Assembly (NCBI GenBank): GCA_021325035.1
Contig: JAJPHW010000212.1
Coordinates: 1-32,362 of the forward strand
Direction of reading: 5' to 3'
Source of the DNA: Terriglobia bacterium
GTDB taxonomy: Bacteria > Acidobacteriota > Terriglobia > Terriglobales > Acidobacteriaceae
DNA length: 32,362 bases
The position numbers and the translations under genes were made by a program. The notes beneath the pieces were generated by a model. It was given only the letters and a program-made list of their open reading frames with translations, was not told where the DNA came from and ran no database searches. The first letter of the stretch is position 1, and each line of letters begins with the position of its first letter. Shown here piece by piece: positions 1 to 32,362 of this stretch.

Positions 1-688
1 CGTAATTTGAGGTCAGAACGGTAAACTCACCGATCGCTTCAAGGCTGGGATAAACGTTCAGCGAGGTGTTACTGCCGTTATCCATGTTGTCGCCGCCATC
101 GAGTTCCCAGTTGTTGTACTCGGTGCGGCCCCCGTTGATGCTGTAGCTCACGTTGCCAGATACGCCGACGGTACCCTCGTCCTGTCCAGTTTGGTTGCTG
201 ACGCCGGGAACCAGCGTTACGAGTTGCGTGAAGTTGCGCCCGTTCAACTGAAGCTGGCTGATTTCTTTCCCATTGACGGTCCCCGACAATTCCGAAGATT
301 GCGTTTGCACCTGCGCAATATTTTCGCCTTGAACAGTGATCTCCACATCGCTCGCGCCCACTTGCAAAGAAATATCGTTACGAGCTTTTTGTCCAACGCT
401 CAACACGATGCCCTTTGCCTGATATCCCTTAAAACCGGTTGCCGTGACAGAAACGTTGTAACTGCCGATGGGCAGCGCTGGAAAAAGATAGTCGCCGCTG
501 CCATTGGTCGTGGCCGCGCGGTTGATTCCTTGGGCGGTGTTGGTCAGCGCAACCTTCGCGCCAGGTATCGCCGCGCCCGTGGAGTCAGTCACAGTTCCTG
601 TGATAGATGCCGTGTCCTGCGCCCAAACCGCCGAAGCGACAATCAGGACTGCAATAAATACGCCCAACCCACGAAGCAGGATTCTCAT
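1..688 (-). CDS. TonB-dependent receptor, Oar-like, N-terminal part (runs off window)
   Basis: This is the first 229 codons of an outer-membrane receptor whose 3' end lies outside the window. Residues 1-24 form a Sec signal peptide (basic start, hydrophobic core, ending AVWAQ). Residues 25 to about 112 form a carboxypeptidase-regulatory-like beta-sandwich (ITGTVTDSTGAAIPGAKV, then GDYLFPALPIGSYNV). A TonB plug region follows, with LQLNGRNFTQLVTLVPGV and later WELDGGDNMDNGS. This order is typical of the large Oar-like receptors abundant in Acidobacteriota, usually assigned to uptake of oligosaccharides or other large substrates; the substrate here is unknown. The ATG at 686-688 is preceded by GGGGTGA. 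A LacI-family gene lies directly upstream on the same strand, which suggests sugar-responsive control. Confidence 0.9.
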   Translation of the reverse strand, partial: MRILLRGLGVFIAVLIVASAVWAQDTASITGTVTDSTGAAIPGAKVALTNTAQGINRAATTNGSGDYLFPALPIGSYNVSVTATGFKGYQAKGIVLSVGQKARNDISLQVGASDVEITVQGENIAQVQTQSSELSGTVNGKEISQLQLNGRNFTQLVTLVPGVSNQTGQDEGTVGVSGNVSYSINGGRTEYNNWELDGGDNMDNGSNTSLNVYPSLEAIGEFTVLTSNY

Positions 689-773
689 GAAATTCACCCC
701 AGTTAATGCCAAAGAAATCGGACTTTCAACGCAAATTGGCGGCGCGATTGCCATCGGACGGAGCTACGCCAAT

Positions 774-822
774 GTTTTATTAAAACGTATGAATAGTGCG
801 TTAATTGCCTATTTACTGTCAA
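774..822 (-). promoter_or_regulatory. Candidate promoter and operator of the TonB receptor gene
   Basis: Reading the minus strand, TTGACA (817-822) and CACTAT (793-798) are 18 bp apart and resemble a sigma-70 promoter. Just downstream, over the expected transcription start, is the inverted repeat GTTTTA-t-TAAAAC (774-786 as read on plus). A repressor site there would block initiation, and the adjacent LacI-family regulator is the natural candidate. The pairing of site and regulator is inferred. Confidence 0.45.
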
Positions 823-852
823 GAAGAAAATTCGGGGAGGTCGCCCCAGAAA

Positions 853-1899
853 TTAGCGCAGCTTGATAGTTGAGCTTCGGACAACCAATTCTGGAGCCAG
901 TTTTCGATGTAATGCCGGCACTGTTTTCTTCTCCAGAACACAGTTAATTCCATCGGCAACGATGCCCACCGCCAGCTTGCCCATTTCTTCCAGAGGCTGG
1001 CTCACAGTTGTCAGGGCTGGGGTGTACAAAGCAGATGCGGCAATATCGTCGAACCCAATGACTGAACAATCTTCGGGAACACGCAATCCGGCTTGACTTA
1101 GAGCGCGGATCGCTCCAAACGCGGTCATATCATCGAAAGCTACGAGAGCCGTAAATGAATGCTTTCGGCCCACCAACTCATCCGTCAATTTAAATCCGGA
1201 CTCGAAACTGGAGGCTGGATCACGCGATTCCGGCAAGTCCATGATTAAATGTGGATCAAGTTCAAGATTGTTGGCTTTCGCGAAAGAACGAATTCCCTTC
1301 CATCGCGGCGCGCTATCGCCCAAAGTCTTGGGGCCACGAATAAAAGCGATCTTCCGATGGCCAAGCAAGTGAAGATGTTCGATGGCAAGGCGGCCTCCGA
1401 GTTCGTTATCCACCGTGACGGAGCTGATGGAATCGTTTTCCAGTTCCTGCCCGATCATGACAGTCGGTATGCTGCTCTTCTCCAAATCGCCCAGCACGTC
1501 AATATTCACAAACAACCAATTGGCAAGAACGATCAACGCTTCTACGCGACGATCGAGCAGCATCTCGAGATAGCGCTCAAAACGGGCCCGGTCATTATGA
1601 ACATCCGTCAGAATGGGTAGATAAGAAGCCTGATACAACGCGCTTTCGATACCGCGAAAAATCGGGATACAGTAGGGATCTGTGAGATCGAAGACCATTG
1701 CTCCCACGGTATGCGTGCGCTTGCTGCGTAACGAACGGGCAAAAAGATTGGGACGATATCCCAGCTTTTTTGCAGATTTCTCAATTCTCTTTTTCGTGAC
1801 GGCGGGAATATAGCGCGCCAGCGGGGCATTATTGAGCACAATGGAAACCGTCGTGGAAGAGAATCCGCTGTCTTTCGCCACATCCCGAATCGTTACCAT
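853..1899 (-). CDS. LacI/PurR-family transcriptional regulator
   Basis: This encodes a 348-residue repressor-type protein. The N-terminus VTIRDVAKDSGFSSTTVSIV is the classic LacI helix-turn-helix, followed by a hinge-helix region and a periplasmic-binding-like effector domain from about residue 60 (HTVGAMVFDLTDPY) to the C-terminus (VIGFDDIAASALYTPALTTV, LVVRSS). Length and motif order are normal for the family. An in-frame TTG 36 bases upstream also exists, but the ATG at 1897-1899 puts the helix-turn-helix at the usual position and is preferred. The gene precedes the Oar-like receptor in the same direction with about 165 bp between them, so a local carbohydrate-uptake regulator is the likely role. 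The effector is not identifiable. Confidence 0.92.
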   Translation of the reverse strand: MVTIRDVAKDSGFSSTTVSIVLNNAPLARYIPAVTKKRIEKSAKKLGYRPNLFARSLRSKRTHTVGAMVFDLTDPYCIPIFRGIESALYQASYLPILTDVHNDRARFERYLEMLLDRRVEALIVLANWLFVNIDVLGDLEKSSIPTVMIGQELENDSISSVTVDNELGGRLAIEHLHLLGHRKIAFIRGPKTLGDSAPRWKGIRSFAKANNLELDPHLIMDLPESRDPASSFESGFKLTDELVGRKHSFTALVAFDDMTAFGAIRALSQAGLRVPEDCSVIGFDDIAASALYTPALTTVSQPLEEMGKLAVGIVADGINCVLEKKTVPALHRKLAPELVVRSSTIKLR

Positions 1900-1910
1900 T
1901 GCATCCCGCT

Positions 1911-1928
1911 TACAAAATCGTTTTTGTA
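1911..1928. promoter_or_regulatory. Palindromic candidate LacI-family operator
   Basis: TACAAAA (1911-1917) and TTTTGTA (1922-1928) are a perfect 7-bp inverted repeat around TCGT, with a central CG as is common in LacI-family operators. It lies 11 bp upstream of the LacI-family ATG, in the gap shared with the divergent TPR gene, so autoregulation is the simplest reading. The assignment is inferred from position and symmetry. Confidence 0.5.
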
Positions 1929-1993
1929 GCCGCAAAAAGCAACTTGAATTAAAAGCACAAGCTGGCGGACACTACAGCAGAGAGTTGCATCCA

Positions 1994-3223
1994 GTGTCAA
2001 GCTCGAATCTTCAAACTCGATGGCTATCTGTCATGTTTCTGGGCGCGATTGGAGCTTTTTCCCCGGTCGTTTTGTCCCAGAATCATCCCTCTCAGCCCCA
2101 ACAAAAAACTTTGTCGTTGGCACAAAATGCAGATCCGCAGCGGCTTTTCGAACAGGGTGAGGCAGCGCTGCGTAGTGGAAAATTGGGGGACGCCGAGCGG
2201 GATTTCCGTGGTGTTCTGGTCATAAATCCAAACGTTGCCGGTGCGTATGCCAACCTGGGCGTCATCGCCATGCGTCGAAAGGAGTGGCCTCAAGCATTGG
2301 AAATGCTGCACAAAGCGGAGCGCATGGCTCCCCAAGTCGCCGGCATAAGACTGAATATTGGTTTGGTTTATTACAGGCAAGGCAGTTTTCAGCAAGCCAT
2401 CGCTCCCTTTGAATCGGTTGTGCACGAAGCGCCGGACGCATTGCAACCCCGATATTTATTGGGCCTTTGCTACTTCTTCACGGAGCGCTATGCCGATGCT
2501 ACCAATACATTGGAACCTCTTTGGCCGCAGGAATCCAGCCAGCTAAATTATCTCTACGTTTTGGGAATTGCTGCCGGCAAAGCGAAACAAACAGAACTGG
2601 AACAGCGCGCTTTGAGCAAGTTAGTTGAGATTGGACAAGATTCGGCGGAATTTCATCTCCTGATGGGTAAAGCTCATTTGAATCGCGAGGAGTACGACGA
2701 CGCCATCAAGGAACTGGGTTTGGCCGAAAAAGCAGACCCCAAACTGCCATTCTTGCATTTCAATTTGGGTCTTGCCTATTTGAAAAAACAAGATCTTGAC
2801 CGGGCCCGCGACGAATTCCTCAAAGATATAGCTATCGAGCCAGGCATTCCCTACGACTATGACGAACTTGGGGCTGTTTATTTTGCTAAGCAAAATGACG
2901 CCGCGGCGCAAAAAAACCTGCTAACCGCATTAAAACTAGACCCGCAACTGGCGAGTTCCCACTATGAATTGGCGCGAGTGTACGAACGGCAAAAACAGTA
3001 TGCGCTGGCGTTGAAAGAAATTGACGCCGCGCAGAAAGCGAGCCCCGACAACTCGAGTGTTCACTACATCCGTGGCCAAGTGCTGCAAAAGCTGGGGCGT
3101 ACCGAAGAAGCCCGTATAGAAATGCAGCAGGTGTCCGCAATGGACAAAGAAGCTCGTGACAAGCGCGAAAAAGAGTTGGAAGCCCCGCTGCCCAATCCTG
3201 AAGTTAGGGAAGAACCACAGTAA
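1994..3223 (+). CDS. Exported tetratricopeptide-repeat protein
   Basis: This is a protein of about 409 residues made almost entirely of TPR units. After a hydrophobic N-terminal stretch (FLGAIGAFSPVVLSQ, probable signal peptide) come about eight to nine 34-residue repeats, e.g. AGAYANLGVIAMRRKEWPQA, LHFNLGLAYLKKQDLDRA and SSHYELARVYERQKQYALA. The C-terminus is charged and low-complexity. The GTG at 1994 is preferred because AGAGAG (1979-1984) lies nine bases before it; TTG 1985 and ATG 2033 are alternatives, the latter lacking a basic n-region. TPR arrays are protein-interaction scaffolds, and nothing here names the partner. It is divergent from the LacI-family gene. Confidence 0.8.
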   Translation: MSSSNLQTRWLSVMFLGAIGAFSPVVLSQNHPSQPQQKTLSLAQNADPQRLFEQGEAALRSGKLGDAERDFRGVLVINPNVAGAYANLGVIAMRRKEWPQALEMLHKAERMAPQVAGIRLNIGLVYYRQGSFQQAIAPFESVVHEAPDALQPRYLLGLCYFFTERYADATNTLEPLWPQESSQLNYLYVLGIAAGKAKQTELEQRALSKLVEIGQDSAEFHLLMGKAHLNREEYDDAIKELGLAEKADPKLPFLHFNLGLAYLKKQDLDRARDEFLKDIAIEPGIPYDYDELGAVYFAKQNDAAAQKNLLTALKLDPQLASSHYELARVYERQKQYALALKEIDAAQKASPDNSSVHYIRGQVLQKLGRTEEARIEMQQVSAMDKEARDKREKELEAPLPNPEVREEPQ

Positions 3224-3237
3224 CTTCGTCGAACCGC

Positions 3238-3732
3238 TTAACGCTTCTTCCGTTCTAACTCCGCGCGACGAATTTCGCGGCGGTGCCCTGCATCTTCATA
3301 ACGCCGAATCTGTTCTTCCGTTTCCGGCACTACAGGCGCTACAGGCAGATGATTGCCCTCTTTATCCACCGCAACAAATGTGAGATAAGCCGAACTCACA
3401 TGCTTGCAGTCATCAATCAGATAATTTTCCACCCATGCTTTCACGCCGATCTCCATTGAGGTACGAAAAACGCGATTGACGGATGATCGTAAAATCACCA
3501 GATCGCCGATGCGAACGGGAACCCAAAAATCCATGTGATCGATCGAAGCGGTCACGACATAGTGCCGGGAATGTCGGAATGCCGCCAAAGCCCCCGCAAC
3601 GTCAATCCAGTGCATTAACCGGCCTCCGAGCAAAGTTCCTACTAGATTGGCATCGTTTGGTAAAACGATTTCGGTCATTTCCGATTGTGATTCGCGTACG
3701 GGTTTAGGCTTAAGTTCATTAGTTGTATGCAT
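3238..3732 (-). CDS. Acyl-CoA thioesterase, hotdog fold (YciA/BFIT type)
   Basis: The 164-residue single hotdog-domain protein is expected to hydrolyse acyl-CoA thioesters in the cytoplasm. The diagnostic block runs from the N-terminal part: NLVGTLLGGRLMHWIDVAGA, where the Asp of the WIDVAG helix is the usual active-site position, followed by VVTASIDHMDFWVPVRIGD and the strand YLTFVAVDKEG. Length matches the YciA/cytosolic acyl-CoA hydrolase group with a charged C-terminal tail. The gene converges on the TPR gene with 14 bp between stops. Chain-length preference cannot be read from the sequence. GGAG lies upstream of the ATG, but with a rather long spacer. Confidence 0.88.
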   Translation of the reverse strand: MHTTNELKPKPVRESQSEMTEIVLPNDANLVGTLLGGRLMHWIDVAGALAAFRHSRHYVVTASIDHMDFWVPVRIGDLVILRSSVNRVFRTSMEIGVKAWVENYLIDDCKHVSSAYLTFVAVDKEGNHLPVAPVVPETEEQIRRYEDAGHRREIRRAELERKKR

Positions 3733-3827
3733 GAATATTTATGATCTCCGCAAGAAGTATGGATAACTTTCTATTGTAATGGCCACGTACAAAGAACGAA
3801 GAAAGCCATGTTGTAATCTGATTGTCT

Positions 3828-4136
3828 ATGGATCGTATTGCCATGCTGACAGAAATTCTTGCCCAGAATCCTACTGACGCCTTTGCCCGCTACGGACTCG
3901 CCATGGAACACTCGAACGCGGGAAATCTGGAAATGGCGTTGTCGGAGTTTCAGAAGCTTCTTGAAGCGCATCCCGACTACACCGCTGGATACTTCATGGC
4001 CGCGCAAACTCTGGTGAAAGCCGCCCGTGTGGACGAAGCCAAACGCATGTTAACGGATGGGATTTCATCTGCGCGGCGGACCGGCAACAATCATGCGCAA
4101 TCGGAAATGACTGCGATGCTCGAAGACCTTTCTTAA
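3828..4136 (+). CDS. Small TPR protein
   Basis: A 102-residue protein containing two to three TPR-like helix pairs: MLTEILAQNPTDAFARYGLA, then GNLEMALSEFQKLLEAHPDY and AGYFMAAQTLVKAARVDEA. There is no signal peptide, so it is presumably cytosolic. The ATG at 3828 is used; a TTG two codons earlier is possible and no clear Shine-Dalgarno sequence is present. Its TAA ends at 4136 and the stop of the convergent dehydrogenase gene begins at 4137, so the two genes abut with no intergenic DNA. Function beyond probable protein binding is unknown. Confidence 0.8.
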   Translation: MDRIAMLTEILAQNPTDAFARYGLAMEHSNAGNLEMALSEFQKLLEAHPDYTAGYFMAAQTLVKAARVDEAKRMLTDGISSARRTGNNHAQSEMTAMLEDLS

Positions 4137-4940
4137 TCACTTTCGCTGTCTGGCCATTTTTCTCATCGCTATTTCAACCAAGCCTGGGAACAACTGATAA
4201 AGCTTGATGACGGGAATCATCGTCCACGGCACGATAATTTCGCGTTTTCCGGACAAACAACCTTTCAGCACAGCGTGCGCGACGCGCTCCGCGGAAATCC
4301 CACGAACTGACTCTGGACGCACCTGTTTCAATTCTTTGCCGCGAATCGCATTGGCGCCAAATTCCGTTCGCACATATCCCGGACAAACTGTAAGCACATT
4401 AATACCGAATTGCTCGAGTTCAATACGGGCCGCTTTGCCCATCGCATTCATAGCAAATTTCGTGGCGCTGTAAATCCCCATAAACGGCACCGGAATATGC
4501 CCTGCCACACTGGATATGTTCGCAATCGTTCCACTGCCCTGCTGCTTCATTACTGGAATAACGGCTTGCATGGCCTCGACCGTACCGAAAAAATTTGTTT
4601 CGAAGGTCTCGCGGCATGCGGCCATATCCACATTTGCAATGCTGTCGAGGATTCCGTGTCCGGCGTTGTTGATCCAAATATCAATCCGCTGGAACTGCCT
4701 GACCGCAAAATTCACGACCTGATCAATTTCTTCACGCCTCCGCACGTCGCAAGCCAGGGCCAATGTTCGTTCGCCGTGCCCTATGCGAGCCCGCGCCGCT
4801 TCTGCGCGACTTAAATCTCGTGACAACAAAACCACGCTTGCGCCTTTATCGGCAAACAACTGAGCAATCGCTTCGCCAATACCCATGGAAGCGCCGGTGA
4901 TCACCACAACTTTGCCTGCGAGTTCCTGCGATGAGTTCAT
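4137..4940 (-). CDS. Short-chain dehydrogenase/reductase (SDR)
   Basis: This is a 267-residue classical SDR. The Rossmann glycine motif is TGASMGIGEA near residue 15, NNAGHG marks strand 4, and the catalytic residues appear as ISS (Ser) and YSATK (Tyr-x3-Lys). The loop after strand 6 (CPGYVRTEF) and the C-terminal IPVIKLYQLFPGLVEIAMRK resemble the DltE/acetoin-reductase-like group with a hydrophobic tail, which may touch the membrane. It would reduce or oxidise an alcohol/ketone with NAD(P)H; the substrate is unknown. The ATG at 4938-4940 is chosen over in-frame upstream codons because it places the nucleotide motif at the usual distance from the N-terminus. Confidence 0.9.
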   Translation of the reverse strand: MNSSQELAGKVVVITGASMGIGEAIAQLFADKGASVVLLSRDLSRAEAARARIGHGERTLALACDVRRREEIDQVVNFAVRQFQRIDIWINNAGHGILDSIANVDMAACRETFETNFFGTVEAMQAVIPVMKQQGSGTIANISSVAGHIPVPFMGIYSATKFAMNAMGKAARIELEQFGINVLTVCPGYVRTEFGANAIRGKELKQVRPESVRGISAERVAHAVLKGCLSGKREIIVPWTMIPVIKLYQLFPGLVEIAMRKMARQRK

Positions 4941-4995
4941 ATTCTTGCTTCTATTCCGATGATGCATCCGCGTCAAGAGCCAGAAAAAACTAGCG

Positions 4996-5001
4996 TACAA
5001 T
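4996..5001 (+). promoter_or_regulatory. Candidate -10 box upstream of the LON-domain gene
   Basis: TACAAT lies six bases before the ATG at 5008 and 30 bases before the TTG at 5031. The same box-to-start geometry recurs at 12075 and 12943. A start site around 5008 would leave the upstream ATG at 4959 untranscribed. No convincing -35 box is seen. Confidence 0.45.
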
Positions 5002-5007
5002 CTGACG

Positions 5008-5034
5008 ATGTTCCACCGCACGGAGTTTCGTTGA
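5008..5034 (+). CDS. Possible leaderless 8-codon upstream ORF (MFHRTEFR)
   Basis: An ATG six bases after a TACAAT box opens an eight-codon frame ending in TGA at 5032-5034. That stop overlaps the TTG at 5031-5033 of the LON-domain gene as TTGA, an arrangement typical of translational coupling. GGAG (5022-5025), inside the mini-frame, is five bases before the TTG. If real, it would feed ribosomes into the next gene. It may also be chance. Confidence 0.3.
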   Translation: MFHRTEFR

Positions 5035-5660
5035 GTTCATTGCTCCCAATCTTCCCTCTCGATCTTGTCCTTTTGCCCGGCGCAAATTTGCCGTTGCACA
5101 TCTTCGAGCCCCGGTATCGGGAGATGATTGCTGACTGCCTCGCAAAAAAGCAGAACTTTGGCGTGGTGCGGGTGGAGATCCATGCGGAAGCCAAAGAACA
5201 GCGCGTTGCGGAGGTCGGGTGCACAGCTCAAATTACTTCTGTCACAAACAAATACGAAGATGGCCGCCTCGATATCATCACCCGCGGAGTGCAGCGTTTT
5301 GAGATTTTGCGCGTGGATGCCAGCCGCGCTTTTCTTCAGGCAGAGGTCTTGTATTTGCAGGACGCTCCCGGTTCACCAGCTCCTGAGGACATGACGAAAG
5401 CCATCGCTCTGCATGGCGAGATACTTACCCTTGCTGGAGTACAACCGGAGAGCTCAGAAACAATTGAAGAAGGCCTGCTGTCTTTTCATCTCGCTTCTTC
5501 GTTGCCTGTGGACCTCGATTTCAAGCAAAGTTTGCTCACCATGAACACAGAGAATGAGCGCATTCAGGCACTGATTTCTTTTTTCGAAACGATCCTTCCC
5601 AACCTACGCCGCGCAACCCATGTACGCAAGAAAGCCAGCGGCAACGGCCACGCTTTGTGA
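5031..5660 (+). CDS. LON peptidase substrate-binding-domain protein
   Basis: About 209 residues match a stand-alone N-terminal LON (substrate-recognition) domain without the ATPase or protease parts. Diagnostic runs are LLPIFPLDLVLLPGANLPLH, then IFEPRYREMIADCL near the N-terminus, and GCTAQITSVTNKYEDGRLDI in the middle. The rest is helical (ALISFFETILPNLRRA). The TTG at 5031 is preferred because GGAG precedes it by five bases and a -10-like TACAAT lies upstream; the ATG at 4959 would add 24 residues unlike the family start. Such proteins are common and mostly uncharacterised, thought to bind unfolded substrates. It lies just upstream of the AAA+/vWA operon. Confidence 0.85.
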   Translation: MSSLLPIFPLDLVLLPGANLPLHIFEPRYREMIADCLAKKQNFGVVRVEIHAEAKEQRVAEVGCTAQITSVTNKYEDGRLDIITRGVQRFEILRVDASRAFLQAEVLYLQDAPGSPAPEDMTKAIALHGEILTLAGVQPESSETIEEGLLSFHLASSLPVDLDFKQSLLTMNTENERIQALISFFETILPNLRRATHVRKKASGNGHAL

Positions 5661-5681
5661 AGCGTGAGTACGGCGTATAAT
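5655..5681 (+). promoter_or_regulatory. Candidate promoter of the AAA+/vWA operon
   Basis: TATAAT (5676-5681) is a consensus -10 box. A weak -35 (TTGTGA, 5655-5660) lies 15 bp upstream, overlapping the stop of the preceding gene. A Shine-Dalgarno-like AGGGAG lies about 10 bases before the ATG at 5716. Confidence 0.55.
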
Positions 5682-5715
5682 CAGCGTAGATAGCGCTTCC
5701 AGGGAGTCCGTCCTC

Positions 5716-7200
5716 ATGAGTTTGCCCCGCACGCTTGGTGAATTACGCACCAGTCCCTTTTCTGAAAAACAGTTGCTCTCGCGCTATGTGAAAGATGAGT
5801 TGCGCGAAAACTTGATTGCCAAGCTGCGCACGGGCGGTCCGATTTTTCCGGGGATTGTCGGTTACAACGATACAGTCGTTCCGCAGATCGTCAACGCGAT
5901 TCTCTCGCGACACAATTTCATTCTCCTCGGGTTGCGTGGTCAGGCCAAGAGCCGCATCCTGCGTGCGCTCACTTCGTTGCTCGACTCCCACATGCCCTAC
6001 ATCGCTGGCTGCGAAATTCGCGACAACCCCTACTCGCCGCTCTGCAAGCGTTGCCGGGACGAAGTCACCAAACATGGCGACGCTGTTGCCATTGCCTATC
6101 TGGGTCCCGAAGAACGCTATATAGAAAAGCTGGCAACTCCGGATGTCACGATTGCCGATCTCATTGGCGACATTGACCCCATCAAAGCCGCCCGCGGCGG
6201 CCACGAGATTTCGAGCGAGATGACGGTGCACTACGGCTTGCTACCGCGTGCCAATCGCGGCATCTTCGCCATCAATGAACTGCCCGATCTTGCCGGAAAG
6301 ATTCAAGTCGGCCTCTTCAATATCATGCAGGAAGGCGACGTGCAGATTAAGGGTTATCCAATTCGCCTGCCGCTCGATGTTGCTATCGTTTTCAGTGCAA
6401 ACCCCGAAGACTATACCGCCCGTGGAAAAATTATTACGCCGCTGAAAGACCGCATCGGCTCGGAGATTCGCACCCATTACCCCGGCACCGTCGAAGAAGG
6501 CATTGCCATTACGACACAAGAAGCCTGGACGCAGCGCAACGGACGCAAACTGCAAATTCCAAGCTATGTGCAGGAAGTCATTGAGCGTGTCGCATTTGCT
6601 GCACGCGAAGACAAGAAAATTGATAAGCGCTCCGGCGTTAGCCAGCGCCTGCCAATTTCTGCCATCGAGAACGCCGTCTCAAACGCCGAAAGACGCGCCA
6701 TTCGCCACGACGAGAAGATGGTTGTACCCCGTATCGGCGATATTTACGCCGCGCTGCCCGCCATCACCGGCAAACTCGAATTGGAATATGAAGGCGAGAT
6801 GAAGGGCGCCGATCACGTCGGCCGTGAACTCATCCGCACCGCCATCGCCAAAACCTACGACGAATACTTCAAAGGTGTGGAGATGCGCCAGATTGTCCAG
6901 TGGTTTGACCTCGGCGGCGAAATCCAAATGCCAGACACCTCGAGCGCCAAAGAATCACTGGAATCTCTGCGTGGCATTCAAGGGTTGATGGAGAAACTTA
7001 GCAAGCTCGACGTGGAAGAAGACGAAGCCCCCGAGTTGCTGGCCTCCGCCGCAGAATTTGTTCTGGAGGGCTTGCACGCGCACAAGCGCATCGGCCGGAC
7101 CGAAGAGCGGCTCTTTAAAGCAGGCGAAAAACAGCCCAAGCCTGCCGAGCGCGCCATGGAACCGGAAGAAAGATTTCGCGGACGACGGCCGTACAACTGA
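5716..7200 (+). CDS. ChlI/MoxR-like AAA+ ATPase paired with a vWA protein
   Basis: This is a 494-residue AAA+ protein of the magnesium-chelatase ChlI-like type (COG1239-like). After a helical start (LGELRTSPF), GIVGYNDTVVPQI leads to the P-loop GLRGQAKS (residues 72-79), which has Ala where the canonical loop has Gly before the Lys. Cysteines at 99, 110 and 113 (C-x10-CKRC) could bind zinc. The Walker B-like strand is FAINELPDL (184-192), sensor 1 is SANPEDY (228-234), and a likely arginine finger lies in PLKDRIGSEIR. The C-terminal third is helical and charged. The vWA gene starts 23 bp downstream, so the two are very likely one operon and one machine, as in other MoxR/ChlI plus vWA systems that remodel or insert cofactors into client proteins. 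The client is unknown, and no cobalamin or chlorophyll genes are nearby. Confidence 0.85.
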   Translation: MSLPRTLGELRTSPFSEKQLLSRYVKDELRENLIAKLRTGGPIFPGIVGYNDTVVPQIVNAILSRHNFILLGLRGQAKSRILRALTSLLDSHMPYIAGCEIRDNPYSPLCKRCRDEVTKHGDAVAIAYLGPEERYIEKLATPDVTIADLIGDIDPIKAARGGHEISSEMTVHYGLLPRANRGIFAINELPDLAGKIQVGLFNIMQEGDVQIKGYPIRLPLDVAIVFSANPEDYTARGKIITPLKDRIGSEIRTHYPGTVEEGIAITTQEAWTQRNGRKLQIPSYVQEVIERVAFAAREDKKIDKRSGVSQRLPISAIENAVSNAERRAIRHDEKMVVPRIGDIYAALPAITGKLELEYEGEMKGADHVGRELIRTAIAKTYDEYFKGVEMRQIVQWFDLGGEIQMPDTSSAKESLESLRGIQGLMEKLSKLDVEEDEAPELLASAAEFVLEGLHAHKRIGRTEERLFKAGEKQPKPAERAMEPEERFRGRRPYN

Positions 7201-7223
7201 GAGCTTGCAACTGGCAGCTGACT

Positions 7224-8459
<1,236 letters not shown>

Positions 8460-8461
8460 GC

Positions 8462-10435
8462 CTATGCCTTTGCCAGCTCGCCTACTGCGCGCCAAGCCTG
8501 ATCAATCGCGCAATCGGTATAGGCGTATGCGCCGGCATCGGCGTTGGCAATCGCGATTCTCCCAAACGGCTTTCGCGCGACTTCGCACGGAGTTTCCGTC
8601 CCCTCCAGCCAAAACTTGTCCCATAGCGAGTTGTACTCGTAGGCGTACCCATGCGGCCAGCGGTTCACGGTAATCGCCGTAATGTCATTCGCCGGATCAA
8701 AACCTCCCGCCCCCACAGTCCGTGCAAATTGCTCTCGAATCTTCCGCTCCATGGTTTCAAAACTCGTGGTGTACAACTCCATCCGACCACGCACATGCTG
8801 GTCGCGTGCCGGCAATCCCGGATGGCAGGGCGTCCGGCTCATGTGCACAACAATCGGGTTTTCGGGCCGTTTTGAGCACTCATATCCGCCAATGCTCACC
8901 GGAATATCGAGATTCATAAACGTGTGGTACATCCCCGGCGCGTAGATAGCATTCGTCTTTAGTTTTTGAAAAGCCGTCCAGTTTCGAATCGCAACATTTG
9001 TATAAAGCAGCGGGACTTTTGCCGCCGACCCTAGCGCCTGCCGCTGCTTCTCTGGAAGTTCTTCGCAGATGTATGGAATCACGACGTGCCAGCAGGCGAG
9101 AATGCAGCTCCCACCCTTCGCCGAATAAAGCTTGCCATCCTGCGAATACGTCACTTCCACTTCTTTCGCGCTGGACGCGTCGCCAACATGTTTCACGCGT
9201 ACGACCGTGCTGTTCAGACGAATGCGCACTGGTGATGAATCGCGATCCAGCTTCGAATAATCTGCCTTCGCTAGCACAACATCTGTCGTTGAATTACCCG
9301 GGATCGCGTCAGGAATTAATTTCCTCACCAGCAATCGCGCAATGGTCGCGTTCCCATCCGGAAAATGGAAGAAATATTTCTCCGCCTCATCGTTGGGGAT
9401 CGCATCCCGGTTCATTCCCTTCCCCGGCGCCGGACTCAACTTGAGACAATCGAATCCCGGCGCATCGAGTCCCCATGCGTCCTGCGCGGCCACCGCGTCA
9501 ATGCCAACCCCGAACAACGGTTGCGGCATGGCTTTGAACATCTTCACCAGGTCCGGACTCACCTTGACCACATCGGTCAAATACGATTCATAACTCATCC
9601 GTGCCAACCGTGCCTTTTTTTCTTCATCGCTCAGGCCCGGCATGTAATCTTTCTTCTCGGTATAGAGCCGCCGCAAATCTTTCTTGGCCTGATCAGAAAT
9701 CGGAGCATCTTTCAAAAATTGCTTAAAAACACGAATGCTCCCGCCAGATCCCCGGCTCTCTCCTCCATAACGAGGATCAGGATTAATCACCAGCTTATCT
9801 TTCCCAAATCCGCCCTTATCGAAAAAGATATGAGGATGCATTCCGTGAGACCGATAAAGTTTCTTGTTCACATATTTGTGATAGGAAGGAACATCGACTC
9901 CCAATTCTTCGATTAATCCCTTCGCAACCGGACTGTACGGCGCGGGGCTCTCAATGGAAAAGGTTCCACCGAAGCCGAGCATCATGTGACGATCGCTATG
10001 AAACTCATTACGCTTGGCGTGGCCGCCAAAATCATCGTGATTATCCAGAATCAGAACGCGGGCATTTGGCCCCATTTGCTTACGAAAAAAATGCGCCGCG
10101 GAGAGCCCGCTGATGCCCCCGCCGACAACAATAAGATCGTAGCGCTCACCGGTATCGCTTGCAGCACCAGCGCTATCCCAAAACGTACCGTCGCGGACGC
10201 TGTGCATGACTTCAAACGAGCCCACATGGCTGCCACGCAATCCCGTAAGCGCAGGAGGATAGTAATCGGGCATAGTCTGAGGCAACATTCCAAACACCGG
10301 CGAAGGCAGCATTGCTGCGCCGACCGTTAAAGCCACGCCGTTCATAAAATCACGCCGCGAAATTTCGCGATTCATGCCCAGTTCTTTGTCGCTAAATTCG
10401 CATTCCTGGAATTTGCCGTCTCTGCCTTTGCCCAT
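8462..10435 (-). CDS. Tat-exported FAD oxidoreductase, spermidine dehydrogenase-like
   Basis: This is a 657-residue flavoprotein. The twin-arginine signal ISRRDFMNGVALTVGAAM (RR at 27-28) sits after a 25-residue n-region, indicating folded export to the periplasm. The FAD-binding motif is YDLIVVGGGISGLSAAHFF (99-117), with the ribose-binding acidic residue at the end of strand 2 (ILDNHDDFGGHAKRNEF). A C-terminal FAD-contact region, FGRIAIANADAGAYAYTDCA, closes the fold. The overall pattern recalls the periplasmic spermidine dehydrogenase family (SpdH), which oxidises polyamines, but substrate assignment by eye is only moderate. The ATG at 10433-10435 is kept because the residues before the signal (DKELGMNREI) look family-like; ATG 10375 is possible. 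A CDGSH protein gene lies 14 bp upstream on the same strand. Confidence 0.82.
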   Translation of the reverse strand: MGKGRDGKFQECEFSDKELGMNREISRRDFMNGVALTVGAAMLPSPVFGMLPQTMPDYYPPALTGLRGSHVGSFEVMHSVRDGTFWDSAGAASDTGERYDLIVVGGGISGLSAAHFFRKQMGPNARVLILDNHDDFGGHAKRNEFHSDRHMMLGFGGTFSIESPAPYSPVAKGLIEELGVDVPSYHKYVNKKLYRSHGMHPHIFFDKGGFGKDKLVINPDPRYGGESRGSGGSIRVFKQFLKDAPISDQAKKDLRRLYTEKKDYMPGLSDEEKKARLARMSYESYLTDVVKVSPDLVKMFKAMPQPLFGVGIDAVAAQDAWGLDAPGFDCLKLSPAPGKGMNRDAIPNDEAEKYFFHFPDGNATIARLLVRKLIPDAIPGNSTTDVVLAKADYSKLDRDSSPVRIRLNSTVVRVKHVGDASSAKEVEVTYSQDGKLYSAKGGSCILACWHVVIPYICEELPEKQRQALGSAAKVPLLYTNVAIRNWTAFQKLKTNAIYAPGMYHTFMNLDIPVSIGGYECSKRPENPIVVHMSRTPCHPGLPARDQHVRGRMELYTTSFETMERKIREQFARTVGAGGFDPANDITAITVNRWPHGYAYEYNSLWDKFWLEGTETPCEVARKPFGRIAIANADAGAYAYTDCAIDQAWRAVGELAKA

Positions 10436-10449
10436 GTTCCCCTCGGTCG

Positions 10450-10692
10450 CTACTGTTGTTGGCCCTCGTCTGCTTTCTTCACCGCGAGTTCTGCCCCTTG
10501 AAATCCGATCTTGCTGTGCGTTCCATCGCAGAATGGCTTATTGACCGAGCCGCCACACCGGCACAAGGAAAATGCCGGCTTGCCCGTCAGGTCATACTTA
10601 TTGCCGTCTGCGTCCACTAACTCCACTGCGCCCTCGGGTCCTTCCACGCGGAACGGCCCATTCTTTTTCACTGTGATCTTGATGCTTGACAT
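10450..10692 (-). CDS. CDGSH-type 2Fe-2S protein
   Basis: An 80-residue protein with the full CDGSH signature CRCGGSVNKPFCDGTH: Cys44, Cys46, Cys55 and His59 ligate a 2Fe-2S cluster. The N-terminal half (KITVKKNGPFRVEGPEGAVE) forms the beta strands that precede the site in this family. There is no signal or membrane anchor, so it is expected in the cytoplasm. AGGGAG lies seven bases before the ATG. The oxidoreductase gene starts 14 bp after its stop, so they are probably cotranscribed; an electron-transfer or cluster-related link is suggested, but the partner is exported and direct contact is doubtful. Confidence 0.92.
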   Translation of the reverse strand: MSSIKITVKKNGPFRVEGPEGAVELVDADGNKYDLTGKPAFSLCRCGGSVNKPFCDGTHSKIGFQGAELAVKKADEGQQQ

Positions 10693-10810
10693 ATTGGTTC
10701 TCCCTAAATCGAAAATAATGGCGAATCCAAGATACCAGTTTGTCCACTGAACTTCTCATTTAGGCGGGTTAACGGGGAACACTTGGGTAGGAAACGATTA
10801 TGAAACGCAA

Positions 10811-11929
10811 TCACGCAGCCGCGACATTGATGCCAATCAGTTCGCGGTAAAGCTCGATGTACTCACCCACCATGCGCCGGGCCGTAAAACGCTCTCTTGC
10901 CCGCTGATAAGCCCGGTTTCCATATCCCTGGCAGATATCGCGCTCTTCACTCAATGCCCCGATAATTTCGGTCAGATTCTTGGCGTCATTGGTGCGGAAG
11001 TAGAGAGCTGCATCGCTCCACATCTCGCGGTGCAGCGGCGTATCGTTCGCCACAATCGCGCAGCGTGAAAGCGCGGCCTCAATCGTTGTCATGCCAAATG
11101 CTTCATAGCGCGCTGTTGCGGCATAAACTGATGCCCGGCTGTAAAGCGTGCGCATCTGCGCCTCGGTCTGTGGTCCTTTCACTGCAAGACTTACTGGCTC
11201 GACAGCAACTTTCACATCGGTGCGAATGGTGGGCTGTGGCGTTGGAAGCACGCGATCCGACCCCACGATGCAGACAGGAACTGCCTGCGCATGCTGTGTG
11301 AGCAGGACTACTTGCTTTCCCGCATCCAACATGCCGCCGACTGCAAGCACGGTATTTTCTTTTTTCAAATGCGGATTAAATTGAACTGGATTTCGTCCGT
11401 TATAAATTACCGTGCCGTGCCTTCCGCTCGCGTAGCACTCCTGCACCGCGTCCAGCATCCATTGGGAAGGAGCAACGACCGCACTCGCCTGTCGCAAACC
11501 CCGCGTAATGACATCGCGATACCATCGCAACCATTCGCTGTTCTTTGGGTCGCATCCATGCACTGCGTTCCACCAGCTGATCATGTCGCCATGGGCCACG
11601 GCGACGCGAGGGATTTTCACTGGCAAGCTGCCATGCCCAAGATGATTTAAGTGTAGTAAGTGAGGCTTGACATCATGGGTCAGCGCCACAAGATAATTGG
11701 CGGACTCGTCATGGTCTTGCTGCCCATCCTGCATCCAGTCGAGGCGAAATGCCGTGGGCCGGTAATCCAGCCCCTCCAAGCCATCCATCCAGTGCGTTTG
11801 TTCAGGAAGCGGGATGTCCCCGAAGCTAACCAGCGTCACGCGAATGCCGCGCGTGACAAGGCCTGTGACTAATTCGCGGGTGTACGTCCAAACTCCGCCT
11901 AACGTGTCGGTTGTGACTAAAACATGCAC
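10811..11929 (-). CDS. Glycosyltransferase family 4
   Basis: This is a 372-residue GT-B retaining glycosyltransferase. The N-terminal Rossmann domain begins MHVLVTTDTLGGVWTYTREL, with the glycine loop that binds the acceptor side. The C-terminal nucleotide-sugar domain holds the E-x7-E motif in EAFGMTTIEAAL, followed by IVANDTPLHREMW. The start is GTG at 11927-11929, supported by GGAG nine bases upstream (minus strand). It would transfer a sugar from an NDP-donor; donor and acceptor are unknown. The gene is divergent from the PIG-L deacetylase gene. That pairing recalls thiol-cofactor pathways (MshA/MshB, BshA/BshB), but the N-terminus does not look like BshA. Confidence 0.88.
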   Translation of the reverse strand: MHVLVTTDTLGGVWTYTRELVTGLVTRGIRVTLVSFGDIPLPEQTHWMDGLEGLDYRPTAFRLDWMQDGQQDHDESANYLVALTHDVKPHLLHLNHLGHGSLPVKIPRVAVAHGDMISWWNAVHGCDPKNSEWLRWYRDVITRGLRQASAVVAPSQWMLDAVQECYASGRHGTVIYNGRNPVQFNPHLKKENTVLAVGGMLDAGKQVVLLTQHAQAVPVCIVGSDRVLPTPQPTIRTDVKVAVEPVSLAVKGPQTEAQMRTLYSRASVYAATARYEAFGMTTIEAALSRCAIVANDTPLHREMWSDAALYFRTNDAKNLTEIIGALSEERDICQGYGNRAYQRARERFTARRMVGEYIELYRELIGINVAAA

Positions 11930-12074
11930 CCGGGGAGGCTCCTCGAGTCAGCCCGTCGCTGGGAACGGCAAGCCAACGCGCACGATTCTAGCCGATTCCA
12001 TCTTCCAATTGAAGAACTATTTGAATTGACTAAGTGGAGCGGGCCTTGCCCGCGTGGCATTCACTTGTCCGCGT

Positions 12075-12080
12075 TACAAT
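12075..12080 (+). promoter_or_regulatory. -10-like box six bases before the PIG-L start
   Basis: TACAAT is followed by exactly six bases and then the ATG at 12087, with no Shine-Dalgarno sequence. This is the spacing expected for a leaderless transcript starting at the A of the ATG. Confidence 0.5.
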
Positions 12081-12086
12081 CGCACC

Positions 12087-12830
12087 ATGCTTCGCCTCAT
12101 GTGCGTAACCGCTCATCCGGACGATGAAGCCGGCGGTTTTGGCGGCTCTCTTCGTCTTTACCACGAACGCGGCGTCGAAACCTTTGTTCTTTGCCTCACG
12201 CCCGGGCAAGCCGGTTCTCATCGAGGCACGGCCCAGAGTGATGCCGAACTGGCAGAGATCAGGCGCAAAGAGTTCGCGGCCTCCTGCCAAATTCTTAAAG
12301 TCACTCGCGGACTCGTGCTCGACTACCCCGACGGCCAACTCCATCGGCAGGAAACCAACAAAGTCGTGGCCGAAATCACCCGCCATGTGCGTGAATTCCG
12401 TCCTCACGTGATGATGTCATTCGGACCCGAAGGAGCGGTCACCGCCCACACCGACCACTCCATGGCATCGGTGTTTGCCACGCTCGCCTTTCACTGGGCT
12501 GGACGCGACAATCGCTTCCCCGAACAAATTTCTGCTGCATTAAAACCTCACCGCGCGCAAAAACTTTACTACGCGACCGCGACCTTCGCTTTGCCCGATC
12601 GTCAACCCGTGAACCTTCCCCCTATCACAGCCTCCATTGACATAGCGCCTTTTGTTGAAGACAAGATCGCTGCATTCAAGGCTCACGCTACACAGGTGCC
12701 ATTGCTCGCGCGCTGGGAAGGTATGGTCCGCCAGCGCGGCGGACAGGAATTGTTCCATTTGGCCGCAACAACAGCCTACGGCCCCGTTGTACAGGAAACG
12801 GATCTATTTGCCGGAGTAACGAAAGATTAA
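12087..12830 (+). CDS. PIG-L/LmbE-family zinc deacetylase
   Basis: A 247-residue member of the PIG-L family. AHPDDE (9-14) supplies the metal-binding His and Asp plus the general-base Asp, and HTDH (121-124) supplies the second metal His. The fold runs through FVLCLTPGQAG and VVAEITRHVREFRPHVMMSF. Enzymes of this family remove N-acetyl groups from GlcNAc-type sugars, as in MshB, BshB and GPI synthesis, or act on pseudo-disaccharide and small-molecule substrates. The ATG at 12087 is chosen, since an earlier in-frame codon would lie upstream of the TACAAT box. The divergent GT4 gene is the only local hint to substrate, so the acceptor is unknown. Confidence 0.9.
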   Translation: MLRLMCVTAHPDDEAGGFGGSLRLYHERGVETFVLCLTPGQAGSHRGTAQSDAELAEIRRKEFAASCQILKVTRGLVLDYPDGQLHRQETNKVVAEITRHVREFRPHVMMSFGPEGAVTAHTDHSMASVFATLAFHWAGRDNRFPEQISAALKPHRAQKLYYATATFALPDRQPVNLPPITASIDIAPFVEDKIAAFKAHATQVPLLARWEGMVRQRGGQELFHLAATTAYGPVVQETDLFAGVTKD

Positions 12831-12902
12831 ATCTATGTGCATGTGGTTTCTGTTTCTTCGTGAGACTTCATGTCCTTATCGGTAATTCTTCGATTTCCTC
12901 TG

Positions 12903-12937
12903 TTTCTCTGCGCCCTCCACGTGCTCGGCGGAGAAAT
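12903..12937 (+). repeat. Degenerate intergenic repeat, copy A (before tmk)
   Basis: The stretch begins TTTCTCTG and ends GAAAT and lies just before the tmk -10 box. It aligns over its whole length with 13636-13668 before holB. Both are pyrimidine-rich and built on CTCTG/CTCGG steps. This may be a dispersed intergenic repeat. Confidence 0.4.
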
Positions 12938-12942
12938 CTTGC

Positions 12943-12948
12943 TATGAT
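12943..12948 (+). promoter_or_regulatory. Extended -10-like box six bases before the tmk start
   Basis: TATGAT, preceded by TGC (extended -10 pattern), is followed by six bases and then the GTG at 12955. There is no Shine-Dalgarno sequence, so leaderless initiation of tmk is suggested. Confidence 0.5.
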
Positions 12949-12954
12949 CTCCGA

Positions 12955-13620
12955 GTGTCACGCGGAAAATTCATTACCTTCGAAGGCCTCGACGGCTGTG
13001 GCAAAAGCACGCAACTGAAAAAGCTTGCATCCGCCCTCGCCAAACAAGGCTTCGATGTTGTCATGACTCGCGAACCCGGCGGCACCGCAACCGGCGAAAA
13101 TATCCGTAAGGTCCTGCTCGACTCTCGCACCGCCGGCCTCGATGCGCACGCCGAACTCGCTCTCATGTTCGCCTCCCGCGCCCAGCATATTCATGAAGTT
13201 ATCCTTCCCGCCGTAGCCGAGGGCAAAATCGTGCTCTGTGATCGTTTCACTGATTCAACCGAAGCTTACCAGGGCGGAGGCCGCAAGCTGGGCAGCGCTC
13301 CTGTCCTCGAATTGCACCGCATTCTCTGCGGAAATTTGCAGCCCGATCTGACCATCTTGATGGATTGCGACGTTGCCATGAGCGTCTCTCGTGCCCGCCT
13401 GCGCAATTCATCGCATGCCGCAAAAAACAATCGCAAAAGCGATGAAAATCGTTTCGAACGCGAAAACCGCGCATTCTTTACTCGCGTCCATCAGGCGTTT
13501 CTGGCTATCGGCAAGCGCGAACCGCACCGCGTCAGCATCGTGGATGCCCGCGGTACGCCCAACGAAACCCATAGAAAAATCATGGAAATTGTCTCCGCGC
13601 GCTTAAAATTGAAGAAATAG
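12955..13620 (+). CDS. tmk: Thymidylate kinase
   Basis: This 221-residue protein phosphorylates dTMP to dTDP. The P-loop is GLDGCGKST (11-19), TREPGGT (38-44) contacts the nucleotide, CDRFTDSTEAYQGGGR (95-110) is the DR(Y/F) and base-binding segment, and the lid region is ENRFERENRAFF. Its order before holB is a common bacterial arrangement. The GTG start fits the TATGAT box six bases upstream and the family N-terminus (KFITFEGLDG). A patch before the FE-rich segment (SSHAAKNNRKSDEN) appears to be a family-variable insertion. The enzyme acts in the cytoplasm in dTTP synthesis, downstream of the pathway fed by Dcd, which is also encoded in this window. Confidence 0.96.
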   Translation: MSRGKFITFEGLDGCGKSTQLKKLASALAKQGFDVVMTREPGGTATGENIRKVLLDSRTAGLDAHAELALMFASRAQHIHEVILPAVAEGKIVLCDRFTDSTEAYQGGGRKLGSAPVLELHRILCGNLQPDLTILMDCDVAMSVSRARLRNSSHAAKNNRKSDENRFERENRAFFTRVHQAFLAIGKREPHRVSIVDARGTPNETHRKIMEIVSARLKLKK

Positions 13621-13635
13621 CAATCCTGAATTTGT

Positions 13636-13668
13636 TTTCTCTGTATCTCGGTACCTCTATGGTGAAAT
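13636..13668 (+). repeat. Degenerate intergenic repeat, copy B (before holB)
   Basis: It starts TTTCTCTG and ends GGTGAAAT, and can be aligned with 12903-12937 with a two-base length difference. It occupies most of the 54-bp gap between tmk and holB and contains TATGGT (13658-13663), which could act as a weak -10 box for holB. Confidence 0.4.
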
Positions 13669-13674
13669 ATTTTT

Positions 13675-14772
13675 ATGGGGTTTTCTGATTTTCACGGCAA
13701 TACCGAAGTGGTCCATAGCCTGCGCGATATGCTGGCCCGCAACCGCTTTCCCCAAGCCGTAATCCTTTCCGGCCCGGAGGGCGCGGGTAAATATACGCTT
13801 GCCTTGATGCTGGCCAAGGCAATGAATTGCCTCGAGCCCAAAGTCACAAACGGCCTGCCGGACTTTTGCGGTCACTGCGCCAACTGCACCCGCATTGCCC
13901 AAAGCGAAGACCTTAGTGCTCGTTTTGCCGAAGCCGTCGAGGCCCGCGAAAACCTCCGCGAAACCGACAAGAAAGAAACGCGCATCTTCGTGCAGACGCA
14001 TCCCGATGTTCTCGTCATCCCGCCCGACCCGCCGCAGTTGATGATCAAGATGGACCAAGTGCGCCGTGTAATTGGGACCATCTATTACCGTCCCGGTGAA
14101 GGCAAAGAGCGTGTTTACATCTTCACCGATTCTGCGTTTATGAAAGAAGCGGCCAATTCCCTGCTCAAAGTTCTGGAAGAGCCGCCCGAGTTCGCGACAA
14201 TTTTCCTGCTGACTACCAACCCCGGAGAATTGCTGCCCACTCTGCGTTCGCGCTCCATGATCGTAACGCTCTCCGCCCTTCCCGTGGAAGAAGTCGAGCA
14301 ATATCTGGCCAAAAATCGTCCCGATTGGAATGCCAAACAACGCGCCCTTGTCGCGCGGCTCTCTGAAGGCGCCATCGGACGCGCCCGCAACTTCGACCTT
14401 GCCGCTTATGTCGCCGCCCGCTCACAAGCTTTGGTACTGCTCAACGCCGCCCGGCGCAGCGACCATAGCGAGCTTTTTAAACTCACTGAAACATTTCGCG
14501 CCGGAGCTGATGGCCGAGAAAAAATCGAAAACCTTCTCCGTGCCACTTATTCGGTTTTGCAGGATTTAATGTTTTTGAATTCCGGAACGCCGCAGTTTAT
14601 CCGCAACACCGATATTCAAGCGGATTTGCACAAGCTGGCTGAATCCACCGGCTTCGATTGGATCGCCCAGGCCGCCGACCGCCTCGCGGAAGTCGAACGC
14701 GGAATGCGCCGAAACCTTCTTCGTTCGCTCTCTTTGGACGCCTTCGCTACCGCGCTTGAACCAACCGCCTAG
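13675..14772 (+). CDS. holB: DNA polymerase III delta' (clamp-loader) subunit
   Basis: A 365-residue AAA+ clamp-loader subunit. The P-loop is GPEGAGKYT (33-41). Four cysteines (C52, C65, C68, C71: CGHCANC preceded by NCLEP) form the zinc module usual in gamma/tau and delta'. [14 protein letters not shown] and then [14 protein letters not shown] form the conserved helix-strand block, and LPTLRSRS carries the SRC-like sensor position. The C-terminal helical collar follows. It loads the beta clamp on DNA with the other subunits, encoded elsewhere. It begins 54 bp after tmk on the same strand. Between the zinc module and DQVRR there is an extra charged segment ([20 protein letters not shown]). 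Confidence 0.93.
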
Positions 14773-14906
14773 ATGCCATATTGTCACGGCACCATTCCTG
14801 TGCTACGTTAGTCAAAAGTTTTCACGTCCCTGTATCCACAATCAAGTCGCGCCACGGGGTTGTGGCCCGCAAGAATTTACCTCGTACAGGTAAAGCAGGT
14901 GAAATT

Positions 14907-15317
14907 ATGAAAGATGCGATCGACTCCATCCCAGCCGAGCGCAGTTTGACCTCCGAAGAGTTTGCCAACCGCAAGCTCATCCGCCCCTCGCTCAGCCGCG
15001 GCGAAAACCATCATGCCCACTCCGCGCCCGCTCCAGGACGCGAACGCAATGATCGTGACCGTGCTCACAACCACACCAATGGCGGAGCCAAAAAAGCTGC
15101 CCCACCGGAGCACACCAACGCCGAGAATTTTTATTACCAGAAGCAGATGCAGTCTAAAACTCCAATGATTCTGGTCCTGCACGACGGCGAAGAAATTCAC
15201 GGCGTCATCGAGTGGTACGACAAAGACTGCCTGAAGATCAACCGCACCGGCGGCGCCCCCAACCTGATGATTTTCAAGCCGTCTATCAAATACATGTACA
15301 AAGAGAGCGAGAAGTAG
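14907..15317 (+). CDS. hfq: Hfq-like Sm-fold RNA chaperone with long N-terminal extension
   Basis: This 136-residue protein has a C-terminal Sm core (about 74-134). [20 protein letters not shown] corresponds to the Hfq N-terminal helix and first strands, [13 protein letters not shown] completes Sm1, and [13 protein letters not shown] is the Sm2 segment, with FKPSI in place of the usual YKHAI. Hfq hexamers pair small RNAs with mRNAs. Unusually, residues 1-73 form a hydrophilic extension rich in His, Asn, Arg and Pro ([20 protein letters not shown]) that is probably disordered; classical Hfq carries its tail at the C-terminus. The ATG at 14907 follows AGGTGA by four bases. The gene lies 134 bp after holB. 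Confidence 0.75.
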
Positions 15318-15361
15318 GGCGGGAATTGCAGAATAGTTAACCTCGTCCAAGTCTATTTCCA

Positions 15362-15646
15362 TTAAAAAGCGTCGGGCCATTGTTGTGCGCCGTGATAGAT
15401 GGCGAGAATCACAATTTGGTTCTTTTGTTTGGTATAAACAACGACAAAAGGCGTATCTGGAATAACTAACTCGCGAGTACCAGAAACACGCCCCACTTTT
15501 CCCGACATGGGAAATGCTGCCAACCGTTCAACACTTTTGATGATTTGCGAGATGACCTGCTTGGCAATGCTCTCGCTGTTGGAAAGTGCAATGTAATCAT
15601 AGGCTTGGTCGAGCTGGCGGGCTGCCTGCTTCGACCATTCGATCAC
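15362..15646 (-). CDS. ParE/RelE-family toxin
   Basis: A 94-residue toxin of the ParE/RelE fold: WSKQAARQLDQAYDYIALSN forms the N-terminal helices, AAFPMSGKVGRVSGTRELVI the central strands, and VVYTKQKNQIVILAIYHGAQ the C-terminal strands. The pattern AxxDLxxIxxYI / FPxxGxxxxGxRELxI / YxxxxxxIxILxVxHGxQ is characteristic. ParE types poison gyrase whereas RelE types cut mRNA; ParE-like is favoured. It starts with GTG, overlapping the antitoxin stop by four bases (GTGA), so the pair is translationally coupled with the antitoxin first. Confidence 0.9.
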   Translation of the reverse strand: MIEWSKQAARQLDQAYDYIALSNSESIAKQVISQIIKSVERLAAFPMSGKVGRVSGTRELVIPDTPFVVVYTKQKNQIVILAIYHGAQQWPDAF

Positions 15647-15894
15647 GAGCGCGACCGTCCCCTATTTCTGAGACGTTTGACGACTTCCTCGTGTTGAACT
15701 ACATCGCCCTTGCGCATCTCATCGAGTCCCTTGCGGACGAGCCCGTCGTGGTAAGCATGCAGTTCAATGTAATTGGCAATCGCTTCGTTGATGAGATAGC
15801 TGCGAGGACGATCCTTGGCCCCAGCAAGTGAATCGAGAGCTTCTATCTTCTCGGAGGAGGCACGAAAGCTCACAAGCTTCTCGGCGGGCTTCAT
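15643..15894 (-). CDS. Ribbon-helix-helix (CopG-type) antitoxin
   Basis: This 83-residue protein has a ribbon-helix-helix N-terminus: KLVSFRASSEKIEALDSLAG supplies the DNA-binding strand, followed by two helices (RPRSYLINEAIANYIELHAY). The charged C-terminal half would wrap the toxin. The ATG at 15892-15894 is preferred over an upstream in-frame codon. It probably represses its own operon through repeats just upstream. The gene lies within an AT-richer patch between the Hfq-like gene and the GbsR-type gene, consistent with acquisition. Confidence 0.88.
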   Translation of the reverse strand: MKPAEKLVSFRASSEKIEALDSLAGAKDRPRSYLINEAIANYIELHAYHDGLVRKGLDEMRKGDVVQHEEVVKRLRNRGRSRS

Positions 15895-15920
15895 AATACA
15901 TAAGCATACGTTGTAATACA
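15894..15920 (-). promoter_or_regulatory. Direct repeats upstream of the antitoxin gene
   Basis: TAATACA (plus strand) occurs at 15894-15900 and 15914-15920, exactly 20 bp apart, i.e. about two helical turns. Paired sites on one DNA face suit cooperative ribbon-helix-helix dimers. The first copy overlaps the antitoxin ATG. Confidence 0.4.
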
Positions 15921-15953
15921 CGGCAATGCAAACTTGACCAAAATAATTGATAT

Positions 15954-15983
15954 CTGTAATTTCTGTATTAACAGAAATTACAG
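15954..15983. promoter_or_regulatory. Perfect 13+4+13 palindrome abutting the GbsR-type start codon
   Basis: CTGTAATTTCTGT (15954-15966) and ACAGAAATTACAG (15971-15983) are exact reverse complements around ATTA. The right arm ends at the base before the ATG at 15984. TTGACC (15934-15939) lies upstream with TAATTT 17 bp later, so the palindrome would cover the -10 box and start site. It is the best candidate for an autorepression operator of the MarR/GbsR-fold regulator encoded next to it. Confidence 0.75.
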
Positions 15984-16532
15984 ATGAAACTGAACACTAC
16001 TGAGCAGCGTTTCATTCTTCACTGGGGCGAAATGGGGACACGCTGGGGCATCAACCGCACAGTAGCCCAAGTGCATGCTCTGCTTTTCCTCTCTCCTGTC
16101 CCGCTTCATGCCGAAGAAATTGCCACTACTCTATCCGTCGCAAGATCGAATGTCAGCACCAGTTTGCGTGAATTGCAGGGTTGGGGCATTGTCCACGCTA
16201 TCCATCAGTTGGGTGATCGCCGCGATCATTTCGAATCAGTTAAAGATGTTTGGGAAATTTTCCGAATTGTCGCCGAAGAGCGAAAGCGTCGCGAGATTGC
16301 CCCGACCTTGAGTGTCATACAACAGTGCGTCACCGAGTTAAGAAAAGCCGATGCAGAGGCGACATACACCCGGCAACGACTGGAAGAGATGTTGGAATTC
16401 CTGACCATGACGTCCTCATTATTTGAGGAATTTGTGCGCATGCCTGCGCAGTCCCTCAAAAACGTATATCGCCTTCACGGGAAGTTAACGAAATTACTGG
16501 GAGTTTCGAAAAAGTACAAAGAACGGAATTGA
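15984..16532 (+). CDS. GbsR/MarR-type transcriptional regulator
   Basis: A 182-residue winged-helix regulator of the GbsR group. The N-terminus FILHWGEMGTRWGINRTVAQ is diagnostic, followed by VHALLFLSPVPLHAEEIATT and the recognition helix ARSNVSTSLRELQGWG, then the wing (HQLGDRRDHFES). The C-terminal half is helical and presumably dimerises or senses a ligand. Known members such as GbsR and OpcR control osmoprotectant uptake and synthesis, but others control membrane proteins. There is no Shine-Dalgarno sequence, because the palindromic operator runs up to the ATG. The downstream membrane-fusion gene begins one base after this stop, so it is the presumed target. Confidence 0.9.
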   Translation: MKLNTTEQRFILHWGEMGTRWGINRTVAQVHALLFLSPVPLHAEEIATTLSVARSNVSTSLRELQGWGIVHAIHQLGDRRDHFESVKDVWEIFRIVAEERKRREIAPTLSVIQQCVTELRKADAEATYTRQRLEEMLEFLTMTSSLFEEFVRMPAQSLKNVYRLHGKLTKLLGVSKKYKERN

Positions 16533-16533
16533 T

Positions 16534-17910
16534 ATGAAAATCACGTTCTCTGGATTGTGGCAAACGAGTGGAACCATTGACCGCGGGACTTACGCGGTTA
16601 TCGGGTTGGTCGGATTCGCATTAAAGCACAATATCGACCGCCTCGTCGCCTTTTCCTTCCATCGCCCATGGGGCTTCTTCAATTATTGGGTACCGATGCA
16701 GGACATTCGACGGATCGGCGACTTGCACAGTAATGACGCCGTTTTTCTAGAGACATTGGTGCTCGCATCGCTGCCTTTTATCTGGATTGGAGTCGCGCAG
16801 ACGATGAAGAGGCTGCGCAGCACGGGCCTATCACCGTACCTGATCGTTCTGTTTTTCGCTCCGTTTCTGAACCTATTGTTCTTTATTGCGCTTTGTCTAT
16901 GGCCAGAACGCGCACAGTCGGCGCAGGTGCCGCTCGACGGCGGGGTTCGTCAAATGTTTCCGGGAACAGCCTTGGGTAGCGCGGCCCTTGCGCTTTTAAT
17001 TACCGTTCCATTGGGCGTCCTAATTGCCTGGGCCGGAGAACGAATTCTCACGAGCTATGGGTGGGGGCTGTTCGTAGCGCTGCCCTTCACTATGGGTTTT
17101 GCGGCGGCTGTCATTTATGGCTTGCGCCAACCACGACAGATTGGAGGATGTGTTGGCGTGGCTTGCCTCTCGGTCGCGCTCTTTGGTTGCGGTTTGCTGG
17201 CAGTGGCGATTGAAGGCGTGCTCTGCCTTTTCATGGCAATGCCCATTGCACTTCCTCTCGCTGCGATCGGAGGCGCATTTGGATATCTTGTACAACGTCA
17301 GCGCTGGTTCCCGACTAATGCCCCCGCTGTGCTTGGAATGCTCTTGATTTTTTCGCCGGGCGTGCAGTGGATCGAACATGCCACCCAGCCAACACGACCG
17401 GTATTTGTTGTTCGATCTTCTATCGATATTCAGGCTCCGCCCGAGAAGGTCTGGAAACAAGTTATTGCTTTCAGCGAAATACCTCCGCCAACCGAGTGGC
17501 TATTTCGCGCCGGCATAGCGTATCCCATCCGTGCAGGAATCGCGGGGACGGGCCCTGGCGCCGAACGGCATTGCGTTTTTTCTACGGGAGCATTCGTTGA
17601 ACCGATTCAGATTTGGGATGAGCCGCGCCTACTTAAATTCTCTGTCACATCCAACCCTGCGCCGATGGACGAATGGACGCCCTATTCCCACATTGATCCG
17701 CCTCATCTTCACGGATTCCTGCAATCGAACGGCGGCCAGTTTTGGCTCACACGGCTTCCAAATGGTGGAACGCGCCTAGAAGGAACTACATGGTACCAAC
17801 ATGGGCTCTGGCCTGCGGAATATTGGCGTCTGTGGTCGGACGCTATTATTCACAAGATTCACATGCGCGTGTTGCGCCACATTCGCGATGAAGTGGAGAA
17901 AGCAGGATAG
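16534..17910 (+). CDS. DUF805-like membrane protein fused to a C-terminal SRPBCC domain
   Basis: This 458-residue protein has two parts. Residues 1 to about 285 are membrane-embedded: the beginning looks like DUF805 (SGTIDRGTYAVIGLVGFALK, then KRLRSTGLSPYLIVLFFAP and CLWPERAQ), followed by further hydrophobic spans (ALALLITVPLGVLIAWAGER, SVALFGCGLLAVAIEGVLCL). From about 290 to the end is a soluble SRPBCC/START-like domain (VRSSIDIQAPPEKVWKQVIA, then PRLLKFSVTSNP, LEGTTWYQHGLWPAEYWRLW), a fold with a hydrophobic ligand pocket. It starts one base after the regulator stop, so the two form an operon. A role in sensing or handling a lipid or small hydrophobic ligand at the membrane is inferred only. 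Confidence 0.8.
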   Translation: MKITFSGLWQTSGTIDRGTYAVIGLVGFALKHNIDRLVAFSFHRPWGFFNYWVPMQDIRRIGDLHSNDAVFLETLVLASLPFIWIGVAQTMKRLRSTGLSPYLIVLFFAPFLNLLFFIALCLWPERAQSAQVPLDGGVRQMFPGTALGSAALALLITVPLGVLIAWAGERILTSYGWGLFVALPFTMGFAAAVIYGLRQPRQIGGCVGVACLSVALFGCGLLAVAIEGVLCLFMAMPIALPLAAIGGAFGYLVQRQRWFPTNAPAVLGMLLIFSPGVQWIEHATQPTRPVFVVRSSIDIQAPPEKVWKQVIAFSEIPPPTEWLFRAGIAYPIRAGIAGTGPGAERHCVFSTGAFVEPIQIWDEPRLLKFSVTSNPAPMDEWTPYSHIDPPHLHGFLQSNGGQFWLTRLPNGGTRLEGTTWYQHGLWPAEYWRLWSDAIIHKIHMRVLRHIRDEVEKAG

Positions 17911-17925
17911 CGAAAGCCGTTCCCC

Positions 17926-18477
17926 CTACAACTTCGGCAGCACGATTCCCTTCTGCGACTGGTACTTCCCTTTGCGGTCGGCATAACTGACTTCGCAGAC
18001 TTCATCTGACTGGAAGAACAAAATCTGGCACAGGCCTTCGTTGGCGTAAATTTTTGCCGGCAGCGGCGTGGTGTTGGAAATTTCCAACGTGACAAAGCCT
18101 TCCCACTCCGGCTCGAAAGGCGTGACGTTCACAATAATCCCGCAGCGGGCATACGTGGATTTACCCACACAAATCGTCAGCACATCGCGGGGAATCTTGA
18201 AGTACTCAACCGAGCGGGCCAGCGCGAAAGAATTCGGCGGCACAATACAAACATCGGCGGTCACGGAAACAAACGACTTTTCGTCAAAATGTTTGGGGTC
18301 CACGATGGAATTATTGACGTTGGTAAAAATTTTGAATTCATCGGACACACGCAAATCGTAGCCGTACGAAGACAGTCCATAGGAAATCACGCCCTCCCGC
18401 ACCTGTTTTTCGGAGAACGGGTTAATCATGTCGTGCTCTTTGGCGTATTTGCGGATCCAGCGGTCGCTCTTAATCAT
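17926..18477 (-). CDS. dcd: dCTP deaminase
   Basis: This 183-residue trimeric enzyme deaminates dCTP to dUTP, feeding dTMP synthesis. [12 protein letters not shown] (103-114) holds the Ser107 and Arg111 equivalents of E. coli S111 and R115, and the catalytic Glu lies at 132 in VTLEISN, with the same 21-residue spacing once the family gap is allowed for. FEPEWEG precedes it, and the C-terminal [14 protein letters not shown] closes over the nucleotide. The length is normal. AAGGAG precedes the ATG by four bases. Whether it is monofunctional or also a dUTPase cannot be decided here. It converges on the fusion gene with 15 bp between stops. Confidence 0.96.
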
Positions 18478-18491
18478 GAAACTCCTTGAAT

Positions 18492-18574
18492 GGGTAATTT
18501 GTAAATTTTGTAATTGGGTAATTTAAACCTTACAACCAGCCCAGCTGCGCAGGGGTTCTATTGCGAAATTACCC
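18492..18574. repeat. Repeated GGGTAATTT with inverted AAATTACCC
   Basis: GGGTAATTT occurs at 18492-18500 and 18516-18524, and its reverse complement AAATTACCC at 18566-18574. The second and third copies could form a 9-bp stem around a 41-base loop. The block lies between the divergent dcd and HU genes and is AT-rich; it could be a decayed intergenic repeat or a regulatory structure. Confidence 0.5.
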
Positions 18575-18623
18575 GATTACCAAATTTCAAATGACAATGC
18601 ATCTTACGGGACAACCCATGCCG

Positions 18624-18652
18624 TTGACAATCTCGCTTATCTTCCTTAGCAT
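18624..18652 (+). promoter_or_regulatory. Sigma-70-like promoter of the HU gene
   Basis: TTGACA (18624-18629) and TAGCAT (18647-18652) are separated by exactly 17 bp. Transcription from about 18659 would give a 40-base leader before the TTG start at 18699. Confidence 0.6.
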
Positions 18653-18698
18653 CAAGGACTTGATAGACAATTCTGAATTGCGCAGCGGGGGCTAGTCC

Positions 18699-18968
18699 TT
18701 GATCAAGCTGGACATCATCAACGAAGTGGTTGCCAAGACGGGCATCACCAAAACCAAGGCCGAAATTGCCGTCGAAACCGTCTTCGAGAGCATGAAGCGT
18801 TCGCTCACCAAAGGCGACCGCATCGAGCTGCGCGGATTCGGCGTCTTCAACGTAAAGCCGCGCAAAACCGGCATCGGCCGCAACCCGCGCACCGGCGCGG
18901 AAGTTTCCATTCCGCCGGGCAAAGCCGTGCGCTTCAAGCCGGGCAAAGAGTTGCAAGCGATTGAATAA
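18699..18968 (+). CDS. hup: HU-family nucleoid DNA-binding protein
   Basis: An 89-residue HU/IHF-type protein that bends and compacts DNA as a dimer. KLDIINEVVAKTGITKTKAE is the N-terminal helical part, RIELRGFGVFNVKPRKTG the strand leading into the beta arm, GRNPRTGAEVSIP the DNA-inserting arm with its Pro, and AVRFKPGKEL the C-terminus. The start is TTG at 18699: an in-frame TAG at 18693-18695 rules out anything upstream, and no ATG exists before the first conserved helix. The GGGGG run at about 18686-18691 may serve in ribosome binding. A good promoter lies upstream. Confidence 0.96.
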   Translation: MIKLDIINEVVAKTGITKTKAEIAVETVFESMKRSLTKGDRIELRGFGVFNVKPRKTGIGRNPRTGAEVSIPPGKAVRFKPGKELQAIE

Positions 18969-19062
18969 ATAACGGAATAAATGCAAATAGACGCTCATTG
19001 ACTGAGGCGGCCTTGCAACTGCTTTCTTCCTTCTCAACCGAATTCTTAATGCCGATTTTCTG

Positions 19063-20118
19063 ATGTCTGAAATTATTCCCCCAGATACTCCTTCGTTCCC
19101 GCCCGCACAATCCACCGTGGAGTATTACCGTCCGGGCTGGCAAACTCCCACCAGCATCTACACCATCGCGGCACCGAAACAACGTTACTGGCTGCATGTT
19201 TTGTTGCTCGTCGCAACAATTTTTACAACGTTGGTGGTCGGCGTTCGCATGGAATCGAATTTCCTGCATAACCTTCCCGCGTTTTCCATGAGCGACGACG
19301 CATTGTCGTTTTTCCCCTGGCGGGAGATATTGGCAAAGCCATCTATGTTGTTGTTAGGCGTGCCTTTCTCGGCCACACTGATGCTGATTCTGATGGCCCA
19401 TGAGATGGGCCATTATCTCTACTGCCGTTACTACAAGGTCTATGCCACGCTGCCCTTTTTTATTCCCGCGCCAACTTTGATAGGCACGCTGGGAGCATTT
19501 ATTCGCATTCGCGCGCCAATCCGTTCGCGGTCGGCCTTATTTGATATCGGAATCGCCGGGCCCATCGCCGGATTTGTCGTTGCCGTCGTTGTGCTGTTCT
19601 TCGCCCTGCCCTTATCGCACTTGGCCAATCCAGCCGCAGGCGTGGGCGACATTGAATTGCACTATCCCTTGATTTTTCACCTGGCATGGTGGGCATTGCC
19701 GCTAGCTGGCGTGAAGGCCGGAGCTTCGGGATTGTCCAATGTGAATTTGCACCCCACCGCCATCGCTGCCTGGGTCGGAATGTTCGCGACAGCTCTAAAT
19801 CTGCTCCCCGGCGGGCAGCTCGACGGCGGCCATATCGTTTTTTCTGTGGCCCCGCGCAAGCATCGCTGGGTCTCTACCCTCACAATTTTCGCGTTAATCG
19901 TAATGTCTTTTTACTTCTGGGCAGGATGGCTGGTGTGGGCAATTTTGCTGCGCCTGACGGCGATGCGGCACCCAATGGTACCGGAATGGCCGGGAGTGAA
20001 TACACCCCGCAAAGTCTTAGCCGGAATCGCGTTATTGCTGCTGGTTCTGACGCTTACGCCCGCGCCTTTCGCCCATAATTCGTTGCCAGAAACTATCCAC
20101 GAACTTCGCTCCCGCTAA
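19063..20118 (+). CDS. Site-2-protease-like M50 zinc metalloprotease
   Basis: A 351-residue intramembrane protease. HEMGH (113-117) is the zinc-binding, catalytic HExxH inside a hydrophobic segment, and NLLPGGQLDGGH (246-257) brings the third zinc ligand, Asp254. About six to seven hydrophobic spans surround these motifs (e.g. WLHVLLLVATIFTTLVVGV, GIAGPIAGFVVAVVVLFFAL). No PDZ domain is seen. The 40-residue N-terminus is proline-rich and probably cytosolic. Such enzymes cut membrane-bound substrates such as anti-sigma factors; no substrate gene is adjacent. It follows the HU gene by 94 bp, and the first ABC permease starts 31 bp downstream. Confidence 0.92.
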   Translation: MSEIIPPDTPSFPPAQSTVEYYRPGWQTPTSIYTIAAPKQRYWLHVLLLVATIFTTLVVGVRMESNFLHNLPAFSMSDDALSFFPWREILAKPSMLLLGVPFSATLMLILMAHEMGHYLYCRYYKVYATLPFFIPAPTLIGTLGAFIRIRAPIRSRSALFDIGIAGPIAGFVVAVVVLFFALPLSHLANPAAGVGDIELHYPLIFHLAWWALPLAGVKAGASGLSNVNLHPTAIAAWVGMFATALNLLPGGQLDGGHIVFSVAPRKHRWVSTLTIFALIVMSFYFWAGWLVWAILLRLTAMRHPMVPEWPGVNTPRKVLAGIALLLLVLTLTPAPFAHNSLPETIHELRSR

Positions 20119-20148
20119 CCACTCCCGGCCTATTCCGTCCTACAATAG

Positions 20149-21405
20149 ATGGCAGCCGTGCGGGTTCTTCTCGACACTTTCGCGCAGATTTTTCGCAGCT
20201 TGTGGGCACACAAGTTGCGCTCATTTCTCACCATGTTTGGCATCGCATGGGGCGTGGGATCTCTGCTGCTGCTCGTCGGTTTGGGTGAAGGTTTCCGCTC
20301 CGGCAATATGCGCGAAACCGAAGAGTACGGCAAAGACATTATGTTCATTTTCCCCGGGCGCGCGCCGGCGGTGGCGGGAAACATGAGTTCCGGGCGCAAT
20401 TACCTGCTCACCTATCAGGACTACACGGATATTCGAAAGGAAGCGCCGCATGTTCGTAACGCGGTCCCGATTTTAGCGCGAACGGATATTCACACGGTCA
20501 GCGACTTTGCCACGGCCAACGGCGAGATTGTCGGATCTGAGCCGCAATACAGTGACATCCGGTTTTTGCCGGTCAATCAAGGCCGGTGGCTGAACTGGCA
20601 GGATGAAACCCAGCGGCGCAACGTAATTGTGCTCGGGGATGAACTGACGAAGAATCTATTTCCCGGACGCCCAGCCGTCGGCGCCACAATTTTGCTGAAC
20701 GGCATCAACTTTGAAGTGGTCGGAACGGTCAAGCGGGTGGGCCGCGGCGACGACAACTCGACGAACATTCGCGGCTACATTCCGTTTCGGGTAATGGCAA
20801 CGTTTTTCCCGCTGAAAGGCGAGGGCCACGAAAATTCAATTTCATTCATCAATTACCAGCCGCGTGTAAGAAGTGAAAATCTGCTGGCGACGGAAGAAGT
20901 TCACAAGGTCATCGCGCGTAATCATGGCTTTGATTATCACGACAAAGACGCCTTCGAAGGCTGGGACACGATTGAACAATCAAAGATGGTGGGCACGATT
21001 TTTGACGCGATGAATGTCTTTCTCGGCAGCGTCGGACTCGTGACGCTGGCGTTGGGAGCCATTGGCGTCATCAACATCATGCTGGTGGCAGTCAGTGAAC
21101 GTACCCGGGAAATCGGCTTGCGCAAAGCGTTGGGCGCGACCAATCGAAGCATCTTGTTTCAATTTTTTCTCGAAGGCATCATTCTCACGCTCGGCAGCGG
21201 CTTGATCGGCATGGGATTCGCCGCCGCGCTCATGGCATTGCTGGACACGGTGCAAGGGCCGGGAGGCTTCGATCCTCCACGATTAGTGCCGATGTCCGCG
21301 ATGATCGCAATCGGCAGTCTCACCGTCGCGGGGGTGGTCGCGGGGCTTTACCCTGCACGCAAAGCGGCATTGCTCCAACCGGTGGAGGCGCTGCGAGCGG
21401 AATAA
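20149..21405 (+). CDS. MacB/FtsX-type ABC transporter permease 1
   Basis: A 418-residue permease with the MacB plan: one N-terminal membrane helix (LRSFLTMFGIAWGVGSLLLL), a large periplasmic domain (about 45-280, including NFEVVGTVKRVGRGDD), and three C-terminal helices of the FtsX domain, with the signature SERTREIGLRKALGATNRSI. The C-terminus AGLYPARKAALLQPVEALR is characteristic. No ATPase or membrane-fusion gene is next to it, so its cassette must be completed elsewhere. TACAAT (20141-20146) is too close to the ATG at 20149 to serve it, which leaves GTG 20158 as an alternative start. The next permease begins three bases after its stop. Confidence 0.9.
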   Translation: MAAVRVLLDTFAQIFRSLWAHKLRSFLTMFGIAWGVGSLLLLVGLGEGFRSGNMRETEEYGKDIMFIFPGRAPAVAGNMSSGRNYLLTYQDYTDIRKEAPHVRNAVPILARTDIHTVSDFATANGEIVGSEPQYSDIRFLPVNQGRWLNWQDETQRRNVIVLGDELTKNLFPGRPAVGATILLNGINFEVVGTVKRVGRGDDNSTNIRGYIPFRVMATFFPLKGEGHENSISFINYQPRVRSENLLATEEVHKVIARNHGFDYHDKDAFEGWDTIEQSKMVGTIFDAMNVFLGSVGLVTLALGAIGVINIMLVAVSERTREIGLRKALGATNRSILFQFFLEGIILTLGSGLIGMGFAAALMALLDTVQGPGGFDPPRLVPMSAMIAIGSLTVAGVVAGLYPARKAALLQPVEALRAE

Positions 21406-21408
21406 CCT

Positions 21409-22650
21409 ATGTGGCGTGACATTCTCCAGGAAGCTTATAGCGCCATGCGGCACAACCGCCGCCGAACGACATTAACCATGCTCGGTATGGCGTGGGGCAT
21501 TGCGACTGTCGTCATGCTGCTAGCCTACGGCGACGGCTTCGGGCAGGCTTGCGCCAACATCTTCGCCAACTTTGGCACCAAGCTGATGATTCTGGTGCCA
21601 GACCGAAGCTCGATGCAGGCAGGCGGGCAGAAAGCCGGACAGTTGATCCGTTTCACACTGGATGACGTGGATCTGCTCACCACCAACCTTCCGCAAATCA
21701 AGCACATCACGCCCTCCGTGGACAAGAACTGCACCATTCAATACGACACCAGGACCTACACATTCAATGTCAGCGGGAATTACCCGAACGTGCCCGATAT
21801 TCGCGCGCTGAAATTGGGCCAGGGCCGCTTCTATAACGCCGAAGACGAAATGCAACACGCGCGCGTGGCCATGATCGGAGCGGAGGCCAAGCAGAAATTA
21901 TTCTCCGGGCGCAATGCGCTGGGGGAACGCATCCGCATTGACGGCTTGAGCTTTGAAGTCGTGGGTGTGCTGGCGGGCAAAATGCAGGAGGGCGACGACG
22001 ACATCAACCGCGTCATCTACATTCCTTTCACGACGATGAGCGACATCAAGGACACGCACTATCTCGGCTCGATCTGGTTTAACTACGAGACTCCGGATTA
22101 CGTAAGGTTGGAGCAGTCGGCGCGCGAGATTATGGCGAACGAACATAAGTTCAACGTGAGTGACCGGCGCGCGATGCGCGTATTCAATCTGATGGAGCAG
22201 GTGCATCAGTTCGAAGTCATCACGCTGGGCCTGAAAATTTTGCTCGGCTTCATCGGCACGCTGACGCTGGGTATCGGCGGCGTTGGATTGATGAACATCA
22301 TGCTGGTTTCGGTCACGCAGCGTACCCGCGAAATCGGCGTGGAAAAAGCTTTGGGCGCGCGGCGCCGGCATATCTTAATGCAATTCCTCGCGGAAGCCCT
22401 GACCATTACGTTCATCGGCGGCCTGCTCGGCGTTGTGCTCGCCTATGTCGTCGCTCTTTCCGTCGGACGGCTCACCCTCTACAGCGCTTTCGCCAAGAAC
22501 GCCGAGGCTGGCGATATCCGCCTGATCATCGCCCCCGGAACTTTGATTGCCGCCACAATTATTTTGTCCGCCGTCGGTTTAATCAGCGGGATGGTCCCCG
22601 CGCTGCGCGCTTCCCGCCTCGACCCAATCGAAGCGCTAAGGTATGAGTAG
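21409..22650 (+). CDS. MacB/FtsX-type ABC transporter permease 2
   Basis: A 413-residue paralogue of the preceding gene with the same architecture: N-terminal helix (TLTMLGMAWGIATVVMLLAY), periplasmic MacB-like domain (about 45-270, with SFEVVGVLAGKMQEGDDD), and FtsX domain with TQRTREIGVEKALGARRRHI and the C-terminal PALRASRLDPIEALRYE. Three bases separate it from permease 1, so they are an operon and probably a heterodimer formed by tandem duplication. MacB-type transporters use mechanotransmission to move lipoproteins, peptides or drugs; the cargo is unknown. The periplasmic domains have diverged much more than the helices. Confidence 0.9.
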   Translation: MWRDILQEAYSAMRHNRRRTTLTMLGMAWGIATVVMLLAYGDGFGQACANIFANFGTKLMILVPDRSSMQAGGQKAGQLIRFTLDDVDLLTTNLPQIKHITPSVDKNCTIQYDTRTYTFNVSGNYPNVPDIRALKLGQGRFYNAEDEMQHARVAMIGAEAKQKLFSGRNALGERIRIDGLSFEVVGVLAGKMQEGDDDINRVIYIPFTTMSDIKDTHYLGSIWFNYETPDYVRLEQSAREIMANEHKFNVSDRRAMRVFNLMEQVHQFEVITLGLKILLGFIGTLTLGIGGVGLMNIMLVSVTQRTREIGVEKALGARRRHILMQFLAEALTITFIGGLLGVVLAYVVALSVGRLTLYSAFAKNAEAGDIRLIIAPGTLIAATIILSAVGLISGMVPALRASRLDPIEALRYE

Positions 22651-22745
22651 GGCAAGCGCAGGGAGTTAGCTCACCTTTTAAGATTTCTTAATTGTCTTGT
22701 ATCGCCACCAAAGAGGATGCCCCACCTCGTCTCATATTGAGTAAC

Positions 22746-23849
22746 TTATTCATTTCGCTTATGTAAGTTGTAGCGAGATGGATATTTGAAAATCGGCTTC
22801 AAGGGAAATCCCGGTACTGACTTAAGCGCATCCTGAATTTGCTTCATCGTGGTTGGGCCGTTGAGGATAAGTGGAGTAAATCCATTCGGGGTAAGTAGCA
22901 TTAAATCTCCTCTCACTGTGGCAAAGACCCCATAAACTTCAACGCTGTGCGGCGTTATATAAATGACTTGCAGGCGAACAATTTGGTGATCGTCAATTAC
23001 CTCCACGGCTGAGTCATCATAATTTCTGTCCCAATCCGGTTGTTCCATCTTTAGGGTATTGGCTTGCAAACTAACAGGGCTTCCCCATACCCCGCCCATT
23101 TGAAGCCCGATGTTCAGCTTTAACTGTCCATTATCCACAAACGCATCAACATATAACTCATCCAAACGCGCAATATGTTGGGGCGTTGAAGAATTGTTTT
23201 GTGGGCCTACGTTCATCGAATTTCCGGCAGCCGCGACAATGAAATAATCGGGATCGTCTCGAAATGTAGAGTTTTCTTTCCTTTGCGGTTCCTCTGTTTT
23301 GCTCGCTTCCGGCACTAGAGTCGCGGGCAGAGTAGGCAACGGCATGTCCTTGGGCGGAATGGTTTTCTTCGTCTGCATTTGCGGCTTTATGACGGGGTCC
23401 TGATTAGGAAAAGAGGACGTGGGAGGATCGGACTGCTTATCGGAGGGGTGAGTGGCTGCGTCTGATTTATCCGGCTTGAGGGCTTCCACTTTGGACACCC
23501 TAAAGAGTATGGATGCCAAGATTAAGGAGGAAAAAATCGTCAAGGCCCACTTGTTTGGGGCACTTTCTACAAAATAAGAGCACACCTTCCAGATGGCCAA
23601 TACGCCCCATGGCAACGCCATTAAGAGATACCAGCGGGGGTCTTTCATGACCACGGCCAAGAAGAGAGAAATAAATGTAATGAAGATTCCAATACACGAC
23701 CACAAGAAGGTGCTTTCGGATATGGGAATTGCGTGAGGTGGCTTCGGTTCCGTTTCTGATTTATTTGCCTGCGCTTCCCTGGCTTGAGCCAATTTGTCCG
23801 GATGGTTTCTCCACCATTTCGGGCTATGGCCTTCGGGGTACCTAAACAC
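22746..23849 (-). CDS. Unrecognised membrane protein
   Basis: This 367-residue protein was not recognised. The start is placed at GTG 23847-23849 because GGAGG (23858-23862) lies eight bases before it; the frame is open for five more codons. The N-terminus (FRYPEGHSPKWWRNHPDKLA) is basic and aromatic. Three hydrophobic segments follow: FLWSCIGIFITFISLFLAVV, WYLLMALPWGVLAIW and WALTIFSSLILASILFRV. A Pro/Ser/Thr/Lys-rich linker leads to a C-terminal soluble domain of about 150 residues rich in Asn and Asp (VDNGQLKLNIGLQMGGVWG, VRLQVIYITPHSVEVYGVFA). Codon use is visibly more AT-rich than in neighbours, suggesting foreign origin. The translation is coherent to the end, so it is probably a real gene. 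Confidence 0.65.
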   Translation of the reverse strand: MFRYPEGHSPKWWRNHPDKLAQAREAQANKSETEPKPPHAIPISESTFLWSCIGIFITFISLFLAVVMKDPRWYLLMALPWGVLAIWKVCSYFVESAPNKWALTIFSSLILASILFRVSKVEALKPDKSDAATHPSDKQSDPPTSSFPNQDPVIKPQMQTKKTIPPKDMPLPTLPATLVPEASKTEEPQRKENSTFRDDPDYFIVAAAGNSMNVGPQNNSSTPQHIARLDELYVDAFVDNGQLKLNIGLQMGGVWGSPVSLQANTLKMEQPDWDRNYDDSAVEVIDDHQIVRLQVIYITPHSVEVYGVFATVRGDLMLLTPNGFTPLILNGPTTMKQIQDALKSVPGFPLKPIFKYPSRYNLHKRNE

Positions 23850-24300
23850 GAAAAACACCTCCACAGGGGAAGCTTAAGCATAGCATTCTCCCTTGCATGA
23901 AGTGCACAATCTCGTTTATTAACGTATTAGTTTCAGCTAGTTAGACTGATTATGGCATTAATTTTTAAGCGAAGATTAGACGAACCCGATGTCGAGTGCC
24001 CCCAGAAAACATCCCTAAGTCATTGACGATTCGTGGAAGTTGTTGATTCTTCGTTCGGGGCGGTTTTCCGAGCTGCGTCAGCGCGTTGGGCAGCCCTCGT
24101 AAACATGCATTTCTTGGCGTCCTGGATGGCCTCAGAGCGACGATCGTCCTCGCAGACGAACTTGCCCCCGTTCTTTCGTCCAAGAGCCCCACCGGGCCGT
24201 AAAACGCCTTCCTGTACGTTTCCCAAAATGGGACACAACTGTATGTACGATTACAGGCGGGCTCGTTTACAAAAAGCAGATTTCTCAGCCCTAAAGAGCA

Positions 24301-24416
24301 TTCGGAATGACAATGTGGCTAGGGATGGTTAGACATGCACATCCACCCTTTCGGTTGGGCGCTACTCGCAAGGTACCTCGCCCCGCTCGATAGAGCGCGG
24401 GGCTTCGGGATGACAA
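24301..24416. repeat. Repeated TTCGGRATGACAA motif with hairpin
   Basis: TTCGGAATGACAA (24301-24313) recurs as TTCGGGATGACAA (24404-24416), one base different in 13. The second copy is directly preceded by a GC-rich inverted repeat, GCCCCGC (24380-24386) / GCGGGGC (24397-24403). Similar short tails in intergenic DNA of acidobacterial genomes come to mind, so a dispersed repeat is likely. Confidence 0.5.
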
Positions 24417-24447
24417 GATGGTTGGATTCGATACAAAGTAGTAATTT

Positions 24448-24487
24448 GTCGAGCTGCGCTCGACTGGGCAGATGAGGACATCTGCCC
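24448..24487. repeat. Two back-to-back hairpins
   Basis: GTCGAG/CTCGAC (24448-24453 and 24459-24464) and GGGCAGATG/CATCTGCCC (24466-24474 and 24479-24487, loop AGGA) are both perfect inverted repeats, one base apart. They lie about 20 bp past the stop of the MFS gene (minus strand). Neither is followed by a T-run on that strand, so a classical terminator is not supported; a repeat or an RNA-stabilising 3' structure is more likely. Confidence 0.6.
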
Positions 24488-24505
24488 CTACGTATTTCTT
24501 TGCTT

Positions 24506-25843
24506 CTAATCTTCGACGATGCGCGCTGTGATTTCCTGCTCGGGTTCTCCACCGACGGCGGTTTGCGCAATGATTAAGCGGCGGGCTTCCACGCGGATCT
24601 TCGGCAGTTGCAACCAGAAGAGGGCCGAACCGCCGATGCAGGCCACCGCGCCCATCGCCACCGCAACTGGAGCGCCCACGCGGTCCGCCATCGCGCCGCC
24701 GAACAACGCTCCGAAGGGCGCCATCCCCATGAACATCATGGAATATAAGGACATCACGCGGCCGCGCAGTTCATCGGGCACCATGGCTTGAATCAACGTG
24801 TTCGATGACGACATTTGCAGCATCACGAAAAAGCCGACGGGCAGAAGCAGCGCCGCAGACAACACAAAATTTCTGGACAATGAAAATAAAATCAGGCTGA
24901 CGCCAAAAGCTCCGCAGGAAAACGCCACCCAACGGCCTAGGCCGTGAACGCCGGTGCGGGAGGCGAGAGTCAGAGCGCCTAAAAGCGCGCCCACCCCGGT
25001 CATACCCATAAGAATGCCGAGTCCGCGCGCGCCGCCATGCAGAATTTTGTCGGCGAATACCGGCATCAGAACGGTGTAAGGCATGGCGACTAAACTGACC
25101 AGTCCCAGTAAAAGAAGAATTGCGCGAATCGGTTTGGTATCGCGGGCAAAACGGAAACCTTCCAGAATGTGCGCGATGGGCGACGCTTCGGAAGCGCGAT
25201 AGGCATGTTCGGGGATTTTCATCATCAGCAAACCGATGATGACGGCGATGTAGCTCACCGAGTTGGCGAAAAAACACCAGCCTTCGCCGATTCTTGCGAC
25301 TAAAATTCCGGCAATCGCCGGCCCTATGATGCGCGCGCCGTTGAACATGGATGAGTTCAGAGCGATCGCATTCATCAAGTCTTCTTTGCCAACCATGTCC
25401 ACCAGAAATGCCTGGCGGCCGGGAATATCGAAGGAATTGACGATGCCGAGCAAGGCGGCGAGAACAAAAATATGCCAGATGCGTACATGACCCGTAAGAG
25501 TAAGCGCAGCCAGGATCGCGGCGAGAATCATGGAAGCGACCTGCGTTCCGATGACGACTTTTTGGCGGTTGTAGCGGTCGGCGACAATCCCGCCGAGCGG
25601 GGCCACGAGAAACACAGGGAATTGGCTGGCAAAGCCGACCGAACCGAGTAACAGCGCGGAACCGCTGAGACGATAGACCAGCCACGCCTGGGCGACGCTC
25701 TGCATCCACGTACCGATCAGCGAGATTAGCTGGCCACTGAAAAATAACTGAAAGTTGCGGTGCTTCAGCGCGCGAATGGTTGCGGGAAGACTTTTCGAAC
25801 TGGCCGGAACTGGACTGGATTGCTCTGCTTGCGCGGCTTTCAT
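24506..25843 (-). CDS. MFS exporter, EntS/DHA3-like
   Basis: A 445-residue major-facilitator protein with about twelve hydrophobic spans. The N-terminal FQLFFSGQLISLIGTWMQSV and the loop GGIVADRYNRQKVVIGTQ (the GxxxDRxxRxxxxx motif after helix 2) are typical of the DHA3/EntS (transmembrane secretion effector) branch. VDMVGKEDLMNAIALNSSMF and GARIIGPAIAGILVARIGEG match its mid-region. Members export siderophores, drugs or metabolites by proton antiport. The substrate is unknown and no biosynthetic cluster is next to it. The ATG at 25841-25843 is followed by a hydrophilic N-terminus of about 28 residues. A TATGGA box lies six bases before the start. Confidence 0.9.
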   Translation of the reverse strand: MKAAQAEQSSPVPASSKSLPATIRALKHRNFQLFFSGQLISLIGTWMQSVAQAWLVYRLSGSALLLGSVGFASQFPVFLVAPLGGIVADRYNRQKVVIGTQVASMILAAILAALTLTGHVRIWHIFVLAALLGIVNSFDIPGRQAFLVDMVGKEDLMNAIALNSSMFNGARIIGPAIAGILVARIGEGWCFFANSVSYIAVIIGLLMMKIPEHAYRASEASPIAHILEGFRFARDTKPIRAILLLLGLVSLVAMPYTVLMPVFADKILHGGARGLGILMGMTGVGALLGALTLASRTGVHGLGRWVAFSCGAFGVSLILFSLSRNFVLSAALLLPVGFFVMLQMSSSNTLIQAMVPDELRGRVMSLYSMMFMGMAPFGALFGGAMADRVGAPVAVAMGAVACIGGSALFWLQLPKIRVEARRLIIAQTAVGGEPEQEITARIVED

Positions 25844-26006
25844 GCTCTATCCATAAGATGACGGCAACATGCCTGCCGATGCGGGGCCTCTAAAACGCGC
25901 CCCAACCAGTCACTAACTATTCACTTTGCGGCATTGCTCTTCTGAGTTAATGTTAAGCGATTTCCATTTGGTAGGCGCACGGCCACTTCTGAGTATAGGG
26001 GCGCAC

Positions 26007-26399
26007 ATGAACACTGGCGAACTTCGTCTGGAACGCCGCGGTGGGCAAAGATTTGGTTTTCAAATGCCGATTGGCATCTGCCGGGCTGGCAGCGGCATTG
26101 AAGGGAATGGATTTACGCATGATTTAAGCGCGAGAGGAGCGTCTTTTTATACCGATCTGACGCTTTCTTTAGGCGATGCCGTGGAACTTACGCTGGTCAT
26201 GCCCTCAGAAATTACACTGGCGGAAAGCATGCGCGTGCGTTGTCGCGGCAAAGTGGTTAGGGTGTTTCCCTCCGTCGTACCGGGAAAATTTGGGGTTGCA
26301 GTGCAACTTCATGGATATGAGTTCCTGCCGGATGCGAGTTTTCCGTCCGCGATTGGGGATTCAGCTCGAATGCATGTGCAACAACATTTAGACGCCTAG
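26007..26399 (+). CDS. PilZ-domain c-di-GMP-binding protein
   Basis: A 130-residue single-domain PilZ protein. Both signature parts are present: RGGQR (R11-x3-R15) and DLSARG (D39-x-S41-x2-G44), which together bind cyclic di-GMP. The strands that follow (VELTLVMPSEITL, VRCRGKVVRVFPS, FGVAVQLHGYEF) complete the barrel. The ATG at 26007 is preferred because it starts directly before the domain and follows GGGG by six bases; an ATG at 25950 would add 19 residues. The CpaE-like ATPase gene lies 259 bp downstream on the same strand, suggesting surface or pilus-related signalling. Confidence 0.88.
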   Translation: MNTGELRLERRGGQRFGFQMPIGICRAGSGIEGNGFTHDLSARGASFYTDLTLSLGDAVELTLVMPSEITLAESMRVRCRGKVVRVFPSVVPGKFGVAVQLHGYEFLPDASFPSAIGDSARMHVQQHLDA

Positions 26400-26658
26400 C
26401 CCTTCGGTCTAACAGCACTGGGCTAAGACTTTCAGGCTATAAAGTATCCCTCGGTTGTGCCCTTCCAAAGGTAACCGCTTTTGCATAGAATTGGTGCAAC
26501 GGTTTCCCTTCTCCTGCCGGCCTCCCCGATGTGGTGTTTGCTGTCACCCTCGGTTTTTGCCGTCCGGAGGACGCCGCCGCCGATTACGGAAGTCACTTGG
26601 CGTAATAGCATGTCACTCCATACCATGCTGTTACCCGTACTAATATTGAGGCTCGAGC

Positions 26659-27894
26659 ATGCAGGGCATCGCGGTCACAGTACTGAGTGAAGATAAAGAA
26701 CGGCTAAGTCTGCTTCAGCAACGGCTGGAAGCGACGCAACTGGTCCGCATCGTTTTTGCTCATCCCGGCTTTCCTGCCTCACCCACCGACGCAGTTTTAC
26801 GCCAGATTCAGGATGTACGTTCGGAAATCGTCATTGTGGACATTGATCCCCGCGATGTTTCGCGGGCGATCCGCGCGATTGATGTGCTGCGCGAAAATAC
26901 GGTGGACATCGCCATATTTGCCTGCGGAGAGATGACCAATTCGGCGGCAATTGTGTCCGTGATGCGCGCCGGCGCGGGCGAATATCTGGAACGCAATGCC
27001 AGCACGGAAGTGATTCTTGAAGCACTGGGAAGGTTTGCCTCTGCGCGCAACAAGATGCGGGCCACCTCGGGGCGGGCACGCGTGATTACGGTGACCAACG
27101 CCAAAGGTGGCGCGGGAGCGACCACGGCCGCCGTGAACATTGCCGTTGCGCTGCAAGCCGCGCGGGGCGGAGTTTTGCTGGTGGATTTCGCATGTCTGGG
27201 ACATGCCGCGTTGCAGTTGAATGCACGCCCGACTTTCGGGTTGGCGGATGCTCTGCAAAACCTGCATCGCATGGATAATTCCCTGCTCGACGGCCTGCTG
27301 ACCGAATGCAAAGACGGGTTGCAGTTGCTTGCCGGGCCGCAACAGCCCATGCTCTTAAGCCCTGCGACGGCGGAACTGGCGCGGCTCTTTGATCTTTTGG
27401 TTTCGAGTTTCCGCTATGTCGTGGTGGATTGCTCCAACCGCCTCGATCAAACGGGAAAGCTGATAAGCGAACTCTCCAACGCTGTGCTGTTGGTGGCGCA
27501 AACTGACGTGGTTTCCTTGTGGAGCGCCAGCCGCGTACGGACATTCCTGGAAGAGGGCGCGGTCCGCGACCGTGTGCGGCTTGTGCTCAACCGCTATAAG
27601 AAGATTCCGGGGTTCTCGGACGAAGATGTGGAAGAAACGACGCACTGCAAGCTTCTTTGGAAGCTTCCCAACAATCACCAGGCCATTGCGCCGTCTCTCG
27701 ACAAAGGCAGCCCCGTGGCCTATCAGGATAGCTACGACATTTCGCGCTCTTACCACTCATTGGCGGCAACTCTGGCGGATGCAGCCCCAACGGCCGAGGG
27801 TTCTCTGGACTTGAGCTATCAGAGTGACAAAACGGACACAAAAAAGAAGCCTGCCGGGCGTCTTTTGATCTCGCCTCTACGCGCCGGGCAATAG
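26659..27894 (+). CDS. CpaE/TadZ-like ATPase (receiver-like plus MinD-like domains)
   Basis: This 411-residue protein has two parts. Residues 1 to about 130 resemble a response-regulator receiver (VTVLSEDKERL, IVIVDIDPRD with Asp61, VMRAGAGEYLERNAS). Residues 140-380 form a ParA/MinD ATPase domain (VITVTNAKGGAGATTAAVNI, GVLLVDFACLGHAALQL, YVVVDCSNRLDQ). The P-loop reads KGGAGATT, so the usual catalytic-loop Lys is Ala while the ParA-type signature Lys149 stays; loss of that Lys is known in the CpaE/TadZ group, which positions Flp/Tad pili at the pole. No other Tad gene is nearby. GAGG lies seven bases before the ATG. The 259-bp leader holds a small hairpin (AGCATG/CATGCT, 26607-26629) and nothing else recognised. 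Confidence 0.85.
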   Translation: MQGIAVTVLSEDKERLSLLQQRLEATQLVRIVFAHPGFPASPTDAVLRQIQDVRSEIVIVDIDPRDVSRAIRAIDVLRENTVDIAIFACGEMTNSAAIVSVMRAGAGEYLERNASTEVILEALGRFASARNKMRATSGRARVITVTNAKGGAGATTAAVNIAVALQAARGGVLLVDFACLGHAALQLNARPTFGLADALQNLHRMDNSLLDGLLTECKDGLQLLAGPQQPMLLSPATAELARLFDLLVSSFRYVVVDCSNRLDQTGKLISELSNAVLLVAQTDVVSLWSASRVRTFLEEGAVRDRVRLVLNRYKKIPGFSDEDVEETTHCKLLWKLPNNHQAIAPSLDKGSPVAYQDSYDISRSYHSLAATLADAAPTAEGSLDLSYQSDKTDTKKKPAGRLLISPLRAGQ

Positions 27895-27907
27895 CGCCGG
27901 CTCTTTT
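27883..27907 (+). terminator. Weak terminator-like hairpin after the CpaE-like gene
   Basis: GCCGG (27883-27887) and CCGGC (27897-27901) form a short GC stem followed by TCTTTT. The stem overlaps the last codons of the gene and has only five pairs, so this is a weak call. Confidence 0.25.
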
Positions 27908-27935
27908 CACACAAAAATATTGGCTTGAGTGCTTG

Positions 27936-30164
27936 CTAGACGGCTGCGGCGGAGGTTTTCGCCTCCAGCATCGCGTAGATGGCTGGATTGGTGCAGACTT
28001 CGTAGTAACGGCGCGCCGTCCACTGCTGGAGACCGAAGTTGCTGGTGTCAATTTGCGCGATGTGACTGCCGCGAATGATGACTTTGCGGAAGATATCTTT
28101 GCCGACGGGGACCATTCCATTCCAGAGACGGAAATCCTCGCTGCCCCACAGCTCAGGCAGCTGCAATTTGCAGACTTCCAGGGCGATTTCTTCCTGTAAC
28201 CGCTTAAATGCGGCTTCGCTGATGCGCACGCCATTCAAGTTGTACTTCATGATGAAATCATCGGCACTCTCGCCCATCTCGGCATCGCCGACGGTTTGGA
28301 AGGCATAAACATTGAATGGCGATTCGAGCGATTCGATGGTCTTGCGCACGCGCTTATTACAAGATGAAAGGCGGTCGCTCTCGTTCAAGGCATCGGAAAT
28401 CATGATTCTCGCGTCGCCATCCATCAAATACATGGGCGCAGAATCCTGATAGGAAATACCGATTCCCAACTCGAGCGGGGGCAATCCTGAGCTTTGCAGC
28501 AGCTTGTTATAACCGCAAACAATGTCAATGATTTCGCGGGCCAAAACGCAGGCTTTGCTCACGGCAAGGGCGGGTTCGCCTTCACGCTCAAAGAGGGCAA
28601 GAATGATGGCATCGCCTTCGAGAAAAACTTTGCTGGCATCGTATTTGGCGAGAAGCTTATTCACCGGATCATAAAAGTTCAGGCTGAAATAGGAAGCCGG
28701 ATTCATATCGCGTTCCATCAGAGAGCGAGTCAGCCGCGATGAATCGCGCACGTCGGCCTTCAAGATCACATGCCGTACAACTTTGCTCTCGGCTGGTTTC
28801 TGTTCTTCGGGCAGCAGAAACTCGTAAAGCGTGCTGTTCATGGCCGAAAGTTCGCGCAAGCGTCCGGTACCGATTAAATTCACGCCATCGAGCGCGGCGT
28901 TGAGGGTTTCAAGACGGCGCCAGTCGCGGTGGTAGCAAATAAAATCGCGCAGAAAACGGCCAGCAAGTTTGGCCCGTTCCGCGCCCTTGCTGCTGCCGAC
29001 GCGAGCCAATGCATCGCGGAAATTCTCCGCACCGGGCTTGCCCTGCTCCTGGATCAGCTTTTCCACGCGGTCGCGCTCTTCCCGCGAAATAAGGCCGTTC
29101 TTCAACTGGTGCGCATTGATGCGCGGCGAGTAAACGGCAAGCAGCGGGATCACCTCGTAGGAAGCTACGACGTGGTCCATGATCTTTTCTTTCTCCAGGA
29201 CATTGAGCCACGCCGTTAAACGAGTTTTCTGAGAGCGGCCTTCGGGAGTGTTTTCATCCGGCGAGCCGGAGCCGACAAGTTCATGCGCATTTTCCGGCAG
29301 GTTAAGCCATCCATCCACTGTTGCCTCTACCTCAGAGTCCGGGCCCAAATTGAGAGTTTGCAGAAAGTCGTACACAATCCGGCGGACATTGGCAAAGCGG
29401 TCAGGATCGCGGTCAAAATTTCCCAACATCACATAGTGTTCGGCGTTAACGTGAGCGTCTTTGCCGTCTTCGGCAAAGATCAATGGATTCAGAAAGAGCT
29501 TATATTCTTCTTCCGTTGCATTGCCGAACAAGGAGCGGCGAGTGCGGGCCAGAGTTTCTTTTTCGATTTCGCGCAGCGTGCGAAACAATTCCTGCCCGGT
29601 CTTGCGTAAGATGATTTTCTTGGCGACCTGAAACTCGGAAACGCGTTCGCGATATTCCAGAGCTTTCTGGGCACGCACGCCTTCATAACTATTCAGCAGA
29701 GCGCGGCAGCGTTCCAGCGCTTGCGCAAATTGCGCCTGCAATTCGATGCGGAGAAACTTGGTGATGGCCAACCGGGCCAGTAAATCAATGGTCAGTTTGC
29801 CTTCGGCCTTGGCGCGATTCAAAGCGGCGACATGAATATCCGCCAACAGCGGCTTCAATTCGGAGGTTTCAACCTTGACTTTGGCTTTGTTACTGGGTTG
29901 GCTCCCGATAAACTGTGTTCCACCGGGGCGCTTCGTATCCTCCGCGGCCAGCAGCCCTTCAATATTGCCGTGGCGGGTGATGAGATGCGCGATCTGATGG
30001 CGCATCTGCTCCACAAATTTCGTGCTGAGATGAACATCGTGACGCAGGTTGTCCACCCCGAGTTGCAATCCCTTCAATGAAAGTGAAGGAGCATAACTAC
30101 CCAGGGTCGGAGGCGTAATTTCTTCAGAGCTTTGCCCAAGTCTGAATAAGGGAAGTCGAGGCAT
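27936..30164 (-). CDS. Large protein with a C-terminal class III nucleotidyl cyclase-like domain
   Basis: A 742-residue protein with no signal or membrane span. Residues 1 to about 450 are mostly helical and unrecognised (TRRSLFGNATEEEYKLFLNP, YDFLQTLNLGPDSEVEATVD). Residues about 463-605 look like a class III adenylate/guanylate cyclase catalytic domain: VILKADVRDSSRLTRSL carries the first metal Asp (471), KVFLEGDAIILAL the second (518), LELGIGISYQD the following strand, and N594-x3-R598 in ALNESDRLSS the transition-state Asn and Arg. All residues needed for two-metal catalysis therefore appear present. The last 140 residues form an extra domain (VYAFQTVGDAEMGESADDFI). It converges on the CpaE-like gene. 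Nucleotide preference and activity are unproven. Confidence 0.75.
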   Translation of the reverse strand: MPRLPLFRLGQSSEEITPPTLGSYAPSLSLKGLQLGVDNLRHDVHLSTKFVEQMRHQIAHLITRHGNIEGLLAAEDTKRPGGTQFIGSQPSNKAKVKVETSELKPLLADIHVAALNRAKAEGKLTIDLLARLAITKFLRIELQAQFAQALERCRALLNSYEGVRAQKALEYRERVSEFQVAKKIILRKTGQELFRTLREIEKETLARTRRSLFGNATEEEYKLFLNPLIFAEDGKDAHVNAEHYVMLGNFDRDPDRFANVRRIVYDFLQTLNLGPDSEVEATVDGWLNLPENAHELVGSGSPDENTPEGRSQKTRLTAWLNVLEKEKIMDHVVASYEVIPLLAVYSPRINAHQLKNGLISREERDRVEKLIQEQGKPGAENFRDALARVGSSKGAERAKLAGRFLRDFICYHRDWRRLETLNAALDGVNLIGTGRLRELSAMNSTLYEFLLPEEQKPAESKVVRHVILKADVRDSSRLTRSLMERDMNPASYFSLNFYDPVNKLLAKYDASKVFLEGDAIILALFEREGEPALAVSKACVLAREIIDIVCGYNKLLQSSGLPPLELGIGISYQDSAPMYLMDGDARIMISDALNESDRLSSCNKRVRKTIESLESPFNVYAFQTVGDAEMGESADDFIMKYNLNGVRISEAAFKRLQEEIALEVCKLQLPELWGSEDFRLWNGMVPVGKDIFRKVIIRGSHIAQIDTSNFGLQQWTARRYYEVCTNPAIYAMLEAKTSAAAV

Positions 30165-30296
30165 CGCGAACTATATTCTCCGAAGCGGCATACCTGCAAT
30201 CTACTGATTTTCTGCTACTTTCGGAGCGTATCACGCGTGTGCGGGGCACTAAAGTTACCCAAGTTACATGGCCGAAATGTAAGCAAAAGTATGACC

Positions 30297-31163
30297 CTAT
30301 GGCCGTGTTTCGAGTGGGTGCTTTGCCTTCTCAAAAAATTCGTTTTGGAGTTGGAGGCTGACCTTATCGGCTTTGATGGCGCGCAGTGATTTGACGATGG
30401 CGTCCTCCCAATTTTCCATCCTGAATTGACCGTACTCGCGCGTCGCAGCCGCACCATCCCCAGAATAATGATTGGGGAAACGCGCATACCACCAGATGCC
30501 GGTATAGAGCGGGTCCGGCAGATTGAGGCGGCCTTGGTCGGCGCCGGATTCGCTGCCTGCGCGATCCAGGTGCACCAGATCAGGATTGGAAATGAGCATG
30601 GCCGAAGTTTCCGATTCTCCGGCGTGCATATCGTTGGATGTCTTCTTCGGCGGTCCTCCCGCAGGCGGATCAAGAATGGGCAGCACATAAACCACATAAT
30701 CATGTTCTTTTTCGAGTTGCGTCTGGGCGAAGAACGGCAACAAATTTTCATTTCCGCCGTGGCCATTCACGATCAGGATTTTCTTACATCCGTTGCGGGC
30801 CATTTCATCCGTGGTCTCTTGCAATAACTCCAATTGGAGATGCGCGCTATAGGCGATGGTGCCGGGCTGGTGGCGGGCCTCAAAAATTTGGCCAAAATAA
30901 TATTCTGGAAAGACGATCGCGTATTCCCGTTGGGCTGCCTGTAGCGCGGCATAACGCACTTTTAGAAGATCGGTGCCAACCGGGAGATGCGGGCCATGTT
31001 TCTCCAAAATGCCGAAGGGCAACATGCAAACACCGCCAGACTGCTCAATTCCGGCGCGAAAATCGGCAGCGGTCAAGTCTTCCCACTGCACGGGCAGTTT
31101 GGACTGCCCCTGGCACATGAAGGTAAACAGCAGCATGCACATGATTAAACGATTTAATGCCAT
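30297..31163 (-). CDS. Creatininase-family amidohydrolase, exported
   Basis: A 288-residue member of the creatinine amidohydrolase family. The first metal motif is FGILEKHGPHLPVGTD (Glu54, His56, His59, Asp65), then VNGHGGNENLLPF and MHAGESETSAMLI supply the remaining metal and catalytic residues. Family members include creatininase, MftE and pyrrolopyrimidine-pathway hydrolases, so the substrate is open. An N-terminal hydrophobic segment (LIMCMLLFTFMCQGQ) looks like a cleavable Sec signal, unusual because known enzymes are cytosolic. GGGGAG lies six bases before the ATG. It is divergent from the periplasmic-binding-fold gene. Confidence 0.88.
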   Translation of the reverse strand: MALNRLIMCMLLFTFMCQGQSKLPVQWEDLTAADFRAGIEQSGGVCMLPFGILEKHGPHLPVGTDLLKVRYAALQAAQREYAIVFPEYYFGQIFEARHQPGTIAYSAHLQLELLQETTDEMARNGCKKILIVNGHGGNENLLPFFAQTQLEKEHDYVVYVLPILDPPAGGPPKKTSNDMHAGESETSAMLISNPDLVHLDRAGSESGADQGRLNLPDPLYTGIWWYARFPNHYSGDGAAATREYGQFRMENWEDAIVKSLRAIKADKVSLQLQNEFFEKAKHPLETRP

Positions 31164-31245
31164 AATTTTCTCCCCTCGTTAGCGGATTTTAACAGCCGAA
31201 AACTGCCCATTACCGTCGTCACTCTGAAAACGATTACCGCTGCCG

Positions 31246-31262
31246 TATGATTCAAGCAGGAG
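31246..31262 (+). promoter_or_regulatory. -10-like TATGAT and Shine-Dalgarno before the binding-fold gene
   Basis: TATGAT (31246-31251) is followed by AGGAG (31258-31262), five bases before the ATG at 31268. The box overlaps the in-frame ATG at 31247, which supports 31268 as the true start. Confidence 0.45.
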
Positions 31263-31267
31263 TTGCT

Positions 31268-32203
31268 ATGAACCGGCTACGATTTGTTGTCGCGCTAACC
31301 AACAACGACAACGACTATCAGATCGAGCAAGCGGCTGCCGCGGAAAATGCGGCGCGTAAACTGGGCGTGGATTTGCAATTGCTTTACGCACAAAACGACA
31401 GCGTGGTGCAATCGCAACAACTTCTACAGGTGGTTCAGTCCGGAGCGGAGAACCGGCCCTCTGGAATTATTTTTGAGCCTGCCGGCGGAACTTCGATGCC
31501 GCAAGTAGCACGGGCCGCTGCAGCAGCAGGAATTGCCTGGGTAGTCTTGAACCGCGAGACCGACTATTTGGCCGAGTTGCGCAGCCAATATCCAGTTCCG
31601 GCATTCGCAATTACCTCCGATCATGAAGAAATTGGACGCATTCAAGGCCGGCAACTGGCAGCGTTGCTGCCCAAAGGCGGATCAGCTTTGTATATCCAGG
31701 GGCCACCCGAGAGCCTCGCGGCCAAACAGCGAACGGTTGGGATGTATGAAACCAAGCCTGACAATGTGGAAATCAAGCTGATGAAGGCGCAATGGACAGA
31801 AGCCAGCGCACAAAAAGCCATAAGCGGATGGCTAAAGTTGACGACTTCGCGGAACGCGCGCATTGACGTCATTGCGGCGCAAGATGACTCCATGGCGATG
31901 GGAGCACGCAAGGCTTTTCAAGAATTGAGCGATATTGACGCCCGCACGCACTGGCTCAGCCTGCCTTTCATCGGTTGTGACGGCCTGCCCAAAACTGGTC
32001 AGAGCTGGGTGCGCAGTGGTTTGCTGGCGGCAACGATTTTTACGCCCCCCAATACGGGTACTGCCATTGAAATGCTCTGCCAGGCATTGCAAGGCCAGTC
32101 TGTGCCGGAGCGCACACTTATTGACGCCATTTCGATTCCAGCTTTGGATGTTCTTCAAAAAACTGGCCGCGAAAAGGCCCGTTCCGCTTCCGGCGGGCGA
32201 TAG
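31268..32203 (+). CDS. Periplasmic-binding-fold sugar-binding-like protein without signal peptide
   Basis: A 311-residue protein with the type-I periplasmic-binding fold (ribose/LacI effector type). RFVVALTNNDNDYQIEQAAA opens the first lobe, GIIFEPAGGTSMPQVARAAA and GIAWVVLNRETDY follow, ALYIQGPPESLAAKQRTVGM and IDVIAAQDDSMAMGARKAFQ form the second lobe, and FIGCDGLPKTGQSWVRSGLL the late ligand-binding loop. No signal peptide, lipobox or helix-turn-helix domain is present, so it should stay in the cytoplasm as either a sensor or a protein that lost its export signal. No permease or ATPase genes adjoin. AGGAG lies five bases before the ATG at 31268. It converges on a partial gene five bases away. 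Confidence 0.82.
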   Translation: MNRLRFVVALTNNDNDYQIEQAAAAENAARKLGVDLQLLYAQNDSVVQSQQLLQVVQSGAENRPSGIIFEPAGGTSMPQVARAAAAAGIAWVVLNRETDYLAELRSQYPVPAFAITSDHEEIGRIQGRQLAALLPKGGSALYIQGPPESLAAKQRTVGMYETKPDNVEIKLMKAQWTEASAQKAISGWLKLTTSRNARIDVIAAQDDSMAMGARKAFQELSDIDARTHWLSLPFIGCDGLPKTGQSWVRSGLLAATIFTPPNTGTAIEMLCQALQGQSVPERTLIDAISIPALDVLQKTGREKARSASGGR

Positions 32204-32208
32204 TGCTT

Positions 32209-32362
32209 CTACTGGCGCGGGGTGATGGATTTTGGCTGCGGCGGCTGTGGAGTCGCCGCCTCTGGTGTGATGACCAGATGATTCGCTGGGGCTGATGGGT
32301 TTACCCCAAAATCCCATACATAGAGATTCATTCCCGATGCGCCCAACAATTCCACAACAGCA
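32209..32362 (-). CDS. C-terminal end of an unidentified protein (runs off window)
   Basis: An open frame enters from the right edge and stops with TAG at 32209-32211 after 51 codons. The residues read [20 protein letters not shown], then [15 protein letters not shown] and a Pro/Gln-rich tail ending ITPRQ. Amino-acid use is natural, there is no internal stop, and its stop is placed five bases from the convergent neighbour, so it is probably the end of a real gene. The family cannot be named from this fragment. Confidence 0.55.

Follow-up and report, generated by a model that had tools for sequence, protein, structure and literature searches.

Does a 742-residue protein that no Pfam or NCBIfam model matches contain an active nucleotidyl cyclase, and which nucleotide would such an enzyme read? 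The window that raises this question is a stretch of 32,362 nucleotides, positions 1 to 32,362 of contig JAJPHW010000212.1 (C180 in our numbering) in the 3.86 Mb draft genome of a Terriglobia bacterium (GCA_021325035.1), and the gene lies at 27936–30164 on its minus strand as an open reading frame with an ATG start. An earlier note, made from the letters of the DNA alone, had read this frame as a likely active class III cyclase with two metal-binding Asp at residues 471 and 518 and an Asn and an Arg at 594 and 598, and the codons translate to just these residues. The gene is real, with 60 distinct homologues, and it is a member of a Terriglobia family.

The fold, the alignment register and the catalytic residues all support placing the C-terminal domain in the class III cyclase superfamily. 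In the AlphaFold model of the C-terminal part (mean pLDDT 83.8, pTM 0.60), the structural elements follow the class III order, and a Foldseek search against the PDB gave CyaC as the best match (E 1e-6), with Cya2 also at the top; 112 PDB chains matched at E ≤ 0.001, and the best 50 of these 112 were all nucleotidyl cyclases. VIA aligned 154–188 residues to class III cyclases with Z scores of 15.6–17.0, the highest being that for Cya2 (187 residues, 3.6 Å), so the structure prediction that the earlier note had suggested as a check agreed with the proposed fold. As the range of the model covered by the VIA alignments is 457–735, the class III nucleotidyl cyclase-like catalytic domain extends to about residue 735 (27960–28796, minus strand). 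The C-terminal 140 residues, which had been thought to match nothing, are therefore mostly the remainder of the cyclase fold: in the AlphaFold model, they comprise its last strands and an insertion.

At the sequence level, a search of the PDB with the single protein gave no matches, and a search of PDB sequences with the family profile gave matches at chance level only, one of which was Cya2 in register (E 2.5). PF00211 was not matched at any reported level in the 19 family members scanned. Profile comparison by hhalign against 24 PF00211 domains gave probabilities of 90.0% for residues 440–742 and 92.4% for residues 455–630 (E 5e-7 to 1.6e-6), and the value with the 60 homologues was 92.4%, whereas 30 column-shuffled profiles reached no more than 1.5%, the reversed profile 0.2%, and the N-terminal part 0.4%. 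We also searched 297 genomes of the phylum and 299 of the class Terriglobia with a family profile of 19 rows, and outside the family, only eight weak matches were found, three in the phylum and five in the class sample (E 8e-9 to 9.5e-4). We read seven of these loci, all of which have class III cyclase motifs. Class III cyclases are clearly recognizable in the three phylum matches and the one in genome G024, which have sensor or membrane regions of their own; FSDIRGF and KYIGDA motifs occur in the other three, of which two also show a clear VNxxxR, and one of the seven matches PF00211 with an E-value of 9.7e-26. The eighth, in G570, covers the segment also matched in G024. The GGDEF diguanylate cyclases have a fold that is distantly related to that of class III cyclases, and a GGDEF reading was rejected: the hairpin carries EGDA instead of the motif, and hhalign gave 0.2–0.3% in a comparison with 13 GGDEF domains encoded by the window's genome.

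The four catalytic residues occupy the expected places. D471 (28752–28754, minus strand, as are all residues of the protein) ends strand β1 in the motif KADVRDS and is in the hhalign register of the first metal-binding Asp, D518 (28611–28613) sits in the β2/β3 hairpin FLEGDA, and N594 (28383–28385) and R598 (28371–28373) align to the VN-x3-R of class III cyclases, where they would act in the transition state. All four are invariant in 60/60 distinct homologues, whose cyclase domains share pairwise identities down to 47%, and this retention is therefore far beyond chance. H465, K469, R473, S475, F514, E516, G517, M588, I589, S590, S596, and D597 are likewise invariant in all 60, and mean conservation is 0.71 in the cyclase core versus 0.47–0.58 in the N-terminal domain. 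From the fold and the register, we infer that D471 and D518 would cluster at a metal site. Because the fold, the catalytic positions and the strong conservation agree, the description of the domain as likely active was reasonable, and on the basis of sequence and model, the protein probably functions as a nucleotidyl cyclase whose base pocket is non-canonical. A class III fold that binds nucleotides in a regulatory or otherwise repurposed role without cyclizing them would fit the loss of the canonical base-reading pair described below, and also the finding that no receptor was seen among the recurrent neighbors at the 62 loci, but the four catalytic residues would not have to be retained in a domain that only binds, and we regard such a function as unlikely.

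Adenylyl cyclases recognize their substrate by a pair of Lys and Asp/Thr/Ser, and guanylyl cyclases by Glu and Cys/Gly. In the 28 high-scoring PF00211 domains of the phylum, position D1−2 (counted from the first metal-binding Asp) is Phe, D2−4 (counted from the second) is Lys, D2−2 is aliphatic, and N−7 (counted from the Asn) is Thr, Ser or Asp, each in 28/28. The family has K469 (28758–28760), F514 (28623–28625), E516 (28617–28619), and I587 instead. Thus, Phe occupies the canonical base-reading Lys/Glu position in 60/60 homologues, Glu replaces the usual Ile/Leu/Met/Val, and the second member of the pair is either Ile (59/60) or missing: hhalign opens a gap of four residues ahead of ISDALN, and I587 may therefore not truly correspond to the canonical Thr/Asp. 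The 20 lower-scoring PF00211 domains are more variable, and where they are legible, none has Phe at D2−4 or the K/F/E combination. Neither the base-reading pair nor the Pfam cut-off supports membership among the canonical adenylyl or guanylyl cyclases of PF00211. As judged by these alignments, the base-reading positions are altered from the canonical state, yet K469, F514, and E516 are identical in 60/60 relatives. Since the substrate-reading residues are non-canonical, ATP or GTP should not be assumed as the substrate, a point that the first reading of the sequence had missed.

Two readings of this pocket concern the product. In the first, the enzyme would be a conventional adenylyl or guanylyl cyclase: its product would be cAMP or cGMP, and it would read the purine with Lys and Phe swapped, K469 supplying the lysine. 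Compared with the canonical Phe at D1−2 and Lys at D2−4, K469 and F514 are indeed interchanged, and both positions contact the base in the related EaPycC (PMC11224242). The genome of the window also has no PF00211 cyclase, yet it encodes seven cNMP_binding proteins, beside 15 GGDEF matches and one CYTH-domain protein. According to a motif scan and our reading, however, the usual phosphate-cassette Arg is apparently missing in 7/7 of the cNMP_binding proteins (L100–L106), and PF00211 cyclases are also present in 20 of the 34 carrier genomes tested, so the family is not simply a replacement for them. These 20 genomes also weaken the idea that the protein is the only cyclase of its genome, though this is true of the window's genome with respect to PF00211. 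We consider cAMP or cGMP production a possibility, though less likely than not. As a separate observation, two of the cNMP_binding proteins (L102 and L106) run on into thioredoxin-reductase-like regions, and another (L105) into a kinase-like region.

In the second reading, the K469/F514/E516 pocket would yield a cyclic nucleotide outside the canonical ones, such as cCMP or cUMP. EaPycC reads CTP with F100, R142, and Q144 (PMC11224242), and these residues, at D102−2, D146−4, and D146−2, coincide with the positions of K469, F514, and E516, so the altered positions are those at which a pyrimidine cyclase reads its base. PADLOC gave a single weak match, also to PycC (E 0.0097, residues 470–574). 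However, Lys, Phe, and Glu are unlike the residues of the PycC clades discussed in that study (PMC11224242), and the CTP-reading Phe/Arg/Gln of clade E is replaced here by K469/F514/E516. Furthermore, no PycTM or PycTIR effector is apparent among the annotated recurrent neighbors at the 62 loci, and the neighbors are ordinary chromosomal genes rather than defense genes. A product of this kind therefore appears improbable to us. Both readings are sub-cases of our preferred explanation set out below, and their likelihoods overlap with that of the latter and should not be added to it.

The family is widespread in its class. Its profile matched in 88 of the 299 sampled Terriglobia genomes (Acidobacteriota), nearly always as one full-length gene of about 740–920 codons per carrier, and homologues were found in 16 of 41 relatives, of which the named ones are Terriglobales and other Acidobacteriota metagenome-assembled genomes. 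In the phylum-wide sample of 297 genomes, six had full-length matches, that of the window included, all from the window's own family; in the family f2 of the same order, the homologue was absent from 14/14 sampled genomes. Searches of plasmids, phages and viral contigs found no relatives and thus gave no indication that the gene is mobile or phage-borne in origin, and a search of the open-access literature found no paper describing the family.

For the N-terminal domain (residues 1–455, 28800–30164, minus strand), AlphaFold predicts a largely helical unit (pLDDT 82.4, pTM 0.80). The view that it matches nothing known held in Pfam, NCBIfam, Foldseek, and VIA: queried as one 455-residue piece, it gave no confident match, the best Foldseek E-value being 0.11 and the best VIA hit being exocyst Sec6 with a Z score of 6.6, a value that helical models can reach by chance. 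A match of a sub-domain may have been missed, because the domain was folded as a single piece of this length. No strongly hydrophobic membrane segment was detected in the protein; the highest hydropathy of any 19-residue stretch is 1.56 and lies inside the cyclase domain. Some relatives are longer: the homologues of the f85 lineage (L136–L161) exceed the window protein by about 80–90 residues, and two other longer members (L016 and L024) have their extra residues in the N-terminal domain, past residue 275 or so.

The genomic neighborhood had suggested a second cyclic-nucleotide input in a signaling cluster with PilZ and CpaE-like genes. Both genes are present in the window: a CpaE/MinD-like ATPase gene (26659–27894, plus strand; Pfam AAA_31) ends 41 bp from the cyclase-like gene, and a PilZ-domain gene (25926–26399, plus strand; Pfam PilZ, E 1e-7) belongs to the cassette of the CpaE-like gene. 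This part of the proposal thus stands. A shared cluster is unsupported, because the genes are convergent on the opposite strand, and the CpaE-like gene directly adjoins the cyclase-like gene in only 3 of 62 loci, namely in the window, in L067, where no PilZ gene was called, and in L020; in L168, the CpaE-like/PilZ cassette lies two genes away. We therefore did not count these genes in the system and consider a joint signaling function highly improbable. The cassette itself, which includes an MFS transporter gene (24506–27894 of the window), stays together in L020 and L168, and in L067 without a called PilZ gene. A 372-residue open reading frame at 22746–23864 on the minus strand of the window has no Pfam match. 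Upstream of the cyclase-like gene, at a distance of 132 bp, lies a creatininase-family gene (30297–31163, minus strand; PF02633), which is a local neighbor only. In the lineage of the window, the usual upstream genes on the same strand encode a MutY-like glycosylase, a redoxin, an M28 peptidase, or a TPR protein, and the usual downstream gene is a convergent TonB-C gene. In the f85 lineage, the usual same-strand neighbors encode a SpoIIE phosphatase, Nnr, and TsaE, often with another conserved gene before them; at L136 (1744–6013), a SpoIIE-HAMP phosphatase, Nnr, and TsaE form a conserved same-strand row upstream. No conserved receptor or phosphodiesterase gene was seen beside the cyclase-like gene among the annotated recurrent neighbors at the 62 loci.

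Taken together, we favor with reasonable confidence a soluble, probably homodimeric enzyme in which a divergent class III nucleotidyl cyclase domain would be controlled by the N-terminal domain. By analogy with class III enzymes, one subunit would coordinate two divalent metals and the triphosphate through D471 and D518, the transition state would be stabilized by N594 and R598 from its partner, and the attack of the 3' oxygen on the α phosphate would yield a 3',5'-cyclic nucleotide and pyrophosphate. The base would be read by an unusual pocket with K469 and E516, in which F514 replaces the usual Lys, and with such a pocket, the enzyme may use a substrate other than ATP or recognize its substrate in a different way. 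The 455-residue helical domain could serve as a sensor or dimerization module that controls the catalytic domain. A bolder version, in which the rebuilt pocket makes a product other than cAMP or cGMP, the helical domain is a new sensor, and the receptor is one not yet recognized, is speculative, and we would not expect it to be the likelier outcome. If the enzyme is active, domain databases have overlooked a conserved class III cyclase branch, and a second messenger not recognized so far may come to light in a phylum that is abundant in soil, with the helical domain possibly being a new kind of regulatory input. As the catalytic core is intact and the substrate cannot be read from the known code, the family would allow base selection by class III enzymes to be tested directly.

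How does the family compare with known systems? With the class III adenylyl and guanylyl cyclases, such as CyaC of Spirulina platensis, Cya2 of Synechocystis, and CyaB of P. aeruginosa, it shares the fold over 154–188 residues, the order of elements, the two metal-binding Asp, and the transition-state Asn and Arg, at identities of roughly 9–19% in structural alignments. It differs from them by the exchanges of Lys to Phe, Phe to Lys, and an aliphatic residue to Glu, by a Thr/Asp position that is lost or Ile, by a large unrelated N-terminal domain, and by the absence of a PF00211 match. The DUF2652 proteins (PF10851) are uncharacterized class III cyclase-like proteins that also have the LEGDA hairpin with Glu at D2−2, so E516 alone is not unique to the family; the two DUF2652 sequences examined keep Lys at D2−4, where the family has F514. 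DUF2652 proteins average about 250 residues with a single domain, and their mycobacterial members lack the Asn (PMC4886424). Membership in DUF2652 was rejected, as PF10851 did not match any family member scanned by Pfam, the protein has 742 residues with a second domain, and hhalign gave 2.9% to the two DUF2652 sequences. Acidobacteriota are not among the phyla listed for DUF2652 in the 2016 survey (PMC4886424); one acidobacterial genome (G064) carries two DUF2652 cyclase-like genes (L064, 1378–1986, and L065, 1396–1860, the latter match with one in-frame TGA). PycC, represented by EaPycC (PDB 8JSF; Foldseek E 7.7e-5), likewise has non-canonical base-reading residues at the same three positions, with Phe, Arg, and Gln in EaPycC as opposed to Lys, Phe, and Glu in the much larger proteins of the family described here.
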